Origin: Halobacteriales archaeon QH_7_66_36
GTDB taxonomy: Archaea; Halobacteriota; Halobacteria; Halobacteriales; Haloarculaceae
Length of the DNA: 64,000 nt
Assembly: GCA_003021175.1 (NCBI GenBank)
Contig: PXQV01000017.1
Coordinates: forward strand, 62,001 to 126,000
Direction: 5' to 3'
The position numbers and the translations under genes were made by a program. Each line of letters opens with the position of its first letter. Positions within the stretch are counted from its first letter, which is position 1. Shown here in pieces: positions 1 through 64,000 of this stretch. The notes below the pieces were generated by a model. It did not search any database. It saw only the letters and a list, made by a program, of their open reading frames with translations, and was not told where the DNA came from.

Positions 1-355
1 CAGCGAGATGTTTCGGGTCCGCGACGGCGGAGACGTACACCGTTCCGTCCTCGGACTTCCGCGTCGCCGGCGCGTCGAGTTTGAACACGGGATACTCGTC
101 GAGCAACTCGTCGAGACGGTCACGTTCCGTCGCGTCGGGAAACAGCGTCAGCTGTCGGTCGCCGTAGCGGATCCGTCGCTCGTCTCTACTCTCTACTGGG
201 TCGCTCGCCCGGCTCTCGGCTTCGCCGCTCGCATTATTTGCGGGCTCACTCCGCTCGCCCGCATGGACCACCAGTTCGTCGCGCTGACCGCGGCGCTCCA
301 TCAGGCGCCGAACGAGCAGCGTCCGGCGGCTCCCCGGGTCCGCGGCGTCGGTCAT
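1..355 (-). CDS. Hypothetical haloarchaeal protein, 3' end cut by window edge
   Basis: An open frame runs from the ATG at 353-355 off the left edge (118 codons visible). The N-terminus begins MTDAADPGSRRTLLVRRLME and the visible end reads YVSAVADPKHLA. The central part, about residues 32-51, is a low-complexity stretch (GERSEPANNASGEAES) encoded by GC-rich inverted repeats, which looks like an in-frame insertion between a variable N-terminus and a conserved-looking C-terminal part (FPDATERDRLDELLDEYP, then VFKLDAP). A TTTAA element lies upstream around 377-381. I do not recognise a function. It is divergent from adk. The frame has acidic haloarchaeal composition and no stops, so I believe it is real. 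Confidence 0.75.
   Translation of the reverse strand, partial: MTDAADPGSRRTLLVRRLMERRGQRDELVVHAGERSEPANNASGEAESRASDPVESRDERRIRYGDRQLTLFPDATERDRLDELLDEYPVFKLDAPATRKSEDGTVYVSAVADPKHLA
202..262. repeat. GC-rich palindromic insertion inside a coding frame
   Basis: A 6-bp inverted repeat, GCGGGC at 240-245 and GCCCGC at 257-262, is followed by a second hairpin-prone stretch (CTCGGCTTCGCCG) near 212-228. Read on the minus strand in the frame of the host gene it encodes the SGERSEP / NNASGEAES type of peptide. Its length is compatible with the frame, so the host gene stays open. Similar peptides occur in rnp1 and rpmC at the other end of the window. Confidence 0.5.
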
Positions 356-526
356 ACCCCGTCTGGTGGTGTCGAGGGGTTAAACTCCACCCTTCGGACA
401 CCGCGGCGGAGAGGGTAGCGACGTAACCGCTGGAACACGCCGACGTGAACCGGACCAAGCGAGCGTGTCGTCGCGTGCCGGACTCGTTTCTTCAAAGCTT
501 TAGGGCCACACCGAGAAGCGCGGCGT

Positions 527-1177
527 ATGAGTTCGCCACACGTGCTGCTGCTGGGCGCGCCGGGGGCCGGAAAGGGAACACAGAGCAAACGCATCGCCGA
601 CCGGTTCGGCGTGGATCACATCACGACCGGGGACGCGCTCCGGAACAACAAGGAGATGGACATCTCCGAGCTCGGATTCGAGTACGACACGCCTGGCGGC
701 TTCATGGACGCCGGCGAACTCGTCCCCGACGAGGTCGTCAACGAGATCGTCGTGACGGCACTCGGCAACGCGGACGGCTTCGTGCTGGACGGTTACCCAC
801 GCAACATCGAGCAGGCGGAGTTCCTCGACGACCGGACGGCCCTCGACGCCGTGGTCCGACTGGGCGTGAGCGACGACAAGCTGATCGACCGGCTCACCGG
901 CCGTCGCGTCTGTCCGAGCTGTGGCGTGAACTACCACGTCGAGTTCGACCAGCCCGAAGAGACCGGCATCTGTGACGAGTGTGGCACCGACCTCGAACAG
1001 CGCGAGGACGACACCGAGGAGACGGTCCGCGAGCGGCTCCGCGTCTTCGCCGAGAACACCGAGCCGGTCATCGAGTACTACCGCGACTCGGACGCCTACG
1101 TCGAGATCGACGGCGAGGGGTCGCCCGACGAGGTGTGGGAGCAGGTCGAGGCCGCAATCGAGGCCCGCAACCCCTGA
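527..1177 (+). CDS. adk: Adenylate kinase
   Basis: The 216-residue protein catalyses ATP + AMP to 2 ADP in the cytoplasm. The Walker A loop GAPGAGKGT is at residues 10-18. The NMP-binding region follows (TTGDALR), and DGYPRN at 88-93 is the conserved AMP-binding segment. The LID carries four zinc-ligand cysteines at 129, 132, 149 and 152 (CPSC and CDEC), so it is the long zinc-LID form. The length fits the family. A TTTA element at 499-502, about 27 bases before the ATG, suggests a leaderless or near-leaderless transcript. It is the first gene of a collinear block with the DUF106 protein, cmk and truB, genes often found beside secY in archaea. Confidence 0.97.
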
Positions 1178-1294
1178 GCGGGGCCGGACGGACCCTCGCG
1201 ATCCTGTCGGCGTGTCGCTCCCGCGTCGTGTTCACACGACGCGAACGGCGCGGCGACCCGTGGGCTCTTACGTCCCGACGGGTGAGTTCGGGTT

Positions 1295-1534
1295 ATGCAC
1301 GACACTGACGCCGGTCGCCGCGACGACGAAGCGCCGGGCGACGACGTACTGCAGATGATCGAGCGGAGCGACGGCGTGCGCGTCCGTGGCGTCGCCGGCG
1401 CGCTCGGCATCGGTACGGAGGAGGCGAAGGAACGACTGCAGCGACTGCAGGCCAGCGGCGAGATCGAACGGAACGCCGACGGTGAGTGGGTGGTGCCGGA
1501 ACGAGCGGGCGCGGACGACCCGTACGTCTTCTGA
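1295..1534 (+). CDS. Small winged-helix-like hypothetical protein
   Basis: This is a 79-residue acidic protein. The middle part (VLQMIERSDGVRVRGVAGAL, then EEAKERLQRLQASGEIE) reads like a small winged helix: helix, helix-turn-helix with a short loop, then a strand ending in GEWVVPE. The ATG at 1295 is the only sensible start and lies 117 bases after adk in the same direction. A DNA-binding role is inferred from the pattern alone. It could equally be a small structural protein. Confidence 0.65.
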   Translation: MHDTDAGRRDDEAPGDDVLQMIERSDGVRVRGVAGALGIGTEEAKERLQRLQASGEIERNADGEWVVPERAGADDPYVF

Positions 1535-1579
1535 GGCCGCGTCAGCACGTTCTTGTCTCGCGGGGCGACACCCCGTAGC

Positions 1580-2065
1580 ATGGATATCGAGGTCGGCGAC
1601 GTGGCGACGGCCGAGCGGACGTTCACCCCCGAGGACGTGCGGGCGTTCACCGAACTGAGCGGCGACCGCGGCGACCACCATCTCGAACCGGACGAGGACG
1701 GACGACTGCTCGTTCACGGACTGCTGACGGCGACGCTGGCGACCGAGATCGGCGGTCGCTTCACCGTGCTCGCGCGGACGATGGAGTACGAGTTTCGCCG
1801 TCCCGTCTACACCGGCCAGCGGATACGCTGTACGGCGGAGTTCACGACCGTCGCCGAGCGCGAGGACGGCCGCACCGAAGTCGCGGCGGAGTTGACCTTC
1901 GAGCGGATTAGCGACGGTTCCCGGCGACGGCAGTCGGGAACGGACACCGACGACTCCCGGCAACGGCAGTCGGGAACGGACATCGACGGCTCCCGAACAC
2001 GACAGTCGGAAGCGGACGACGCCGAGACGGTCGTGACCGGACGGTGGGATGGCGTCGTGGAGTGA
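1580..2065 (+). CDS. MaoC-like hotdog-fold protein with C-terminal repeats
   Basis: The 161-residue protein resembles small MaoC/hotdog dehydratases: an ITPEDVRAF-type start (FTPEDVRAFTELSGDRGDHH, residues 15-34), then VHGLLTATLATEIG, and TMEYEFRRPVYTGQRIRC, which matches the strand of a hydratase tunnel. The family usually hydrates enoyl-thioesters, but the substrate is not known here. I chose the ATG at 1580; an in-frame upstream start at 1553 would add only MSRGATPRS. Residues 113-147 are three copies of a 12-residue hydrophilic repeat that interrupts the fold just before the last strand (VVTGRWDGVVE). Confidence 0.72.
   Translation: MDIEVGDVATAERTFTPEDVRAFTELSGDRGDHHLEPDEDGRLLVHGLLTATLATEIGGRFTVLARTMEYEFRRPVYTGQRIRCTAEFTTVAEREDGRTEVAAELTFERISDGSRRRQSGTDTDDSRQRQSGTDIDGSRTRQSEADDAETVVTGRWDGVVE
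1916..2020 (+). repeat. Tandem 36-bp repeat within the MaoC-like gene
   Basis: Two nearly identical 36-base units (1916-1951 and 1952-1987) and a diverged third (1988-2020) share the core CGGCAGTCGGGAACGGACA. They encode SRRRQSGTDTD, SRQRQSGTDID and SRTRQSEADD. A multiple of three keeps the frame open whatever the copy number. Confidence 0.85.
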
Positions 2066-2104
2066 CCGCAGGAGTCAAACCGTCGCGTCGGCAACGGTGG
2101 GGTA

Positions 2105-2977
2105 ATGGGACGAACCGCGGAGAAGGTGGCCGAAATCACGCGTGAGGACGCGTCGATGGAGGGCGCGCTGGAGTTCCTCCTCGAACGGGAGGGCCCGGTC
2201 ACGTGGAGCGAGGTCTCGGACGAACTCACGAGCGGCCAGTGGGGTCGGCTCATCGAGAAGGGCGTGCTCACGGACGCCGGCGACGGGTTCGAACTCGCCG
2301 ACCCGGAGGGAGTCAGCGACGCGCTCGCCGACGACGATGACGACGGCGTGACCGAGATCGAAGACGACTCCTCGTGGTCGACGTACGACAAGCTCGCCGC
2401 GCTGGGTGCCGTCGGCCTGTTCGCCGGCTACTCCATCTCGTCGGTTCGCAACGCAATCGGCAGCACCATCGACACCGTGCTGGGGCCGGTGAACAGCGCG
2501 CTCCCCTTCTACGGTGTCATCCTCGTGCTCGCCGTGTTCACCGGCCTGTACACCTCGCTGCTGCAGGCGAACCTGATGGACACCGACAAGATGGCCGCCT
2601 ATCAGGAGCGGATGAAGGACATGAAGGAGCGCCGCGAGCAGGCGAAGGAGCAGGGCGACGACGAGGCGCTCGAAGAGATCCAGCAGGAGCAGATGGAGGC
2701 GATGGGCGACAACCTCGGCATGTTCAAAGAGCAGTTCCGCCCGATGGTGTGGATCATGCTGCTCACCATCCCCGTCTTCCTCTGGATGTACTGGATGATC
2801 CTCACGCAGGGGGTCGGCTCGCTCGAAGTGACGATGCCGCTCCTCGGCACGGTCGAGTGGCAGCGCGGCGTGCTCGGGCCGCTCCAAGCGTGGATCCTCT
2901 GGTACTTCGTCTGCTCGATGGGGTTCAGCCAGCTCATCCGGAAGTCGCTGAACCTCCAGACGACGCCGACGACGTAA
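2105..2977 (+). CDS. DUF106 (TMCO1/EMC3-superfamily) membrane protein, YidC-like
   Basis: The 290-residue membrane protein has a soluble N-terminal domain (1-90) resembling a winged helix (WSEVSDELTSGQWGRLIEKG). Hydrophobic segments follow around 97-115, 133-155, 213-235 and 260-278. A charged coiled coil (165-205, KMAAYQERMKDMKERREQAK) sits between the second and third. This topology, with the coiled coil after the first core helix, is typical of DUF106, the archaeal relative of EMC3, TMCO1 and YidC that assists membrane-protein insertion. The position in the adk-cmk-truB block is also typical. Function is inferred from the family. Confidence 0.88.
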   Translation: MGRTAEKVAEITREDASMEGALEFLLEREGPVTWSEVSDELTSGQWGRLIEKGVLTDAGDGFELADPEGVSDALADDDDDGVTEIEDDSSWSTYDKLAALGAVGLFAGYSISSVRNAIGSTIDTVLGPVNSALPFYGVILVLAVFTGLYTSLLQANLMDTDKMAAYQERMKDMKERREQAKEQGDDEALEEIQQEQMEAMGDNLGMFKEQFRPMVWIMLLTIPVFLWMYWMILTQGVGSLEVTMPLLGTVEWQRGVLGPLQAWILWYFVCSMGFSQLIRKSLNLQTTPTT

Positions 2978-3033
2978 CTTCGGTCCGTCTCTTCTCACGC
3001 CTCCGCGACTGTGCCGACAGGAAGGACAACCCC

Positions 3034-3039
3034 TTTTAG
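3034..3039 (+). promoter_or_regulatory. TATA-like element for cmk-truB
   Basis: TTTTAG lies 22-27 bases before the cmk ATG in a GC-rich surround, the usual place of a haloarchaeal TATA box for a leaderless transcript. truB overlaps cmk and would share this promoter. Confidence 0.5.
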
Positions 3040-3060
3040 CCCGTCTGCCGGAGTGTAGAC

Positions 3061-3636
3061 ATGCTGATCACCATCTCGGGACCTGCCGGGAGTGGGAAGT
3101 CCACCGCCGCCGCCGAGCTGGCCGGCCGGCTCGGCTACGACCACGCCTCAGGCGGCGACATCTTTCGTGAACTGGCTGCCGAACGCGACCTGACGGCGCT
3201 CGAACTGAACAAGCTCGCCGAGGAGGACGACCAGATCGACCGCGACCTCGACCAGCGGCTCCGCGAGGTCGCCGCCGCGCGTGACGACCTCGTGCTCGAA
3301 TCGCGACTCGCCGGGTGGATGGCAGGCGAACACGCCGACTTCCGCGTCTGGCTCGACGCTCCGCTCGGCGTCCGAGCCGATCGCATCGCCGACAGAGAGG
3401 GGAAAGATCCCGACCTCGCGCGCACCGAGACGGAAGCGCGGGCGGACAGCGAGGCGAAGCGCTACGAGGCGTACTACGGCATCGATATCGACGACCTCTC
3501 CATTTACGACCTCGTGTTGAACACCGCGCGCCTCGACCCAGACGGCGTCGTCGACGCCATCGAAACCGTGGTTCGGGCGTACGACGCCGAGGGCGACGAG
3601 GGGAAGACACCGGTCGCGCTCGACTACGAGTTCTGA
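3061..3636 (+). CDS. cmk: (d)CMP kinase
   Basis: This is a 191-residue P-loop kinase that phosphorylates CMP/dCMP with ATP. The Walker [10 protein letters not shown] is at residues 7-15, then the substrate region [15 protein letters not shown], then the [11 protein letters not shown] segment typical of archaeal CMP kinases, and RIADREGKD as the lid arginines. Length matches the archaeal family, shorter than bacterial Cmk. The stop overlaps the truB start (TGATG), implying translational coupling. Confidence 0.95.
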
Positions 3637-4502
3637 TGCGGGGCGACCCCTCGGACCGCGCGCCGGAAGCCCTCCTCGGGTTCGGGGTCGTCAACCTCGA
3701 CAAGCCGCCCGGCCCGGCGGCCCATCAGGTCGCCGGCTGGGTGCGCGACCTGACCGGACAGGACCGGGCCGCCCACGCCGGGACGCTCGATCCGAAGGTG
3801 ACCGGCTGTCTGCCGACGCTACTCGGTGACGCTACTCGAATGGCGCAGGTGTTCGACGACAGCCGTAAGGAGTACATCGCGGTGCTGGAGCTACACGGTC
3901 CCGCGCCGGCTGACACCGAGTCCGTCGTCGCGGAGTTCGAGAGCGAGATCTACCAGAAACCGCCGCGGAAGAGCGCCGTCGCCCGCAGGCTTCGCACTCG
4001 GACGATCCACGACCTCGACGTGCTCGAAGTTCGCGACCGGCAGGCGCTCCTGCGCGTCACCTGTGAGTCGGGCACGTACGTTCGAAAACTGTGTCACGAC
4101 ATCGGACTCGCGCTCGGGACGGGCGCACACATGGGCGACCTCCGACGGAGGGCGACGGGCAGCTTCGACGACACGACGCTGGCAGCGATGCACGACCTCC
4201 ACGACGCGGTCGTCGAGTGGCGCGAGCGGGGCGAGAAGGGGCCGCTCCGCGAGGTCGTCCAGCCGGCCGAGCGTGCGCTGGCGGGCATCGCTCGCGTCAC
4301 CGTCGCGCCGAGCGCGGCCGAACAGATCGCGGAGGGAGCGCCGGTGTACGCGCCGGGGGTGCTCGACGCGGAGACGACGGAGCAGGGGACGTTCGTCGCC
4401 TGCTACACACCGGACGGCGCGGCCGTCGCGCTCGGCACGCTCGTCGGTGACCCTACCGCCGATGCCGGTGCCGTCGTCGAATTGGAGCGCGTTCTCGTCT
4501 GA
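3636..4502 (+). CDS. truB: Pseudouridine synthase TruB/Cbf5
   Basis: The 288-residue protein isomerises uridine to pseudouridine in tRNA and, in archaea, is the catalytic subunit of H/ACA guide RNPs (Cbf5). The motif GVVNLDKPPGPAAHQVAGWV is followed by AGTLDPKVTG with catalytic Asp at about residue 52. Further family motifs are YQKPP (here IYQKPPRKSAV) and CESGTYVRKLCHDIG. The C-terminal 70 residues (VTVAPSAAEQIAEGAPVYAPG) form a PUA domain. The start is the ATG overlapping the cmk stop; the longer upstream open frame lies inside cmk. Confidence 0.95.
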   Translation: MRGDPSDRAPEALLGFGVVNLDKPPGPAAHQVAGWVRDLTGQDRAAHAGTLDPKVTGCLPTLLGDATRMAQVFDDSRKEYIAVLELHGPAPADTESVVAEFESEIYQKPPRKSAVARRLRTRTIHDLDVLEVRDRQALLRVTCESGTYVRKLCHDIGLALGTGAHMGDLRRRATGSFDDTTLAAMHDLHDAVVEWRERGEKGPLREVVQPAERALAGIARVTVAPSAAEQIAEGAPVYAPGVLDAETTEQGTFVACYTPDGAAVALGTLVGDPTADAGAVVELERVLV

Positions 4503-4519
4503 GCAGCGGCGAAGCAGCC

Positions 4520-5422
4520 TCAGTCTGCCGCGTCGACCGGCTCGGCAGTGTCGTCGCCGACGCCCACCTCGCCCGTGAGCTGTCGGTGCGGGTACGGCAT
4601 CTCGATCTCCTCGGCGTCACACCGCTCCTTGACCGCCTGGGCGTACTCCGAGCGGATGCGCACGAAGTCGGACCGGTCCGGTTCGTCGATCCAGAACCGC
4701 GACTTCAGGCCGACGTAGGAGTCCGCGAGTTCGGTGAGACGGACGCTCACCGGCGGATTGTCGAGGATCTCGCCGTGCGCCTTCGCCTCCTCGGTGATGA
4801 CCCGCTTCGCGTGGTCGATGTCGTCGTCGTAGTCGACGCCGAAGAGGAACTGGATGCGGAGTTTGTCCTTCGCGACGGGGTTCGTGATGGCGGTGTTCGC
4901 CAGCTCGCCGTTCGGCACCGTGATGAGTTCGTTGTCGAACGTGCGAACCCGAGAGACGCGGAAGGAGATATCCTCGATGACGCCGACGTGGCCGTCCCAC
5001 TCCACCCAGTCGCCGATCTGGACCTCGCGGTCGGCGATGAGGAACGCGCCGCCGACGAGATTGCCGATGAGGTCCTGCGAGGCGAAGCCGATTGCCAGCG
5101 TCAGCGCACCGACGACGGTGGCGAGCGACGAGAGAAGGTTGCCGAAGCCGGCGACGGCGAAGGCGACCGCCAGCGCGACGAACACGACGCCGACGCCGGC
5201 GACCTTCCGGGTCGGTTTTCGCAGCGTCTCGTCCACCTCGCGAGCGGACAGGATTCGCCTGACGCTCGACCCGACGACGAGTTTACCGAGTGCGTAGACG
5301 ACGGCGAACGTGAGGAGAAACGCCACGGCGTCCGTCCCGAAATCCATCGCCTGCGGGATGAGCGACTCGTTCGCGTACCTGACGAACCGGTCGGCGACCC
5401 CGACCTGCAGTAGCGGCTCCAT
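4520..5422 (-). CDS. MscS-family mechanosensitive ion channel
   Basis: The 300-residue membrane protein has three hydrophobic segments (about 30-52, 75-95, 100-130). The third contains the glycine/alanine-rich pore helix followed by AIGFASQDLIGNLVGGAFLIADREVQIGD-type sequence, the MscS signature. The beta domain follows (GVIEDISFRVSRVRTFDNEL, then VPNGELANTAITN). These channels open on hypo-osmotic shock to release solutes. The acidic tail is short. It converges with truB, with only 17 bases between stops. Confidence 0.94.
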   Translation of the reverse strand: MEPLLQVGVADRFVRYANESLIPQAMDFGTDAVAFLLTFAVVYALGKLVVGSSVRRILSAREVDETLRKPTRKVAGVGVVFVALAVAFAVAGFGNLLSSLATVVGALTLAIGFASQDLIGNLVGGAFLIADREVQIGDWVEWDGHVGVIEDISFRVSRVRTFDNELITVPNGELANTAITNPVAKDKLRIQFLFGVDYDDDIDHAKRVITEEAKAHGEILDNPPVSVRLTELADSYVGLKSRFWIDEPDRSDFVRIRSEYAQAVKERCDAEEIEMPYPHRQLTGEVGVGDDTAEPVDAAD

Positions 5423-5518
5423 CGTGCAGGGTCACTCCCGACGGAAATATAACTCCGTGGGTAGTTTCCCCGCGAAGCGACACCCTTAACAGCGGAACCG
5501 TGTTTCGGTCGAATGCGA

Positions 5519-5589
5519 GGGACCGTGGGGTAGTGGTATCCTCTGCGGATGGGGTCCGTAGGACCTGAGTTCGACTCTCAGCGGTCCCA
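5519..5589 (+). tRNA. tRNA-Pro(GGG)
   Basis: A 71-nt cloverleaf can be drawn: acceptor GGGACCG pairs with CGGTCCC plus discriminator A; the D arm is GGG...TCC; the anticodon stem TGCGG/CCGTA has one G-T pair and loop ATGGGGT, giving anticodon GGG; the variable loop is four bases; the T arm is CTGAG TTCGACT CTCAG. No CCA is encoded and no intron is seen. The DNA just downstream is decayed mobile sequence, but I found no duplicate of the tRNA 3' end there. Confidence 0.93.
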
Positions 5590-5803
5590 CTCTACCGTAT
5601 TCTCCGGACAGAGAGCGACATCGCAGGCGTCACCGGAGTGATTTGCGGGCGTTCCGTCGTCTCTGTTACACGCCGACGCTGATCGTTCAAGCCCGGGTCG
5701 TGTGTTCGTTCTGAATACGAGCGGCACGAGCCTCGAACGCACGCTCGCGTCGAGTCCGCTGGCACGGCCACAGACCATCGACATCCCTTCCGAAGTCGGA
5801 CGA

Positions 5804-6130
5804 TTGACCTCCTCCCGCGCCTGAAGACGCGGGAATCCGACCATTGGATTCGGGCGGTCGCCGCCCTTCGGTTCCAACCCGCACTCGGAGGGAACCGGCG
5901 ACACACCGGGGGAACTCTCGTTTGTCTCCCTCGTCGGGCTGTGGCCCGGCCAATGAGGCCCCATCGACAGCCATGTCATCGCCGTGGGAACCACCGCCGA
6001 TTCCCCTCCTCCTGTGGTTCGAGGACGGCATCTCACGGCTGTCGTAGCAGTACCGATGTCGCGGGCCACGGGATTCAAACTGTTGGGACAAACGGGCCGG
6101 CTGTCGCTCGACCCCCGCCTGAAGACGGGG
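5804..6130 (-). mobile_element. Decayed IS200/IS605-type right end (minus strand)
   Basis: Read on the minus strand this ends with GGATTC, a CCCGCGTCTTCAGGCGCGGG hairpin, GAGG and the tetranucleotide TCAA (5804-5807), the arrangement I associate with right ends of haloarchaeal IS200/IS605 (TnpB) elements. About 20 bases before the hairpin is a two-part stem-loop: GGGCGG/CCGCCC with outer TTGG/CCAA (about 5843-5878). A second CCCCGTCTTCAGGCGGGG hairpin at about 6113-6131 marks another broken end. No tnpA or tnpB reading frame survives; open frames here have no recognisable domain. Confidence 0.5.
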
Positions 6131-6860
6131 GTATGCGCTCGTATCTCCATCATCGACCGCAACATCGATCTCGTAGTACGAATCCTGATAATTGATATAC
6201 GCTGGCTTGCCGCCGAAACGGTCTGATGGGGAGGATTGTAACTCTGCACTCCTCACTCAATAGCAGTCAGAAATGCGCTCTGTGTAGAGGACGTCAACGA
6301 ACCGAATTCGACGACCGTAGAATTAGACGGCAGCCCTCTTTCGTTGACCTGTCGTGAACAGTAATCACAGAGCTCGTCTCACCTTCCGCAATCGGGGCGC
6401 TGATAATCGTAGTATCCCCGAAAGAGGAGCGAACCGTTAGCCGCATTCTCTATAGGCGGAACAGGCGCAATCCCACGTCGTTCACGGCGTGGATACGCGC
6501 GTCACTCAGTGAAACAGCCCACCGTTCAAAAGCCAGTCCTGCGTTTCCCACGAGAGCATTTAATTGACAGCCCACCGTATCAGCGAGGAGGAACCGGTCG
6601 GAACGGAGCGGATTCCGACCCGTCCTTCGGAGGCGGCCTGTCCGCCCGCGTAACGAGGCAGTATCCGAAATGGCAGGCGGTGAACGCACACCCTAAAGGG
6701 TGCGCCGACGTGCCGGCTGCTCGAAGCAATCCAAAGGTACCCCCGAGTCCGCTGACGCCTGCTGGCGTCCCTGTGGCAAAAACAACACTGGGACGCCGTA
6801 CATCTTGAGGATAGGGGTAACGGCCACTTGGCATGGCCAGCAGTCCACCACACCGATACT
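6131..6860. other. Gene-free stretch between two IS remnants
   Basis: I see no supportable gene here. Codon usage of the open frames differs from haloarchaeal genes, local GC is lower (about 6230-6480 is the most AT-rich), and no family motif appears. One minus-strand frame ends WAVSLSDARIHAVNDVGLRL near 6450-6510, which looks protein-like but lacks a credible start; it may be the tail of a lost transposon gene. The stretch is probably decayed mobile DNA. Confidence 0.55.
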
Positions 6861-6967
6861 GTAGGACTACCCGTGCCCGAAAGGTTTGGTAGTCCAGTGA
6901 CTGGACTGCAAACCTGAAACTCCCACCGCTCGGGATTCCTCCGCGTTTACGCGAAGGAGGATGTCAA
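6861..6967 (+). mobile_element. IS200/IS605-type right end with guide-RNA-like stem-loop
   Basis: A 14-bp two-part stem, AGGTTTG (6882-6888) with CAAACCT (6909-6915) and AGTCCAG (6891-6897) with CTGGACT (6901-6907), closes a three-base loop. It is followed by GGATTCCTCCGCG, TTTA, CGCGAAGGAGGAT and TCAA (6964-6967). This is the same order as the minus-strand remnant at 5804-5880: stem-loop, GGATTC, hairpin, TCAA. In TnpB elements this 3' region encodes the guide (omega) RNA scaffold ending at the right end. No tnpB lies upstream, so this would be a solo remnant. Confidence 0.5.
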
Positions 6968-7038
6968 TTACACTGGCTGGTGGCGTATGTTCTACAGGTG
7001 TTCGTAAACGGCAATACTCCCGAAGATGCTATTCACAC

Positions 7039-7383
7039 TCAGGATTCGCCTGCGTTCAGGGCACTGTTCAGCTCGAAGAGCTCTCGGGCGACGTCGCTCT
7101 TGGCGACTCGGTAGCGGCGAGGCGACGAGTTCGGGACCCCTTCGAGGATATCGGCTTCCAGCAGGAGGTCGGTGTACTTGCTCACCGTCTGCTGGGTGAC
7201 GCTGGCGTGGTCCGCGAGTTCCGTCTTGGTTACCTCCCGACTCGGGGGGAGCGTGAGGACGGCATCGACGAGTATCGGGACGCTCTCGTGCTGAAAGAGG
7301 TAGAGGATGCCGCTCGGGTTCTCTAGGCGGGCCTCCTTGGTGTCGGTCTCCGCTGCCGGGTGTCCCTGCGGCGTCTCACTCAT
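7039..7383 (-). CDS. Winged-helix transcriptional regulator
   Basis: The 114-residue protein has a clear winged helix at about 30-105: SGILYLFQHESVPILVDAVL, then TKTELADHASVTQQTVSKYT as the helix-turn-helix and VPNSSPRRYRVAKSDVA as wing. Haloarchaea carry many such small regulators, often next to mobile DNA; the target is unknown. The ATG at 7383 is the natural start. It is divergent from the orphan gene at 7458, with 74 bases between, and may regulate it or itself. Confidence 0.85.
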   Translation of the reverse strand: MSETPQGHPAAETDTKEARLENPSGILYLFQHESVPILVDAVLTLPPSREVTKTELADHASVTQQTVSKYTDLLLEADILEGVPNSSPRRYRVAKSDVARELFELNSALNAGES

Positions 7384-7457
7384 GTAATCGGATTACCGGC
7401 AGAGACCGATAACGGTTCTCCTGCGCGTAAACGCCGGTTAACGTCTGCTTACGTGAG

Positions 7458-7793
7458 GTGGGCGAAACGGCGGAGCATGCGCAAGCCGTCAGTAAAATGC
7501 GCCCTCCTCGCGGCGATGGTGGCCGAACACGTTGGGGATCACCCACCACCGAAGATAACCTCCTCTCTATCGCCGCCATCGAGCCGAGGGACTACCACAC
7601 CGCCGGCGATGTCCTCGACGACCTACGGTCCGAACCCTACGTCACGAACAGGGGGAACCGGGGCATCGAACTCGGCAACGGCGAGTTCGGGCGACTGGCC
7701 GAGGTGCTCTATCACGAGTGCGAGTGGGAACCGTTCGAGATCGAGAGCCGCCTGAAACACTACGAGGGCTGGGGGAACCACGACTGGGCCTGA
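7458..7793 (+). CDS. Orphan hypothetical protein, possibly truncated
   Basis: The 111-residue frame with a GTG start has a protein-like C-terminal 80 residues (IAAIEPRDYHTAGDVLDDLR, YVTNRGNRGIELGNGEFGRL, HYEGWGNHDWA), while the first 30 residues look arbitrary (MGETAEHAQAVSKMRPPRG). The true start may be internal or lost. I do not recognise a family. The position next to IS remnants and a small regulator suggests a horizontally acquired or plasmid-derived fragment. Confidence 0.5.
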   Translation: MGETAEHAQAVSKMRPPRGDGGRTRWGSPTTEDNLLSIAAIEPRDYHTAGDVLDDLRSEPYVTNRGNRGIELGNGEFGRLAEVLYHECEWEPFEIESRLKHYEGWGNHDWA

Positions 7794-7987
7794 TTCGGGC
7801 GCTGGCCCGACCCCGAGGAGAACGCTCTGGCGTTCACATCGCAAGGGCCGTTCCACGGCCGTACAGCAACTCCGTACGACCGGACCACGTTAAGAAATTC
7901 ATCACTCTGCCGTGGGCGGCTCCCCCGTCCGTCGGGGGAGAACCGCTGCCGGCGCGTCCTCCGACGATACCAATCCCGCAGTCTCGG

Positions 7988-9739
7988 CTACTCCCGTTTC
8001 GCGCCGGGGTTCGTGACCGCGCCGTTGGCCGCGGAGCCGAACGTCTGGCCGTACTTCGCGAGCACGCCGGTGTCGTAGTTCGGCGCTGGCCGGTCCCGGT
8101 CGGCGAGTCTGTCGGCCAACTCCTCGTCCGTGAGGTCGGCGTCCATGCGGCGCTCGTCGACGTCGATGGTGACGGTGTCGCCGTCTTCGAGGGCGGCGAT
8201 GGGGCCGCCTGCGAACGCCTCGGGAGCGACGTGGCCGATCATCGGGCCGCGGGTCGCGCCGGAGAAGCGGCCGTCCGTCAGGAGCGCCACGTCGTCCTCG
8301 TGGCCGGCACCGACGACGGCGGCCGTCACGCCGAGCATCTCGCGCATCCCCGGGCCGCCCTGCGGCCCCTCGTTGCGGATGGCGATCACGTCGCCGGACT
8401 CGATCTCCCCCTCCTGCACGTACGCCATCGCCGCCTCCTCGTCCTCGAAGACCCGGACCGGTCCCTCGTGGAACCACTTGTCCTCGCCGGTGACCTTCAG
8501 CACCGCGCCGTCGGGCGCGAGGTTGCCGGTGAGGATCTTGATCGCGCCTTCCTCGTAGAACGGGTCAGCGACGGGTCGCAGGAACTCCTCGTCGATTTCG
8601 GAATCCGGCGGCAGATCGCCGCGCCGCCCCAGTTCGGTCAGTTCCTCGCGCACGGTGCGGCCGGTGACGGTGGCGGCGTCGCCGTGCACGTAGCCGCCCT
8701 CGACGAGCCGTCGGATCACGACCGGAACCCCGCCCACCTCGTGGAGGTCGTTCATCACGCTGGTGCCGCCGGGCTGGAGGTTGGCTATCTTCGGCGTCCG
8801 CGCGGAGATCTCGTCGAACTCCTCGATGGAGAGGTCGATGCCCGCCTCGGCCGCGAGCGCGAGCAGGTGGAGCACGGCGTTCGTCGAGCCGCCGAGCGCG
8901 ACCTGCACGGCGATGGCGTTCTCGAAGCTCTCCTTCGTGAGGATGTCCGAGGGACGGCGGTCCTCGCGGACGCATTCGAGCGCGAGTTCGCCGGCCCGCT
9001 CCGCGACCTCGTAGCGCGACTCGTCCTCGGCGGGCGGCGAGGCGGAGCCGAGCGGCGCGAGACCCAGCGCCTCGGAGATGGAGGCCATCGTGTTCGCGGT
9101 GAACATCCCGCCACACGACCCGGCACCGGGACAGGCCGCGTGCTCCAGTTCGACGAGTTCGTCCTCGGTCATCTCGCCGGAGGCGACCGCGCCGACCCCC
9201 TCGAAGACGTTCTGCACCGTGACCTCGCGTCCCTCGTGTTCGCCGGGCATGATGGAGCCGCCGTAGAGGAACACCGAGGGGAGGTCCGTCCGGACGGCGG
9301 CCATCATCATCCCGGGGAGGTTCTTGTCACAGCCGGCGACGGTGACGAGCGCGTCCATCCGTTCGCCGAAGGCGACGAGTTCGACGGAGTCGGCGATGAT
9401 CTCTCGCGAGATGAGCGAGGCCTTCATCCCCTCGGTGCCCATCGAGATGGCGTCCGAGATGGTGACGGTGCCGAACTCGATGGGCATCCCTGCGGCGTCG
9501 TCGATGCCGTCGATGGCCGCGTCGGCGACGTCGTCGAGGTGGACGTTACACGGCGTGATGTCGGCGGCGGGGTTCGCCACCCCGACCATCGGATTCGAGA
9601 GGTCATCGTCGTCGAACCCCATCGCGCGGAACATCGCGCGGTGCGGGGCGCGTTCCGGCCCCTCGGTGACCTCCCGCGATCTGAGATTCGCGGGCTTTTC
9701 TTCTTGTGGCTCGCGCTCCGGTGGCTCCTGCTGGCTCAT
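7988..9739 (-). CDS. ilvD: Dihydroxy-acid dehydratase
   Basis: The 583-residue enzyme dehydrates 2,3-dihydroxy-isovalerate and -methylvalerate to the 2-oxo acids, the third common step of valine and isoleucine synthesis. The Fe-S ligands are visible: TPCNVHLDD (Cys64), VAGCDKNLPGMMMA and CPGAGSCGGMFTANTM. The C-terminal part shows GRFSGATRGPMIGHVAPEA, conserved in the IlvD/Edd family. The N-terminus is a charged haloarchaeal extension (about 25 residues). It stands alone. A GC hairpin (CTCCCCC/GGGGGAG, about 7919-7941) lies just past its stop and may terminate transcription. Confidence 0.97.
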   Translation of the reverse strand: MSQQEPPEREPQEEKPANLRSREVTEGPERAPHRAMFRAMGFDDDDLSNPMVGVANPAADITPCNVHLDDVADAAIDGIDDAAGMPIEFGTVTISDAISMGTEGMKASLISREIIADSVELVAFGERMDALVTVAGCDKNLPGMMMAAVRTDLPSVFLYGGSIMPGEHEGREVTVQNVFEGVGAVASGEMTEDELVELEHAACPGAGSCGGMFTANTMASISEALGLAPLGSASPPAEDESRYEVAERAGELALECVREDRRPSDILTKESFENAIAVQVALGGSTNAVLHLLALAAEAGIDLSIEEFDEISARTPKIANLQPGGTSVMNDLHEVGGVPVVIRRLVEGGYVHGDAATVTGRTVREELTELGRRGDLPPDSEIDEEFLRPVADPFYEEGAIKILTGNLAPDGAVLKVTGEDKWFHEGPVRVFEDEEAAMAYVQEGEIESGDVIAIRNEGPQGGPGMREMLGVTAAVVGAGHEDDVALLTDGRFSGATRGPMIGHVAPEAFAGGPIAALEDGDTVTIDVDERRMDADLTDEELADRLADRDRPAPNYDTGVLAKYGQTFGSAANGAVTNPGAKRE

Positions 9740-9803
9740 ACACCCGAGTTGTGTGCTGCGGGGATAAGAATCCGCGCCAAGACAGATGTTGCGGTTTCCC
9801 CGG

Positions 9804-10292
9804 CTACCGTCGGATGAACCGCGACAGCTTCTCCGCGAACGAGTCGTCGCCGAGCTTCAGATAGTAGGCGTCGCCGCGGTCCTCGTAGTAGTTGTCGATG
9901 CGCCGGACGACCTCGAAGCCGATCTCCTCGTAAAAGTCGATGGCGTCCTGATTCGTCGTTCGCGCGTGACAGGTGACGGTGTTGTAGTCGTCGGCGACCT
10001 CCGCGATGAGCCGTTTGCCGTATCCTTCACCCCGGTGTCCGGCGTCGACGGCCAGGAAGAGGACGTAGCCGTCGCGGCGGACGGATGCGAAGCCGACGAG
10101 CTGTTCGTCGTCGAGGCCGCGTTCGACGAGCGCGTACGTCGTCGCCCGGGTGTAGGCGTCGGTGAAGAACCCGCGGCGCTGGCGCAGGACGCCCTCCTCG
10201 CGGCGAATGTGCTCTTTCAGTGTCCACGCGTCCTCGACGAGGCCGTCGTCGCCCCGGTCGATAACGCGGAGCTCTATCGTGGCACTCACCAC
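9804..10292 (-). CDS. GNAT-family N-acetyltransferase
   Basis: The 162-residue protein has the acetyl-CoA binding motif HRGEGYGKRLI (about residues 87-97) preceded by the LFLAVDAG strand, and NQDAIDFYEEIGFEVVRRI as the C-terminal GNAT motif. It resembles RimI-like acetyltransferases of archaea; the substrate is unknown. The start is GTG at 10292, with another GTG one codon later; GGTGAG precedes them. Confidence 0.88.
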   Translation of the reverse strand: MVSATIELRVIDRGDDGLVEDAWTLKEHIRREEGVLRQRRGFFTDAYTRATTYALVERGLDDEQLVGFASVRRDGYVLFLAVDAGHRGEGYGKRLIAEVADDYNTVTCHARTTNQDAIDFYEEIGFEVVRRIDNYYEDRGDAYYLKLGDDSFAEKLSRFIRR

Positions 10293-10374
10293 CTCACCCT
10301 AACTCCGGGCCGAGTATAACTCCAACGCTACCACCCCCGGAACCCTTTCGTTTCGGCGTCCAGTGTGTTCGAGC

Positions 10375-11430
10375 ATGGCGACGGGGATAGCGTCGGGCGA
10401 GGAGACCGAATCGGTCGACGAGCCGGACACCGTGCGCGAAGTGGTTCGCAGATCGCTCATCACCGGCATCGCGGTCGTCATCCCCATCGTCGTGACGGCC
10501 GTCGTCATCACGTTCGCGCTCAACTTCGTCAACGGGTTCCTCATACCGGTGATCGACATAATCAAGCGTGGCCCGATCGGCCCGAACCAGTTCACCGACT
10601 TCACGCTGAAGGTCGTCACCGTCGTCGTGTTCGTCGGTATCGTGTTCTTCCTCGGGTTCGTCGCGGAGTTCTCGAAGCGCGGCACACAGCTCGGCGAGCA
10701 GTTCGACGATCTCATGGCCGCGATTCCCGGGCTCGGCTCCGTGTACGCCTCCTTCGACGAGATGTCCGAGATCATGCTCGATTCTGACACGGACAGCTTT
10801 CAGGACGTGAAGCTGGTCGAGTACCCCGGCGAGGAGTCGTACACGGTGGCGTTCAAGACGGCCGGGACGCCGCCGGTGATCGAGGAGGCGACACAGGTGG
10901 ACGACATGGTCACGCTGTTCATGCCGATGGCACCCAATCCGGTGATGGGCGGGTTCGTCATCCACGTCTCCCGCGACCGCGTGGTCGACGTGGACCTGAC
11001 GGTCGAGGAGGGGATTCGGTCCATCGTCACCTCCGGCGTCGCCGTCAGCAGCGACGACGACCCCGAACTCCGCGGGCTCTCGGCCGACGAGATGCAGACG
11101 CTCGGCCGGATCGAGCGGGTCGACCAGCAGACCGCCCCGGAGGACGCCTCACCGACGACGCGCGGCACCGAGGTGTCCAAGGAGCGGATCGCCGAGTACG
11201 ACGCCGCCGTCTCCCCCGAACACTCGGATACCCCGGAGAAGATCGCCGCCCGCGAGCGGAGTCGCGACCGCGGAACGACCGATACGGTCCCGGCAGAGGC
11301 GTCGGGACGAGCCTCCGAGGACCGTGATTCGACCGAAACCACCCCCGCCGAGGCGTCCGGCCGAGCGCCCGAAGACCGCGACTCGACCGAGACCACCCCC
11401 GCCGAGGCGTCGGGACGGACCGACGAGTGA
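10375..11430 (+). CDS. DUF502-family membrane protein
   Basis: This is a 351-residue protein. Two hydrophobic segments (about 24-52 and 73-95) lead into VAEFSKRGTQLGEQFDDLMAAIPGLGSVYASFDEM, typical of DUF502, then GGFVIHVSRDRVVDVDLTVEEG. DUF502 proteins are widespread small membrane proteins of unknown function. The C-terminal 110 residues are hydrophilic and end in tandem repeats. I chose the ATG at 10375; a GTG four codons upstream is also in frame. Confidence 0.85.
   Translation: MATGIASGEETESVDEPDTVREVVRRSLITGIAVVIPIVVTAVVITFALNFVNGFLIPVIDIIKRGPIGPNQFTDFTLKVVTVVVFVGIVFFLGFVAEFSKRGTQLGEQFDDLMAAIPGLGSVYASFDEMSEIMLDSDTDSFQDVKLVEYPGEESYTVAFKTAGTPPVIEEATQVDDMVTLFMPMAPNPVMGGFVIHVSRDRVVDVDLTVEEGIRSIVTSGVAVSSDDDPELRGLSADEMQTLGRIERVDQQTAPEDASPTTRGTEVSKERIAEYDAAVSPEHSDTPEKIAARERSRDRGTTDTVPAEASGRASEDRDSTETTPAEASGRAPEDRDSTETTPAEASGRTDE
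11263..11427 (+). repeat. 54-bp tandem repeat at the end of the DUF502 gene
   Basis: Two close copies of a 54-base unit (11323-11376 and 11377-11427, the latter short by one codon) follow a diverged 60-base copy. Each encodes DSTETTPAEASGRAPED-like sequence. The repeat runs to the stop codon, so copy number changes only alter the hydrophilic tail. Confidence 0.9.
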
Positions 11431-11450
11431 CCACGGGTTCGGCATTCATC

Positions 11451-11456
11451 TTTTAG
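11451..11456 (+). promoter_or_regulatory. TATA-like element for the DoxX gene
   Basis: TTTTAG lies 25-30 bases before the ATG of the downstream gene, as expected for a leaderless haloarchaeal promoter. It matches the cmk promoter element. Confidence 0.5.
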
Positions 11457-11480
11457 TAGCGGCGGGCTAGTTCCCGGATC

Positions 11481-12572
11481 ATGCTACCGCTCGCGTGGCT
11501 GATTCCAGCCCACGTCGACTACGTGACGGGCGTTCCGGACCGGGCGGGGTCGGCCATCGGCTTCATTCTGCGCGTGGTCACCGACCCCGTCAACGCCGCG
11601 CTGCTCATCGCCGGGGCCATTGGCGGCGCGGCCGCACTCGTCGCCGGTGCGTACGCGCGGCGGCGCGTGCCGGATCTTTCGGTGCTCGCAGACACGCTCG
11701 CCGACTACCGCGACCTCGTCCCGTGGATGCTCCGGCTCTCGGTCGGACTGCCGACGCTCGGGGCCGGATTCGCGGGCTACTACTTCACGCCGGTCGTCAC
11801 CATCGACGCGGTGAGCCAGACGCTCACGGCGCTGTATCCGTCGCTACTCGACCCGCTGGTCGGGACGCCGGTGATCCGGCTCGCGTTCATCGGCGTCGGA
11901 TTCGCGCTGCTCACCGGCTTCCTCACCCGTGCGAGTGCGCTCCTCGGCTTCGCGCTGTGGGTGACGGTCGTCCCCGCCGAACCGGCGCTGTTGCTCGCCG
12001 GCGAGTATCCGTTCGTCTACGCCGCCATCGCACTCGTCGGCGGCGGCCGACCGAGCGCCGACGAGATGTTCGCCCGCGTCGCGAAGACGCCCGGCACGCT
12101 CTACGGCCGGATCGACCCGCTCGGCGAACTGCCGAGCCGGACCCGCGAGTTCCTCACCCCCTACCAGCCGTTCCTCCCGACGCTGCTCCGGGTCGGTCTG
12201 GGTGCCACGTTCATCTTCCTCGGCGCGACCCAGAAGCTGTTCTCGCCGGCGCGTGCGCTACTCGTCGTCGAGAAGTACAATCTCGACGCGCTCCTCCCGG
12301 TCGATCCGGGGATGTGGGTCGTCGGCGCCGGACTGACCGAGGTAGCGATCGGACTGCTGCTGATCGCCGGGTTGTACACGCGGGGTGCCGCAGCCGTCGC
12401 CTTCCTCGTGTTGACGACGACCCTGTTCGGCCTCCCGGACGACCCCGTGCTCGCGCACGTCTCGATGTTCGGACTCACCTCTGCCGTCTTCACGCTCGGG
12501 GCCGGGCCGTACTCGCTCGACCAGCTGTTCGAGGCGGCCGAGGTGTCGGAGAGCGAGCCGGCACCGAGTTGA
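11481..12572 (+). CDS. DoxX-family membrane protein
   Basis: The 363-residue protein has about eight hydrophobic segments. The C-terminal half (LLRVGLGATFIFLGATQKLF, then VGAGLTEVAIGLLLIAGLYT) matches the DoxX core of four helices with a KLF-type turn. The N-terminal half (WMLRLSVGLPTLGAGFAGYY, IRLAFIGVGFALLTGFLTRA) looks like a second, diverged copy, making this a long double-DoxX form. DoxX proteins are quinone-interacting or redox-linked membrane proteins in some species; here the role is unknown. Confidence 0.82.
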   Translation: MLPLAWLIPAHVDYVTGVPDRAGSAIGFILRVVTDPVNAALLIAGAIGGAAALVAGAYARRRVPDLSVLADTLADYRDLVPWMLRLSVGLPTLGAGFAGYYFTPVVTIDAVSQTLTALYPSLLDPLVGTPVIRLAFIGVGFALLTGFLTRASALLGFALWVTVVPAEPALLLAGEYPFVYAAIALVGGGRPSADEMFARVAKTPGTLYGRIDPLGELPSRTREFLTPYQPFLPTLLRVGLGATFIFLGATQKLFSPARALLVVEKYNLDALLPVDPGMWVVGAGLTEVAIGLLLIAGLYTRGAAAVAFLVLTTTLFGLPDDPVLAHVSMFGLTSAVFTLGAGPYSLDQLFEAAEVSESEPAPS

Positions 12573-13285
12573 CAGGCTATCGCGGCCGGACACAGTCGCT
12601 ATCGGATTCGGGCACGACCATCGTCGAGGAGGCGTCGGGCCGAGGACATCGACGGGAGGTCCGCGTCTCCGACGCGCCCGGTATTGGCGGCAGGGTGGCG
12701 CGCACGTTCTCAGTGTGATCGAGCGGTGAGCGGTGCTGTCGGGGTTGGCGGGAACACGAGGCTTACACCGCCGTGGCGACCGAAGGGAGCCGTGGGACCG
12801 AGGCCCGACTAACGCGCCGCGACCGCGGGGAGCGGCGCGGCTGGAGGGCCGACGTGTCTTTTTCATGAGCGTTTCCCCGAGTGAGGGAGCTGAGCGACCG
12901 AACGAGGTACAAAAAGGTTCTACAGGCGGAGCAGGCCGAGTGCCTCGGGGCTTGCCCCCGAGGGTGAAGGCCGTACGGTTATTACCCATCCGGCCGAACC
13001 ATCGGGTACAGTTGCGACGTGGGTTAAAGACCTTACTCCGAAGCAACTGCTGGCAGTTGCGAAGAAATGCGACTCCTCTCAACACCCTGCTACGGCAGGT
13101 GAGACGGGAGTTGTCGGGCGGGGTGGAGCCGCCGACCCTCACGGACACAGCGAGTGTTCGGGTGTCAATTCCAGCCGACCCAACTCGGGGAGGTCGAGGG
13201 GGATTACATTCGCCTGCGACGGCCCGTCCGATTTTTGAGCGGGCGGTCAAGACGGCGAAGCCGCGGGGCTTGTCCCCGCGGGACT
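12573..13285. other. Gene-free stretch with hairpins and a startless open frame
   Basis: No gene can be supported across 713 bases. One plus-strand frame is open from 12894 to a TGA at 13236-13238 (114 codons) without ATG; its middle (TVATWVKDLTPKQLLAVAKK) is protein-like, but the flanks are arginine/serine-rich. Two strong hairpins with the same core frame the segment. It may be a decayed insertion or a structured RNA. The end adjoins the stop of the small zinc protein at 13286. Confidence 0.5.
12942..13282. repeat. Two matching GC hairpins about 0.32 kb apart
   Basis: The first hairpin is CCTCGGGG-CTTG-CCCCCGAGG (12943-12964), followed by GTGAAG. The second is CCGCGGGG-CTTG-TCCCCGCGG (13261-13281), followed by ACTTCACT. 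The shared GGGGCTTG(C/T)CCCC core and the mirrored flanks (GTGAAG against CTTCAC) suggest two ends of one small non-autonomous element, but I see no target-site duplication. Confidence 0.4.
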
Positions 13286-13444
13286 TCACTGCTGACGCGG
13301 GGCCCGTGCCTCGCGCACACCGTTGCCGTCGCGCATCTTGTCCTCGCAGTGGGGGCAGACGCGGACGCTGTCCAGTTCGTCGGGGGCGAACACCTTGACG
13401 TACTGTTCGGAGACGTAGGAGTCGCAGTTGAGACAGTTGGCCAT
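13286..13444 (-). CDS. Small zinc-finger protein (DUF7563-like)
   Basis: The 52-residue protein starts MANCLNCDSYVSEQYVKVF and has a second pair VCPHCEDKMRDGNGVREAR, so two CxxC knuckles bind one zinc. The pattern (CxNC...YV.VF.P....VRVCP.CEDK.RDG..VREAR) is one I recall as DUF7563 of haloarchaea; function unknown. The stop lies next to the gene-free stretch. Confidence 0.85.
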   Translation of the reverse strand: MANCLNCDSYVSEQYVKVFAPDELDSVRVCPHCEDKMRDGNGVREARAPRQQ

Positions 13445-13533
13445 GTGGTCGGAATTCGTCTACCGATTTAAGTACGTTCTGGGTTCGGGTCGGCTACGTG
13501 ACGCGGTTTCATGGGAAGGAGTGGCGGGCCGCG

Positions 13534-13848
13534 TCACCGACGGAGGAAGTCGAAGTTCGCGTCCGCGACCGACACGCGGGGGTCGATCTCCTCGCCGTCC
13601 TCGAACCGCACGAAGGAGAGATAGTACGGGTCGCCACAGCCGTCGCCGTCCGTCTCGGCGGCCCCGCAGACCAGTTCGACGCCGTCGGCCTGCTTCTGTG
13701 GGTCGATCTCGCTGTCGAGTTCGTAGGCGGGGAGATACTCCCAGCCGTCGAGTGGGTCCGGCGTGACGCACTTGTCGGAGAGATACGCGTCCCGCTCCAG
13801 TTCGGCGACGGCCTCACAGCGCGGACAGTGATAGCTGACGGTGACCAT
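13534..13848 (-). CDS. Hypothetical haloarchaeal protein with Cys pairs
   Basis: The 104-residue protein opens MVTVSYHCPRCEAVAELERD and contains further cysteines in KCVTPDP, ELVCGAAETDGDGCGDPYY, then ends in VSVADANFDFLRR. The CxxC plus later C...C arrangement suggests a zinc-ribbon-like fold. The ATG at 13848 is chosen because the upstream extension overlaps the divergent gene at 13927. I do not recognise a characterised family. Confidence 0.8.
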   Translation of the reverse strand: MVTVSYHCPRCEAVAELERDAYLSDKCVTPDPLDGWEYLPAYELDSEIDPQKQADGVELVCGAAETDGDGCGDPYYLSFVRFEDGEEIDPRVSVADANFDFLRR

Positions 13849-13926
13849 ACGCGTCGTAGACGCTCGCGGGATTTGAGCCTCCGGGTACCCGGAAGGACTT
13901 TGCCCGCCCCCAGCCTCGCTGCCGAC

Positions 13927-14781
13927 ATGATAGACGAGACCGTGGCAGAGATAGAGCGGATGGGGACACACTCCTCGTCCGTCGTCGCCGTGAAGGCGGC
14001 CGAGGCGCTTCGCGAACTGCTCGACCGGGAGTATCCGACCGTCGACGGGTATCTCCGCGACCTCGAACGCAACTCCAGCGCGCTCCGGCGCGCGAACCCC
14101 TCGCACGCGTCGCTTCACACGACCCAACGAGAGATCGTCACGACGGTCGAGGAGGCGGACGCGGCGGACGTGGAGACTGCGATGGAGGAGACCGAAGCGG
14201 TCATCGACCGAGTGGTCGAGCGCGTCACGACCGGGAAGCGGAAGGCCGCCGAGGCCGCCGCGGAGTCATTCTCCGACGGCGAGACGATTCTCACACACGA
14301 TTACTCGACGACGCTTCTCGAAGCAGTCGAGGCGGCCGCCCGCGACGGCACGCACCTCGACGTGTACGTCACAGAGGCTCGGCCGCGGTATCTCGGCCGG
14401 AAGGCGGCCCGCATGCTCGCCGGGATCGACCGCGTGGAGCCGCATCTGATCGTCGACTCGGCGGCCGGCGAGGTGCTCGACGAGTGTGACCGGGCCGTCT
14501 TCGGAATGACCTGTGTCGTCGACGACAGCTTCTACAACCGCGTCGGCACCTTCCCCATCGCCGCAACGGCGAACGAACTCGCCGTTCCCGTCGACGTCGT
14601 CGGCTCCTCGTCCAAGGTCATCGATTCGGGCGGCTTCAGTTTCGAAAACGAGCACCGGCCAGCGGTCGAGGTAATGCGCGAACCGGCCGAGGGGTTCGAC
14701 GTACACAACCCCGCCTACGACGCGACGCCGCTCCACCTCGTCGATTCGATACTCACCGACGCCGGGACGCGAACGCCGTAG
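13927..14781 (+). CDS. eIF2B-subunit / R15P-isomerase-family protein
   Basis: This is a 284-residue Rossmann-like protein of the eIF2B alpha/beta/delta and aldose-1-P isomerase superfamily. Visible features are an N-terminal helical domain (SSSVVAVKAAEALRELLD), then ILTHDYSTTLLEAVEAA, DVYVTEARPRYLGRKAARML, the AVFGMTCVVDD region, and VPVDVVGSSSKV near the C-terminus. Some archaeal members act in AMP/ribose-1,5-bisphosphate metabolism, others are of unknown role; this one is shorter and more divergent, so I leave the reaction open. Confidence 0.85.
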   Translation: MIDETVAEIERMGTHSSSVVAVKAAEALRELLDREYPTVDGYLRDLERNSSALRRANPSHASLHTTQREIVTTVEEADAADVETAMEETEAVIDRVVERVTTGKRKAAEAAAESFSDGETILTHDYSTTLLEAVEAAARDGTHLDVYVTEARPRYLGRKAARMLAGIDRVEPHLIVDSAAGEVLDECDRAVFGMTCVVDDSFYNRVGTFPIAATANELAVPVDVVGSSSKVIDSGGFSFENEHRPAVEVMREPAEGFDVHNPAYDATPLHLVDSILTDAGTRTP

Positions 14782-14976
14782 TCAGGCGAAGGCGCCGAAG
14801 ACGGGCTGTGAGACGACGGCTGTCCCACACTCCGGACAGACGACCCGGTAGCCATCCGTTCCCTCCTGCACGAGCCAGTCACCGCTCATCGGGCTCGTGT
14901 GTCCACACTCCTGACAGAACAGCGCCATCTTGTCGGCCTCGCCGCTCGGGGGACCTGCGGGCGTTCGTTCGCTCAT
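14782..14976 (-). CDS. Small zinc-ribbon protein
   Basis: The 64-residue protein has CQECGHTSPMSGDWLV and, 30 residues on, VVCPECGTAVVSQPVF: a classical two-knuckle zinc ribbon. It resembles small haloarchaeal ribbon proteins of unknown function. The start is the ATG at 14976; it converges exactly with the eIF2B-like gene (stop to stop with no gap). Confidence 0.85.
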   Translation of the reverse strand: MSERTPAGPPSGEADKMALFCQECGHTSPMSGDWLVQEGTDGYRVVCPECGTAVVSQPVFGAFA

Positions 14977-15046
14977 GGCCGAGTTACGTGCTCCACGAAT
15001 AAATGACTGGTCGCAGACACGTGAACAAGCCCCACGCGGCGTCGAC

Positions 15047-16399
15047 TCAGACGTGCTGAACCCGGCCCTCGACCGTCGGGTCGATACCGACCTCGCGGGC
15101 GTACTCGGCGAGCACGCGGTACTGCGTTTCGAGCCTGTCGACGCGGTGGGCCGCGTCGAGGACCGGAAACTCGTCGTCGGAGTGGAGGATGTAGTCGGAG
15201 ACGGCGACCCGATAGCGGCGGTCGAGGTCGACCGGTTCGCCCCCGACCGTCGCATCCGTCAGCGTCTCGGCCGTCCGGTCGTAGGTGATCGTCGCACCGG
15301 AGACGTGTGCGTGCCACCAGTCCGGTTCGCCGAAGCCGAGCCGCGAGCCTTCCCCCTGCGCGAAGGCGCGCTCCAGCGCCGCGCCGGTCACCTCGGCGAC
15401 AGCCAACGGCTCGTCGAAGGGAACCAGCGAGATGAGGTCGCCGACTGTCACCTCGCCGGCGAGTTGCGGCCCCGAGCGGATGCCGCCGGCGTTCTGGAGA
15501 CCGACATCGGCGTCGGTGTACCAGCGGTACGCGTCGGCGACGAAGTTCCCGACGCGAGACTCGCCGTGGAAACAGGCCGTCTCGGTCCGCTCGATCGGCT
15601 CGTCGACCGTTGCGACGGGTTCGTCGACGCCGGCCTCGGCGAGTTGTTCTTCCATCGCGTCGCGAACGGTCGCGTCGAGCGGCCCGTCGGCGACGGCGTG
15701 GCGAGTTACCGCTCGTTCCGGGAGTTCGACCTCGAACAGCATCTCGCCGTTGACGCCCGGCCGCGTGAGTAGCGTCCCGTCGAGCCGTTCGACGCGCTCG
15801 GCGTGGTTGTGGCCGCCGAGCACGACGTCGACGTCCACCGCCGCGGCGAGACGCTCGTCGCCGCGGCCGAGATGCGAGAGACACACCACGTAGTCGACGC
15901 CCTGCGCTCGGAGCGTCTCGACCGCCTCCTCGGCGGCGGCGATTGGATCGGTGAACGACACGTCCTCAGTCGCCGGATTGATGCTCGCCGTCCTTGGCGT
16001 GACGACTCCAAAGACACCGACGCGTGTGCCGTTCGCGTCGAAGACGCGCCGCCGGTAGATGTCGCCGTCGCGGCCGAAGTGGCCGCCGTTTCGCTCGACG
16101 TTGGCACAGATCCACGGCTGTGGGGCGCGGTCGATGAGTTCGAGCGCGCGGTCCGGCCCGTAATCGAAGTCGTGATTGCCGAGCGTGTCGGCGTCGGGGT
16201 CGACGGCGCGGAAGAAGTCGAGCGACTGCTCGCCGCGGGTGACGAGCGGGAGAATGCCCGGCGAGGTGTTGTCGCCGGTGCCGAACACGAGCGTGTCGGG
16301 GTCGCGCACGGCGTCGACACTGCCCGCCAGCCGGCCGATGCGCTCTGGATCGTCGTAGGCGTTCTCGATATCCGAGTAGTGGAGGAGACGAAGCGTCAC
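15047..16399 (-). CDS. 5'-nucleotidase-type metallophosphatase
   Basis: This is a 450-residue two-domain protein of the UshA/5'-nucleotidase family. The metallophosphatase motifs are LLHYSDIENAY, FGTGDNTSPG, LGNHDFDYG, CLSHLG and GGHNHAERV. The C-terminal 5'-nucleotidase domain follows, with NAGGIRSGPQLAGEVTVGD and the substrate loop near PDWWHAHVSG. The usual first motif DxH is D-I-E here. I chose the GTG at 16399 (VTLRLLHYSD); a longer frame to 16576 runs into the neighbour. No signal peptide is seen, unlike many bacterial UshA. Confidence 0.9.
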   Translation of the reverse strand: MTLRLLHYSDIENAYDDPERIGRLAGSVDAVRDPDTLVFGTGDNTSPGILPLVTRGEQSLDFFRAVDPDADTLGNHDFDYGPDRALELIDRAPQPWICANVERNGGHFGRDGDIYRRRVFDANGTRVGVFGVVTPRTASINPATEDVSFTDPIAAAEEAVETLRAQGVDYVVCLSHLGRGDERLAAAVDVDVVLGGHNHAERVERLDGTLLTRPGVNGEMLFEVELPERAVTRHAVADGPLDATVRDAMEEQLAEAGVDEPVATVDEPIERTETACFHGESRVGNFVADAYRWYTDADVGLQNAGGIRSGPQLAGEVTVGDLISLVPFDEPLAVAEVTGAALERAFAQGEGSRLGFGEPDWWHAHVSGATITYDRTAETLTDATVGGEPVDLDRRYRVAVSDYILHSDDEFPVLDAAHRVDRLETQYRVLAEYAREVGIDPTVEGRVQHV

Positions 16400-16451
16400 T
16401 ACCGGCGCGAAGCGAGGCAGCGAAAAAACGGTGTCGAGTTCCGACCGGCGG

Positions 16452-17090
16452 TCAGGGTTGCCGCCAGCCGTCCGACCCGTACTCGTACACGCCGTCGAAG
16501 ATGCTGCGGAGCGTCGCGACGGTCTGTTCGTCGTGTGCCGCCGGGTCGAGATGGAAGTAGCCGACCGCACCCGCACTCTCGATGCGACCCGTCACCACGT
16601 GGACGAACTGGAACACGCGTTTCAGGTCGGCGAACTGCAACAGCGTCGTCAGCGAATCGAAGTGGACCGCCGTCGGCTTCGCGTCGCCCGACCACGACGA
16701 GAGACACTGGCTCAGTTTGATACCGAGACCGGTCAGGTCACCCGGCGACGAGATGGACGCAGTCGAGACGTTCGACGGCGGGCCGGTCGGACCGCTCCTG
16801 CCGTCGGCCACTGCACTTCGCTCTATCTCGCCGACGGCGATCACCGCCAGTCGGGACGGAAGGCCGCCGGCCGCGCGTCGCCAGTTCTGTGTCACCCGGC
16901 GGACGCTCTCGTCGAGAGCCACCGTGATGATGTCCGACTCGCTGGCCGCGGCTCCGGGTGGGGTGAGACACTTGGCCGAGACCGGGCGTTCCATCGGAGA
17001 CGACAGCAGCAGAACGTTCTCCCCCGGGGCTGGGGTTGGAACTATCTGAACGTCGTCGTCGGGTCGTCTGCTCGCCTCGGCCGATGTCAT
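16452..17090 (-). CDS. DUF7504-type RecA-fold protein
   Basis: The 212-residue haloarchaeal protein starts with a polar leader and then ENVLLLSSPMERPVSAKCLT, ESDIITVALDESVRRVTQNW, GLGIKLSQCLSSW, and TAVHFDSLTTLLQFADLKRVFQF followed by HVVTGRIESAGAVGYFHLDP. This is the degenerate RecA/KaiC-like layout I recall as DUF7504; no intact Walker A is present. Such proteins are often encoded near sensory kinases, but function is unknown. Confidence 0.78.
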   Translation of the reverse strand: MTSAEASRRPDDDVQIVPTPAPGENVLLLSSPMERPVSAKCLTPPGAAASESDIITVALDESVRRVTQNWRRAAGGLPSRLAVIAVGEIERSAVADGRSGPTGPPSNVSTASISSPGDLTGLGIKLSQCLSSWSGDAKPTAVHFDSLTTLLQFADLKRVFQFVHVVTGRIESAGAVGYFHLDPAAHDEQTVATLRSIFDGVYEYGSDGWRQP

Positions 17091-17301
17091 CTTGATCGGT
17101 CATAACGCTGTAGGGGCTTAAGTTGTCTCCCTCCGTTCTCAAGACGGGAATAACAACACGTTAATAACGTTGTACCGAGGCGGCTATCGAAATCGGGGTC
17201 CGGTCGGAGTTCGAAATGAGCCGCCGTGTTCGACGCGCCGCGGCCACCACCGACGGTCACGGCCGCCGGTGTTTAAAACTCGGGGCGCACTAAGTGGTCG
17301 T

Positions 17302-17472
17302 ATGGACACCGTACATCAGGGGCTCCGAGCCGGCGACATCGAGAAGGACACCTACGAACGGCTCATCTGTTCACACTGCGAGGCGTCGCTCGCCACGCAG
17401 GAGAATCCCGAAGGGGTCGGTAAGCTCCGGGCGTGTCCCGAGTGTGGTCGCGAGTACAAACAGATCAGCTGA
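17302..17472 (+). CDS. HVO_0758-type small zinc-finger protein
   Basis: The 56-residue protein MDTVHQGLRAGDIEKDTYERL is followed by ICSHCEASL and ACPECGREYKQIS: two CxxC knuckles in the order of the HVO_0758 zinc-finger family of haloarchaea. The start is an internal ATG, because upstream sequence of the open frame is non-coding in character. A TTTAAA element at 17273-17278 supports transcription from here. Confidence 0.85.
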   Translation: MDTVHQGLRAGDIEKDTYERLICSHCEASLATQENPEGVGKLRACPECGREYKQIS

Positions 17473-17565
17473 GCCGCGCACCCGCATTCGGACCCGTCGC
17501 CAGCCGGCAGACCGGCGAGACTGCCGTCTCTATCTCGCAGCAATACCATCGCGTCATCGACTGAC

Positions 17566-18636
17566 TTACTCGAAGATGGCGTCGAACGCCTCTGCGCCGA
17601 GCGGCTGGTACTCGCCCGCGGCGACGTTCTCGGCGACGTGGTCGGGCGACCCCATCCCGACCAGCGAGCAGGTCACGCCGGGGGCCGACCGCGCGAAGTT
17701 GATGGCGCGCTGCGCGCTCGTCTCGCCGTCCAGTCGGGCGGCGACGGCCTCCGGCAGTCCGGCGGTGAGTTCTCCCTGCATCAGCGGCACGCTGGTGAAC
17801 ACGTCGAGTCCAGCCTCGTGTGCAAACCACAGTGCGCTCTGCGGGCCGTCACCGGGGTGGCTCTCGACCGTGAACGCGTCCGCCATCTGGACGCTGAACG
17901 GGAGTTGCACCGCGCGGAAGCCGGTCGATGTCGTTCCCGCCGCGTCGGAGGCGGCCCGCGCCCGGCGAACGACCTCCGGCAGGGAGAGATACGACGGATG
18001 GCCGTCCGGAACGCGGAACGCCTCCCAGCTCGCCACCCCGTAGTGGCGAACGTCGCCCGCGGCGACCCGCCCTTCGAGTCGCGTAAAGGTTGCTTCGAGT
18101 TCGTCGTACACCGTCTCGCGGTCGCGCTCCTCCAGTTGCGTCTCCGGGTTGTGGACGTAGTAGAGGTCGATCGTGTCGAGGCCGAGGTTGGCAAGCGAGC
18201 GGTCGAGTTGGTCGTCGACGTAGCCGGGCGCGATGCAGTTGCCGCTGACGAACTCCTCGGCGTGGTCGGGGTACTCCTCGCGGACGTACGTGCCCGGGTC
18301 CGCGGGTCGGGCACCGTCGAAGGGGACGAACCCGCCTTTCGTCGTGATAAGGACGGCATCGCGGTCCACGTCGGCGGCGTCGAGCGCGCGACCGACGACC
18401 CGTTCCGAGCGCTGACACCGGTAGTTGATTGCCGTGTCGACGACGTTCACGCCGCTCTCCAGTGCCGCGACGATGCTCTCGTGGTACTGCTCGTCTCGCG
18501 CGTCCGTCGGCTCACCCAGATACGTGCCGATGCCCAGAGAGGAGACGAGTCCGTCGCCGAACCGGCGGAAGTAGGTGCGCGCGAACGTCTCGTGGAAGCG
18601 GTTCCGATAGCTCCACGTCGCGTCGCGGGTAGCCAT
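17566..18636 (-). CDS. Aldo/keto reductase
   Basis: The 356-residue NADPH-type oxidoreductase has a TIM-barrel fold. The catalytic tetrad is visible: Asp and Tyr in NVVDTAINYR, Lys in LITTKGGF, His in DLYYVHNPE. Further family signatures are DQLDRSLANLGLDTIDLYYV and the C-terminal ARSAPGVTCSLVGMGSPDHV. The insert after the active-site lysine (PFDGARPADPGTYVREEYPD) is longer than usual. The substrate is unknown. Confidence 0.93.
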   Translation of the reverse strand: MATRDATWSYRNRFHETFARTYFRRFGDGLVSSLGIGTYLGEPTDARDEQYHESIVAALESGVNVVDTAINYRCQRSERVVGRALDAADVDRDAVLITTKGGFVPFDGARPADPGTYVREEYPDHAEEFVSGNCIAPGYVDDQLDRSLANLGLDTIDLYYVHNPETQLEERDRETVYDELEATFTRLEGRVAAGDVRHYGVASWEAFRVPDGHPSYLSLPEVVRRARAASDAAGTTSTGFRAVQLPFSVQMADAFTVESHPGDGPQSALWFAHEAGLDVFTSVPLMQGELTAGLPEAVAARLDGETSAQRAINFARSAPGVTCSLVGMGSPDHVAENVAAGEYQPLGAEAFDAIFE

Positions 18637-18678
18637 GTCCGGCGTTCGGCGCGCCGGCGCAAAACGTCGGCGGTACGG

Positions 18679-19920
18679 TCAGGCGAGCTTACCCTCCATC
18701 ACGTCGAACAGTCGGTCGCGGAGCGGTGCCGCACCGGCGTCTGACTGCCGGGAGCCGACTGGAATCTGACCGCCGCCCGTTCGCGCGTGGCCGCCGGCGG
18801 TCGCTCCCCGGCGACCGTCGACCGCTCGCTCCAGCGCCATCCCGACGTGGACACGGTCGTCGCGCGACCGGGCCGAGAGGTGGTAGGTGCCGTCCTTCTG
18901 TCCGAAGACGGCGACCGTCGTCACGCCTTCGAGCCGAAGCAGTTCGTCGGCCGCCTGCGGGATGGCGTCTACGTTCGACACGGGGCCGACGTCGCTGACC
19001 GCGACCGGCGAGCGCACGACGCGCTCCTGAACCGTTCGGGCGCGGATCTCCAGCGTCTCCGGGTCCATCGGCGGGTCGGCGATGCGCGCCAGCGCGTCCC
19101 GGTCGACGCCGGGGTGGAGATACGCACAGCAGTCGTACTCGGCCGGCGAACAGCCGCGAGTGAGATCGGCGGTGTCCGTCCGCACACCGCACAGGAGCGC
19201 GGTCGCAATCTGCGGCGGGAGGGTGTTGCTTCCGGCGGGGTCGACAGCGGCCGCGTCGCTCGTCCCCGGATCTACGGGAATGTCGCCGACCGCTGCCGGC
19301 TCGACTGCCGGTCGAAACCCGAGCGTTCGGAAGTACTCGGTGACGATGGTCGACGTCGACCCATAGTCCGGGCGAACGTCGGTGAACTCGGTGCCGCTCC
19401 CCTCGCCGTGGTGGTGGTCGACGACCGCGAGTGGGTCGAGACGTTCGGCGTCATCGAGCCCACGAACGGTGTTGTGGTCGATGAGGACGACCGGGACAGA
19501 CGGCAGGTCGGCGGCACGTTCGATCCGCTCGAAGTCGGTGTCGAGCACCGCGCGGAAGGCCCGGTTCTCCTGATGGCGGATCTCGCCGGGGTAGTGTACC
19601 GTCGCGTCCGTCCCGGCGGTCGCGGCGAGGTGGGCGACGCCGAGTGCCGCCCCCATCGCGTCCGGGTCCGGGTCGGGATGCATCACCACTGCGACGGCGT
19701 CGTGGTCGGCGAGCACCTGCCGCAGACGCTCTCCCGGCGGTGGCTCCGCGAGTCGCTCCCGCACGCGTCTCGCGATCCAGGCCGTCAGCACGGCACCCGC
19801 CGCGAGCACAGCGACCCCACCGGCGCCGACGATAACGCCCCACAGGAGCGATGGTCGCTGCTCGACGAGCATCCGCAGGGTAGCCCCGACTGCGTTCGCC
19901 GGAACGGCGACCGGTGACAT
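18679..19920 (-). CDS. Membrane-anchored DHH-family phosphoesterase
   Basis: The 413-residue protein has an N-terminal transmembrane helix (about 25-50, SLLWGVIVGAGGVAVLAAGA), then the DHH domain: VVMHPDPDPDAMGAALGVA, VVLIDHNTV, LAVVDHHHGEGSG and the DHHA1 motif GGHARTGGGQIPVG near the end. The family includes oligoribonuclease and cyclic-di-nucleotide or pAp phosphatases; the metal ligands are all present. The anchor suggests action at the inner face of the membrane. The substrate is not fixed by the sequence. Confidence 0.9.
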   Translation of the reverse strand: MSPVAVPANAVGATLRMLVEQRPSLLWGVIVGAGGVAVLAAGAVLTAWIARRVRERLAEPPPGERLRQVLADHDAVAVVMHPDPDPDAMGAALGVAHLAATAGTDATVHYPGEIRHQENRAFRAVLDTDFERIERAADLPSVPVVLIDHNTVRGLDDAERLDPLAVVDHHHGEGSGTEFTDVRPDYGSTSTIVTEYFRTLGFRPAVEPAAVGDIPVDPGTSDAAAVDPAGSNTLPPQIATALLCGVRTDTADLTRGCSPAEYDCCAYLHPGVDRDALARIADPPMDPETLEIRARTVQERVVRSPVAVSDVGPVSNVDAIPQAADELLRLEGVTTVAVFGQKDGTYHLSARSRDDRVHVGMALERAVDGRRGATAGGHARTGGGQIPVGSRQSDAGAAPLRDRLFDVMEGKLA

Positions 19921-19970
19921 GTCGGTTACCGGTCTCTATCCTCGCATCGAACAAGTAACTTCCCGCCGCG

Positions 19971-20849
19971 TTACTCGGCGTGCGCGTCGACCGCCGCCCG
20001 ATACCCCTCGCGAAACGTCGGATACTCGAGCTCGTAGCCCAACTCGCGGAGCAGTCCGTTCGAGACGCGCTTGCTCGTCTGTATCCGGCGTTCCGCCGCC
20101 TCCGAGAGGTCGCTCGCGGCGAGTCGCTCTGCTTTCGTCTGCTTCTCGGGCCTGCTCACGTCACAGGCGTCCGCGAGCCAGTCAGCGAAGTCGTGTTTCG
20201 ACACTGGCTCGTCGTCGACGACGTTGACGACCGATTCGTCGACGCCGCCGAGGAGAAACTCGACAGCACCAGCGGCATCGATGCGGTGAACCATATTTAG
20301 ATAGCCGGCCGTCACCGGCCCCTTCAGATACCGCTCCAGTCGGTAGCGGTCCGGACCGTAGAGGCCAGCGAACCGGGCGACCGTTCCGTCGATGCCGCGC
20401 TCGTCGGCGTACGCCGTAGCGAGTCGCTCCGCCTCGGCGAGCACCTCGGTCTTCGCAGTCGTCGGCTCGATGGGCGTCGACTCGTCCACGAACGCGCCGT
20501 CGTGGTCGCCGTAGACGCCGGTCGAGGAGGTGTACACCAGTTTGTCGGGCGAATTTGCGCGGTCAGCGAACGCGTCGATGGCCGTCCGGAGGCCGTCGAC
20601 GTACACCTCGCGGGCGGCAGACGCGCCGCGTCCGCCCGACGAGGCGGCGAACACGAGCGCGTCTGCGTCGGGCACGGCCGCGAGATCGTCGGGATCGGTC
20701 ACGTCTGTCCGGACTGCCTCCGCACCGGCGTCGCGGACCGAATCGAGATCGGACCGACGGACCCCGACCACGTCGTGAGTCGGTGTGAGTCGGCGGGCGA
20801 GCGCCAACCCGACGTAGCCACAGCCGAGGATGACGACCCGCATACTCAT
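19971..20849 (-). CDS. NAD-dependent epimerase/dehydratase-family protein (SDR)
   Basis: The 292-residue extended SDR has Rossmann motif VVILGCGYVGLALARRL at the N-terminus, DALVFAAS, then YTSSTGVYGDHDGAFVDEST with the YTSSTGVYG active-site strand and AETERL-like helix (LAEAERLATAYADERG). MVHRIDAAGA closes the substrate region. The catalytic YxxxK is degenerate, as in the YeeZ-type subgroup. The ATG overlaps the stop of the DUF5791-like gene by four bases, placing it at the end of the pilus-like operon. Confidence 0.9.
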   Translation of the reverse strand: MSMRVVILGCGYVGLALARRLTPTHDVVGVRRSDLDSVRDAGAEAVRTDVTDPDDLAAVPDADALVFAASSGGRGASAAREVYVDGLRTAIDAFADRANSPDKLVYTSSTGVYGDHDGAFVDESTPIEPTTAKTEVLAEAERLATAYADERGIDGTVARFAGLYGPDRYRLERYLKGPVTAGYLNMVHRIDAAGAVEFLLGGVDESVVNVVDDEPVSKHDFADWLADACDVSRPEKQTKAERLAASDLSEAAERRIQTSKRVSNGLLRELGYELEYPTFREGYRAAVDAHAE

Positions 20850-21271
20850 TCGAGCCGCGACTGGATCGTCGCGTGTAACACGGCGAACTCCCGGAGCGTC
20901 ATCGGAAATCGCCCCTCCAGCTTCGATTGGATCTCGCGCGGTTCGAGGTCGCCGTCGGCGGCCGCCGCGAGCGCATCCACGTCGAGGACGGCCCGCGACA
21001 TCCCAATCATCAGCGCGTCTCGCGACAGCGCGACGATATCCGCCGCCGTGTCCGGTTCGGTCGTTGCGAGTACGCTGGCGGCTTCCTCCAGCGTCAGCTC
21101 GGGCGCGTCACCGGCGACGAGCGCCTCCAGCGTCGCCGGGTCGACATCCGTCTCGGCGGCGACAGACTCAACGCCGCCCTGCTCGACTACGGCGACGAGC
21201 TCAGATTCGAGCGCGTCGTACAGCTCCGCGCCCGTGTGCGTCCCGGGATCGGAGACGAGTTCGTGGAACAT
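20846..21271 (-). CDS. DUF5791-like haloarchaeal protein
   Basis: The 141-residue acidic helical protein starts MFHELVSDPGTHTGAELYDA and ends PMTLREFAVLHATIQSRLE. The segment GVESVAAETDVDPATLEALV, then APELTLEEAASVLAT, reads like a helix-turn-helix pair. I recall this pattern as DUF5791; function unknown. Its 5' 71 bases overlap the 3' end of the large DUF7286-like gene, and its stop overlaps the SDR start. Confidence 0.78.
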   Translation of the reverse strand: MFHELVSDPGTHTGAELYDALESELVAVVEQGGVESVAAETDVDPATLEALVAGDAPELTLEEAASVLATTEPDTAADIVALSRDALMIGMSRAVLDVDALAAAADGDLEPREIQSKLEGRFPMTLREFAVLHATIQSRLE

Positions 21272-24200
21272 GGACCGCGGTACGCGACGGCATGTTAAGA
21301 GCCTTCGAGTTTCGCTCGTCCCAGCCGGACGAGCGCTCGTCGGCGTTTCCGTCGGTGTCGCCGACGCCCTGTCCCCCCGGGGGAACGACGACGACCACCG
21401 CCGTCCGGAGGCTGAGGTCGACTTCCGAGGCGCGGCCGGCGCGCTCGCCCACGCCATCGCCGTTCCAGTCGATGCGGACTGGATCGCCGTCGCGCACGTA
21501 TTCGAGCGCACGGCCGGTGCCGCCGTCGCGGACTCGAACGGCGAACCGGTCGTACGCGCCGGACGCCTCCACGAGCCAGACGTTGGTCGTGACGTACCAG
21601 TAGGCGGGTACTGGCGTGACCGGCAGGCCTGCAGGAACACGTGCGAGCGACCGGCCGAGCCGGCGTTCGACGCGGTCGAGCGCCGCGTCCCCTGCCCGTT
21701 CCGCGGCTCGCTTCGCGGCCTCACGGGCGACGCGCCTCGTCACGCGAGTGTTCGCTTCCACGACCGACTGGCTGACGCCTCCCCCTGCGGCCGCCGCACG
21801 CAGCTCCAGTCGGAGGGTATCGCGCGCCTCGACACTGGCGAACGCGTCGGGATACTGTCGGACCGCGACCTCGGCGACTGCGTCGGCGGCGGAGCCGTTC
21901 GCCATCGCGAGGGCACGTGCCGCCGGCGAGTTCCAGCGCGAGAGACCGGTCGCGACGACGCGTTTTCGGTCAGTCGTCGAACTCCCGACACCGGCCGCAC
22001 GCAGAACCCGACGGAACCGAGTGCGGCGGCGCGTGACGGCTCCCGTCACTGCGCGCCGCAACTCGTCTCGCCGGTCGTCGAGCTGCTCGTCGGTCGTGGT
22101 CGTCGCGAGTCGGTTGGTGGCTCGAAGTGCGAGAGCGGCGGTCCGCGGTCGCGTGCGTCGCTTGCCGAACAGTTCGCCTACGACGCCGTCGGCCACGTCG
22201 CCGTAGGGAGCCGTGAAGACGTTCACGTTGCGGGCCGCGAGGGGCCGGTACGATCCTGTCCCCGTCGCGTCAGTTGCCCGCCTCGGCACGTCGGACAGTG
22301 AAAGGTACGCCGGCGCACCGTTGACAGCGAGGTCGTATCGCCCCACGTCACCGGTCGGGTGTGAGTTGGCATCCCCAGCCGCTCGCCGCGCCGACAACAG
22401 TGCTCCTAGCCGCTCTCGGGAGAGCCCGTGGTCGGCGAGCGCGTCGTCGAACCGCTCGCCTGCGTCTCGATTATCAGCGGCCCGCGCTTCCAAGCGCCCG
22501 ATGACCGCGTCGACGTACGCAGCGCGAGCCGCGACGCGGGCACGGGCAGCGACGCCGTCGTAGCGGGCCGGCGGGTCGACGAACGACGCCCGCCGCTCCC
22601 GGAGTTTGGCGGCGAGTCGTCCGGCAGGGTCGACCCGATACGTCCCCACAGCGCCCCGTTCGACCGTGACAGACACGGCTCGGATCCGCTCGCGAAGCGC
22701 CACCAGATCCCGGTACACCCACGCGCGGAGGTCGGGGGGCTGCTGACCGTCGACTGCGACCCGACGCGTTTCGACGCCGTCAGTCACGGCGCGACGTGCG
22801 AGCGCGTCGACACCGCCGTCGTCAGCGACGAGTTCGTCCGTCGCGATGGTCTCGACACCCGCCAAATTCGGGCCGTCGAGTGCGCCCGTACCAGCGTTGT
22901 GGACGGGTGACACCGGACGTGCGGGAGCCTGACCGCCGTCGTGGCGACCAACGACCGTAATCGACACACGGTACGCTCGCCTGACCGTCCGCGTCGTCCG
23001 TGTCGTCTCGTTACCGCGGCTCCACCGTCGAACAGTCGTGACGGTTTCGGCGACACGGCGACCGTCGGCGGAGAGGGTGTGCCACCGTCCGGGCGGGTCG
23101 GATTCGGGCGTCACGCGACCAGCGACCGATACGTCACGGCTCCGGCTCGTCGCGGTCAGCGTCCAGCCCTCACCCGCTGGTGCGGTTCGACCGCGTGCAT
23201 CGACGCTGCGTTCCACAACCTCGACCCGTCGCTCGGCTGTGGTTCGGTAGACGCCATCCAAGACAGAGGCGAGTCGTCCGTCCGTGAAGCGTCGGAACGC
23301 CTCATCTGCGGTCCGATTCACGCCCACCCGGAGCGTGTCATTAGTTCCGACGCTCTCTCCGGAGACGGCCAGCGGATCGACCGTCGATCCCGGCGTAGCT
23401 GTATCTGCCACTTCGATGAGTGCCGTCGCCTCCTCGGACGACGCGCCGGTCCCGACGAGCAAATCTGTCCCGGCGGTTCGCGTAGCCGCGGTACCGGTCG
23501 CGCGGGCGGCAGCACCGTCGGCCGCGCCGAAGACAGCGCGCTGCTCGGCGAGCAGTGCGCTGTTCGTCGCGACCGCCACGTGTCGGTTCGCGACTACGTT
23601 CGCAATCGGAGCACCGCCGTACTGTGCCAGCCCGCGAGTCCACGCCAGCGCGTAGAGGCGCGCGGTCGTGCGTCGCGCCAAGCCGGGGCGGGTTGCGTCC
23701 GCATCGAGCCGCCGGTCGTACCGCGTCGTTCGCTCGTGGAGCAGAAGGACGGGCGAGGCGACTACCACCGACGGAGAGACGGTCGTCCGCTCGACGATCC
23801 GATCGCCGCGAGAAGCGGTGAGCGTCACGTCGTCGACGCGGACTCGGACCGCAGTGCCGTTCGGGCCAGCCTGCTCGACGTGCACGCGGTCGAGTGCGCG
23901 ACGGAGGTGGGCCCGGGTCGAAAGCGGTGGGAGGGACGCGTTCACCCGCACGCCGTCGGCGCGAGTCACCGCCAGTCGCTCGCGGAGCGCGAGATACACC
24001 CGCAGTTCGAGCGCCGCGCGGAACGGATCGTCCTGCGCCGCGAGCGCTCGACCGAGCGTGGTGTTCGCCGGAGTGACGACCGGATTCGCCGCGGCCTCGC
24101 GGGCCGCGTGCCGGGTCGCGTCTCGAAGCAACCCCCCGAGTTCGGTTTCCGCCTCGTCGAACGCTGCTTCCGTCGCTGGCTCCCTAATCGGAGTGACACC

Positions 24201-24284
24201 ACCGAGCGCCCCGGAGAGCGTCGCGCTGCTGACCAGCAGTAGCACGCCTGCGAGCGCGAACGGGATCCGTGCGCGGTCGTTCAC
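21201..24284 (-). CDS. Large DUF7286-like membrane-anchored protein of the pilus operon
   Basis: This is a 1,027-residue protein. The GTG at 24284 overlaps the previous stop as GTGA. The N-terminus NDRARIPFALAGVLLLVSSA is a single hydrophobic helix after a basic/polar head, like a class III (prepilin) signal. A long arginine/alanine-rich exterior region follows. A second hydrophobic region near the end (AVVVVVPPGGQGVGD) resembles a C-terminal anchor. It matches my recollection of DUF7286, seen downstream of haloarchaeal GspE/TadC genes. The last about 38 residues beyond DERSSGW look non-conserved and overlap the next gene, suggesting stop-codon loss. Confidence 0.8.
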   Translation of the reverse strand: MNDRARIPFALAGVLLLVSSATLSGALGGVTPIREPATEAAFDEAETELGGLLRDATRHAAREAAANPVVTPANTTLGRALAAQDDPFRAALELRVYLALRERLAVTRADGVRVNASLPPLSTRAHLRRALDRVHVEQAGPNGTAVRVRVDDVTLTASRGDRIVERTTVSPSVVVASPVLLLHERTTRYDRRLDADATRPGLARRTTARLYALAWTRGLAQYGGAPIANVVANRHVAVATNSALLAEQRAVFGAADGAAARATGTAATRTAGTDLLVGTGASSEEATALIEVADTATPGSTVDPLAVSGESVGTNDTLRVGVNRTADEAFRRFTDGRLASVLDGVYRTTAERRVEVVERSVDARGRTAPAGEGWTLTATSRSRDVSVAGRVTPESDPPGRWHTLSADGRRVAETVTTVRRWSRGNETTRTTRTVRRAYRVSITVVGRHDGGQAPARPVSPVHNAGTGALDGPNLAGVETIATDELVADDGGVDALARRAVTDGVETRRVAVDGQQPPDLRAWVYRDLVALRERIRAVSVTVERGAVGTYRVDPAGRLAAKLRERRASFVDPPARYDGVAARARVAARAAYVDAVIGRLEARAADNRDAGERFDDALADHGLSRERLGALLSARRAAGDANSHPTGDVGRYDLAVNGAPAYLSLSDVPRRATDATGTGSYRPLAARNVNVFTAPYGDVADGVVGELFGKRRTRPRTAALALRATNRLATTTTDEQLDDRRDELRRAVTGAVTRRRTRFRRVLRAAGVGSSTTDRKRVVATGLSRWNSPAARALAMANGSAADAVAEVAVRQYPDAFASVEARDTLRLELRAAAAGGGVSQSVVEANTRVTRRVAREAAKRAAERAGDAALDRVERRLGRSLARVPAGLPVTPVPAYWYVTTNVWLVEASGAYDRFAVRVRDGGTGRALEYVRDGDPVRIDWNGDGVGERAGRASEVDLSLRTAVVVVVPPGGQGVGDTDGNADERSSGWDERNSKALNMPSRTAVHVPRTRLRSRDAHGRGAVRRARI

Positions 24285-25135
24285 GCCGACCACCGTCGGA
24301 CGACGATTCGAACGCGGCCACTCTGCACCGCGCGTGCGGCCGCAGTCGGCGACGCGACCCGGTCGCGCAGCGTCGGTTCCAGTCTGTCCACGAGTGCGGT
24401 TCGGAGCCACGCGTTCGCAGCCGACGCGTTGCCGCGGGCGACGGCCGTCGAGACGTCCGTCCCCAGTAGCGCAGCAAGTCGGTGGTAACGGCGCGCCGCG
24501 ATCCGGTCGGTCGGGTAGTCGGCAGCGAGCGCGCCGGTCATACCGTCACGGGGCACCAGCACGGCGAGCGTCGAGTCGGCGACGACGCGTGCGACACCCT
24601 CGTAGCCGGACCGGTTCGCCGCGGCGAGTGCAGCTTCCCGCGTGCCGGCGGCGTTCGTCGGCACGGTCAGCGTCCTGCTCGCGACGGACGCGTCCCGCGG
24701 CGGGGGTCGGCCGGCCGTCACGCGGCCGGCAATCGCCGCACTCTCGTACGGTCGCCACACCGCGACGACGTGCGTCCGAGGCGCGGTCGCGTTCGCGACT
24801 GCGGTCGCGACCGCCCGTTCCAGCCCGTCTCCGGTGTGGGTGATCGGCTGACCGTCGACGGTGGCGTTTCGCGTCGCCGCGCGAGCGAGGAGCGCGGCGA
24901 GTCGGCCGCGAGCGTGCCGCTCGAAGCCGACATCCCGGCGTGGAAACGTCTCGTCGTCCGCTCGGGGGGTGAGTCGGTAGTCGACCGACGCAGTCGACCG
25001 AGAGACGACCGTGGCGGCGGGGTCGGCGTCCGGCCCGGTCGTCGGTCCTGTCGGGACGGCGAGCGTCGTCGCCGCCGCGGAGACGAGCAACAGGAACAAC
25101 AGGGCGTCGAGGGCCGTGCTGACGCCGCGAGTCAC
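24281..25135 (-). CDS. DUF7284-like protein with prepilin-like N-terminus
   Basis: The 284-residue protein starts at GTG 25135 inside a GTGA overlap. The head TRGVSTALDALLFLLLVSAA has a basic-glycine step followed by about 20 hydrophobic residues, as in class III signal peptides. The rest is an exterior domain rich in Arg, Ala and Thr (RLTPRADDETFPRRDVGFER, ending RVRIVVRRWSA). Assignment to DUF7284 is from memory. It sits between the DUF7285-like and DUF7286-like genes with four-base overlaps on both sides, so the three are co-translated. Confidence 0.75.
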   Translation of the reverse strand: MTRGVSTALDALLFLLLVSAAATTLAVPTGPTTGPDADPAATVVSRSTASVDYRLTPRADDETFPRRDVGFERHARGRLAALLARAATRNATVDGQPITHTGDGLERAVATAVANATAPRTHVVAVWRPYESAAIAGRVTAGRPPPRDASVASRTLTVPTNAAGTREAALAAANRSGYEGVARVVADSTLAVLVPRDGMTGALAADYPTDRIAARRYHRLAALLGTDVSTAVARGNASAANAWLRTALVDRLEPTLRDRVASPTAAARAVQSGRVRIVVRRWSA

Positions 25136-25512
25136 CACACGACCACCCTGAGCCGGCCCGGGCGTGCCGTCGCCGGTCCGGTCCGGACCGGTAGCCGACG
25201 GCTGGCGCGCGCGGCGTGACTCGGCGGCGTCGGTCCGGTCGTCCACCGCAGGCTGCCGACCGCCAGCGAGGCGTTGAGCCGCGCGCTCTGTGGCCGCGAA
25301 ACGTCGCGCAGGCGGGCGGGCCGGGCGACGCCGTCTGGTGCAACCTCGTCGGTGACGATGCGCAGCGTCGCGTCGGGCTTCGGCTCGGACGACGGGAGCG
25401 CGTCGACGGCGAGACCGGCGTAGATGGAGAGACCGACACACACCGCCGCGACGGCGACGAGCGCGGCCAGCGGCTCCGTCACCCCTCTATCCGACGAGCG
25501 TGACATCGACAC
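25132..25512 (-). CDS. DUF7285-like small protein with prepilin-like N-terminus
   Basis: The 126-residue protein begins MSMSRSSDRGVTEPLAALVA followed by a hydrophobic run (VAAVCVGLSIYAGLAVDAL). The RG-V-T-E step before the hydrophobic helix resembles a class III cleavage site with a glutamate/proline in the conserved position. The exterior domain is short. The start could also be the second ATG at 25506. It overlaps the DUF7283-like gene by 26 bases. A minor pilin or pseudopilin role is inferred. Confidence 0.75.
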   Translation of the reverse strand: MSMSRSSDRGVTEPLAALVAVAAVCVGLSIYAGLAVDALPSSEPKPDATLRIVTDEVAPDGVARPARLRDVSRPQSARLNASLAVGSLRWTTGPTPPSHAARASRRLPVRTGPATARPGRLRVVVW

Positions 25513-25951
25513 CTCCCCACGTGACGTGGCGGACGCGGAGTCGACGCGGCGCTGGTCGCCACTCCGGTTCCGTCGTTCGTGCCTCGATGGCGGCCGTTTT
25601 CAACGCCGCTGGCGACGCGAAGACGCTGGCCGGCTCCACGCCGTCGAGAACCGCGTCGAGCCGGCCACCGACGACCTGGACGACGGGACCGTACTGGAAC
25701 GTCGCTCGCGCTGCGCCGCCGCGTCCCCGGACGCCGACGCCGCGGGGCGTCAGTCGGATCGCCTCGGCGTCGACATCGACTGTCGTCGCCGCGTCGCGCT
25801 CGCTCGTCGCCGTCGCGTCGACGGCCGTCGCGATATCGGTCGCTGTCGGTGGTGGCGCGACCGGCAACCCGAGCGTCACCCCGAGAACCGTGACGCCGGC
25901 GAGCGCGACGCCGAGCCACGTGTACCAGCCGTCGACCGGCGTGTCGAACAT
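25487..25951 (-). CDS. DUF7283-like membrane protein of the pilus operon
   Basis: The 154-residue protein has one N-terminal transmembrane helix (WYTWLGVALAGVTVLGVTLG, about 9-28) and a beta-rich exterior domain (AEAIRLTPRGVGVRGRGGAA, then TFQYGPVVQVVGGRLDAVLD). It follows the TadC-like gene after 32 bases. I recall the family as DUF7283. It may help assemble or anchor the filament; there is no direct evidence. Confidence 0.75.
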   Translation of the reverse strand: MFDTPVDGWYTWLGVALAGVTVLGVTLGLPVAPPPTATDIATAVDATATSERDAATTVDVDAEAIRLTPRGVGVRGRGGAARATFQYGPVVQVVGGRLDAVLDGVEPASVFASPAALKTAAIEARTTEPEWRPAPRRLRVRHVTWGGVDVTLVG

Positions 25952-25983
25952 ACGCGAGGTGGCCGCGTTTCGGTATATAAATT

Positions 25984-27672
25984 TCAGGCGACGAGCGTAC
26001 CCGCGACGACGGCGGCGAGATACGTCGCGGTCGCGGCCAGCAGCGCCAGTCCGACGCGGTAGCCGACGAGCGCGCGGTCGAAGCCACGCTCCAACCCCGT
26101 CGCGAGGCCGGTCAGGAGCGCGGCGAGCAGGAGGACGTACCCGCCGATAGCGAGCGCGAGCGGTGCCTGTGGGAGCGTCTCGCCGAGTCTGGAGCCACCG
26201 ACTCGCCCCGCGAGTGCGACGGTGACGCCGCCGACGAGCGGGCCGAAGACGGCCGCGGTGTTGCCCATCGTCTTCGTCGCGTGCTGGATCGACCTGCGAG
26301 CCTGCGCCTCCACGCGGGCCAACTCGGCGAGGTGGTCGCCAGCGGCGACGAGTGCCGACCCCGCAGGCCGACCCTCGCTGGCAGCCGCAGCGAGCAATCT
26401 GGCGGCGTCCCGCGTCCGACGACTCGGGAGCCGGGCGATTGGGCCGTGCTCTCCGAGCAGCGACTCCCGGACCCCGACCCCGAGCGCGGCCCCCCGGTCT
26501 GCGGCGGTGCCGAACAGATCAGCGGCGTGTGAGTCGAGTTCCGCCGCCGTCGCCGAGAGCGCCGTCTCGACCGGGTCGCCGCTGCTCACGCGGCGGCCGA
26601 CGCCGTGGAGCACGTCTGGTAATCCGGTTTCGACCGCGCGGACCTCCTCGCGGACGGCGCGATACGGTCGATAGTGGAGCGTCAGCGCGGTGCCGACCCC
26701 GAAGCCGACGGCGGCGAACGACCGCGTCCACGCGGGGAGTAGCAGCGGTGCGGCGACGAAGGCACAAGCCGCGACGGCGACTCCGGCCGCGACCGGGAAT
26801 CGGGGGTCGTCTGGCACGTCCGGATGCGACCGAGGAACCCGGCTCGGCGGGAACCCGACCGGGCGGTTGGCGACCAGCCAGCCGGCGGCACAGCACAGAC
26901 CGAGCGGGAGCAGGCCGTCGTACACGGCAACGAGCAGCGGCACGGAGACGGGGAGACCGGCGACGCGTGTCGCGGGCAGAGCGGCGACGAACGCGAGCGG
27001 CAACAGCACGCCGAACGCGTACACGGCCGTCACGGGGCCGCGAAGCGCTGCCGCGTCTTCGGAGGCGCGTTTTCGAACGCCCTCCAGCACCGTGTCGACT
27101 GCTCGGTCGACGTCGCGCTCCCGTTCCGCGGTCGGAGCCGCCGCAGCGCGTTCGAGCAGTCGCATCCCGCGCCGGAGCGGCGGGAACCGGTCGCCCCAGC
27201 GTGTCAGAAATTCGTCGATTCCGGCGGTTCCTGTCGCCCGGCCGCGTCGGACCGCCGCGGCGAGTCCGCGGTCGAGCGGACCGGTCGGATTCCGCGAGGC
27301 GAACGCCGTCGCGGCTTCCGTCGTCGGCGTCACCCGAAGCCGCATCGCCGCGCGACAGACGAGCCACGGGGCCGTCCCCAGCGTCCGCTGTTTCGCGGCC
27401 GTCGCGAGCAGTCGTGGCACCACCCGCCCCGTCTCTCGGACACCGATTGCGACGAGCGCGACGGCGAGCAGGGTGACAGGGCGGAGTTGAGCCGGAGTAG
27501 CGATAACGCCGACGAGTCCGGCGACGACGAGCGCGACGACACTGCCCTCGACGGCCCGGAGATACGTCTCCGGCGTAGTGTCGGCGTCGAGAATCTGGAG
27601 TGCGCCGCGGAGGGCTGGATCCGGAGAAGGCTCACGGGGCGCGAGTCGTGCGAGCCGCGACAGGAGGCTCAT
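25984..27672 (-). CDS. Type II/IV secretion F-domain platform protein (TadC/PilC-like)
   Basis: The 562-residue polytopic membrane protein has two GspF/TadC modules, each with a helical cytoplasmic bundle followed by paired transmembrane helices: AYAFGVLLPLAFVAALPATR-like at about 215-240, and the second set at the C-terminus (LGETLPQAPLALAIGGYVLL, then a last helix ending VVAGTLVA). The bundle signature LPDVLHGVGRRVSSGDPVET is typical of archaeal TadC. The ATG overlaps the ATPase stop (27669-27672), so platform and motor are translationally coupled. Confidence 0.9.
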   Translation of the reverse strand: MSLLSRLARLAPREPSPDPALRGALQILDADTTPETYLRAVEGSVVALVVAGLVGVIATPAQLRPVTLLAVALVAIGVRETGRVVPRLLATAAKQRTLGTAPWLVCRAAMRLRVTPTTEAATAFASRNPTGPLDRGLAAAVRRGRATGTAGIDEFLTRWGDRFPPLRRGMRLLERAAAAPTAERERDVDRAVDTVLEGVRKRASEDAAALRGPVTAVYAFGVLLPLAFVAALPATRVAGLPVSVPLLVAVYDGLLPLGLCCAAGWLVANRPVGFPPSRVPRSHPDVPDDPRFPVAAGVAVAACAFVAAPLLLPAWTRSFAAVGFGVGTALTLHYRPYRAVREEVRAVETGLPDVLHGVGRRVSSGDPVETALSATAAELDSHAADLFGTAADRGAALGVGVRESLLGEHGPIARLPSRRTRDAARLLAAAASEGRPAGSALVAAGDHLAELARVEAQARRSIQHATKTMGNTAAVFGPLVGGVTVALAGRVGGSRLGETLPQAPLALAIGGYVLLLAALLTGLATGLERGFDRALVGYRVGLALLAATATYLAAVVAGTLVA

Positions 27673-29501
27673 TCGAGCGCACTCGCTCGCTCGGTGAGCG
27701 CGACGCGCACGTCGGCGTACGTTTCGTCGGGGCGCGCGAGCGCCGCCACCGTCGCGCTGTTGCCACGGTCGATCCGCCCGGTCGACTCACCGTCGTACAG
27801 CGGTGCGAACTCCGGCGTGTCGCGGCCGACGACTTCGACGACGCTCGCAACCCGACGGTCGTCTGCGCGGTCGAGGGTGACGACGAGGTCGGTGTCGGTG
27901 AACGCCGAGGGCGCGACGCCCAGATCCGTGACGACGCGCTCGCGGACGGCCGCCGGGCCGTCGCCGTGGACGGTGCCGAGCGTCGCGCCGCCCGCACCGA
28001 CGCGCATCGCCTCGTAGAGCGCCTCAGCCTCGGTGCCGCGCACCTCGCCGACGACGAGCGCTCCCTCGCCGAGCCGAAGCGCCGTCCGGAGTGCGGCCGT
28101 CGCCCCGAGTCCGTCGCCGTCGCGGTCGACGTGGAGCCGCTGGCAGTCACGGCCGGCCGCGCGAAGCGCGTCGACCGGCAGCTCTGGCGTGTCCTCGACA
28201 ATTATCGTCCGCGTGCCGGGCGCGATTTCCGGGAGGAGCGCGCCCAACAGCGTCGTCTTGCCGACGCCGCGTCCGCCGGCGACGAGCACCGCGGCGTCCC
28301 GTTCGACTGCGACGGACAGTAGACCGGCGACGGCCGGCGGCACCGTCCCGTTCGCGACGAGGTCCGGCAGTCGGAACCGGTCGCCGTCGTGGGCGCGAAA
28401 GGCGAAGCCGTGGCCGTCGCTGACCGGCTCCGTTACCGCCGCGACGCGGAGTTCGCGGCCGGCCGTCGTGACCGTCGCGTCGAGCGTCGGGTCGGCCCGC
28501 GAGAAGGCGCGACCGCTCTCGCGACGGAACCGCGAGGCGAGCGCTCCCGTGCTCGCGTCGGTCAGATACACGTTCGAGCGCAGGGGCTCACCGTCCGCCT
28601 CGACGCGCACCGGCGCGTCCGCTGCCGGAGCCGAGACGTACGCGTCGGAGACAGCCGAATCGGCGAACAGATCCGAGAGGACGCCGAGCCCGCGGGTGTG
28701 TTTCGCCAACACTGCCGTCAGCGTCTCGACGGGCGCGCCGTGGTCGGCGACGGCACGCACCGCCCGGCCGGCGGCGCGGTCACCGTCGAGCGCGTTCGCC
28801 GCGAGATACTCGGCCGCAGCGGCGAGCGTCGCCGTCGCGTCAGCGTCGAGCGTGAGTTCGACCGGCGTCAGGTGATACGTCACGAGCGCGTCGTCCGGTC
28901 GCTCGTATCGCCGGACGACGGCCCCGGTGTCGAGTTCGTAGCGGTCGGTGAGTCGCGCGTCCTTCGGTGGGCGAGCGACGACCCGGTCGGTGCCGACGGT
29001 GGGGGCCACTCTGGGTCGAAATGCGTCGTCGTAGTCCGTCACCGCCTCCGCACAGGCAGCGAGTCCGGTCTCTGCCGCGATACGAGCGACGGGACCGGCA
29101 CGACCCGTGGCTGCGTGGGCCGCAGCGAGCGGGTCACGGGTCGCACGCGCAGCCAGTTGCTCGTCGTGGAAGGACGCACGCTCGGCAAACCGGCCCGCCG
29201 CGACGAGAAGCCCGGCAGCGGCGTCCTCGTAGGCGCGCTGGAGTCCGTTCGCACGCGTGAACACAGTGTCGGCGTCGCGGTCACACAGGGCACGGACGGT
29301 CGTTTCGCGACACGCCGGTTCGGCGGCGAGTTCGCCGTCGCTCGGACAGTCGCGTGCGTCTACCCGAAGCGTGTCGCCGTCGAACCGTGCGTCACACCGG
29401 CAGTCCGCGTCCCAGTCGCGTCCGAACACGCGCCGGTCTGGTCGCGTGTTCCCACTTGAACCTTCGCCGACCCGAGCGTGCGGTCGAGACCGACGGATCA
29501 C
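27669..29501 (-). CDS. Type II/IV secretion ATPase (GspE/TadA-like)
   Basis: The 610-residue ATPase powers pilus assembly or secretion. Walker A GGRGVGKTTLLGALLPEIAP, Asp box TIIVEDTPELPV, Walker B VVGEVRGTEAEALYEAMR and the His box GTVHGDG are all present. The N-terminal domain carries cysteines (DADCRCDARF, DARDCPSDG, PACRETTVRALC) as in haloarchaeal GspE. The start is uncertain: the GTG at 29501 is used because it clears the upstream gene, but the frame is open to 29594. Confidence 0.92.
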   Translation of the reverse strand: MIRRSRPHARVGEGSSGNTRPDRRVFGRDWDADCRCDARFDGDTLRVDARDCPSDGELAAEPACRETTVRALCDRDADTVFTRANGLQRAYEDAAAGLLVAAGRFAERASFHDEQLAARATRDPLAAAHAATGRAGPVARIAAETGLAACAEAVTDYDDAFRPRVAPTVGTDRVVARPPKDARLTDRYELDTGAVVRRYERPDDALVTYHLTPVELTLDADATATLAAAAEYLAANALDGDRAAGRAVRAVADHGAPVETLTAVLAKHTRGLGVLSDLFADSAVSDAYVSAPAADAPVRVEADGEPLRSNVYLTDASTGALASRFRRESGRAFSRADPTLDATVTTAGRELRVAAVTEPVSDGHGFAFRAHDGDRFRLPDLVANGTVPPAVAGLLSVAVERDAAVLVAGGRGVGKTTLLGALLPEIAPGTRTIIVEDTPELPVDALRAAGRDCQRLHVDRDGDGLGATAALRTALRLGEGALVVGEVRGTEAEALYEAMRVGAGGATLGTVHGDGPAAVRERVVTDLGVAPSAFTDTDLVVTLDRADDRRVASVVEVVGRDTPEFAPLYDGESTGRIDRGNSATVAALARPDETYADVRVALTERASALE

Positions 29502-29547
29502 CGCTCGATTCGGGGATGACTGTGTGGCGACGCTGGCGAGTGCCGCC

Positions 29548-29961
29548 CTATGCTCGTCGGACCCGAAGCGTCGCGTCGCCCCTCTCCCCGGCAAGCGTGA
29601 GTCGGAGGCGATGCCGCCCCTGCTCGCGGAGCGTCAGCGACGACGCGAACGGGATGTCCGTCTCGACACGCCCAGTTCGGCTCTCCCGTCGCCACGCGAG
29701 CGACTCGCCGCGGGGCCCGACGCCCACGCGGAGCGTCACGCCGTCCGGGACGCGCACGGTCACGAGTAGCGACGGGCCGGCTACCCCCGGTGGCGGTGGG
29801 TCGTTCTCCGCGATGAACTCCGCGCTGCTCGCACGGAGATCCACGAGTTCGTCGCGAGCGAGCGCCGCGGCGTGATCCTCGCGAGCGGTGTCGACGGTGG
29901 GAAGCACGGCTCCGACGAGCGCCGCGGCGAGCAGCACGGTCACCACGACCCGGATTACCAT
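29548..29961 (-). CDS. DUF7311-like membrane-anchored protein
   Basis: The 137-residue protein has an N-terminal hydrophobic helix (VIRVVVTVLLAAALVGAVLP) and an exterior beta-rich domain (GPSLLVTVRVPDGVTLRVGV, HRLRLTLAGERGDATLRVRR). It overlaps the upstream coiled-coil gene by seven bases. It is likely part of the filament/secretion machine. The DUF number is from memory. Confidence 0.75.
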   Translation of the reverse strand: MVIRVVVTVLLAAALVGAVLPTVDTAREDHAAALARDELVDLRASSAEFIAENDPPPPGVAGPSLLVTVRVPDGVTLRVGVGPRGESLAWRRESRTGRVETDIPFASSLTLREQGRHRLRLTLAGERGDATLRVRRA

Positions 29962-30332
29962 CGCTCGCGTAGCAGGTCGACGAGGCTCTGCGTCTCCTGC
30001 GTTTTCCCCTTCTCGACCGGGATCGGGCGGTCGCGCGGTGCGGGGGTTTCGTCGTCGAGTCGGGCTTCGAGTTCGCGGGTAGTCGCGAGCGCGCGCTGTG
30101 CGATCTGCTCCGTCTCGCGGTCCACGCGCTCGGCCGCACCGACGTGGCCCCGGACGGCCGCGATGTCGCCTTCCACGTCCGCCAGTCGCTCCTCGAAGGC
30201 GTCGAGACGGGTTTCCAGCGCGTCGAGTCGCGATTCGACCTCGGCCGGGCCAGAGAGGTCCGCCAGCGCCGTCTCGTCGTCGGTCAACGCCCGTTCGACC
30301 GCGGCGAGTCGCTCGGTCACGTCGTCGGTCAC
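29955..30332 (-). CDS. DUF7310-like coiled-coil protein
   Basis: The 125-residue protein with GTG start is mostly a heptad coiled coil: VTERLAAVERALTDDETALA, ESRLDALETRLDAFEERLAD, DIAAVRGHVGAAERVDRETE. It ends LVDLLRERW. It is the first gene of the nine-gene minus-strand operon and likely cytoplasmic. The pattern matches what I recall as DUF7310. It may regulate or scaffold the ATPase. Confidence 0.78.
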   Translation of the reverse strand: MTDDVTERLAAVERALTDDETALADLSGPAEVESRLDALETRLDAFEERLADVEGDIAAVRGHVGAAERVDRETEQIAQRALATTRELEARLDDETPAPRDRPIPVEKGKTQETQSLVDLLRERW

Positions 30333-30495
30333 GCCGCGACTGGCCGCGTCTCCGTATTTGAATCCTCGGCCGCGTGCTGGAGGCGTCGTCCACCGACTGT
30401 GGGCACGTGCAGGCCGTGACGGGGGACATTTATCCGCGTTCTCGCGCGGCGAAACGGGGGAGAAGCCTCAATAGGACACCAGCCGAGCGACGGGT

Positions 30496-31563
30496 ATGAA
30501 GGTCGCCCTGCTCGGCGTCGGTCAAGCCGGCGGTAAACTGGCCGAGGCCCTCGCTACGGAGAGGCGTGCACGCCCGGCAGTGACCGGCGCGCTCGCGGTC
30601 AACACCGCCACTGCGGACCTCCAGTCGCTCGACGTCGAGACGCTGCTCGTCGGCACGGACCGCGCGAACGGCCACGGCGTCGGCGGCGACAACGAACTCG
30701 GTGCCCGGGTGATGAACGAGGACGTCGCGGAGGTTATCGACGCGCTCGACGTGTCCAGCGAGTGCGACGCGCTCGTCGTCCTCGCCGGCCTCGGCGGCGG
30801 CACCGGGTCGGGCGGCGCGCCGGTACTCGTCCGCGAACTCTCGCGGGTCTACGACCGCCCGGTGTACGTGCTCGGCATTCTCCCCGGACGCGACGAGGGG
30901 TCGCTGTACCAGCGGAACGCCGGCCGGTCGCTCAAGACGCTCGCCCGCGAGGCCGACAGTGTGCTCCTCGTCGACAACGACGCGTGGCGCGCCAGCGGCG
31001 AGTCGCTCGGCGAGGGGTACGCCGAGATCAACGAGAGGATCGCAAAGCGGATCGGACTCCTGTTCGCCGCCGACGAGACGAGCACTGGCGACGCCGTGGG
31101 TGAGAGCGTCGTCGACGCCTCGGAGATCATCAACACGCTCCGGAAGGGGACGCTCGCGGCCGTCGGCTACGCCGCCGCGGAGAGCAGCGAGAACCCCGAC
31201 GAGAACGTCAACGCGATCACGTCGGTGACGCGCAACGCCCTGCTGACGGAGACGAGTCTGCCGGACGCGACGAGCGCGGAAGCGGCCCTCCTCGTGGTCG
31301 CGGGCGACCCCGACCGTATCAGCCGGAAGGGTGTCGAATCCGCCCGCTCGTGGCTCGGTGAGGAGACGGGGACGATGCAGGTTCGGGGCGGCGATATGCC
31401 CGTTGACTCCGAGCGGGTGGCCGCGCTCGTCCTACTGAGTGGTGTGGAGCGGTCCGACCGTATCGAGGCGTTCTTCGACCGGGCGAACGAGGCCGTCGAC
31501 GATACCGAGGGCGAGGACGCCACGGAGTCGGTGACGAGCGACGATTTGGACGGCTTGTTCTGA
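30496..31563 (+). CDS. cetZ: CetZ tubulin-superfamily GTPase
   Basis: The 355-residue protein has the tubulin/FtsZ GTP-binding loop GGGTGSG at 100-106, the N-terminal LLGVGQAGGKLAE, GHGVGGDNELGARV, then LPGRDEGSLYQRNAGRSL and the T7-type INERIAKRIGLLF. CetZ proteins polymerise with GTP at the membrane and control cell shape and motility in haloarchaea rather than division. The tail is acidic and ends DDLDGLF. It diverges from the pilus-like operon with a 163-base gap. The subfamily (CetZ1, 2 or other) is not determined. Confidence 0.93.
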   Translation: MKVALLGVGQAGGKLAEALATERRARPAVTGALAVNTATADLQSLDVETLLVGTDRANGHGVGGDNELGARVMNEDVAEVIDALDVSSECDALVVLAGLGGGTGSGGAPVLVRELSRVYDRPVYVLGILPGRDEGSLYQRNAGRSLKTLAREADSVLLVDNDAWRASGESLGEGYAEINERIAKRIGLLFAADETSTGDAVGESVVDASEIINTLRKGTLAAVGYAAAESSENPDENVNAITSVTRNALLTETSLPDATSAEAALLVVAGDPDRISRKGVESARSWLGEETGTMQVRGGDMPVDSERVAALVLLSGVERSDRIEAFFDRANEAVDDTEGEDATESVTSDDLDGLF

Positions 31564-31610
31564 CGACGAGACCCCCAATTGCTTTGCCTATTGGCTCACT
31601 ACACTCACCT

Positions 31611-31844
31611 ATGGCCACAGACGAGTCGACGATCACCGAGAACTACGCGGCGACGATTCCGGCAGCGGTCCGGTCGCGCCTCGATGTCCAGCCCGGCGAC
31701 AAACTCCGCTGGACCGCCACCGATGACGGAGCGCTCCGCGTCGAGGTCGTCCGGCAGCGCGAGGGCGCGCTGGACGACTTCGAGCCCGAGCCGATGGGTG
31801 GGGACAGCGCCACGGCGCATGACCTGACCGGCGCGCAGCGGTAG
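31611..31844 (+). CDS. AbrB/MazE-type antitoxin
   Basis: This 77-residue protein shows the AbrB swapped-hairpin fold signature in ITENYAATIPAAVRSRLDVQ and PGDKLRWTATDDGALRVEVV. The C-terminal tail (EPEPMGGDSATAHDL) is the part expected to bind the toxin. The PIN gene starts four bases after the stop. The antitoxin is expected to autoregulate the pair. Confidence 0.88.
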   Translation: MATDESTITENYAATIPAAVRSRLDVQPGDKLRWTATDDGALRVEVVRQREGALDDFEPEPMGGDSATAHDLTGAQR

Positions 31845-31848
31845 CCTC

Positions 31849-32277
31849 GTGGCTCGCGCACTTGTCGACGCCACCGTCGTCATCGCGTTCGCTGATCCCG
31901 ACGACGAGGACCACGACCGCGGCGAGGCAATCGTCCGAGCAATCGACCACGGGAAGCTACCGACCGGCGTCATCCTCCACGAGGCACTGGTGGAGGTGCT
32001 GAACTTCGTGAACGAGCGGCAGGGGGATGAAAAGGCGACGCATCTGCTGGATTCGCTCGAAGAGAGCGCGCACTACCGGCTGCCGTACGCTCCGAAAGGG
32101 AACGTCGGGCGCAGTCGGGCGCTCTTCCGCCAGTACCCCGAGTTCTCGTTCGGCGACGCTCTGCAGGCCGCGTTCATGGAGAGCGAAGGCATCGAATACA
32201 TCTACAGCTTCGACGACGATTTCGACGCCGTCGACGGCCTGACGCGTCTGGACACGGCGGAGAACCCGTTCGCCTGA
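31849..32277 (+). CDS. PIN-domain (VapC-like) ribonuclease toxin
   Basis: The 142-residue protein has acidic PIN residues Asp7 (RALVDATVV), Glu45 (LHEALVEVLNF), Asp103 (FSFGDALQ) and a final cluster FDDDFDAVDG (122-126). These form the metal-dependent RNase site typical of VapC toxins. It starts at GTG 31849, four bases after the antitoxin stop, giving a standard type II toxin-antitoxin pair. Confidence 0.9.
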   Translation: MARALVDATVVIAFADPDDEDHDRGEAIVRAIDHGKLPTGVILHEALVEVLNFVNERQGDEKATHLLDSLEESAHYRLPYAPKGNVGRSRALFRQYPEFSFGDALQAAFMESEGIEYIYSFDDDFDAVDGLTRLDTAENPFA

Positions 32278-32352
32278 CTCCTATCCCAGCACCGCGAACG
32301 TTTTTGCCCCCTCCCCCTCCCCTTCCCCCCGCGGTCGAACGGAGGCGACGAC

Positions 32353-33696
32353 TCAGACCAGTGACGCGCCGTCGAACTCGCCGTGGTCGGCGTCGATCTC
32401 CATCAGATCGAGAATCGTCGGCGCGACGTCGAAGAGGTCCACGTCGTCGATCCGTGCGCGCTCGTCGTCGACGAACAGACACGCGTTCTCGAAGGAGTGC
32501 ATCCCGTTGCGCGGCCCGGTGTCGAACACCTCGTCGTGGCCCTTGAAGCCGGCCTTCAGGTCGTAGCCGTGTGTCGGGATGACGGTGAGGTCCGGTGCAA
32601 TGTCGTCGTGGGGACCGTGGAACGCGTCCTCCTTCGGGACGACGCGCTGTGCGACCGGCTCGCCGGTCGGTCCCTCCAGTCCCTCGATTTCGGCCTTCAG
32701 TTCGTCGCGCACTTCCTCGTACTCCGACTGCGGGACGCTCCCGCGGGGTTCGCGCCCTTCGAGGTTGAGATAGACGCGGCCGGGGATGAGCGAGTAGGCG
32801 CGCGCGTCGTCGGCGATGTCGGTGAGCGAGTCGCGGTCGTCGTCAACGTGGGAGAGCCACCCCTGCTCTTCGAGCCACGTGTTGAGGTGCACCTCGTAGG
32901 TCTGCGTGGTGAAGCCGTGGTCGCTGGCGACGATCATCGTCACGTCGTCGGGGAGCTGCTCGCGGAGTTTGCCGAGATACGCGTCGACCTGCTCGTAGAA
33001 GTCGAGGAACGTCTCCTTGTTCGGGCCGTCCTGCTCGTAGTCGCCGAAGAGGAAGTGGTTGACGCGGTCGGTCGTCATGAAGACGCCGAAGAACAGGTCC
33101 CAGTCGTCCTCGGCGACGTACTCGGAGAATGCCTCGTAGCGCCGTTCGAGCGTCTCGTAGGCGTCCTCGACGAACGCCGACTTGTCGTCCTTGTGGCCGA
33201 GTTTCGCGTTCGTGTCGATGCGATAGTTCAGTTCCTCCAGCCGGTCGCGCAGGTCGTCCGGGTAGGCGGCCTTCTCAACGCCGGGCGAGAGGAAGCCCGA
33301 GACCATCCGCTGGACGTCACGCTGTGGCGGGAACGTGACAGGGACGTTCAGCACGGTCGCGTTACGCCCCTCGTCGGTGACGCGGTCCCAGATTCGGGTG
33401 GCCTGCACGTCCCGGCCCATCGGCACGTAGGTGTCGTAACTCCCGTTCTCGCGGTCCTGAAAGCCGTAGACACCGGTCGAACCGGGGTCGACGCCGGTGG
33501 TGAGCGCGGGCCAGCAGGCCGAGGATTCGGGCGGGACGATGGAGTCGATCGGGCCGCCGGCCCCGTCGTCTGCCAGTGCTGTCAGGTTGGGGAACCTGTC
33601 CGGGTTGTCGGCGACGAGGCTATACGGCACGCCGTCGATGCCGAAGAAGGCGACGCGCGGGCCGTCGTCGCCGCGCAGTCGGTCGAAGAGTCCCAT
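32353..33696 (-). CDS. Alkaline-phosphatase-superfamily phosphodiesterase
   Basis: The 447-residue protein belongs to the nucleotide pyrophosphatase/phosphodiesterase group. The metal and nucleophile sites are visible: VAFFGIDGVPYSL, PPESSACWPALTTG (Ser/Thr nucleophile region), ASDHGF, HGPHDDIAPD and NGMHSFENACLF. The C-terminal GEFDGASLV is typical of archaeal members, which act on phosphodiester or phosphonate monoesters; the substrate is unknown. The start is the ATG at 33696 (MGLFDRLRGDD); an upstream ATG at 33720 is less likely. Confidence 0.9.
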   Translation of the reverse strand: MGLFDRLRGDDGPRVAFFGIDGVPYSLVADNPDRFPNLTALADDGAGGPIDSIVPPESSACWPALTTGVDPGSTGVYGFQDRENGSYDTYVPMGRDVQATRIWDRVTDEGRNATVLNVPVTFPPQRDVQRMVSGFLSPGVEKAAYPDDLRDRLEELNYRIDTNAKLGHKDDKSAFVEDAYETLERRYEAFSEYVAEDDWDLFFGVFMTTDRVNHFLFGDYEQDGPNKETFLDFYEQVDAYLGKLREQLPDDVTMIVASDHGFTTQTYEVHLNTWLEEQGWLSHVDDDRDSLTDIADDARAYSLIPGRVYLNLEGREPRGSVPQSEYEEVRDELKAEIEGLEGPTGEPVAQRVVPKEDAFHGPHDDIAPDLTVIPTHGYDLKAGFKGHDEVFDTGPRNGMHSFENACLFVDDERARIDDVDLFDVAPTILDLMEIDADHGEFDGASLV

Positions 33697-34112
33697 ACGT
33701 CCGGTCCACCCCGCAGTCACATCAAGCTTCTTTTCGCACCAAACGGGACCGTTTGTCGAGAGAAAGCGGCGGAACGCTGGGGGGAATCGGGGAGCTACCC
33801 GTCCGGGTCGTGTCCCGTCTGTCGGTCCGACTCCTCGTCGTCCCTCGCGTCGTGGTCGAAGTTCACTGGCACGACAGTCGGGTGATCCATACCGAACCCG
33901 GAGCGCTTCTTAGCGGCCATACACGTGACCGTAGCGACTCGGGACGGATAACCCCATCCATAATCATGATAAATTTGCCGCTACGCCGCGATTACTCTGG
34001 AGTATACTGTCGGCGTGCGTGGGGTTTCGGCGTCGGGAAGTGCTGCCGAGATCCGTGACGAGCTACCGCGTAGAATCACGGGGCTGATGGCGGCTGGCCG
34101 CCACGTTCGGAT
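33697..34112. other. Intergenic stretch with a possible 31-codon ORF
   Basis: The 416-base gap is mostly non-coding. A minus-strand ORF at 33795-33890 would give MDHPTVVPVNFDHDARDDEE plus 11 residues with a HD-rich acidic tail; it is too short to assess. An AT-rich tract (33960-33975, ATAATCATGATAAATTTG) is the best promoter-like element before the membrane gene at 34113. Confidence 0.4.
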
Positions 34113-34703
34113 ATGGAAACGCACACGGCGCGACGGCTCCGGTTCGTGGCGGTACAGCTGGTCGGGGCTATCGCCGTGATTCACTTCGCGGTCGGCTCCG
34201 AGCAGCTCGCCACCATCGCCGCGAACGGGCTGTTGGCCGAGTATCTCGGCGGACGCGTCCTCCAGCGACCGCGGGCGCTCCTGTTCGTCGGCTCGTCGCT
34301 CGCCATCTTCGCGGGGCTCGTCGCCGCAGGACGTGGACGCATCGACCGGCGAACGGCCTACCAGCTCGGCCTGCTCGCGATGGGAACGTATCTCGTCGGC
34401 TGGGTCGCGTGGCACACCGTCCTCGACCACGGGTTCGCGCTCGCGGGCGGCGGTGGCGAGACGGACACGCACGTCCACGGCGGCCTTCTCGCGACACTGT
34501 ATTCGCACTACGTCGAGCCGCTGTTGGCGACCGTCGGTGCCGCGACGGACCAGCGCGGATCGGCGCGCACGCTGCTGGGCGTCGTCTCCGTGACGCTCGA
34601 ACTCGCCGCGAGCGCGCTGCTCGTCGTCCTACTGCGCTACGACCCGCAAGCGACGGAGGGTGGCATCGAAATCGGGGTCGGTGCGGACGCCTCGGAGCGG
34701 TAG
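34113..34703 (+). CDS. Hypothetical four-helix membrane protein
   Basis: The 196-residue protein has four hydrophobic segments (about 9-32, 54-72, 84-106 and 150-176). A histidine/glycine-rich loop GFALAGGGGETDTHVHGGLL between helices 3 and 4 could bind metal. I do not recognise a family. It stands alone between two minus-strand genes. Confidence 0.75.
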   Translation: METHTARRLRFVAVQLVGAIAVIHFAVGSEQLATIAANGLLAEYLGGRVLQRPRALLFVGSSLAIFAGLVAAGRGRIDRRTAYQLGLLAMGTYLVGWVAWHTVLDHGFALAGGGGETDTHVHGGLLATLYSHYVEPLLATVGAATDQRGSARTLLGVVSVTLELAASALLVVLLRYDPQATEGGIEIGVGADASER

Positions 34704-34719
34704 GAGGACGCGGGGACCG

Positions 34720-36201
34720 TTACTCGTCGAGTTCGGCGCGGAGCCGTTCGTTGACCGTACCGGGGTCGGCGGAGCCGCTCGTCGCCTGCATCACCTGTCC
34801 GACGAGGAAGTTGAGCGCCCCCTCCTCGCCGCTCTCGTAGTCGTCGACCGCGTCGGGGTTCTCCTCGATGGCCTCCCGAACCGCCGCGAGCACCGCGTTG
34901 TCGTCGGTCTTGCCCAGTCCCTCGGCTTCGACGACGGCGTCGGGCGCGAGCCCGTCGTCAAGCATCCGGCGGAGCACGACCTCCTCGGCGTTCTTGGTCG
35001 TGATCGCCTCGCCGTCGACGAGGTCGATCAGCCGCGTGAACTCGTCGAGCCGGCCCTCGACGTCCGTCACCTGCATGTCGCGGTAGTTGAGTTCGCCGAG
35101 CAGGTTGTCCGCGACCCACGTCGCCGCGAGGTCGGAGTCGAACTCGGCGGCGACCGTCTCGTAGAAGTCCGCCACCTGTTTCGTCGAGGTGAGCTTCGAT
35201 GCGGACTCGGCGGAGAGGTCGTACTCCCCGCGGAACCGCTCGCGGCGCGCGTCGGGGAGTTCGGGGATGGCGATCTCTTCCTTCCAGCCGGAGACGCGCA
35301 GCGGCGGCAGGTCCGCCTCGCGGAAGTACCGGTAGTCCTTCTCTTCCTCCTTCGAGCGCATGGAGACGGTGATGCCGCGCGACTCGTCCCAGTGGCGCGT
35401 TTCCTGTTCCACCTCGCGGCCGCGGCGGACGGCGTTCTTCTGTCGCGTCTCCTCGTAGGCGAGCGCCTGCTGTGCGCCCCTGTGCGAGGAGATGTTCTTG
35501 ACTTCGGTGCGGTTGGCGTCTTCGAGCGCCGCCGAGATGTCGTCACCGTCGAGCGTTTTGCTGTCGACGATGGAGAGGTTGGCGTCGACGCGCAGCGAGC
35601 CGTCCCGCGAGGCGTCGAAGACGCCGAGATACTCCAGCACCTCCTCCAGCTTCGCGAGGAAGGCGCGCACCTCGTCGGCCCCACGAAAGTCGGGTTCGGT
35701 GACGATCTCCATCAGCGGCGTGCCGGCGCGGTTGTAGTCGACGAGCGTGTAGTCGGCAGTGTCGATGCTGCCGCCGGCGTGCTGGAGGCTTCCGGGGTCC
35801 TCTTCGAGGTGGGCCCGGCGGATGTTGACGGTGCGTTCCTCGCCGTCGACCCGGAAAGCGAGTTCGCCGTCCGCACAGATCGGCGCGTCGTACTGCGTGA
35901 TCTGGAAGTTCTTCGGCAGGTCGGGGTAGTAGTAGTTCTTCCGGTGGAAGCTGGTCTCCTCGGGGATCTCGGCGTCGATGGCCTTCCCCACCTTCACGCC
36001 GGCCTCGACGGCCCCTTCGTTGAGCACGGGGAGGGCACCGGGAAGGCCGAGACACGTCGGACACACCCGCGAGTTGGGCACCTCGTCGTCGGCCGCGTCC
36101 GTCGAACAGCCACAGAATATCTTCGTGTCCGTCTCGAGCTGGACGTGGACCTCCAGCCCGATGACGGCCGAGAGGTCACGCTCGGCGGTCTGTGCAGTCA
36201 T
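34720..36201 (-). CDS. gatB: Asp/Glu-tRNA amidotransferase subunit B
   Basis: The 493-residue GatB activates and amidates Asp-tRNA(Asn) or Glu-tRNA(Gln) with GatA and GatC. The cradle motif starts IGLEVHVQLETDTKIFCGCS, followed by CPTCLGLPGALPVLN. Further signatures are FHRKNYYYPDLPKNFQITQY and LEDPGSLQHAGGS. The YqeY-like tail ends FLVGQVMQATSGSADPGTVN. Length is normal. gatA and gatC are not in the window. Confidence 0.96.
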   Translation of the reverse strand: MTAQTAERDLSAVIGLEVHVQLETDTKIFCGCSTDAADDEVPNSRVCPTCLGLPGALPVLNEGAVEAGVKVGKAIDAEIPEETSFHRKNYYYPDLPKNFQITQYDAPICADGELAFRVDGEERTVNIRRAHLEEDPGSLQHAGGSIDTADYTLVDYNRAGTPLMEIVTEPDFRGADEVRAFLAKLEEVLEYLGVFDASRDGSLRVDANLSIVDSKTLDGDDISAALEDANRTEVKNISSHRGAQQALAYEETRQKNAVRRGREVEQETRHWDESRGITVSMRSKEEEKDYRYFREADLPPLRVSGWKEEIAIPELPDARRERFRGEYDLSAESASKLTSTKQVADFYETVAAEFDSDLAATWVADNLLGELNYRDMQVTDVEGRLDEFTRLIDLVDGEAITTKNAEEVVLRRMLDDGLAPDAVVEAEGLGKTDDNAVLAAVREAIEENPDAVDDYESGEEGALNFLVGQVMQATSGSADPGTVNERLRAELDE

Positions 36202-36400
36202 TACAGTGTGGTTCGGGGCTGACTGCTAAAGTTTGACGGACCGCCGATACGTCGCCGGGGCGGCTGGCTCCGGGCAGTCGGCAGTCGCGCGAGCCGTGTC
36301 GTTTCAGCAGCTCCAGAGGAACGCACGGCGGCGCGGACGTATCAGGCGTCATGCCATTGTCTGACGCAGGTTTATGTTCGTGGGGTGTGGGGCTGTGGAC

Positions 36401-36745
36401 ATGACAGGCAACCGTGTGGAGGAGCTCGAGGACACCGTCGCACAGCTCGAAGCCACGGTGTCGGGACTGACCGACGAGTTGGTGGAGACGAAGGAGCGAC
36501 TTCGACTCATCGAGGACCACTTCGGGCCGGAACTGGACGACATCATCGAGGGGCAAACCAGTCGCTCGTCGGACATGGTCGCGGAAACTGCAGCAAGCGA
36601 GCCAGCCGAAACGCCGCAGGAAGCGCCACAGGAGGCCGTCGACGCTGCCGTCGGGGCGGCGACAGAATCGGCCGACGGGTCTAAGCCTGAGGAGACGGAA
36701 GGCGACGACGAGAGCGCCGGGACCGACGACATCATCGTCGCGTAA
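36401..36745 (+). CDS. DUF7518-like coiled-coil protein upstream of smc
   Basis: The 114-residue acidic protein starts with a heptad coiled coil (RVEELEDTVAQLEATVSGLT, then ETKERLRLIEDHFG) and has a long disordered tail rich in Glu, Ala and Thr. It precedes smc by 22 bases in the same direction, so it is probably co-transcribed with smc-scpA. I recall the family as DUF7518; function unknown. An in-frame upstream ATG at 36374 is possible. Confidence 0.75.
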   Translation: MTGNRVEELEDTVAQLEATVSGLTDELVETKERLRLIEDHFGPELDDIIEGQTSRSSDMVAETAASEPAETPQEAPQEAVDAAVGAATESADGSKPEETEGDDESAGTDDIIVA

Positions 36746-36767
36746 CCCGGGCCGCCACGAGCGCCCA

Positions 36768-39700
36768 ATGTACATCAAAGAGCTCGTACTGGACGATTTC
36801 AAGAGCTTCGGCCGGAAGACTCGTATCCCGTTTTATCAGGACTTCACGACGATCAGCGGCCCCAACGGCTCGGGCAAGTCGAACATCATCGACTCCGTGC
36901 TGTTCGCGCTGGGGCTGGCTCGCACGTCGGGGATCCGCGCCGAGAAGCTCACCGACCTCATCTTCGACCCGAGCGACGAGGGCGTGGACAGCTTCGCGGG
37001 CGAGCGCGAGGCGTCCGTCGAGGTGATCCTCGACAACGACGACCGGACGCTCACGCGCGAACAGGTCGTCTCCGCCGCCGGCAGCGACGACGTGGGCGAT
37101 GTCGACGAGATACGGGTCCGTCGCCGCGTGAAGCAGACTGACGAGGAGAAGTACTACTCCTACTACTATCTCAACGACCGCGCGGTGAATCTCTCGGACA
37201 TTCAGGATCTGCTCGCGGCCGCGGGCGTCACGCCGGAGGGGTACAACGTCGTGATGCAGGGCGACGTGACGGAGATCATCACCATGTCGCCGTTCGCGCG
37301 CCGGGGTATCATTGACGAGATCGCCGGCGTCGCGGAGTTCGACGCGAAGAAGGAGGACGCCTTCGAGGAGCTGGAGACGGTCCAAGAGCGCGTCGACGAG
37401 GCCGCTCTCCGCATCGAGGAGAAGGAAACGCGCCTCGAACAGCTGAGCGACGAGCGGGAGACCGCGCTCAAGTACGAGGAGCTACGCGATCAGAGGGAGG
37501 AGTACGAGGGCTACCTGAAGGCGGCCGAACTGGAGGACAAACGCGAGGAGTTGGCCGACGCGAACGAGCGGAGAGAGGAGTTGGAGGCCGACCTCGACAC
37601 GCTCCGGACGGAACTCGACGAGCGACAGGGCCGGGTGACGCGGCTCGAAGAGGACCTCGAAGACCTCAACCACGAGATAGAGCGGAAGGGCGAGGACGAG
37701 CAGATCGAGATCAAACGCGAGATCGAGTCGCTGAAAGGCGAGATCGACCGGTTCGAGGACCGCATCGAGACGCAGGAGGAGCGCATCGAGGAGGCGGAAA
37801 ACGAGCGGAGTCAGGCGTTCGTCCAGATCGACCGGAAACAGGAGACGGTCGACGAACTGGAGACGGACATCCGCGAACTGAAGGTGCAGAAAGCGTCGCT
37901 GAAGGCGGACAAGGAGGAGAAGCAGGCGGAACTCGACGAGATAGAAGCCGAGATCGCCGACCTCGACACGGAGTACGAGGAGCTGCGCGACGGCATCGAC
38001 GAGCGACGCGCCGAGGCCGACGAGCTCCGCGACGAGAAGAACGACCTCCAGCGCGAGCAGGACCGTCTCCTCGACGAGGCTCGCCGTCGCTCCTCGGAGA
38101 AACGCGAGAAGGAGTCACAGATCGAAACCGCCGAGACACAGATCCCGGACATCGAGGCGGAGAAGTCCGACCTCGAATCCGAGCTGGAGAAGGCGGAGGC
38201 GAATCTCGACACCATCTCCGAGGTAGTGGACGACCTGAAATCCGAGAAGGCGGAGCTCCAGAGCGACCTTGACGAGCTGGAAGACGAGATCGCGGCCAAA
38301 CAGCAGGAGTACGCCGAACTGGAGGCGCGGGCCGGCGAGTCGGGCGACTCCTCGTTCGGCCGCGCGGTCTCGACCGTGCTGAACGGTGGCCTCGACGGCG
38401 TGCACGGCGCAGTCGCGCAACTCGGGTCCGTGTCGCCGGAGTACGCCGAGGCGTGTGAGACGGCGGCCGGCGGGCGGATGGCGAACGTCGTCGTCGACGA
38501 CGACTCCGTGGGGCAGCGCTGTATCGAGTACCTGAAACAGCGCAACGCCGGGCGCGCGACGTTCCTCCCGATGACGGAGATGCACGCGCGGTCGCTGCCG
38601 AGTCTCCCCTCGCTGCCGGGCGTCGTCGACTTCGCGTACAATCTGGTCGACTTCGATTCGACGTACAGCGAGGTGTTCTCCTACGTGCTGGGCGATACGC
38701 TCGTCGTCGAGGACATGGACACCGCCCGTGAACTGATGGGCGATTTCCGCCTCGTCACGCTGGACGGCGACTTGGCCGAGAAGTCCGGCGCGATGACCGG
38801 CGGGTCGACTTCCGGGTCGCGCTACTCCTTCGAGAAGGGCGGCGAGGGCCAGCTCCAGCGGATGGCCGAGCGCATCCAGCAGTTGGAGGACGACCGCGCC
38901 GCGCTCCGCGAGGAGATCAGCGACGTGGACGAGCGATTAGAGGACGCCCGCGACCGCAAGACCGACGCCGCCGACAAGGTGCGCGACATCGAGTCGTCGA
39001 TCGAGCGGAAGGAGGAGGAGATAGCCGACGTGGAAGCCGAAATCGAGGAACTGGAAGCAGACCTCGAAGATATCGAAGCCGAGCGCGAGGAGACCCAGTT
39101 GGAGATGGAGACCATCGAGGCGGACATCGCGGAGACGGACGACGCAATCTCGGACCTTGAAGCCGAAATCGACGAGCTACAGGCCGAACTCGAAGACTCC
39201 GAGGTGAAGACGCTCAACGAGGAGGCCGAGTCGATCCGCGAGGAGGTAACCGACCTCGACTCGCGGATGGACGAGCTGGACGCCGACCTCAACGAACTCA
39301 CCTTGGAGAAGGAGTACGCCGAGGACGCCATCGACGACCTCCACGAGAGCATCGAGACGGCACAGAACCGGAAGGCTGAGGCCGAGGAGACGGTCGCCGA
39401 TCTGGAAGCCGAGATCGGAGAGCGGGAGGAGACCCTCGAAGCGAAGCGAGAGGCCGTCGCGGAACTCGAAGCCGAGCTGTCGGAGCTGAAGTCCGACCGC
39501 GACGACCTGCGCGAGGAGGTTCGGGAGGCGAAGGACGCCCGCGACGAACAGCAGTCGCAGGTGAACGAGGTCGAGACCGACCTCGCCGAGTTGGAGGAGC
39601 AGGCCGAGCGGTTGGAGTGGGAGATCGACGAGCTGGAGTCGCAGGTCGGCGACTACGACGCCGAGGAGATCCCCGACCTGTCGAGCGTGAAAGGCCAGAT

Positions 39701-40343
39701 CACGAAGCTGGAGAATCGGATGGAGGAACTGGAGCCGGTCAACATGCTCGCCATCGAGGAGTACGACGAGGTGGCGGCCGACCTCGAAGAGCTGGAAGAG
39801 CGTCGGGCGACGCTCGAAGCGGAGGCCGACGGCATCCGCGACCGCATCGCGGAGTTCGACGCGAAGAAGAAAGCGACGTTCATGGAGGCGTTCGAGGGGA
39901 TCAACGCGGAGTTCGAGCAGATATTCGCGCGCCTCTCCGACGGGTCGGGCGAACTCGTCTTAGAAGACCCCGAAGACCCGTTCGACGGCGGAATGACGAT
40001 GAAGGCACAGCCGCGCGACAAACCCGTCCAGCGGCTGGACGCGATGAGCGGCGGCGAGAAGTCGCTGACCGCGCTCGCCTTCGTCTTCGCCGTCCAGCGG
40101 TACAACCCGGCACCGTTCTACGCGCTCGACGAGGTGGATGCGTTCCTCGACGCGGCCAACGCCGAGATGGTCGGCGAGATGGTGGACGAACTCGCGGGCG
40201 ACGCGCAGTTCGTCGTCGTCTCGCACCGGTCGGCGCTGCTCGAACGGTCGGAGCGGGCAATCGGCGTCACGATGGGCGACGACAACATCTCCGCGGTGAC
40301 GGGGATCGACCTGAGCCAGCAGGGGGTGCCCGCGGATGACTGA
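36768..40343 (+). CDS. smc: Chromosome segregation ATPase SMC
   Basis: This is a 1,191-residue SMC. Walker A GPNGSGKSN is at residues 31-39, followed by a long first coiled coil. The hinge sits at about 530-680 (FGRAVSTVLNGGLDGVHGAV through SGAMTGGSTSGSRYSF). The second coil leads to the ABC signature LDAMSGGEKSLTALAFVFAV, and Walker B is FYALDEVDAFLD. With ScpA it forms the condensin-like ring that organises the chromosome. The coiled coils are unusually acidic, as expected for a haloarchaeon. scpA follows after 21 bases. Confidence 0.98.
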   Translation: MYIKELVLDDFKSFGRKTRIPFYQDFTTISGPNGSGKSNIIDSVLFALGLARTSGIRAEKLTDLIFDPSDEGVDSFAGEREASVEVILDNDDRTLTREQVVSAAGSDDVGDVDEIRVRRRVKQTDEEKYYSYYYLNDRAVNLSDIQDLLAAAGVTPEGYNVVMQGDVTEIITMSPFARRGIIDEIAGVAEFDAKKEDAFEELETVQERVDEAALRIEEKETRLEQLSDERETALKYEELRDQREEYEGYLKAAELEDKREELADANERREELEADLDTLRTELDERQGRVTRLEEDLEDLNHEIERKGEDEQIEIKREIESLKGEIDRFEDRIETQEERIEEAENERSQAFVQIDRKQETVDELETDIRELKVQKASLKADKEEKQAELDEIEAEIADLDTEYEELRDGIDERRAEADELRDEKNDLQREQDRLLDEARRRSSEKREKESQIETAETQIPDIEAEKSDLESELEKAEANLDTISEVVDDLKSEKAELQSDLDELEDEIAAKQQEYAELEARAGESGDSSFGRAVSTVLNGGLDGVHGAVAQLGSVSPEYAEACETAAGGRMANVVVDDDSVGQRCIEYLKQRNAGRATFLPMTEMHARSLPSLPSLPGVVDFAYNLVDFDSTYSEVFSYVLGDTLVVEDMDTARELMGDFRLVTLDGDLAEKSGAMTGGSTSGSRYSFEKGGEGQLQRMAERIQQLEDDRAALREEISDVDERLEDARDRKTDAADKVRDIESSIERKEEEIADVEAEIEELEADLEDIEAEREETQLEMETIEADIAETDDAISDLEAEIDELQAELEDSEVKTLNEEAESIREEVTDLDSRMDELDADLNELTLEKEYAEDAIDDLHESIETAQNRKAEAEETVADLEAEIGEREETLEAKREAVAELEAELSELKSDRDDLREEVREAKDARDEQQSQVNEVETDLAELEEQAERLEWEIDELESQVGDYDAEEIPDLSSVKGQITKLENRMEELEPVNMLAIEEYDEVAADLEELEERRATLEAEADGIRDRIAEFDAKKKATFMEAFEGINAEFEQIFARLSDGSGELVLEDPEDPFDGGMTMKAQPRDKPVQRLDAMSGGEKSLTALAFVFAVQRYNPAPFYALDEVDAFLDAANAEMVGEMVDELAGDAQFVVVSHRSALLERSERAIGVTMGDDNISAVTGIDLSQQGVPADD

Positions 40344-40364
40344 GGAACTCCGAGGTGGGTCACC

Positions 40365-41297
40365 GTGACCGACGACATTCCGCTCGACATCACCGGCCAC
40401 GACGAGGAGAAGCGACGCCGCGAGGGTGAACCGTCGACTGACGCCCCGAACGACGCGGCAACTGACGACGACGGTCTGCTCTCGGAGTTCGACGTGTCGG
40501 CACCCGGCGAGGGCGACGAGGTGGAGCCGGTGGAACTGCTCGTCCAACTCGCGAAGGACGGCGACATCGAGCCGTGGGACATCGACATCGTGCGGGTGAC
40601 CGAGCGGTTCCTCGACCGGTTGGACGACGCCGACCTGCGGGCCGGCGGGCGAGCGCTGTTCTACGCCTCCGTCCTGTTGCGAATGAAGTCGGACGCGATG
40701 TTGGACGACGGCGAGAAGCAGGCCGAGCCCGAACCGGAGCCGTGGGACGCGCCGCGCGACGACGAACACGACCCGTTCGCGGCGCTGGAACGGGAGATCG
40801 ACCGTCGACTCGACCGCAAACACGCCCGGGGGACGCCACAGACGCTCGACGAACTCGTCCGCGAACTCCGCGAGCGGGAGCGCGAGACGGTGTGGAAGGA
40901 GTCGCGGACGTACGACACCTCCGAGTCGGCCGGCGGCTACGCGCGCGGCACCCAGACGCTGGATTACCGGAGCGGCGACGACATGCGCGTGGACGAGGAG
41001 CCGCGCGAGGACGAGGCGCTCGGCAGGACCCACGAGGAGCACATGGAGGAGATCGTGAACGACGTGTATCTGACGTGTCAGCGCCAGTACGAGCAGGGTC
41101 GCGACGAGGTGTTGTACGCGGAGATCGTCGACGCCGGCGGCTCGCGCGTCGACACGTTCCTCGGCCTGCTGTTTCTCGCCCACCGCGGACAGGTCCGACT
41201 CGAACAGGACGAGCTGTTCGGCGACCTGTGGGTGTGTGATCCGGCCGCGACCGGCGAGGGAACGGAGGCGCTCGCGGATGGGGGCACCGAGGAGTAG
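40365..41297 (+). CDS. scpA: Segregation and condensation protein A
   Basis: The 310-residue kleisin bridges the SMC heads. The N-terminal domain carries EPVELLVQLAKDGDIEPWDI, then DIVRVTERFLDRL and the helix GRALFYASVLLRMKSDAML. The C-terminal winged helix (RVDTFLGLLFLAHRGQVRLE, ending FGDLWVC) binds the SMC ATPase head. The GTG at 40365 gives a typical haloarchaeal N-terminus (TDDIPLDITGHDEEKRRREG). ScpB is not encoded here. Confidence 0.95.
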   Translation: MTDDIPLDITGHDEEKRRREGEPSTDAPNDAATDDDGLLSEFDVSAPGEGDEVEPVELLVQLAKDGDIEPWDIDIVRVTERFLDRLDDADLRAGGRALFYASVLLRMKSDAMLDDGEKQAEPEPEPWDAPRDDEHDPFAALEREIDRRLDRKHARGTPQTLDELVRELRERERETVWKESRTYDTSESAGGYARGTQTLDYRSGDDMRVDEEPREDEALGRTHEEHMEEIVNDVYLTCQRQYEQGRDEVLYAEIVDAGGSRVDTFLGLLFLAHRGQVRLEQDELFGDLWVCDPAATGEGTEALADGGTEE

Positions 41298-41411
41298 TCG
41301 GGGTCGATTCGACGGGCGCGTCACGAACTGGGAATCGCAGCGACTAATGCCACGGGTGGCACACGCCGCCAGCACGCGCTACCGCAGACAAACGAACCGC
41401 GCCGTGGCACA

Positions 41412-42290
41412 CTACGGGAACTGCAACGCCGTTCGCTCGCCGGCGGCACCGACCGTCGCGGCGTAGGCGTGCAGCGTCGGGAGCACACCGCCCGCGTTCG
41501 CGTTGAAGTCGGCGAAGTGGTCGGCGAGCGCGACAGCGGCGTCCGCCTCGAAGCCGGCCGCGTCGAGTTCCGCCGGCGTGAGCGCGGGTGCCGTCGGCAG
41601 CCCGCGGACGAACGTGTCGAGGAGCGCGGCCGCGTCGTCGGTCGCGTCGTCGTACCCGCTCGCGGTGAACGTCGGCTCCAGTCGCGCCCACAGCGCGTCG
41701 AAGGCGTCGGGCCACTGCGCGAGACAGCGGTGGATGCTCGGCAGCATGGGACCGAGGTCGTGGTAGTCGCGCACCGCTGCGACCGGTTCGGGGGCCCGCT
41801 CGGCCGACTCGTCCATACCCGCGAGCGTGACCGGTCGGCCGCGGTCGGCGTCGAGCGGCTCGGGATACGGCGCGGTCGCCGCCCGGCCGGTCGCAGGGTC
41901 GGTCGCCACGCGCCCGCCGTTCAACAGCCGGTCGCACGTCTCGAAGGCGACAGCGAGCCGCGGCGCGACGACGTCGAAGGTCGCGAGCTGGCCGCGAAGC
42001 TCCGTCAGCTCCGCAGGGGAGATGTCGAGCCCGCTCGGGTCGAGTTCGGCCGCGTCGACGCCCGACAGCACCGCGTCGCGGTAGGCGACCGAGAAGGCCG
42101 CGAAGCGGCGGGTCGTGAAGACGGGCGCGAGCTGATACCACGCGTGACGGAACAGCTCGGGCTCGTGGGCCATCGCCACGCGCCAGACGGAGTTGACCAG
42201 CGGCGCGCGCAGCGTCCGCCGGATATCGTCGTACGTGCCGGCCTTCCAGCCGGTCGCCTCGTGTTCGAGGAGCTGGACCGTCGCGTCCAT
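41412..42290 (-). CDS. DehI-family haloacid dehalogenase-like protein
   Basis: The 292-residue helical protein has two related halves, as in DehI dehalogenases: PLVNSVWRVAMAHEPELFRH with WYQLAPVFTTRRFAAFSVAY, and LGPMLPSIHRCLAQWPDAFD with LWARLEPTFTASGYDDAT. DehI enzymes hydrolyse D- and L-2-haloalkanoates; haloarchaeal members are mostly untested, so activity is inferred from family only. A TATAAT element about 25 bases upstream (42312-42317) suggests a leaderless promoter. Confidence 0.82.
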   Translation of the reverse strand: MDATVQLLEHEATGWKAGTYDDIRRTLRAPLVNSVWRVAMAHEPELFRHAWYQLAPVFTTRRFAAFSVAYRDAVLSGVDAAELDPSGLDISPAELTELRGQLATFDVVAPRLAVAFETCDRLLNGGRVATDPATGRAATAPYPEPLDADRGRPVTLAGMDESAERAPEPVAAVRDYHDLGPMLPSIHRCLAQWPDAFDALWARLEPTFTASGYDDATDDAAALLDTFVRGLPTAPALTPAELDAAGFEADAAVALADHFADFNANAGGVLPTLHAYAATVGAAGERTALQFP

Positions 42291-42352
42291 GTTCGGTGTT
42301 CGATGGCTCCGGTATAATTCCCGGGCCGGTTTCGGGGGTCGGTCGAACGCTT

Positions 42353-42384
42353 ATGTATATGCGGACGTATAGCATCTGTATATG
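42353..42384 (+). promoter_or_regulatory. Promoter/operator region of the RHH-ParE pair
   Basis: AT-rich direct repeats ATGTATATG (42353-42361) and TGTATATG (42377-42384) flank GCGGACGTATAGC and run into the start codon of the antitoxin at 42382. The spacing of 24 bases, about two helical turns, suits cooperative binding by a ribbon-helix-helix dimer; it also holds the TATA element. This is inferred. Confidence 0.45.
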
Positions 42385-42675
42385 TCAAACGCCGACGCGA
42401 CCGACGACGATGCGCCGGAGATGGTTCAGATCAACCTCCGTCTCAGCGAGGCGTTTCTTGAGGACATCGACGCGACGTGGCGCGAGCAGGGGTTCAGTTC
42501 CCGTAGCGAGTTCCTCCGGTACGTCGCCCGTGACGCGGTGAAACACCCGGATTTCTCCCGTACGGGATGGAAGCAGGTCGCCGCAAACGAGCACGAACTC
42601 CGAACCGAGGACGCCGAGTTCGTCTCACGGGGAGAGGTGCTGGCGATGGTAGGCGAGGACGTAGATGACGAGTGA
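42382..42675 (+). CDS. Ribbon-helix-helix antitoxin (CopG-like)
   Basis: The 97-residue protein has the RHH strand and helices MVQINLRLSEAFLEDIDATW, then SSRSEFLRYVARDAVKHPDF. The C-terminal tail is acidic, suited to toxin binding. It overlaps the next gene by 11 bases, the classical arrangement of antitoxin before RelE/ParE toxin. Autoregulation is likely given the repeats upstream. Confidence 0.88.
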   Translation: MSNADATDDDAPEMVQINLRLSEAFLEDIDATWREQGFSSRSEFLRYVARDAVKHPDFSRTGWKQVAANEHELRTEDAEFVSRGEVLAMVGEDVDDE

Positions 42676-42946
42676 GGCGTGGACGTGGCGGTTCACACCT
42701 CGCGCTGCCGACCAGTTCGACGGGCTGGAAACACACGTACAGGACCGTATCGTCTCGAAGCTGGACGAGGTCGTCGAGTCGCAGTGGCGCGACCCGGACG
42801 CGTTCCTCGAACCCCTTACCGGCGGTCCCTTCTCGAAACTGCGCGTGGGTGAGTACCGGCTCGCGTGTACGCTGAACCATCGCGACACGGCTCTTGAAGT
42901 ACACCGTATCGAGCACAGAAGCGGTGCCTACACCGCCGACGACTGA
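42665..42946 (+). CDS. RelE/ParE-superfamily toxin
   Basis: The 93-residue protein has the small alpha-beta toxin fold: WRFTPRAADQFDGLETHVQD, then RIVSKLDEVVESQWRDPDAF, PLTGGPFSKLRVGEYRLACT and LEVHRIEHRSGAYT. The LRVGEYRL strand with arginine/tyrosine is the usual signature. It targets either mRNA on the ribosome (RelE) or gyrase (ParE); which is not determined. Confidence 0.88.
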   Translation: MTSEAWTWRFTPRAADQFDGLETHVQDRIVSKLDEVVESQWRDPDAFLEPLTGGPFSKLRVGEYRLACTLNHRDTALEVHRIEHRSGAYTADD

Positions 42947-42948
42947 TC

Positions 42949-43803
42949 TCAGAGGTAGTCGCCGACGAGTAGATCGACGCGCTCGCGCACCTCGGCCGGA
43001 ATCGCTTCCGTCGGCGTATTCACCGCGCCCTCGACGGCGTGGGCACAGTCGCAGGCTCGCTCGTCGGGCATCTGCTCGATGGCGTGTCGGACGGTCGCCT
43101 TGTTGGCGTCCTCGTTGGCGGCGGCGTTCTCCAACACCTCCTGAAGCGTCACCTCGCTGTCGGCCTTCCACACGTCGTAGTCGGTGACGCCGGCGACCGT
43201 CGCGTAGCAGAGTTCCGCCTCGCGGGCGAGCTTGGCCTCCGGAATCGCCGTCATCCCGACCACGTCGAACCCCGACGCGCGGAAGTGTTCCGACTCGGCC
43301 CGCGTGGAGTACTGTGGCCCCTCGATGCAGACGTAGGTGCCGTCCTCCTCGACGTCGGCCTCGGCAGCCGTCCGGGCCGCGTCCGCGAGATGTGACTTCA
43401 CGTGGGGGCAGTACGGCTCGGCGAAGGGCATGTGGACGACACAGCCCTCGTCGAAGAAGGTGTACTCGCGCTTGCGCGTGCGGTCGAATATCTGGTCGGG
43501 GACGACGAGCGTGCGCGGCGGCAGATCCTCGCGCAGCGAGCCGACTGCGTTGGACGCGAGCACGCGCTCGACGCCGACCTGCTTCAGCGCGTGGACGTTC
43601 GCACGGTACGGGGCGGTCGTCGGGGAGAGCTGGTGGTCGCGGCCGTGTCGCGGGAGGAAGGCGACCTCCGTGCCGTCGGGCATGGTGCCGACCGTGACGG
43701 GTGCGGCCGGGTCGCCGTAGGGGGTCGTCACGTCGCGTTCGCGGGTGTCCTCAAGCGGGAGCGAGTCGTAGATGCCGGAGCCACCGATGAAGCCGACGGG
43801 CAT
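42949..43803 (-). CDS. mtnP: S-methyl-5'-thioadenosine phosphorylase
   Basis: The 284-residue MTA phosphorylase-family enzyme cleaves methylthioadenosine to adenine and methylthioribose-1-P in methionine salvage. Motifs: VGFIGGSGIYD, FLPRHGRDHQLSP, YRANVHALKQVGV, ASNAVGSL, IEGPQYSTRAESE and VGMTAIPEAKLAREAELCYA. Length is normal. The stop is two bases from the stop of the ParE-like toxin. A TTTA element in GGGCTTTAGCCC, about 27 bases before the ATG, is a likely promoter. Confidence 0.95.
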   Translation of the reverse strand: MPVGFIGGSGIYDSLPLEDTRERDVTTPYGDPAAPVTVGTMPDGTEVAFLPRHGRDHQLSPTTAPYRANVHALKQVGVERVLASNAVGSLREDLPPRTLVVPDQIFDRTRKREYTFFDEGCVVHMPFAEPYCPHVKSHLADAARTAAEADVEEDGTYVCIEGPQYSTRAESEHFRASGFDVVGMTAIPEAKLAREAELCYATVAGVTDYDVWKADSEVTLQEVLENAAANEDANKATVRHAIEQMPDERACDCAHAVEGAVNTPTEAIPAEVRERVDLLVGDYL

Positions 43804-43845
43804 ACCCTGACGTTCGCGGCCGCGGGCTAAAGCCCACGGGTCCGA

Positions 43846-43961
43846 CTACACCAGCAGGCCGTCCTGCAACAGGGCGATGAGCACGGTCAGCACAGGCACG
43901 GACAGCGGCTATCGTCACGACCGGGAAGGATGGCCGTCGCGAAGATGTCCAGCAGGCTCAC
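43846..43961 (-). pseudogene. Internal-deletion relic of an AEC-family permease
   Basis: The GTG at 43961 overlaps the HD gene stop (GTGA) and starts MSLLDIFATAILP, the typical beginning of haloarchaeal AEC (auxin efflux carrier) permeases. Two frames later the DNA reads LSVPVLTVLIALLQDGLLV followed by TAG at 43846-43848, the typical C-terminus of the same family. The whole middle of the gene (normally about 300 codons) is missing and the halves are out of frame, so only a 24-residue peptide could be made. Family assignment is from memory. Confidence 0.7.
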
Positions 43962-44629
43962 GTCGTCTCGCTCCAGCCGTTCTCCTTGGCGCGCTCGTAG
44001 GCCGCGTGCAGTCGGTCGTACAGCCGACGGCCGAGCGACGACTCGATGGCCGCGTCGGCGGTGGCGAAGAACTCGTCCAAGTCGTCGTAGGCGGCGAAGG
44101 ACTCCGGCGTCCCCGCCGCCGGGTCGTATCGGTCGGCCCGCTCGTAGGCCAGCGCCTGCACGAGCATCTCCACCTTGTCGAGGTCGTGGACCAGTCGGGC
44201 CTCGGGCGTCTCGCAGGCCTCGTACTCGCGGAACAGCGCCGACAGGTCGACATCGGAGTCGGGGAGCGCGTCGGCGTCGAGTGCCGCCGCGAACTCGGCC
44301 ATCGCCTCGGCCTCGCTGGCGTGCTGTTCGTCGTCGGGGGGCGTCTCCGCGTCCGGGTCGGCGCGGGTCGGCACGTCGCCCGTCTTCGCCTCCCCGAGGT
44401 CGTGGACGGTCGCCAGCGCGAGCGCGCGCTCGCGGTCGGCGGATTCGTCGAAGGCGTCCGCGTACAGCAGCGTCAGGAGGGTCACGCCCCACGAGTGGGC
44501 CGCGACCGACTCCGGGTCGGCGACGCCGCGCAGCACCCACCCGGTCCGGGCCTCGTCCTTCAGCGCGAGGGCTTCGACGAGGCCGTCGAACGGGTCGGTC
44601 GCCGCATCGTCTGCTTCGTCGTCAGTCAC
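43958..44629 (-). CDS. HD-domain hydrolase (YfbR/HDDC2-like)
   Basis: The 223-residue protein has HD-superfamily metal motifs: SVAAHSWGVTLLTLLYADAF with the first His, HDLGEAKTGDVPTR as the HD pair, and LVHDLDKVEMLVQAL with the last Asp. The fold matches YfbR/HDDC2-type 5'-deoxyribonucleotidases. It overlaps the phosphoribosyltransferase gene by eight bases, which suggests nucleotide salvage, and the permease relic starts at its stop. Confidence 0.88.
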   Translation of the reverse strand: MTDDEADDAATDPFDGLVEALALKDEARTGWVLRGVADPESVAAHSWGVTLLTLLYADAFDESADRERALALATVHDLGEAKTGDVPTRADPDAETPPDDEQHASEAEAMAEFAAALDADALPDSDVDLSALFREYEACETPEARLVHDLDKVEMLVQALAYERADRYDPAAGTPESFAAYDDLDEFFATADAAIESSLGRRLYDRLHAAYERAKENGWSETT

Positions 44630-45326
44630 CGTCGTCCGGGGAGAGCGTCCAGCCGTTCGCCGTCGCCCTGACGATGTCTCGCCGCTCCATCTCCGTGAGC
44701 ACCTCGTCGAGACGGCCGGGTTGGGCGATTTCCATCTCGATGCGGTCGATGCCGTGGTGGGTCGCGAGCGCCTGCCGGATCGCCTCCTCGTCGAACGCCG
44801 TCTCGTCGGCCCGGTCCATCGCCCCCTCCACGAGGTCGATCATGTCCTCGATGAAGTTCCACGGGTAGACGACCCACGTCCACTCGTCGAGCTTCTCGCC
44901 GACGAAGTCCGGGTCGAACTCGCTCGTGTCGAGCAGCTGGAGCGTCCCCGTCCGCACCTCGTTCGCGTCGCGGCTGGTGACGTACTCGTGGGCGCGGCTG
45001 ATCGACCCACCGGTGTCCGCGATATCGTCGACGATCAGCACGTCCTTCCCCTCGACGCTCCCCTCCGGCATCGGATAGCGGACGGTCGGGTCGCCCGTCT
45101 TCTCCGCGGCTCCGACGTAGTGTTCCATCTTCAGGCTCGTCAGGTCGTCTAATCCGAGGAAGTCACAGAGACAGCGCCCGGCGAACCAGCCGCCGCGCGC
45201 CAGCGCCACCACCACGTCCGGCTCGAAGTCGGCCGCCTTCACCTGCTCGGACACCGCACGACACAGATCGTAGATGTACTCCCAGTTCGTCACCGTACAG
45301 TCGAAGTCGCCGGGAAGGTCGCTCAT
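44622..45326 (-). CDS. Purine-type phosphoribosyltransferase
   Basis: The 234-residue protein has the PRPP-binding loop KDVLIVDDIADTGGSISRAH (with DVLIVDDIADTG) and substrate region DVVVALARGGWFAGRCLCDF. The long C-terminal part (WNFIEDMIDLVEGAMDRADE onward) is a helical extension typical of archaeal HGPRT-like enzymes, ending in a winged-helix-like segment. It converts a purine base with PRPP to the nucleotide. It is upstream of and coupled to the HD gene. Confidence 0.9.
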   Translation of the reverse strand: MSDLPGDFDCTVTNWEYIYDLCRAVSEQVKAADFEPDVVVALARGGWFAGRCLCDFLGLDDLTSLKMEHYVGAAEKTGDPTVRYPMPEGSVEGKDVLIVDDIADTGGSISRAHEYVTSRDANEVRTGTLQLLDTSEFDPDFVGEKLDEWTWVVYPWNFIEDMIDLVEGAMDRADETAFDEEAIRQALATHHGIDRIEMEIAQPGRLDEVLTEMERRDIVRATANGWTLSPDDGD

Positions 45327-45388
45327 GCCCGGTCGTCCGTTCCGGTCCCTGTTAAAGGGTGTCAGTTCCGGTCCCGGCCGACGACGGC

Positions 45389-47107
45389 CTACTCGTTGAG
45401 CTCCGCGACGGCCGTCGGCTGCGCTCGTCTCTCTTCGGGCGTCGGGAGGCGGACGACGACGGCCGCGCCGCAGTCCGGATCGATGAGTAGCTCCCCGCCG
45501 GTGTCGGTGACCATCATGTTGACGAGTCGGAGGCCGAGCCCCTGCCCGTGGGAGAGTTGGGTCTCGGTGCCGGTTCGGAGAACCTCCTTTTCAATCTCCG
45601 GAAGCCCGTCCCCCTCGTCGATCACCTCGATGGCGATCTCGTCCCCGGAGCGGCGCGACCTGAAGATCACCTCGGAGCCGGCGTACTCCAGCGCGTTCTC
45701 TCCGAGTTCGTGTAGCACCGCTTCAAGATGCGTCGTCGCCAGCACGGTCGGCTCGTCTGGCATCTCGACCCTGACGGCGGCGTCGGGGTACTCCTCGCGG
45801 AGCGTCGCGGCGACCGAGGCCGCAATGTCGGCGACATCGACCGGTCGTGGCGTCGTTTCCTCCGAGATGACCTCTTCGAGTTCGCGGGCTTTCTTGCCGA
45901 GTTCGACGAGACCGTCGGCCGATCTAACGACGCGTTCGGCGATGTCCGACCTCTCACCGTCCAGCCGTTCCGACAGCCGGCGGGCGTTCCCCCGGACCAC
46001 CGTCAGGTCGTTGCGAAGGTTGTGTCTGAGCACGCGGTTCACGACGGAGAAGGCTCGCTCGCGGCGCTTTCGCCCGGTTACGTCCATCTGGAAGCCGACG
46101 AAGTGTGTCACCGTCCCCGTGTCGTCGGGAACCGGCGCGACGGTCACCTCGTTCCAGAACGGCGTGCCGTCCGCGCGGTAGTTCAACAGCTCGACCGTCG
46201 TCGGCTCACGCTCCTCGATGGCGCGGCGCAGCTCCGCGACCCGTTCCGGATCCGTCTCGGGACCCTGCAGGAACCGGCAGTTGCGCCCGAGCACGTCCGC
46301 GCGGTCGTAGCCCGTCTGATCGAGAAACGCGTCGTTGACGTACTCGAGCGGACGGTCACCGTCCGCCTCGGCGATAGTGATACCGACGCTCGCCTCCGCG
46401 AGCGCACGGTTCTTGACGCGCAGCTCCTCGGTGCGCTCCTCGCGTTCGGTGATGTCGCGCACCGTTCCGAGCACGCGCTGCTCGCCGTCGATCATCGCGG
46501 GTTTGAGGCTCACCTCGACCCAGCGGCGCGTACCATCCGGTCGGACGATGCGCCAGTCGAACGTCGTTCCGTCCGTTTCGATGGCCTCGTCGATCTTCGC
46601 CTCGGCGGTGGCCTGATCGTACCCTTCGTCGGTGGCGGAGAAGCCACCGACACCCAGCTCTCCCAGCTCCTCGGTAGCGTAGCCGTAGACCTCTTGGGCG
46701 CGCGGGTTCGCGTCCAGTATCTCGCCGGTGTCGGCGTCGTGGAGGACAATGGGTTCGTTGACCCGCTCGAATATCTCCCGGTAGCTCTGCTGGTTCTTCT
46801 CGCGGCGGCGCTGCTCGGCGACTCGACGCCAGTCGTACCACGTAACGAGACACCCGATGGAAAGTATGGCCGCGACGGTCGTCAACCCGTCGAAGAACGG
46901 CTCCGAGCCGCCAACCAGCGGCGGGACCACTTCGGTCCACACGAGTTCGATGAGAGCGACCACGGCGAACAGCGCGAGCCCTCCCTGCACCACCGAAGTG
47001 AGGTACGCCGCCGGAGCGACGAGCGCCACCGCCGTCGTCGCGACGACGAGTCCACCGCCGAGCAGACACAGAACTCTCGACAGAACGGGAGGTTGCGGAA
47101 GACGCAT
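45389..47107 (-). CDS. Histidine kinase with a LOV photosensor domain
   Basis: The 572-residue kinase starts at ATG 47107; the frame is open to 47236 but that overlaps the divergent gene. Three transmembrane helices fill 10-90, PAS1 lies at about 110-220, and PAS2 at about 240-345 is a LOV domain: GRNCRFLQ at 274-281 with photo-adduct Cys277, flavin-binding Asn309 and Asn319 (LLNYRADGTPFWNE) and Gln340 (HFVGFQMDVTG). The His box RHNLRNDL (His362) and HATPase motifs HELGENALEYA, DEGDGLPE and GQGLGLRLV follow. It should sense blue light through FMN. No response regulator is adjacent. Confidence 0.92.
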   Translation of the reverse strand: MRLPQPPVLSRVLCLLGGGLVVATTAVALVAPAAYLTSVVQGGLALFAVVALIELVWTEVVPPLVGGSEPFFDGLTTVAAILSIGCLVTWYDWRRVAEQRRREKNQQSYREIFERVNEPIVLHDADTGEILDANPRAQEVYGYATEELGELGVGGFSATDEGYDQATAEAKIDEAIETDGTTFDWRIVRPDGTRRWVEVSLKPAMIDGEQRVLGTVRDITEREERTEELRVKNRALAEASVGITIAEADGDRPLEYVNDAFLDQTGYDRADVLGRNCRFLQGPETDPERVAELRRAIEEREPTTVELLNYRADGTPFWNEVTVAPVPDDTGTVTHFVGFQMDVTGRKRRERAFSVVNRVLRHNLRNDLTVVRGNARRLSERLDGERSDIAERVVRSADGLVELGKKARELEEVISEETTPRPVDVADIAASVAATLREEYPDAAVRVEMPDEPTVLATTHLEAVLHELGENALEYAGSEVIFRSRRSGDEIAIEVIDEGDGLPEIEKEVLRTGTETQLSHGQGLGLRLVNMMVTDTGGELLIDPDCGAAVVVRLPTPEERRAQPTAVAELNE

Positions 47108-47228
47108 TGGTTTAATAACGGATTCGTAACTTAAAATCCGTCTGGCCGAATCGAACACTGTCGTACGTCCACTTTTCTCCGTGTCATCGCCCACGACTGT
47201 TTTGTGGCCGCGACCCGTCAGGACGGGC

Positions 47229-47696
47229 ATGGACATCGACGCGCTGGATCACGAGCGGTACATGGAGCGTGCGCTGACGCTGGCTCGCGAGGCGGGCGAC
47301 CGGGGCGACGAACCGTTCGGCTCCCTGCTCGTTCACGACGGCGAGGTCATCATGGAAGAACAGAACGGCGTCAACACGGCAGACGACATCCGGCGGCATC
47401 CGGAGTTGACGCTCGCCCGGCGGGCGGCGAGCGAACTCGACGCCGACACCCGCCGCGAGACGGTGATGTACACGAGCACGGAGCCGTGTGCGATGTGTTC
47501 CGGCGGCATCTACATCGCCTCACTCGGCGGGATCGTCTACTCGGTGTCGGCCGCGACGGCCGCCGACCTCACGGGCGGGGGAGCGGTCGTTCCGTCGGCA
47601 GAGATCCTCGGCCGTGGCGACCGAGAGGTTCCAGTCCACGGGCCGGTGCTGGAGACCGCAGGGAAGGACGTCCATCGCGAGTGCTGGCCGTACTGA
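47229..47696 (+). CDS. Nucleoside/nucleobase deaminase
   Basis: This is a 155-residue zinc deaminase of the cytidine-deaminase-like fold. Zinc ligands are His57 in HPE (57-59), and Cys87 and Cys90 in PCAMC (86-90), with catalytic Glu59. The usual motif is HAE; HPE is a common variant of guanine or mixed-specificity deaminases. The ATG at 47229 gives MDIDALDHERYMERAL. It diverges from the LOV kinase; the specificity is not clear. Confidence 0.88.
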   Translation: MDIDALDHERYMERALTLAREAGDRGDEPFGSLLVHDGEVIMEEQNGVNTADDIRRHPELTLARRAASELDADTRRETVMYTSTEPCAMCSGGIYIASLGGIVYSVSAATAADLTGGGAVVPSAEILGRGDREVPVHGPVLETAGKDVHRECWPY

Positions 47697-47750
47697 GTCG
47701 ACAGCCACCGCCGGCGACACCCTTTCGGCCCCCGTCGTCGTGACATCGGC

Positions 47751-48659
47751 ATGGACGAACGCCGCGCGCTGTTGGTGGACGCCTTCGCCGACGAACCGCT
47801 CGCTGGCAACGCCGCCGGGGTCGTGCCCGACGCCGTGGGCCTCTCAGATGGGCAGATGCAGGCGGTCGCCCGGGAGCTGAACGCCTCCGAGACGGCGTTT
47901 CTCCGGCAGAGCGAGACGGCCGACCGGCGGATCCGCTACTTTACCCCCACGCAGGAGGTGGACCTGTGCGGCCACGCGACGATAGCCAGCCACGCGCTGC
48001 TCGCCGCCGAGGAACTTGCCGACGGGACGTACACGCTGGAGACGAACGCAGGCACGCTCGACATCGAACTCGACGGCGAGGCGGTGTGGATGACGCAGAA
48101 CCCGCCTGAGATACGCGAGGTCGACCCCGGCTACGATGCGGTCGCCGACGCACTCGGCGTCCGCGAGTCGGCGCTGACGGGACTGCGCGACGACCTGCCG
48201 CTGGCGCGGGCGTCGACGGGCCTGCCGTTCCTAATGGTGCCAGCGGAGTATCTCTCGGACCTGAGCAAGATGGATCCCGACATGGAGGCCATCGAAGCGC
48301 TCGCCGACGACCACGACTGCACGGGGGTGTACGTCTTCACGTTCGACACGCTGGCGAGCGAGTCGACGCTCCACGCGCGGATGTTCGCGCCCGGCGCGGG
48401 CGTACCCGAGGACCCGGTGACGGGAACCGCCTCGGGCGCCTGCGGGGCGTATCTCGACCGGTTCGGCGCGCTCGACCCCACGCCGCCGGAGATGATATTC
48501 GAACAGGGCCACTTCCTCGACCGCGACGGTCGCGTCCGCGTCGAGGCGAGCGACGCGACGACGCGCGGTGCGGTGCGCGTCGGTGGTACGGCGACGGTCG
48601 CGCTAGACGGCGAACTCCGCGTGCCCGAACCCGACGACGACGGGATCATCCAAGCCTGA
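47751..48659 (+). CDS. PhzF-family isomerase
   Basis: The 302-residue protein has a diaminopimelate-epimerase-like double fold. Catalytic Glu47 is in ELNASETAFL, the loop DLCGHATIASHALL is at about 72-85, and DPVTGTASGACGAYL in the C-terminal half is conserved. PhzF proteins isomerise amino-acid or chorismate-derived substrates; here the substrate is unknown. It follows the deaminase after 54 bases and may be co-transcribed. Confidence 0.93.
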   Translation: MDERRALLVDAFADEPLAGNAAGVVPDAVGLSDGQMQAVARELNASETAFLRQSETADRRIRYFTPTQEVDLCGHATIASHALLAAEELADGTYTLETNAGTLDIELDGEAVWMTQNPPEIREVDPGYDAVADALGVRESALTGLRDDLPLARASTGLPFLMVPAEYLSDLSKMDPDMEAIEALADDHDCTGVYVFTFDTLASESTLHARMFAPGAGVPEDPVTGTASGACGAYLDRFGALDPTPPEMIFEQGHFLDRDGRVRVEASDATTRGAVRVGGTATVALDGELRVPEPDDDGIIQA

Positions 48660-49067
48660 CTGCGTCACTACGGGTAGGGTTCACTCTCGGCCGCCTGTCC
48701 CCGCGTCCCGACTCCGATTCGGTGCTATCTCTCGCCGGTGAAGTCCTGCAATCGACTGGCGTCGTCTGTGAGGTCTCGCCGGTCGCCCGAGGACGGCACA
48801 CCGCGGGGCACTGTTGCGCCCTGACCGAAACCGGTGGTGGCACCGACAGGAAAGGGAGGGAGTGACCCGATCCCTCCCGAAACGGACGGATATTTTCACA
48901 CACAGCAGGAAAATTATAAGTGAGTGCGCTCGTTATTGTCAGCGACAGGCCGAAGCGAAAGGCCACGTGTACCCCCCAACACACCCCCCACGTAGATCAG
49001 AAACTGGGCACAGCGCCCAGTCGGTCGACACAGCATGCTAACCAACCCCCCAACTCGACCGCAGAGA
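48660..49067. promoter_or_regulatory. Gap and long 5' leader of the TFB gene
   Basis: No gene is visible. TTATAA at 48914-48919 in an AT-rich spot (GGAAAATTATAAG) is a strong TATA element, about 150 bases before the chosen start, so the mRNA would have a long leader. The leader contains C-rich runs (CCCCCCAACACACCCCCC, about 48971-48990) and a GGGC/GCCC hairpin (GGGCACAGCGCCC, about 49008-49020). Long leaders are common for TFB genes, suggesting post-transcriptional control. Confidence 0.5.
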
Positions 49068-50012
49068 ATGACCAGAATTTCACGGCGACAGGAACAGTCG
49101 AAGCCACAGAGTACCGACATAGAGGAAAACGTCGATCCGGACAACCTCGTTCGCACGGCGAACGGCGAGCTGATGGACGAGGAGACCGGCCTCATCGTCG
49201 AAGAGGCGCAGATCGACCGCGGGCCGGAGTGGCGCGCGTTCAGCCACCAAGAACAGCAGGAGAAGTCCCGCGTCGGCGCGCCCACCACGCGCACGATGCA
49301 CGACAAGGGACTGACGACGAACATCGACTGGCAGGACAAGGACGCCTCCGGCCGAGCCATCTCACAGGAGAAGCGGAGTCGGATGAAGCGGCTCCGCACG
49401 TGGCAGGAGCGCATCCGCACCCAAGAGAACGGCGAGCGGAACCTCCAGTTCGCGCTGAGCGAGATCGACCGCATGGCGAGCGCGCTCGGCGTCCCCCGCT
49501 CCGTGCGGGAAGTCGCGTCCGTCGTCTACCGACAGGCGCTGGACCGTGACCTCATCCGCGGCCGCTCCATCGAAGGCGTCGCGACCGCCGCGCTGCACGC
49601 GGCCTGCCGACAGGAGCACGTGCCGCGAAGCCTCGACGACATCGCGGCCGTCTCGCGGGTGACCCGTCGAGAGATCGGGCGGACCTACCGCTACATCTCA
49701 CAGGAACTCGACCTCGAACTGGAGCCGGTCGACCCGAAGCAGTACATCCCGCAGATCGCCAGTGAACTGAGCGTGAACGACGAGATCCAACACGAAGCGG
49801 CGGAGATCGTCGACCGAACCACGGACCTCGGGCTCCACTCCGGCAAGTCGCCGTCCGGCTACGCGGCCGCGGCCATCTACGCCGCCTCCCGGATCGTCGG
49901 CCCGAAGCTCACCCAGCGCGCGGTGGCGAAGGTGGCCGACGTGACCGTCGTCACCATCCGCAACCGGTATCAGGAGCAGATGGAGGCGCTCGACGCCGAA
50001 ATCGCGTACTGA
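49068..50012 (+). CDS. tfb: Transcription initiation factor IIB (TFB) lacking zinc-ribbon cysteines
   Basis: The 314-residue TFB recruits RNA polymerase to TBP-bound promoters. The B-finger/linker ENQIDRGPEWRAF equivalent is EEAQIDRGPEWRAFSHQEQQ (45-64), then GAPTTRTMHDKGL, and two cyclin folds (SVREVASVVYRQALDRDLIR and GKSPSGYAAAAIYAASRIVG). The N-terminal zinc ribbon, normally CPxCG...CxxCG, is replaced by NVDPDNLVRTANGELMDEET with no cysteine at all. The start may be 49035 instead (11 more residues), which would not restore the ribbon. Confidence 0.93.
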   Translation: MTRISRRQEQSKPQSTDIEENVDPDNLVRTANGELMDEETGLIVEEAQIDRGPEWRAFSHQEQQEKSRVGAPTTRTMHDKGLTTNIDWQDKDASGRAISQEKRSRMKRLRTWQERIRTQENGERNLQFALSEIDRMASALGVPRSVREVASVVYRQALDRDLIRGRSIEGVATAALHAACRQEHVPRSLDDIAAVSRVTRREIGRTYRYISQELDLELEPVDPKQYIPQIASELSVNDEIQHEAAEIVDRTTDLGLHSGKSPSGYAAAAIYAASRIVGPKLTQRAVAKVADVTVVTIRNRYQEQMEALDAEIAY

Positions 50013-50278
50013 TCCCGTACCCGACGATCTTTCGTTGTGCGACGAGCGCGAACGGATAGTCAAGACTCCGTGATTATTCCCGACGGCGTCCCCTCGAGTT
50101 TGAGTACCAGATCGCGTCATCGGAGTACGTCCGCTCGACGAGTCAGGCGCGAGCGCCGTCCGAGTCGGAGCCTGCCGACACGTTCGACCGTTCCCGAGCC
50201 ACACCGAAATGGGTGCTGTCTGCGCCGTCCCCGGTGAACTGGCTCGCTCGGCGGATGAGTTGCCGCGTCGAGTGGAAG

Positions 50279-50827
50279 TCAATCAGTCGAGGCCGTTTCG
50301 AGGGTTCCGCGCTCGCTTAATTCGATGAGCGCGCGATTCACCAACTCGCGGAGAACGAACTCCTCGTAGTGTTGTGTCTCACAGTACTCGCAGGGCTGCA
50401 TCTCGCGGGCGACCGCCTCGATTGCCTCGCCGTGTTCGGCGGATAACGTCTCGACGAGCGACGCCATCTCCTCGGTCGCGGTCGCCTGTGTCTCCGCGAG
50501 TTGTTCGTCGGCGTCGGCGGGCAGGTCGTACGAGAAGACGCGGGTGTTCGACCGGTAGTGTTTGCGTGTTCCGCCGCCAGCCTCTTCGAGTCGGGCGATC
50601 TCGACCATGCCGGCGTCGTTCAGGACGTTCACGTGATGACGGACGGTCGTCACAGCCCTCCCCTCGCCGCGTCGCGTCAACTCCTCGTGAATTGCCTCAA
50701 CTGGCATCGCCTCCTCGGCGAGCATATCCAGGATCTTCGCCCGTACGTCGCTGTCCAGCACCTTCGCCCGCTCCGGGTCGGTCGTGACCACCTCGCGGAT
50801 CGGCACGTCAGATTCGAGCAGCGTCAT
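50279..50827 (-). CDS. ArsR-type winged-helix regulator, metal-linked
   Basis: The 182-residue protein has a winged helix at about 20-95 (DVRAKILDMLAEEAMPVEAI, TTVRHHVNVLNDAGMVEIAR), a helical dimer region, and a cysteine knuckle CEYC at 146-149 followed by TQHYEEF that could sense metal. It is divergent from the P1B metal ATPase with palindromes between them, so it probably represses or activates that gene. The ATG at 50827 is used; the longer frame to 50971 would cover the shared promoter. Confidence 0.88.
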   Translation of the reverse strand: MTLLESDVPIREVVTTDPERAKVLDSDVRAKILDMLAEEAMPVEAIHEELTRRGEGRAVTTVRHHVNVLNDAGMVEIARLEEAGGGTRKHYRSNTRVFSYDLPADADEQLAETQATATEEMASLVETLSAEHGEAIEAVAREMQPCEYCETQHYEEFVLRELVNRALIELSERGTLETASTD

Positions 50828-50885
50828 GTTCCTGCGACGTTTACAGCCACAACGAGGGTAAGAGTAACGCCACGTATCTGATGTT

Positions 50886-50925
50886 GGTATGACACGCCTG
50901 ATACCACTATTACGTACGTCGTAAT
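50886..50925. promoter_or_regulatory. Operator-like palindromes between regulator and metal ATPase
   Basis: Two inverted repeats lie in the 131-base divergent gap: GGTAT (50886-50890) with ATACC (50901-50905), and ATTACG (50909-50914) with CGTAAT (50920-50925). They sit 33-73 bases before the ATPase start and are the natural binding sites for the adjacent ArsR-type regulator. TATA elements overlap them. Confidence 0.55.
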
Positions 50926-50958
50926 GGTTATTGTGCCGGCGTAGCAAGCTGGACTGGG

Positions 50959-53217
50959 ATGGCGACGACACAGGAGCAGTTCAACGTCGGCGGGATGGCC
51001 TGTTCGTTCTGCGCCGAGAGCATCGAGAAGGCCTACGCCCGCACCGACGGCGTCGAGGACGTGGACGTGAGCCTCGCCCACGAGGAGGTGCTCGTCCGGT
51101 ACGACGACGGCCAGTTGAGCGGGGTCGAGCTGAAGGACACGCTCCGTGACCTCGGCTACACAATCCGCGACCCGGACAAACAGAAGCGGTTCGAAGAGCA
51201 GCGCGCGGAGCTGGCCGACGGGAAGCGCCGCCTCCTGCTGGCCGGTGGGGCGTCCGTCGTCACCGCCGCACTCATGCTGTGGATGATATTCGTCCGCGGG
51301 TCGTTCGAGTCGCAGGCATTGTGGATGGATCTGCTCACGCTCGCGCTGGCCCTCGGGACGATGTTCGGCCCCGGTCGCTACATCGGCGAGAAGGCTCACC
51401 AGAGCCTCCGGCGAGGTATCTTCAACCAACACGTCCTGCTGGAGGCAGGCGCGTTCGCTGGCCTCGCGGGTGGCGGTCTGGGCCTGTTCGTCTTCCCCGA
51501 CTTTCCGACGGTCCACTTCTTCGCCGTCAGCGTGTTCATCACCACGTATCACGTCCTCTCGGAGTACACCAGTCTCGTCGTTCGCACGCGCGCCGCCCGA
51601 GCGGTGCAGAATCTCCTCAACCTGCGGCCCGACACCGCACGCCGCGTCACCGACGACGACGTGGAAGAGGTGCCCGTCGGCGACCTCGCGGTCGGCGACC
51701 GCGTCCGAATCAGGCCCGGCGAGAGCGTCCCGGTCGACGGAACGGTCGTCGACGGCGAATCGACCGTCGACGAGTCGGTCGCCACCGGCGAATCGATCCC
51801 GAAAGAGAAAGCCGAGGGCGATGCCGTTATCGGTGGTAGCGTCAACGAAACCGGCACGCTCCTCGTGGAAGTGACCGCGACCGGCGAGGACGCGTTCCTG
51901 AATCGGGTCGCTCGTGAGATCGAAGAAGCCCGCGCAGCGAAGCCCGGGATCGTCAAACTGGCCGACCGCATTCTCAGGTACTTCGTGCCGAGCGTCCTCG
52001 CGATTGCGGCGCTGTCCTTCGGCGTCTGGCTGGTCGCACCGCTCGCGTGGGGCGGCGATCCGGCTGTCCAGCGCGGCGCGTTCGCGGCTCTCGCGGTGCT
52101 CGTCCTCGGTTACCCGTGTGCGCTCGGGATGGCGACGCCCCTCGCCCTGATTCGCGGCGGCGGGAAGGCGGCGAACCGCGGCATCCTGATGCGCTCCGGC
52201 GACGCCTTCCAGATTTTCCCTGCCGTCGACCACGTCGTGCTCGACAAGACCGGCACCATCACCGTCGGCGAGCCAGCCGTCAGCGAAGTCGTCACGGTAG
52301 ACGCCGACGGGCGTGCGGTGTTGGCAACCGCCGCCAGCGCGGAGACCTTCTCGGAACACCCGCTCGCCGACGCCGTCGTCGACCACGCCGACGAGCAGGG
52401 CGTCGACTACACCGACCCCGACGCGTTCGACTCGGTGACCGGCAGGGGCGTCCGCGCGACCGTCGACGGGGCAGACGTGCTGGTCGGCAAACCCGACTGG
52501 CTCGCCGCCGAGGAGGTCGAACTGTCCGATGCGGACAGTGCAATCGAACGGCTCCAACAGCAGGGATTGACGGTTTCCGGCGTCGCCCGCGACGGGGATC
52601 TCGTCGGCCTGATCGGTATCGGCGACGACACCAAAGACGACGCCGCAGAGACCGTCGCGCGGATGCGCGAGGCCGGCATCACGCCCGTGATGATCACCGG
52701 CGACAACGAGCGAACCGGCCGTGCCGTCGCCGACGCGGTCGGTATCGAACGCGTACTGGCTGACGTGCTTCCGGACGAGAAGCGCGAAGAGATCAGCCGC
52801 CTGCAGGAGACGGGCCACCGCGTGGCGATGGTCGGTGACGGCATCAACGACGCGCCGGCGCTCACGCAGGCCGATGTCGGCATCGCCATCGGCGCAGGCA
52901 CGGATGTCGCCATCGAGTCGGCGGACGTCGTCCTGATGGGCGACCGGCTCGGCGGTGCGATGGACGCCCGCGAGATCGGTGAGGAGAGCTATCGAAAGAC
53001 GCGACAGAACCTCGCGGCGGCGTTCGCGTTCAACGGCGTCGGCGTCGTCGCGGCGACGACCGGCCTCGTCCATCCGGTGTTCGCGATGATCGCGATGGTG
53101 CTGTCCGTCTCGGCTGTGCTCGCGAACAGTTTCGCCGGGCAACTGCTGTCTGGTGAGGGCGTCAACACGGATTTCGCTGTCGAGAACGGCGAGAGCGAAT
53201 CAGCGGCCGCAAGTTGA
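50959..53217 (+). CDS. Heavy-metal P1B-type ATPase
   Basis: This is a 752-residue metal exporter. An N-terminal HMA domain carries GMACSFCAESIEKAY with CSFC at 15-18. Two helices precede the actuator TGES motif (VATGESIPKEK). The membrane metal site is YPC (385-387 in GYPCALGMATPLAL), the phosphorylated Asp429 is in DKTGTIT, the nucleotide-domain His-Pro is SEHPLA, and the hinge is GDGINDAP. Copper or silver is likely from the CxxC HMA, but the YPC site departs from CPC. It is paired with the divergent regulator. Confidence 0.93.
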   Translation: MATTQEQFNVGGMACSFCAESIEKAYARTDGVEDVDVSLAHEEVLVRYDDGQLSGVELKDTLRDLGYTIRDPDKQKRFEEQRAELADGKRRLLLAGGASVVTAALMLWMIFVRGSFESQALWMDLLTLALALGTMFGPGRYIGEKAHQSLRRGIFNQHVLLEAGAFAGLAGGGLGLFVFPDFPTVHFFAVSVFITTYHVLSEYTSLVVRTRAARAVQNLLNLRPDTARRVTDDDVEEVPVGDLAVGDRVRIRPGESVPVDGTVVDGESTVDESVATGESIPKEKAEGDAVIGGSVNETGTLLVEVTATGEDAFLNRVAREIEEARAAKPGIVKLADRILRYFVPSVLAIAALSFGVWLVAPLAWGGDPAVQRGAFAALAVLVLGYPCALGMATPLALIRGGGKAANRGILMRSGDAFQIFPAVDHVVLDKTGTITVGEPAVSEVVTVDADGRAVLATAASAETFSEHPLADAVVDHADEQGVDYTDPDAFDSVTGRGVRATVDGADVLVGKPDWLAAEEVELSDADSAIERLQQQGLTVSGVARDGDLVGLIGIGDDTKDDAAETVARMREAGITPVMITGDNERTGRAVADAVGIERVLADVLPDEKREEISRLQETGHRVAMVGDGINDAPALTQADVGIAIGAGTDVAIESADVVLMGDRLGGAMDAREIGEESYRKTRQNLAAAFAFNGVGVVAATTGLVHPVFAMIAMVLSVSAVLANSFAGQLLSGEGVNTDFAVENGESESAAAS

Positions 53218-53266
53218 TCGAACAGAAGGAGTCGAACTCGCCGGGATTTGTGTCCAGTTGCTCCCG

Positions 53267-54736
53267 TCAGTCACCGAACATCTGGCGCATCATCGGATGC
53301 ATCTCCATCATCTGCTCTTCGGCGATCTCCTCGTACAGCTTGTACGTGATGGAGACCGTCAGCAGCAGCCCGGTGCCGGAGACTTGGCCGATAGTGCCGA
53401 GCATGTTCGCCATGACGGCGAGCGCGCCGACGAGCGCGCCGCCGATGACCGTCACCTGCGGGATGTAGCGTTCGAGCACCTTCTCGATGACGCCCGGCGA
53501 CTGTCGGAAGCCGGGGATCTGCATCCCGGAGTTCTGGATCTGCTGGGCGGTCGACTCCGGCCCCATGCCGGTGGTCTCCACCCAGAAGATGGCGAATATC
53601 GCACCGCCGATGATCATGAACGTCAGGTCGATGGCGATGCGGATGAGGATATCTATCGGCTCGCCCGCCGGGTTCGCCGCGAACCACATCCAATCACGGT
53701 AGTTGTAGATCGGCGCGAGATAGTAGAACAACCCGGCGACCGGCTGGCCGCTGCTGTAGACGCCGAGCCACGCAGGCATCGACGCCAACTGCGCGTTGAG
53801 GATGCGACCGAGGAACTGGATGTTCGTCTGGAGTGCGCGCACGAGAATCATCGGCAGGACGCTCGCGTAGATGAGCTTCACGGGGAAGCGACCGCGCGCG
53901 CCCTTCACCCGGGCGTGAGACAGCGGGATCTCCACGCGGACCGACTCCGCGTACACGACGACGACGAAGATGAATACCGTCGTGAGCAGGAAGAGGATCT
54001 GTCCGGGCCCGATGAGCAGCGCCTGTATCCCTTGGCTGCTCAGGACGGAGCCCAGTTGGGTCTGACCGGTGATGATGGCGTACCAGCTGTAGAAGAATCC
54101 GGGCGTGGAGCCGGTGACGTTCGGCACGCTGAACAGCCCGCCGACCAGCTGTTGGCTGATGCCGGCGATGATGAACAGCCCGATACCGGAGCCGACGCCC
54201 CACTTCGAGATGACCTCGTCCATGAACAGGATGAGGATACCGCCGACGAATATCTGCGCGAACATGATCCACTTGACGACGGTCAGCGAGACGCCGAGAC
54301 TCTGGGCGACCTGCGGGCTCGCGGGTAGGAAGCTCCCGGCGAACACCATCGGCAGGCCCGTCAGACACACCATCACGACCACCAGTAGCTTCTGGAGCCC
54401 CTGATACAACACCTGGTCGCGGGGGTCGTTCTCCGTGTCGAGTCCGAGCAGGTCGGCACCGCCGAGCAGCTGTAGGATGATCGATGCCGTGACGATGGGA
54501 CCGATACCCAACTGCAGGATGGTGCCCTGTCCACCCGCGAGGATGGACCGGAACTGTCCGAACGCGTCGGAGCTCCCCTGACCGAGACCGTAGATGAACA
54601 CGTTGGTCAGGAAGAAGTACAACACGAGGACGCCCGCGGTCCAGCCGAGCTTTCGGCGGAACGGGACGTGGCCCTCGGGACGCTCCACGCCGGGCATCCG
54701 CGAGAGCACCGGTTCGGCGGTCTCCTTCCAGCTCAT
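53267..54736 (-). CDS. secY: Preprotein translocase subunit SecY
   Basis: The 489-residue channel protein of the Sec translocon has ten hydrophobic segments. Signature features are the N-terminal KLGWTAGVLVLYFFLTNVFI, the plug region GSSDAFGQFRSILAGGQGT, LQLLGGADLL, GSGIGLFIIAGISQQLV and the C-terminal VIEKVLERYIPQVTVIGGAL. Exports and membrane proteins pass through it with SecE. It is the last gene of the spc-like cluster, four bases after rplO. Confidence 0.98.
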   Translation of the reverse strand: MSWKETAEPVLSRMPGVERPEGHVPFRRKLGWTAGVLVLYFFLTNVFIYGLGQGSSDAFGQFRSILAGGQGTILQLGIGPIVTASIILQLLGGADLLGLDTENDPRDQVLYQGLQKLLVVVMVCLTGLPMVFAGSFLPASPQVAQSLGVSLTVVKWIMFAQIFVGGILILFMDEVISKWGVGSGIGLFIIAGISQQLVGGLFSVPNVTGSTPGFFYSWYAIITGQTQLGSVLSSQGIQALLIGPGQILFLLTTVFIFVVVVYAESVRVEIPLSHARVKGARGRFPVKLIYASVLPMILVRALQTNIQFLGRILNAQLASMPAWLGVYSSGQPVAGLFYYLAPIYNYRDWMWFAANPAGEPIDILIRIAIDLTFMIIGGAIFAIFWVETTGMGPESTAQQIQNSGMQIPGFRQSPGVIEKVLERYIPQVTVIGGALVGALAVMANMLGTIGQVSGTGLLLTVSITYKLYEEIAEEQMMEMHPMMRQMFGD

Positions 54737-54740
54737 TTTG

Positions 54741-55241
54741 TCAGTCGTCGTTCTCGTCGTTCGTATCTTCTTCGGCTTCGGCCTCGGCCGCGAGCTCCTC
54801 GCCGTGCTCCGTGAGCACGGCCTCGCCGCCGGCGTCGTCGAGCGCTGCCTCGGCGTCGTCGGAGAAGGCGTCGGCCGTCACGGACAGCGCCGTGTGACAC
54901 TGGCCGCCGCCGAGCACCTTCACCGCGTCGACCTCGTGGCCGTCCTCGACGACGTCACGCGCGTCGACCGCGTAGCCGTCGTCGGTCTCCTCGGCGACCC
55001 CGTCGGCTTCGAGCAGGACGATGTCCTCGTCCAGCGTCCGGAGGTTCACCGTCTCGACCTCGCGTTGCGTCTTCTGCGGGCGCGAGAAGCCGTACTTTCG
55101 GCGGGGCGGATACTGATTCTGCTCGTGTTTCTTGCGGCCGGCGCGACCGCGGCCACCGCGGTGACCGGCACCGCGACGCTTCTTGTGCGAGCCGCCGCCG
55201 TGCGTGCGCGAGCCGCGCTGTCTGCGTTTCTTCGAGGTCAT
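54741..55241 (-). CDS. rplO: Ribosomal protein uL15
   Basis: The 166-residue large-subunit protein is basic at the N-terminus (KKRRQRGSRTHGGGSHKKRR, GAGHRGGRGRAG) and contacts 23S rRNA. The globular end shows VKVLGGGQCHTALSVTADAF and an acidic tail. The ATG overlaps the rpmD stop (TAATG). It precedes secY by four bases, a conserved pairing. Confidence 0.97.
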   Translation of the reverse strand: MTSKKRRQRGSRTHGGGSHKKRRGAGHRGGRGRAGRKKHEQNQYPPRRKYGFSRPQKTQREVETVNLRTLDEDIVLLEADGVAEETDDGYAVDARDVVEDGHEVDAVKVLGGGQCHTALSVTADAFSDDAEAALDDAGGEAVLTEHGEELAAEAEAEEDTNDENDD

Positions 55242-55705
55242 TATCGCATCGTTCGCAGGAGGTCGTCGATACTCTCGGTGGACTGCTTCCCGAGAGCCCC
55301 ACCCTCCTTGGTGGGGTGTTTGACGCCGTCGTGACCGCCGCGAGGCGGGTGGAGCCGCAGCGTCGGCGAGAGCCCCTGCTCCTGCAGGGTGGTCTCCTCC
55401 TCGCTGACTGCGGTCGCCAGCGCTTCCACGTCGTCGTAGTCGGTGTGTTCGCTCACCCACCCGTCGTCGACGTCGGCGTCACCCTCGGCGGGTTCGCCGC
55501 GCCGCTCGATGAGCAGCGCAACCGTCTCGGCGCTCGGCGTGCCGTGTGCGACCCAGTCGTTCACCTTCGTGATCATGCCACGGTAGGTGTCCGTCTCCGG
55601 GACGAGGGTGGCGTGGTTGACGCGGTGGAGGTTGAGCATCGAGAGCGTGTCGCGCACGCCCTGACTCTGGTTCACCTCGCCGCGCAGTTGGACGATTGCC
55701 TCCAT
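55241..55705 (-). CDS. rpmD: Ribosomal protein uL30
   Basis: The 154-residue archaeal uL30 starts [20 protein letters not shown] with LSMLNLHRVNHATLVPETDT and the ITKVNDWVAHGTP segment. A long archaeal C-terminus (SPTLRLHPPRGGHDGVKHPT) makes it much longer than bacterial L30. The ATG is within the TGATG overlap with rpsE; a GTG one codon upstream is also possible. Confidence 0.96.
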   Translation of the reverse strand: MEAIVQLRGEVNQSQGVRDTLSMLNLHRVNHATLVPETDTYRGMITKVNDWVAHGTPSAETVALLIERRGEPAEGDADVDDGWVSEHTDYDDVEALATAVSEEETTLQEQGLSPTLRLHPPRGGHDGVKHPTKEGGALGKQSTESIDDLLRTMR

Positions 55706-56340
55706 CACTCGATCACCTCGCGCTTCTTGAAGGCGCGCTCGGGGACGCGCGCCTCGCTCGTCGCGCGGAGCGCGTTGAACGTCGCCTTCGCGAAGTTGAC
55801 CGTCGTCCGGGTGTTGCCCGACGAGCGGGTCCAGATGTCTTCGATGCCGGCGAGTTCGAGCACGTTGCGGACGGTCTCACCGCCCGCGAGCCCGAGGCCA
55901 CGCGGGGCTGGCCGAAGCTCCACCTCGACGGAGCCGGCCTTCCCCTCGGTGCGCAGCGCGACCGTGTGCGAGCGGCCACAGCCACACTCCCACGAGCCGC
56001 AGCCACGCGACACGTCGATGACGTTGAGCTTCGCGATGTCGATGGCCTTCTCGATTGCGCCGCCGACCTGATCGTCGCGGCCCTCGGCGTAGCCGACGTA
56101 GCCGTCGCGGTTGCCGACGACGACGACACACCGGAACTTCACCCGGCGACCGGAGTCGGTCATCCGCTGGACCATGTTGATGTCCAGCACCTCGTCGTCC
56201 ATCCCCGGGAGGAGTTGGTCGACGATCTCCGGCTCCTTCAGCGGCAGCCCGCTGTTCAGCGCCGCGCGCATGTCGGTTATCTCGCCCTCTACGACCTTGT
56301 TTCCGAGCCGCGTTCGCGGCTCCCAGCCTCGATTACTCAT
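55705..56340 (-). CDS. rpsE: Ribosomal protein uS5
   Basis: The 211-residue small-subunit protein involved in decoding fidelity starts [20 protein letters not shown]. Family motifs are [51 protein letters not shown] (archaeal cysteine-rich insertion) and [16 protein letters not shown]. The stop and start overlap both neighbours. Confidence 0.97.
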
Positions 56341-56882
56341 TCTAGTAGTGCCTCGCGGAGTTCGTCGAAGTGCTCGGGCAGCTCGGTCGCGTCGAACTCG
56401 CCGCTGTAGAGTCCGTCTTGCTGTTCGGCGTACTCGGCGATGTGGACGCCGCGCGTGCGGTCCCACTCGGCGAACACGTCGTCGTTGTGCGGAATCTCCA
56501 GCCCGGCGTCGATAGCGCCCTCCTGCACGGCGAACACCTTGCTACCGGGGGTAGCGGTGTTCAGGCCGAGATCGAGGACGGCCTCGTCGTACCCCTCCTC
56601 GATGGCGCGGAGGCCGGCCAGCAGGCCGGTGAGATACGCCGCCGGCAGATTGCCGGTCGGTGCCTCCCAGCCGTGGTCGGCCAAGTCTCCCGAGGTGGCG
56701 CTCGCCACCGTCTCGTCTCCGTTCTGTCCAGTGATCACCAGCTGCGCCCTCGTGTGCTGGTTGCTCTTCCGAGCGACCAGCCGGGGTTTCCCGGATTTCA
56801 ACAGGCGCAACCGCTGATGGTAGTTCGTACGTGCCTCGCGGCGACGCCGCATCGGCACTTTGTATCGTGGTCCGGTTGCCAT
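56337..56882 (-). CDS. rplR: Ribosomal protein uL18
   Basis: The 181-residue protein of the 5S rRNA-binding central protuberance starts [20 protein letters not shown] with [20 protein letters not shown] as the conserved RNA-binding stretch. The C-terminal part ([10 protein letters not shown]) ends in an overlap with rpsE (ATGA). Normal archaeal length. Confidence 0.97.
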
Positions 56883-56884
56883 TG

Positions 56885-57325
56885 TCAGTAGTTCTCCTCG
56901 ATGTGTCGCGTGAGGTCGGCGACGGAGTCGAACTCGCCGCCCGACGCTTGGTCGTACAGCGACCGGTAGTCGGAGGCGTCGAGTTCGCCCTCGTCGCGCA
57001 GTTCCTTGAGGGTGTTCCGCTGTGCGCGGATCGTCGACTGCCACTCCGTCTTCTCGTCCTGTCGGCCGCCGGCCTTCCCCTTCCGGGAGCCGGCGCCCGT
57101 CCCGTGGCCGTACGAGCGCTTCTCCGCGCGCTCGCGGGCACGGCCACGCGAGTTGGACTTGGCGTCTTTCGAGTCGATGACACCCTCGTCGATCAGTTCG
57201 CGCACGTCCTCGCGGGTGATCGCGTCGGCGATGTCGCCCTGTCGCTCGGGGTCGAGCCAGACGCGGTTCTTGCCGACATCCAGGATGTCGGCCGCGAGTC
57301 GTCGCTGTGCAGTCAGGTCACTCAT
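56885..57325 (-). CDS. rpl19e: Ribosomal protein eL19
   Basis: The 146-residue archaeal/eukaryotic protein starts [20 protein letters not shown] and shows [20 protein letters not shown] plus [17 protein letters not shown], the basic linker that bridges subunits. Not found in bacteria, so it supports the archaeal assignment. The start overlaps the eL32 stop by eight bases. Confidence 0.96.
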
Positions 57326-58148
57326 TGGATTCCACCTCGACTTCGACGTACGTCGGGTTGAGAACGCGGATCTCGCGTTCCTCCGCCGTCTCTTCGATGG
57401 CCTCGCGCTTGCGCGCGCCGACCGTCGACCCGATGCGGACGGCCTGCGTGTCGCCGTCGACGCCTTCGAGGTCGTCCACGTTGTGGACGTGGACCTCCTC
57501 GAAGCCGGACGGGTGAAGGCCGCGAACCGACTCGGGCGTTCGGAAGCCGGCCTCGACCTTCGGCCCTTTCCCCTTCTGACCCCTCCGCTGCTTGGAGAGG
57601 CCACCGCGGGGTTTGCGCCACGAGGTCGGCGTCCGCTTCTTCTTGTGGTAATCCTGCCGGTTGAACTGCGGCGTGTCGACGCGGGAGCGCTCGGCGAGGA
57701 GCCGTTCGGTCTCCTCGTCCAGATCCGGCGTCTTGTCCGCGTGCCCGCGGGGGCGGAGCTCCGTCTCCACCTCCTCCTCGGGTTCTTCCTCGGCGTCGGT
57801 CTCCTCTTCGACCTCGGCCTCGGTCTCTTCCTCGACTTCGAGACCGCCGACGTCGGCCTTGATACGGGCGGCGAGGGCGTTACCGATCCCCTCGACGTCC
57901 GCCAGCTCCGACTGGTCGGCGCGACGCACGTCGTCGACCGTCTCGAAGCCCGCGCCCTCGAGGGCCGCGGCCTTCGCGTTGCCGACGCCGGAGATGTCCG
58001 TCAGGTCCATCTCCTCGGTCTCGGTCTCGGTCTCGGCGTCCGTCTCTTCGACTTCGGCCGCTTCGGTCTCCTCGGCGTCGACCTCCTCGGTCGCTTCGGC
58101 CTCGACGTCCTGCTCTGTCTCGTCTGCCGTCTCGTCGTTCTCGCTCAT
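57318..58148 (-). CDS. rpl32e: Ribosomal protein eL32 with N-terminal HhH extension
   Basis: This is a 276-residue protein. The C-terminal 130 residues are eL32: [40 protein letters not shown], then the end [15 protein letters not shown]. The N-terminal half adds an acidic segment and a helix-hairpin-helix repeat ([20 protein letters not shown], then [20 protein letters not shown]), a DNA/RNA-binding fold. This long form is known from haloarchaea; eL32 itself is archaeal/eukaryotic. Confidence 0.95.
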
Positions 58149-58687
58149 CAGGCACCACCTCGGTTCGGCTTGCTCGTGATGTAGACGCCGTCCTGGAAGA
58201 CGCGGGTGTCCTTCCCGGAGACGCGCGTCAGCTGTTCGATGTCCGCGGCCGTCTGCCCGACGTCCTCGATGCTCGGGCCGGAGAGGGTGATCTCCTCGCC
58301 GTCGACGGCCACCTCGGTGTCCCCGTGGATCGGGGTTCGGCGCGCCGCCTTCTCGCCGAGGAAGTTCTCGATGACCACCTCGTCGCTCTCGGTGTTCACC
58401 TGCATCGGGAAGTGGGAGTAGAACACTTCCATGCTGTACTCCCACCCCTCGGTGACGCCGTGGAGCATGTTCTCCACGTGGCTCTCGAAGGTGCCGACGG
58501 TCGCGTTCGTCTTCGCGTCGGTCTCGGTCGCCTCGATCTGGACCGCCCCGTCGTCGACGGAGACGGACACGTCGGGGTACCAGAGCCGGCGCGTGACGCT
58601 GCCGTTCGGCCCCTCGACGGTCAGTTCAAGGTGGTCCATGCTCGCCGTGACCTCGTCGGGCACGTCGATCTCGACCTCAGTAGACAT
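58148..58687 (-). CDS. rplF: Ribosomal protein uL6
   Basis: The 179-residue protein with two related beta-alpha domains starts [20 protein letters not shown] and carries [33 protein letters not shown] and the second domain ending [19 protein letters not shown]. The C-terminal basic segment [10 protein letters not shown] binds the factor-binding site rRNA. It overlaps rpsH by 11 bases. Confidence 0.97.
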
Positions 58688-59069
58688 ACGCGATCACCTG
58701 TCCGCCGACGCCCGCTTCGCGGGCCTCGTAGTGGCTCATCACGCCGTGGCTGGTGGTGACGACGAGCGTCCCGTAGTCGCGGGCGGGGAGGAACCGCTTC
58801 TCCCACGTCTCGAACCCGTCGGCACCCGCCGAGTAGCGCGGCTTCACCGCGCCACAGGCGTTGATCGAGCCGCTCAGTTCGACCTCGAACTCGCCGGCCT
58901 TCCCGTCATCGACGAACTGGAACGTGTCGATGTAGCCGCGGTCCGCGAGGACCTCGAGCACGGAGCCGATCTCGTTCGAGGCGGGTCGTACCGTGTGTGT
59001 CAGATGGCCGACGCCCTCCGCGTTGTCGAGCCCGGAGAGCGCGCTGGCCAGTGGGTCGTTGTCCGCCAT
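58677..59069 (-). CDS. rpsH: Ribosomal protein uS8
   Basis: The 130-residue 16S-binding assembly protein starts [20 protein letters not shown], followed by [20 protein letters not shown]. The conserved C-terminal [20 protein letters not shown] ends with [16 protein letters not shown]. The upstream frame is non-coding, fixing the ATG at 59069. Confidence 0.97.
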
Positions 59070-59071
59070 TG

Positions 59072-59227
59072 TTAGCTGTACTTCTCGAAGCCCATGTCGC
59101 GGGCGATCTCGCGGAAGCACTGTCGACACAGCCAGATGTCGTACTTGCCGACGAGTCCCTGCTTGCGGTCGCACCGCTGGCACTCGTGGGCCTGACCGGT
59201 CGTGGCCTCCTGTTCTGTCTCGCTCAT
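59072..59227 (-). CDS. rpsN: Ribosomal protein uS14 (zinc form)
   Basis: The 51-residue protein of the small-subunit head has HECQRC (Cys16, Cys19) and LCRQC (Cys34, Cys37) as the zinc site, between GLVGKYDIW and [14 protein letters not shown]. The ATG overlaps the uL5 stop. It fits the compact archaeal uS14. Confidence 0.95.
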
Positions 59228-59751
59228 GCGTTCACCTCGATGTCGAACTCGCCTTCGAGGAACGCGGCTGCGTCCTCGGGCGTGAGTCGGTGGCTGCCGG
59301 GGATCTGTCGGCTCGCCTTGTCGCGTTTGTGCACCCGATGTCCCGGGCGGACGAGGTTCACCGTCACGTCCAGCCCGTAGATGCCGATCTCGGGGTCGTA
59401 CTCCTGACTCGGGAACGCCGTGTGTTCGTCGATGCCGAAGGAGAAGTTCCCCGTCTCGTCGAACTGGTCGGCGTCGATGTCGGCGATCGGCAGCGCCTTG
59501 CCGAGGAACTCCTCGGCGAGGTCACCCCGCAGGGTGACCTTCGCACCGATGGGGTCGCCCTCGCGGATGTTGAATTCCTGAATGGTCCGCTTGGCGGTGG
59601 TGCGAACGGCCGTCTGACCGGCGATCTCTTCGAGAATCGCCTCGCCGTCGGCGAGTTCGCGGCCACCGCGACCGACGCCCATGTGGACGACGACCTTCTC
59701 GACGCGGGGCTTCCGCATCTCGTGGAACTCTTCGCTCGCGTCGGAGCTCAT
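59224..59751 (-). CDS. rplE: Ribosomal protein uL5
   Basis: The 175-residue 5S rRNA-binding protein of the central protuberance starts [20 protein letters not shown], then [33 protein letters not shown] and [20 protein letters not shown]. Start and stop overlap rps4e and rpsN by four bases each. Confidence 0.97.
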
Positions 59752-60449
59752 TCGTCACCACCCTCGGTGAAGTTCTCGTCGATGACGACGACGTACGCCT
59801 CGACCGTCTCGATGCGGTCGCCGTCCGCGTCGACGAGGACGTTGTTGTCCGACGAGCCGGCTGTCACCTGAATCTGCTCGATCTCGCCGATCTCGCCGGC
59901 GTGTTCGCCGTCGACGGCCGTGACGAGCGCGCTCTCTTCGTAGGGGAAGTGGGCGACGACGGAGTTGTCGTCGTTCGAGATGACGATGGAGTCGTTGCGC
60001 GTGATCGACTCGTCGTCGGTCAGCAGCGTCGCCCCGTCGTGGAGCGTCAGCTGCGTCTCGCCGCCGGGTACCTGCCGCTTCCCGACCACCTTGCCGAGCC
60101 GCGAGTCGGCGGCGTCGGCGTCGATGGGGGTGAGCGAGAGGCGGCCACCCTCGTCGGGGAACACGCGGTAGAACTCCTCTCGTTCCGCGAACGCGAGGAT
60201 GTCGAACATCCCGATGGGACGTTCCTCGTCGCTGACTGCCGTCCCGTTGACGAGCACGGAGTCCTGCCCGAGTGCGTAGCGGGCTTCCTTCTTCGAGTCG
60301 ACGTAGCCGAGCACATCGCGCAGGAGAATGAGCAGGGGAACCCCTGCCTCACCGTGCGGACCGGCGTCCGCCTTCACGGTGAACGTCTGCTCCTTGCGCT
60401 CGACCGGCCACGAGTTCGGTACCGACAGTCGCTTCTGGTGTCGCGTCAT
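59748..60449 (-). CDS. rps4e: Ribosomal protein eS4
   Basis: The 233-residue protein is found in archaea and eukaryotes, not bacteria. The N-terminus [20 protein letters not shown] leads to [20 protein letters not shown], an S4-like RNA-binding domain ([20 protein letters not shown]), and the KOW motif [19 protein letters not shown]. Overlaps both neighbours by four bases. Confidence 0.97.
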
Positions 60450-60802
60450 TCGTTGTCCTCCTCGAGACGCGCCTCGCGCTTCTCGTCTTCGAGATCGAGG
60501 TCCGTGACGACGAGGTTCGACGCGTCGAGCGGACGCGGAACCTCCTCGCCGTCGGCTGTTTCGAGGGTAACGTCCTCGACGTGGACGACGGCGTCCCGAA
60601 GGTCGACGTTCACCACGTCGGCCTCCTCGCCGGCGAAGTCACCACGTGTCACCTCGACGGTGTCGCCTTCGTTGACACGGACGCTGCGCTTGCCGTACTC
60701 CTCGCGGAGCGACTCCGAGAGGTGGGCACGGACCTGCCGCTGCTTCTCGTGAAGCGGGGCGCGTCGTTGTCTGCTTCGTTGTTTGTCTGGCTGTCGTGTC
60801 AT
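60446..60802 (-). CDS. rplX: Ribosomal protein uL24
   Basis: The 118-residue assembly initiator protein has archaeal KOW domain [20 protein letters not shown], followed by [20 protein letters not shown]. The N-terminus ([20 protein letters not shown]) is basic. Start overlaps the uL14 stop (60799-60802). Confidence 0.96.
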
Positions 60803-61197
60803 ACTATCATCGTCGCCGTACTGGCGATGCTGCCGAACCGCTCGGCCACCTCCCGCGCGATGGGACCCTTGAGTTCGGTCCCGCGGGGATCCTCATTCTC
60901 GTCGATCACGACGGCGGCGTTGTCCTCAAACTTCAGCCGCGTCCCGTCCGGCCGGCGGATCGGCTTCCGCTGACGGATGATGACGGCTTCGAGCACCTGC
61001 CGCCGCATCTCGGGCGTCCCCTTGGTGACGGAGACGGTGATCTTGTCACCGAGTCCGGCCTTGGGGTGGCGGTTCTTCGCCCCCGAGTAGCCCGACACGG
61101 AGGTGACCTTCAGCTGACGGGCCCCCGTGTTGTCCGCACACGCGAGCAGCGACCCCTTTTCGAGGCCCTGCGTCACGTCCGCGTTGAGTGCTTCCAT
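60799..61197 (-). CDS. rplN: Ribosomal protein uL14
   Basis: The 132-residue protein at the subunit interface starts [20 protein letters not shown] with the conserved DNTGA box, then [20 protein letters not shown] and [20 protein letters not shown]. The 3' end [11 protein letters not shown] closes the beta barrel. The ATG touches the uS17 stop. Confidence 0.97.
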
Positions 61198-61547
61198 CAG
61201 TCGTCACCTCCGGCCGCGGCGGTGGCCTCGGCGGCCACGCGCTCCACGACGACGTGTGATTTGGTTTTCGAGAGCGGTCGTGTCTCTGCGATACGAACCG
61301 TGTCGCCGACCGATACGTCGAGACAGTCAGGGTGATGCGCCGAAATGCGCGACCGTCGCTTCATGAAACGGTCGTACTTCGGCACCTTGACGTCGTACTC
61401 TCGCTCGACGACGACGGTTTTCTCCATGTCGGTGGAGGCGACCTCGCCCTCGACCGTCTGTCCGCGCACGCTCAGCGTGCCGTGGAACGGACAGTTCGGG
61501 TCCGAGCAGGTCGTCTCCGGTTTCGGTACGTTCAGTCCTAGCGCCAT
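61197..61547 (-). CDS. rpsQ: Ribosomal protein uS17
   Basis: The 116-residue primary 16S rRNA-binding protein starts [20 protein letters not shown]. The OB-fold carries [20 protein letters not shown], then [20 protein letters not shown] and [19 protein letters not shown]. The ATG overlaps the rnp1 stop by ten bases; the upstream frame is not coding. Confidence 0.96.
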
Positions 61548-61867
61548 TTGTTTGGTGTCGTTGTTTCGGTCCGTCGGGCAGGGCGCGCGACGAGTCGCTC
61601 GCCGTCTACGATGACGCGCTCCGCTCGCGGGCCTCGCCCGCTCGCGCGTTCGGAGGCGCACTGCGCCTCCCCGCCACCCAGCCGGAAGCGGAACGTCGCG
61701 GCCGCCTTCGGGACCTGTTTGCTGCCCGACGCCCCCGCCACGACGAGCGTCTGCATCGTCTCGTCGACGACATCGCCCGCGATGCCGACGAGGTCGGCGT
61801 TTCGCGACTCGACGACCTCAACGTGGAGGCCGGCGAGTTCGTGTCGTGGCAGGGTCGTTGGGTGCAT
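61538..61867 (-). CDS. rnp1: RNase P protein component 1 (Rpp29)
   Basis: The 109-residue archaeal Pop4/Rpp29 subunit helps RNase P mature tRNA 5' ends. It starts [20 protein letters not shown] with the Sm-like barrel ([20 protein letters not shown]) and ends [17 protein letters not shown]. Between strands (residues 64-82, [20 protein letters not shown]) lies a low-complexity piece encoded by strong palindromes, which I read as an in-frame insertion. The position between rpmC and rpsQ is the standard archaeal order. Confidence 0.93.
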
Positions 61868-61869
61868 CG

Positions 61870-62136
61870 TTACTCTTCGTCCTCGTGTTGCTCGCGGTTT
61901 CCACCGCTCGCTCGTTCCGAGTCGCTTCGCGACTCGTGGTCGCCTTCCTCGCGCTGGATCGTCTTGATCCGCGCGATGGTGCGGCGGAGCTGCTTCGTGC
62001 GCCCCGGGTTCTCCGGCGCGCCACCCGCCGACTGTATCGCCTTCGCGTTCAGCAGTTCCGTGCGGAGCTCCTCGACTTCCGCCTCGCGCTCTGCGGGCGT
62101 CATGTCGCGGATCTCCTCGACGTGCAGGATGGCCAT
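61870..62136 (-). CDS. rpmC: Ribosomal protein uL29 with inserted tail
   Basis: The 88-residue protein starts [20 protein letters not shown] with the two helices of uL29 and [20 protein letters not shown]. Archaeal uL29 normally ends near QREEGD at residue 66; here [20 protein letters not shown] follows (67-86), encoded by an 8-bp perfect inverted repeat (61918-61936). The tail looks like an in-frame insertion at the exit-tunnel protein. Confidence 0.95.
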
Positions 62137-63077
62137 CAGTCGTCACCCTCCTCGGCTTCCGTCTCGGACTCGTCGTCGTCCATCTCGTCGAGCAGTTCCT
62201 CGGCCTCCGCCTCGGTCTCCTCGTCGAGCGCCTCGACCTCCTCTTCGATCTCGTCGAGTTCCGCGCCGACGCTCTCGTCGGCGGCGTCCGTCTCGGCGTC
62301 CTCGTCGACCAGTTCCTCTTCTGCGATGTCGAGTTCCTCCCCGGCGATGTCGGGCTCTTCCTCGAACTCGACGCCCTCGACCTCCTCGTCGGTCTCGACC
62401 TCGCCCTCGATGGCCTCGTCGGCCTCGGCGAGCAGCTCGTCCACGTCGCCCTCGGCCTCCTCGATGAAGGCCTCGACGTCCGCGTCCTCCTGGATGCGGA
62501 AGTCGTCGGGCAGCTGGGCGTTCGGCGGGATGATCTTCACCTGCACCCCGATGGTGCCGAGCTTCATCACGGCCGTGCCGACGCCGTGGTCGACGATCTC
62601 CTCCGCGGGCTCGCCGTTGTGCTTGACGTAGCCGCGGTTGAACTTCTCGACGCGCGAGCGAGCGCCCGTGACCTTCCCCGAGAGGATGATCTCGGCGCCG
62701 AGCGCGCCGGCGTCCATGATTCGGTCGATGGTGGTGTGGCCCGCCTTCCGGAAGTACCAGCCCCGTTCGAGGGCGTTGGCCAGCCGGTCGGCGACGATCT
62801 GGGCGTTCAGGTCCGGCTCGTCGACCTCCTGCACGTCGATCTGCGGGTCGTCGAGGTCGAACTGCTCCTCGATGGCGGTCGTGAGCTTCCGGATGTTCTT
62901 CCCGCCCTTGCCGATGACCATCCCGGGCTTCTCGGCCTTGAGGACGATCTGTGTGCCCATCGGCGTCTGGGCGAGTTCCATGCCGCCGTAGCCCGCGCGA
63001 GCCAGCTCGTCGGCGAAGAACTCATCGATCTGCGTCCGACGGAGCCCGTCATCGATGAACTGCTGTTCGTCGGCCAT
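62136..63077 (-). CDS. rpsC: Ribosomal protein uS3 with acidic C-terminal extension
   Basis: This is a 313-residue protein. The first 207 residues are uS3: [20 protein letters not shown], then the KH domain [20 protein letters not shown] and [20 protein letters not shown]. The remaining 100 residues are almost pure Glu/Asp/Ala (from [20 protein letters not shown]) and presumably disordered. The ATG overlaps the rplV stop (TAATG). Confidence 0.96.
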
Positions 63078-63538
63078 TACTCGGCCACCTCCTCGACGAC
63101 GACCTCCACGTCGACCTGCGGCGTGTTCCACTCGGAGGCACGCCCCATCGCGCGGGGCTGCCGGCCCGGCGACTCGCCGACCTTGTGGGCGGCGACGTGT
63201 GCGATCTCCATCGCGTCGGCGTCGAAGCCCTGATGTTCGGCGTTCGCGGAGACGTTCTCCAGCAGGTCGAGGAAGGCCTCGCTGACCTTCTCCGGGTAAC
63301 GGCCCGCGTCCCAGCCGTCGATGTCGGAGCGGTGTCCGACGCCCGAGTTGTGGGACTTGAACGGGACAGACTGCTCGCCGTCGATCACGGCCTGCAGATA
63401 GTCGGCGGCGTCGCCGACCGTCCGGCCCTTGATCGCACGCGCGACGGCCTTGCTGTGCTTGTGGCTCATGTGACGCTCCCGGAGCATGGCTTTCGCCGTC
63501 TCGTCCGGGTCGGCGTCGATGCTGTAGCTGATACCCAT
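63077..63538 (-). CDS. rplV: Ribosomal protein uL22
   Basis: The 153-residue protein lines the exit tunnel with a long beta hairpin. It starts [20 protein letters not shown] and has MSHKHSKAVARAIKGRTVGD, VGHRSDIDGWDAGRYPEKVS and the hairpin GRQPRAMGRASEWNTPQVDV. The start overlaps the rpsS stop by one base. Confidence 0.97.
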   Translation of the reverse strand: MGISYSIDADPDETAKAMLRERHMSHKHSKAVARAIKGRTVGDAADYLQAVIDGEQSVPFKSHNSGVGHRSDIDGWDAGRYPEKVSEAFLDLLENVSANAEHQGFDADAMEIAHVAAHKVGESPGRQPRAMGRASEWNTPQVDVEVVVEEVAE

Positions 63539-63960
63539 TATTTGAGCGGGACGAACTTCGACGACCGGGTCGCCCCGATACCGGCCTGTCCGTGTTCGAC
63601 CGAGGAGCGCGTGAGGACGAACTCGCCGAGATAGTGACCGAGCATCTCGGGTTCGACGTAGACGCGCTCGAACTCGTGACCGTCGTAGACGGCGAAGGTG
63701 AGCCCGACGAACGCCGGCAACACCGGCATGTCACGCAGATGCGTGCGGATGGGGTCGTTGGCCGTCCCCTCCTCGTCGCGCTCGGCCGCCGTGTCGAGCA
63801 GCTTCTCCTGCTCCTCGGTCAGGCCGCGTCGGATACTTCGCCGCTGGCGTGCGGGGAGCAGTTCGGCTACCTCGTCGAGCTCCATCGACTGGAGTTCGTC
63901 GAGCGTGTGGCCGCGGTAGGTGAACTCACCCTCGCGGCCGGTCTGGTATTCGCTACTCAT
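63538..63960 (-). CDS. rpsS: Ribosomal protein uS19
   Basis: The 140-residue protein of the small-subunit head begins [20 protein letters not shown] and has the archaeal helical N-terminal domain ([20 protein letters not shown]), then [20 protein letters not shown] and [20 protein letters not shown]. The ATG at 63960 lies in the end of rplB. Confidence 0.97.
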
Positions 63961-64000
63961 TGTTGCCTCCGTTGCCACCGCGACCGGTGGATCGTGACGC
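63953..64000 (-). CDS. rplB: Ribosomal protein uL2, C-terminal end only
   Basis: The last 15 codons of a frame entering from the right edge read [15 protein letters not shown] followed by TAG (63953-63955). The RTGRGGN tail is characteristic of archaeal uL2, and rplB is expected upstream of rpsS in this cluster. It overlaps the rpsS start by eight bases. Confidence 0.75.

Follow-up and report, generated by a model that had tools for sequence, protein, structure and literature searches.

Transposase-free elements with palindromes near their termini, no target duplication and IS605-related ends have been described from Haloquadratum walsbyi as PATEs, notably HqIRS71, and their origin by deletion of the element core forms part of that description (PMC3119063). 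A PATE-like sequence of about 271 nt in Halanaerobium hydrogeniformans is composed of the left-end hairpin, the last 58 nt of tnpB and the whole right end; it is reported as one copy, and the available portions of that report present it without a guide-RNA role (PMC7290912). The omega RNA (reRNA) of TnpB, as presented in the accessible parts of the work on ISDra2 (PMC8612924) and on the haloarchaeal sotRNAs (RF02656/RF02657; PMC12558985), combines the tnpB 3′ end with the right end of the element, uses the 3′ flank as a guide and has a fixed TAM adjoining. PATEs and omega RNAs are each already known, separately. A study by Meers et al. (Nature, 2023) on transposon-encoded nucleases and guide RNAs reportedly mentions PATEs among the relatives of IS605 and may anticipate part of the present findings. 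Among the matches listed in a search of the open-licence literature, no PATE family preserved as guide-RNA-only elements was found.

The element examined here is likewise transposase-free, with HqIRS71 likened to it by description. Unlike the H. walsbyi PATEs, for which the available description gives no guide-RNA role (PMC3119063), its family keeps a covarying fold across genera; and unlike ISDra2 and the sotRNA elements, with which it shares the combination of tnpB 3′ end and right end, it is devoid of tnpB, such that its RNA would have to act in trans.

A 345-bp element with IS200/IS605-type ends

The window analyzed is a stretch of 64,000 nucleotides from Halobacteriales archaeon QH_7_66_36, and positions refer to this stretch unless another contig is named. 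Minus-strand hairpins at 5804 to 5880 were identified, by sequence comparison, as the right end of a non-autonomous IS200/IS605-type element (PATE) of 345 bp (5804 to 6148, minus strand); matches to each of its two ends occur elsewhere in the genome, in an autonomous element and in another small copy. The first-pass annotation had marked only the hairpin segment, as a guide-RNA-like right end, an extent that proved too small as the complete element with its left end at about 6148 was missed. The motifs it named were all present at their minus-strand places, including: (i) TTGG/CCAA (plus-strand 5874 to 5877 and 5844 to 5847); (ii) GGGCGG/CCGCCC (5852 to 5857 and 5861 to 5866); (iii) GGATTC; (iv) CCCGCG...CGCGGG (5814 to 5833); and (v) TCAA (5804 to 5807).

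Near-terminal palindromes were found at both ends of the element, with the left-end hairpin at 6112 to 6131 (minus strand), a feature of small copies and autonomous elements alike, and the terminal hairpin of the right end at 5814 to 5833. Inward of the left-end hairpin follow a variable spacer (6050 to 6104, minus strand) and a conserved core of 246 nt that reaches the right end (5804 to 6049, minus strand) and is the predicted omega RNA scaffold, based on homology to tnpB 3′ ends, compensatory changes and sequence identity; the conserved block starts at TGCTACGG. The host target TGAT, the predicted TAM, was located at 6149 to 6152 (minus strand) from the left ends of relatives and the empty site of one of them, while TCAA (5804 to 5807, minus strand) is the putative right cleavage site and scaffold end. 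A 16-nt guide is predicted in the host DNA downstream of the element (5788 to 5803, minus strand) by analogy with the ISDra2 reRNA, as presented in the accessible part of its description (PMC8612924). The 345 bp leave no room for a transposase or TnpB gene, and the ends are in common with those of an IS605-type element; the window PATE looks to have lost tnpA and tnpB and to have retained both ends together with a seemingly complete omega RNA scaffold.

When 661 bases around the feature were used to search the same genome, two relatives were matched, each in two pieces. The first is a larger element of the IS605 type (C10:163962-165858). Its left end corresponds to window positions of about 6152 to 6104 and its right end to 5883 to 5803. 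Between these ends are a Y1 transposase frame and a 415-aa TnpB frame, with no stops; the TnpB scored above the PF07282 cut-off, and the tnpB stop is positioned 77 nt ahead of the right end. The second relative (C15:255496-255923) is a small copy with 79% identity over 253 aligned core positions and an insertion in its left palindrome. Inserts within the left-end palindrome were observed in small elements at L020:1130-1202 (about 46 bp in L020) and in L063, L064, and L186; these resemble the SMR-A repeats of about 110 bp that, in the available text, are reported to target PATE palindromes of Haloquadratum (PMC3119063).

The sole Y1 TnpA match of the genome was that of the larger element (G000:C10:165294-165608; L018, L019). 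Its N-terminus was out of frame compared with the seven relatives examined, while the TnpB frame was open. As this N-terminus does not read in frame, the window copy may now be immobile. The disrupted appearance of the only Y1 frame, like the core deletions described for Haloquadratum, speaks for a plain decaying remnant, namely an IS605 deletion derivative with ends conserved for TnpA only and a guide-RNA fold that was inherited but is unused; we regard plain decay as a fairly unlikely account.

Target site, empty site, and spread

The small element was represented by 53 copies from 41 genomes, with the window copy included. These were derived from 68 stretches, of which 14 failed a motif filter (among them L057, L067, L162, L166, and L175) and 54 passed, minus one that was an autonomous right end (L183); a TCAA ending was a selection criterion for the 53 copies. 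The left end was preceded by TGAT in 44 of 45 copies and by TGAC in one, with no preference for the base before it; the search for left ends demanded TGA[TC] and omitted six copies with no readable left end as well as L180 and L197. ISDra2 likewise inserts precisely and without duplication 3′ of a fixed sequence, TTGAT, according to the part of its description available (PMC8612924). Two of the copies, L178 and L179, represent one and the same insertion in two species. In a wider search, matches to the element at E 1e-4 were found in 76 of 146 genomes from the family, and matches to the core and right end at E 1e-10 in 141 of 391 genomes that sample the class, with both counts based on a few candidates scored per genome and inclusive of autonomous elements, which have the same right end.

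An empty counterpart was identified for one relative of the window copy, L169 (genome G233), in a genome of another species (L237 in G327), with flanks that were contiguous and identical at 481 of 502 bases. At this empty site, TGAT joins directly to the sequence found after TCAA in the filled site, with no duplication. Thus, for this one relative, the element integrated precisely and directly 3′ of a fixed short target, and the TCAA boundary is confirmed. No empty site of the window copy was found in five other genomes of the genus, where the matches were to the tRNA-Pro region and IS ends only, and searches with some other copies returned only filled or unrelated copies. The number of copies, together with the single empty site, points to mobility in the past only.

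The region of the window at 5600 to 7000, which follows the tRNA-Pro gene (5519 to 5590), was found to have no match at E 0.001 in these five genomes other than the tRNA region and IS ends, and seems to be a place where small elements land.

Relationship of the core to the 3′ end of tnpB

Using a profile built from the small elements, we examined 23 autonomous 3′ ends, which represent 22 of 41 tnpB loci and the C10 element of the same genome. The right end matched the profile in all 23 cases, mostly over the last ~80 positions. The tnpB tail was also matched in 21 of the 23, including 20 by a separate piece of 42 to 54 nt and one, L119 of Halonotius pteroides, end to end over profile positions 130 to 380, which was the best match (E 1.1e-18). 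The hairpin followed by TCAA was detected in 39 of the 40 tnpB loci inspected (41 were found and L127 was left out). By homology, the last ~246 bp of the small elements correspond to the tnpB 3′ end plus the right end, terminating at the element end, which is the stretch that becomes omega RNA in other elements. The initial description of the window segment as a guide-RNA-like right end is borne out to the extent that it is homologous to the right ends of tnpB elements.

An alternative reason for conservation of the core would be a peptide of the TnpB tail that is still encoded there. About 17 codons resemble this tail, and 35 of 49 copies are free of stops in that frame before TCAA; however, the distance from the motif to TCAA was not constant modulo 3 (32, 13, and 4 of the 49 copies), and a stop was found in the residual frame in 14 of the 49. 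We judge continued coding for protein to be a highly improbable reason for the conservation of the core.

Conservation and covariation of the core

The copies fall into two classes by their inner stem, of the GGGCGG/CCGCCC type in class 1 and the CGCC/GGCG type in class 2. Conservation was measured pairwise within these classes, with gaps counted, using 30 copies without long inserts. Mean identity in class 1 (16 copies) was 0.59 for the spacer, 0.81 for the 5′ core (115 to 246 bases from the right end), and 0.85 for the last 115 bases; in class 2 (14 copies) the values were 0.72, 0.86, and 0.90, respectively, compared with 0.46 for spacers and 0.51 for 5′ cores in shuffled controls. If the ends alone mattered, the 5′ core should resemble the spacer, yet its conservation exceeded that of the spacer and came close to that of the last 115 bases; the ends alone would not call for this pattern. 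This finding argues against a plain decaying remnant, though the class 2 spacers were themselves fairly conserved (0.72), which fits such a remnant as well. A contrast pooled over the classes (core 0.83 versus spacer 0.51) was rejected as overstated, as the gap-rich alignment had mixed two classes with different spacer lengths; the within-class contrast persists but is smaller.

Folded alone, the minus strand at 5800 to 5900 gave −47.8 kcal/mol (z −1.69), with 12 of 200 shuffles as good. As this single-sequence fold barely beats shuffles, the case must rest on comparison. The classes were aligned apart, because, in an alignment of all 53 rows, the two classes were shifted against each other along the 3′ strand of the inner stem; this resulted in 23 rows for class 1 and 29 rows for class 2, with L068 left out. 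In class 1, 92.8% of the cells were found to pair and both-side changes were detected in 59 cells compared with 21.2 after shuffling (0 of 500 shuffles as high; slid versions reached at most 17), whereas the 10 pairs with any both-side change were reached by 78 of 500 shuffles and are not exceptional. In class 2, 96.5% of the cells paired, with 25 both-side cells compared with 4.5 after shuffling (0 of 500 as high) and nine pairs with both-side changes compared with 3.4 (0 of 500 as high); since the shuffles ignore relatedness, these covariation counts and those that follow are not probabilities. On a tree of 52 of the 53 copies, built from alignment columns that precede the right-end helices under count, the 19 right-end pairs with both-side variation needed 1 to 6 state changes each, and 15 of the 19 needed more than one, where state changes are changes of pair type and not double changes alone.

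When the individual helices were examined in the related elements for the compensatory changes that the first-pass annotation had anticipated, its terminal hairpin and inner stem were supported and its outer stem was not. In both classes, the terminal hairpin CCCGCG-CGCGGG (5814 to 5833, minus strand) displayed both-side changes at five of its nine pairs. The inner stem GGGCGG/CCGCCC (5852 to 5866, minus strand) had both-side changes at two of six pairs, with 75.9% of the cells paired, and is real in kind if not at every pair: the fifth pair was changed on both sides in 5 of 23 rows and unpaired in 7, and the innermost pair was unpaired in 19. Counter to these, the outer TTGG/CCAA stem showed no both-side changes in the 23 class-1 rows, a result equaled by all 500 shuffles; 95.7% of its cells pair when G-U is counted, and it takes bases of two better-supported helices. 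Other helices of the right end include a hairpin (GG)TTCC...GGAA(CC) (5870 to 5896, minus strand), whose TTCC/GGAA portion was paired in 98.9% of class-1 cells with a single both-side change at one pair, and a hairpin CCGG...CCGG (5895 to 5909, minus strand), which appears as CCCG/CGGG and CCAG/CTGG in other copies (pair 39/50 in class 1, pair 34/44 in class 2). In the small hairpin ATCCA/CGGAT (5835 to 5849, minus strand), the fifth pair is A.C in the window copy and G-C in 18 of 23 class-1 rows; the class 2 copies L178 and L179 have identical letters there. This mismatch is a mild sign of decay in the window copy, and a broken pair of this kind would be in keeping with a plain decaying remnant.

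The terminal hairpins of the IS200/IS605 superfamily are recognized by TnpA in the form of folded DNA, as established for IS608 and ISDra2. For this reason, covariation in that hairpin can be read in more than one way and would also be compatible with hairpins retained as DNA structures that serve TnpA, replication or termination, and not as RNA. When the terminal hairpin was omitted on these grounds, class 1 retained 16 both-side cells compared with 4.9 after shuffling (0 of 500 as high) in five pairs compared with 3.0 (44 of 500), and class 2 retained five cells compared with 0.5 (0 of 500). With covariation found in helices away from the end, maintenance purely as DNA is, in our view, improbable.

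The 5′ core was analyzed in an alignment (A4) of 48 rows, 47 of them distinct, with L068, L069, L071, L072, and L172 of the 53 copies left out. Included in A4 are L192, L197, L199, and L201, which have an extended hairpin, and six copies that carry all or part of an insert of ~54 nt. This insert, with hairpins of its own, was observed at one fixed core site (A4 columns 120 to 173) in L061, L062, L073, L074, L076, and partly L077, which represent several genomes. Both-side changes were detected in 32 cells of the 5′ core compared with 7.7 after shuffling (0 of 500 as high), in a test that is favored by a structure derived in part from RNAalifold on the same alignment; one pair was found as CG in 21 rows, UA in 13, GC in 5, and UG in 1, and was unpaired in 5. 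Compensatory changes in these internal helices within the family stand against a fold that is inherited and unused. Overall, the small elements have a conserved secondary structure, and the covariation lends support to the RNA fold being under selection.

Relationship to sot0042 and HgcC

A second right end was identified in the window on the plus strand, where a sot0042-like stretch spans 6735 to 6969 and terminates in TCAA. Positions 6735 to 6958 aligned to the whole sot0042 model (RF02656) at 59.1 bits (E 3e-14), with the gathering score of 88 not reached, and the segment 6860 to 6975 folded alone gave a z of −3.08, with 1 of 200 shuffles as good. A palindromic stretch at 6456 to 6513, to which another site of the genome is weakly similar, may be the left end of this plus-strand element. 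The two ends within the window had been taken in the first pass for the same structure with covarying stems; they have only the order of hairpins and TCAA in common and fit different classes, such that a covarying pair is not supported. The sot0042 model did not match the minus-strand end up to E 10.

The minus-strand end aligned to the whole HgcC model (RF00062), with the terminal hairpin and flank taken in, at 28.6 bits (E 3e-4), and differs from HgcC proper in that this score remains below the gathering score of 50. Alignment to a whole RNA model, even subthreshold, is a further point against hairpins kept as DNA structures. HgcC matches were detected in related sources in 16 of 20 cases (E up to 5) and 18 of 20 cases (E up to 1), at 20 to 37.5 bits and all below the gathering score. 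Whole-model subthreshold alignments to HgcC were also observed at tnpB 3′ ends, where the model extends past the element end into the flank. Rfam at gathering thresholds returned zero matches in the whole window, where the tRNA-Pro reported by ARAGORN was missed as well. From these alignments, HgcC would appear to be a guide RNA of TnpB, and no paper that mentions both HgcC and TnpB was found in the literature searched. In the accessible part of a report on T. kodakarensis, three HgcC transcripts originate in transposase genes and another two have no association with such a gene, which by analogy may serve as a precedent for guide-like RNAs without a nuclease gene of their own (PMC4247193).

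Possible use of the RNA in trans

We lean toward an explanation in which the window PATE depends on proteins supplied in trans: TnpA would move it, and TnpB, loaded with the RNA of the PATE, could cut the site that the element has left. A TnpA from another element would excise the PATE as a single strand after TGAT, and the excised PATE would be pasted after another TGAT, with the target and junction as seen in one relative. The subsequent steps are modeled on ISDra2: a TnpB produced from another locus would bind a minus-strand RNA in which TCAA is followed by host-derived sequence, this guide would target TGAT plus guide for cleavage in those copies of the locus that are without the element, and repair of the cut locus would restore the element.

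Co-occurrence with TnpB was examined at the genome level. Same-family TnpB (E 1e-160 or better among the matches listed, some of them partial) was detected in 28 of 66 PATE genomes compared with 69 of 325 others, a positive association (odds ratio 2.7, p 5e-4, uncorrected for relatedness). Same-family TnpB at this threshold, with weaker matches uncounted, was absent from 38 of the 66 small-element genomes, an absence that speaks for a plain decaying remnant. An extension of the explanation in trans, which we hold tentatively and with a little less than even confidence, is that a widespread protein-free family of haloarchaea is doubly dependent as a parasite, borrowing TnpA to move and TnpB for its retention, with selection acting mainly on the guide RNA and with the guide rewritten at each insertion.

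Use of the PATE RNA would explain why a small gene-less element keeps a core of 246 nt, and an old orphan RNA, HgcC, would thereby be linked to the guide RNAs of TnpB. If the RNA is used, the retention function of TnpB would be a public good exploited by protein-free elements; and if the dependence is indeed double, TnpB elements would be hijacked by many ‘guide-only’ elements that compete for one nuclease.

Follow-up and report, generated by a model that had tools for sequence, protein, structure and literature searches.

Behind a secretion ATPase and a TadC-like membrane protein of the Halobacteriales archaeon QH_7_66_36 lie several genes whose products begin with a short basic head and a hydrophobic stretch, which raises the question of whether these proteins are pilins and what kind of machine they would build. 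The window analysed here is a stretch of 64,000 nucleotides (contig PXQV01000017.1, positions 62,001 to 126,000). An initial annotation of it had proposed three consecutive pseudopilin-like genes, comparable to gspH-I-J-K and joined by GTGA overlaps behind GspE-TadC, that would serve an undescribed filament or a secretion pseudopilus.

Gene content and identity of the operon

The genes and elements of the locus are listed in Table 1. Their order, CetZ / DUF7310-7311-PilB-PilC-DUF7283-7285-7284-7286-DUF5791-epimerase, is found in most of 120 loci, and 89 of the 116 genomes compared in the class have DUF7286. The linkage of the three genes to the GspE/PilB ATPase and TadC, on which the initial annotation had relied, is strict. 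Both GTGA overlaps are real as well, one joining the DUF7284 start (25135) to the DUF7285 stop and the other the DUF7286 start (24284) to the DUF7284 stop. The chain is not continuous after TadC, because DUF7283, which overlaps DUF7285 by 26 nt, sits between TadC and DUF7285, and the 32-nt gap between TadC and DUF7283 contains a promoter. DUF7283-7285-7284-7286, or most of them, also occur together where PilB/PilC are absent nearby or lie elsewhere (loci L093, L096, L120, L122, L128 and L078), so the pilin module is separable from the motor module.

Table 1 Features of the pil operon and its neighbours in the window
Feature	Position	Strand	Evidence
DUF7310 coiled-coil protein	29955..30332	-	Pfam PF23991, E 7e-22; operon gene 1, divergent from CetZ
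DUF7311, N-terminal hydrophobic helix without R[GA] site	29548..29961	-	Pfam PF23993, E 2e-24; multi-species N-termini
PilB/GspE-type secretion ATPase (PilB2)	27669..29594	-	PF00437, E 2e-17; TadA/archaellum-ATPase models
TadC/PilC membrane platform (PilC2)	25984..27672	-	Weak T2SSF match, E 0.015; orthologue immediately 3' of PilB in most loci compared
Promoter-like block TTTATATACCGAAACGCGGCCA (TATA box and CGNGRCCA box), 5' of pilin unit	25960..25981	-	
DUF7283, single-pass protein, no class III site	25487..25951	-	PF23954, E 3e-47
DUF7285, pilin (DRG/VTEP...)	25132..25512	-	PF23956, E 4e-29; conserved site; hhalign against DUF7287, prob 91-93%
DUF7284, pilin-like N-terminus (MTRG/VSTALD), globular head without known fold	24281..25135	-	PF23955, E 3e-76; AF2 pLDDT 92.2
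DUF7286, ~1000-aa ectodomain after DRA/RIPFAL... N-terminus	21201..24284	-	PF23957, 1042 bits; AF2 pLDDT 80.8
DUF5791 cytoplasmic protein, conserved neighbour	20846..21271	-	PF19104, E 5e-41; synteny
NAD-dependent epimerase-like protein, conserved neighbour	19971..20849	-	Synteny; identity by sequence appearance and PMC9856176
CetZ tubulin-like gene (CetZ2 by context), divergent	30496..31563	+	CetZ_C, E 3e-63; Tubulin, E 3e-29

This gene set has a published counterpart. Brown & Duggin (2023) describe a pilB2/C2 type IV pilus (T4P) regulon that adjoins cetZ2 in both Haloferacales and Halobacteriales and has an epimerase gene and a predicted transcription factor close by (PMC9856176). Makarova 2016 defines a subclade 4F whose loci combine a coiled-coil protein with an S-layer-like protein and an FtsZ-family neighbour and whose major pilins are stand-alone and of the PilA family, and expresses the view that haloarchaeal ATPases work with pilins encoded in trans (PMC4858521). 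The window contains a PilB-type ATPase with TadC, the coiled-coil DUF7310, an adjacent CetZ, and pilins together with a large surface-type protein. Judged by gene content and neighbours, which agree with these descriptions at all points tested, the operon is probably the haloarchaeal PilB2/PilC2 T4P regulon (subclade 4F). DUF7310 would then be arCOG07564, and context alone makes the tubulin-like gene CetZ2, not CetZ1. The filament cannot be called undescribed, because a PilB2/PilC2 regulon beside cetZ2 had already been predicted in both papers. Halobacterium salinarum pil-2 (PMC4292770), a candidate orthologue, seems to be filed under 4C in Makarova 2016. Our literature search returned no experimental study of the PilB2/PilC2 operon, no filament attributed to this locus, and no mention of DUF7283-7286 or DUF7289. 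The operon is among the commonest haloarchaeal pilus systems, and the analysis below narrows the roles of its single genes.

The same genome contains a prepilin-peptidase gene, three PilA-type pilin genes outside the operon, and a second pil locus (contig C9) with a PilB-type ATPase and DUF7287/7288/7289. We considered the latter three as missing parts of the operon and rejected them, as they belong to the second locus. Pfam identifies no PilA-type major pilin within the operon; NCBIfam lacks models of the four DUF proteins, and searching the PDB by sequence was unproductive for both DUF7285 and TadC.

A few irregular reading frames were seen. The window DUF7286 frame extends about 40 residues beyond the conserved C-terminus of the family (W988), and its end overlaps the DUF5791 start by about 70 nt (21201-21271); the over-long frame could come from loss of the stop codon or from misassembly. 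Elsewhere, DUF7286 of one genome (L070, G100) is interrupted by an in-frame TAG, and another shortens DUF7283 early in Haladaptatus litoreus (L088), either as pseudogenes or through sequencing errors.

Three adjacent genes with class III-type N-termini

The N-termini in the window are MSMSRSSDRG/VTEPLAALVAVAAV for DUF7285, MTRG/VSTALDALLFLLLVSAAA for DUF7284 and MNDRA/RIPFALAGVLLLVSSA for DUF7286 (slashes mark the predicted cleavage site). We compared them over two sets of operon loci (80 and 40), and the feature first noted in the window, a short basic head ending in R-[GA] and followed by a hydrophobic stretch, holds for all three genes across about 80 loci. In the 80-locus set, the DUF7285 consensus is R[GA]/Q[TV]EPLAALVAV, with R at -2 in 66/75 and G/A/S at -1 in 73/75, and that of DUF7286 is R[GA]/R[VI]PFAL, with R at -2 in 76/79, G/A at -1 in 78/79 and R at +1 in 79/79. 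DUF7284 follows R[AG]/[VIMTSL]ST..D; [RK][AGS] precedes +1 in 53/53 leader-bearing loci, and the leader is 3-4 residues long in 37 of 52. Positions -2 and -1 are conserved far above the 35-40% mean column identity of the proteins overall, and the motif exceeds what chance would give. DUF7283 and DUF7311 provide an internal negative control, because their N-termini across species have hydrophobic helices without the R[GA] motif.

Under the class III rule, position -1 is G/A/S and position -2 is charged, and Haloferax volcanii PibD is lax at +1 and +3; the RAVS site is also used by H. volcanii PilA4-6 (PMC4371748). The shortest leaders that PibD has been shown to process, in Sulfolobus, have 3-4 residues (PMC4307647). 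Given this rule and the accepted leader length, DUF7284 and DUF7285 are a good fit to PibD sites. The Arg at +1 of DUF7286 is unusual, yet may be compatible with the lax PibD rule. All three proteins in the window and most of their relatives thus combine G/A/S at -1, a charged residue at -2 and an H-domain; DUF7284 of the Haloferacaceae does not.

A probable small pilin and two large non-pilin heads

The case for a pilin is strongest for DUF7285. Ten of 35 members weakly match DUF7287, a family that itself bears R[GA]/QTTLDFA, and the profile alignment (Table 1) persists when the TM segment is removed (E ~3e-7, prob 93%), so that DUF7285 is a credible small pilin on profile evidence. DUF7284 has no significant profile match to any pilin family compared, and comparisons among DUF7283, DUF7284, DUF7286 and DUF7311 gave none either. 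The AF2 models show a short N-terminal helix and a 260-residue alpha/beta head in DUF7284, which is modelled with confidence, and two helices followed by a multi-domain ectodomain in DUF7286. A PDB fold search with both models returned no relative at E<=0.001, and in neither was a pilin or Ig-like head recognised; the structural likeness to GspH-I-J-K claimed in the initial annotation is therefore unsupported. Structures unlike pilins had been named there as grounds for refutation, and on this point DUF7284 and DUF7286 divide: their folds are unlike those of pilins, and their N-termini are pilin-like. Large heads on pilin tails suggest that both may be low-copy tip, priming or envelope-contacting subunits.

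We lean towards a PilB2/PilC2 (4F) pilus with DUF7285 as a pilin and low-copy DUF7284 and DUF7286. PibD, whose gene lies elsewhere in the genome, would remove the short leaders of DUF7285 and DUF7284, and probably that of DUF7286, so that the subunits stay in the membrane as N-in anchors until ATP hydrolysis by PilB2 on the PilC2 platform extrudes them. DUF7285 would act as the small pilin. In DUF7284 and the very large DUF7286, both taken to be low in copy number, a pilin-like tail carries a head that is not pilin-like, and the two would most likely make up a complex for priming, for the tip or for contact with the envelope, as an adhesin or facing the S-layer. The bulk pilin would probably come from the stand-alone PilA-type genes, and CetZ2 may position the machine. 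The non-pilin heads of DUF7284 and DUF7286, the lack of a significant match between DUF7284 and a pilin profile, the Arg(+1) of DUF7286, the leaderless DUF7284 of the Haloferacaceae and a literature search that returned no filament for this locus count against this explanation.

These heads could instead belong to a bindosome- or stator-like complex. The role of PilB2/PilC2 or PibD would then be limited to installing or hoisting a few large anchored ectodomain proteins (DUF7284 and DUF7286), without assembly of a long filament. Heads of 260 and ~1000 residues without a pilin fold, an operon without a PilA-type major pilin and the disappearance of the PibD site from Haloferacaceae DUF7284 fit such a complex, as does the archaellum, where FlaF and FlaG are monotopic membrane proteins and stand beside an ATPase/platform pair (PMC4307647). 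Against it stand the homology between DUF7285 and a pilin-like family, and the PilA-type pilins encoded elsewhere in the genome, since in the view of PMC4858521 haloarchaeal ATPases use pilins encoded in trans. We regard this alternative as unlikely, though more probable than the others considered below.

Leader loss in Haloferacaceae DUF7284

The prepilin-peptidase site is missing from DUF7284 in 26 of the 27 Haloferacaceae loci of the 80-locus set, the exception being Salinigranum, and R[AG] is kept in all 52 loci outside this family (11 of which have no family name; L147 and L154 were re-assigned manually after inspection of their sequences). Eighteen of the 26 have their start codon, part of an ATGA/GTGA overlap, at -1, always with Thr as residue 2 (18/18); the other eight (Halobellus, Haloquadratum, Halogeometricum) have Met at +1, always followed by Asn (8/8). 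The 40-locus set adds 12 loci with Met at -1 (Thr/Ser second) and 2 with Met at +1 (Asn second), with possible species overlap between the sets. Leaderless examples are L053-L059 and L070-L077, and the Haloferacaceae loci L097, L099, L108, L127 and L157. In a tree of DUF7286, the 27 Haloferacaceae rows form one clade (SH-aLRT 99) and the leader trait requires two changes, so the 26 cases amount to about one or two events and not to 26 independent ones; the placement of Salinigranum in this tree is unsure owing to long branches.

A frame or start-codon error was considered and rejected: in the Thr/Ser type, -1 is itself the ATG or GTG start codon, so no alternative start restores the site. For Natronomonas DUF7284, an upstream start that retains R[AG] was accepted, and these loci were counted as leader-bearing.

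The N-termini of DUF7284, all predicted, keep a common register around an invariant Asp, D10 in the window protein and +6 after the site. Haloarchaeal Met removal takes place when the next residue is G, A, P, V, S or T, and with Thr at position 2 it was just partial in one haloarchaeal protein studied (PMC2946573). Because Met is removable before Thr and retained before Asn, Asp(+6) is expected in the same register as after PibD cleavage. Haloferacaceae DUF7284 may thus be born mature, the start codon replacing the leader and Met aminopeptidase or Met retention setting a PibD-equivalent N-terminus, a reading to which we give an even chance. If true, a type IV subunit would attain its mature register without a prepilin peptidase. 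By analogy, the protein may also simply be an uncleaved component, like FlaF/FlaG.

A further reading takes all three N-termini as ordinary uncleaved anchors and the R[GA] motif as purely a topology signal. The Arg at +1 of DUF7286 and the persistence of site-less DUF7284 in Haloferacaceae speak for this, but conservation of -2 and -1 far above the protein average, and a leaderless DUF7284 that retains the register of a cleaved protein, make it improbable.

Neither the leaderless DUF7284 nor the separate pilin-unit promoter described below appears in the accessible parts of PMC4858521 and PMC9856176. The leader loss is new here and is the point most worth specialist attention: it is a natural experiment that independently marks the predicted mature N-terminus, and the Haloferacaceae include tractable Haloferax models, which allow a direct test of whether one type IV subunit needs prepilin cleavage.

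A predicted pilin-unit promoter with a motif shared by an RNA-like element

Upstream of DUF7283 lie a TATA box at -30, with T in 79/80 sequences (79 relatives and the window), and a CGNGRCCA box ahead of the start; from this sequence conservation, the pilin unit is predicted to have its own promoter. The combined motif matches once in the window and not in 100 shuffles; genome-wide it has 11 matches, and the reversed control none. Nine of the ten other copies precede a minimal ORF of a start codon and stop with a conserved block (RTG-NNN-stop, then GACGGGAGC...CGCCTGTTCGC), for which Rfam has no match. Some genomes of the Natronomonas and Halobellus types contain 3-9 copies of this element, which looks like an uncurated structured RNA family. 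The ten own-genome motif copies are L192-L201, and further loci are L208-L225. The tenth copy (L197, contig C11:3037-3058) precedes a small DUF7382-domain protein with a class III-like N-terminus, R-A/IEGLP. The common motif points to a possible regulon that ties pilins to an RNA-like element absent from Rfam.

Comparison with known systems

The type II secretion system (T2SS) spans the outer membrane, and haloarchaea are without one. This counts against a T2SS-like pseudopilus exporting a substrate, and although the order ATPase-platform-small pilins-large pilin recalls gspE-F-H-I-J-K in outline, we consider it very improbable, as the conserved neighbouring genes include no secretin, GspC/L/M analogue or linked substrate and the heads are not GspK-like in the fold search. 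Nothing favours the secretion pseudopilus of the initial annotation over a pilus. The operon shares with bacterial GspH-I-J-K a series of consecutive prepilin-type N-termini and a large gene in last place, and differs from it in the heads, for which no similarity was found, and in that secretin and GspC/L/M are not seen in the window operon.

FlaF/FlaG (ArlF/ArlG) of the archaellum are likewise monotopic proteins of a type IV filament machine and parallel the leaderless DUF7284, but FlaF has an Ig-like fold, whereas no relative was detected for the head of DUF7284. The second pil locus on contig C9, which is PilB4/4C-like, also combines a PilB-type ATPase with R[GA]/Q-type pilins, and its DUF7287 is related to DUF7285; it has a different pilin set, and DUF7286 is single-copy in the genome, at the window locus. 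The closest correspondence is with the PilB2/PilC2 regulon (4F): compared by published description, the window operon has no visible difference in gene content, and both comprise the ATPase, TadC, a coiled-coil protein, pilins, a large surface-type protein, CetZ, an epimerase and a DUF5791-type gene.
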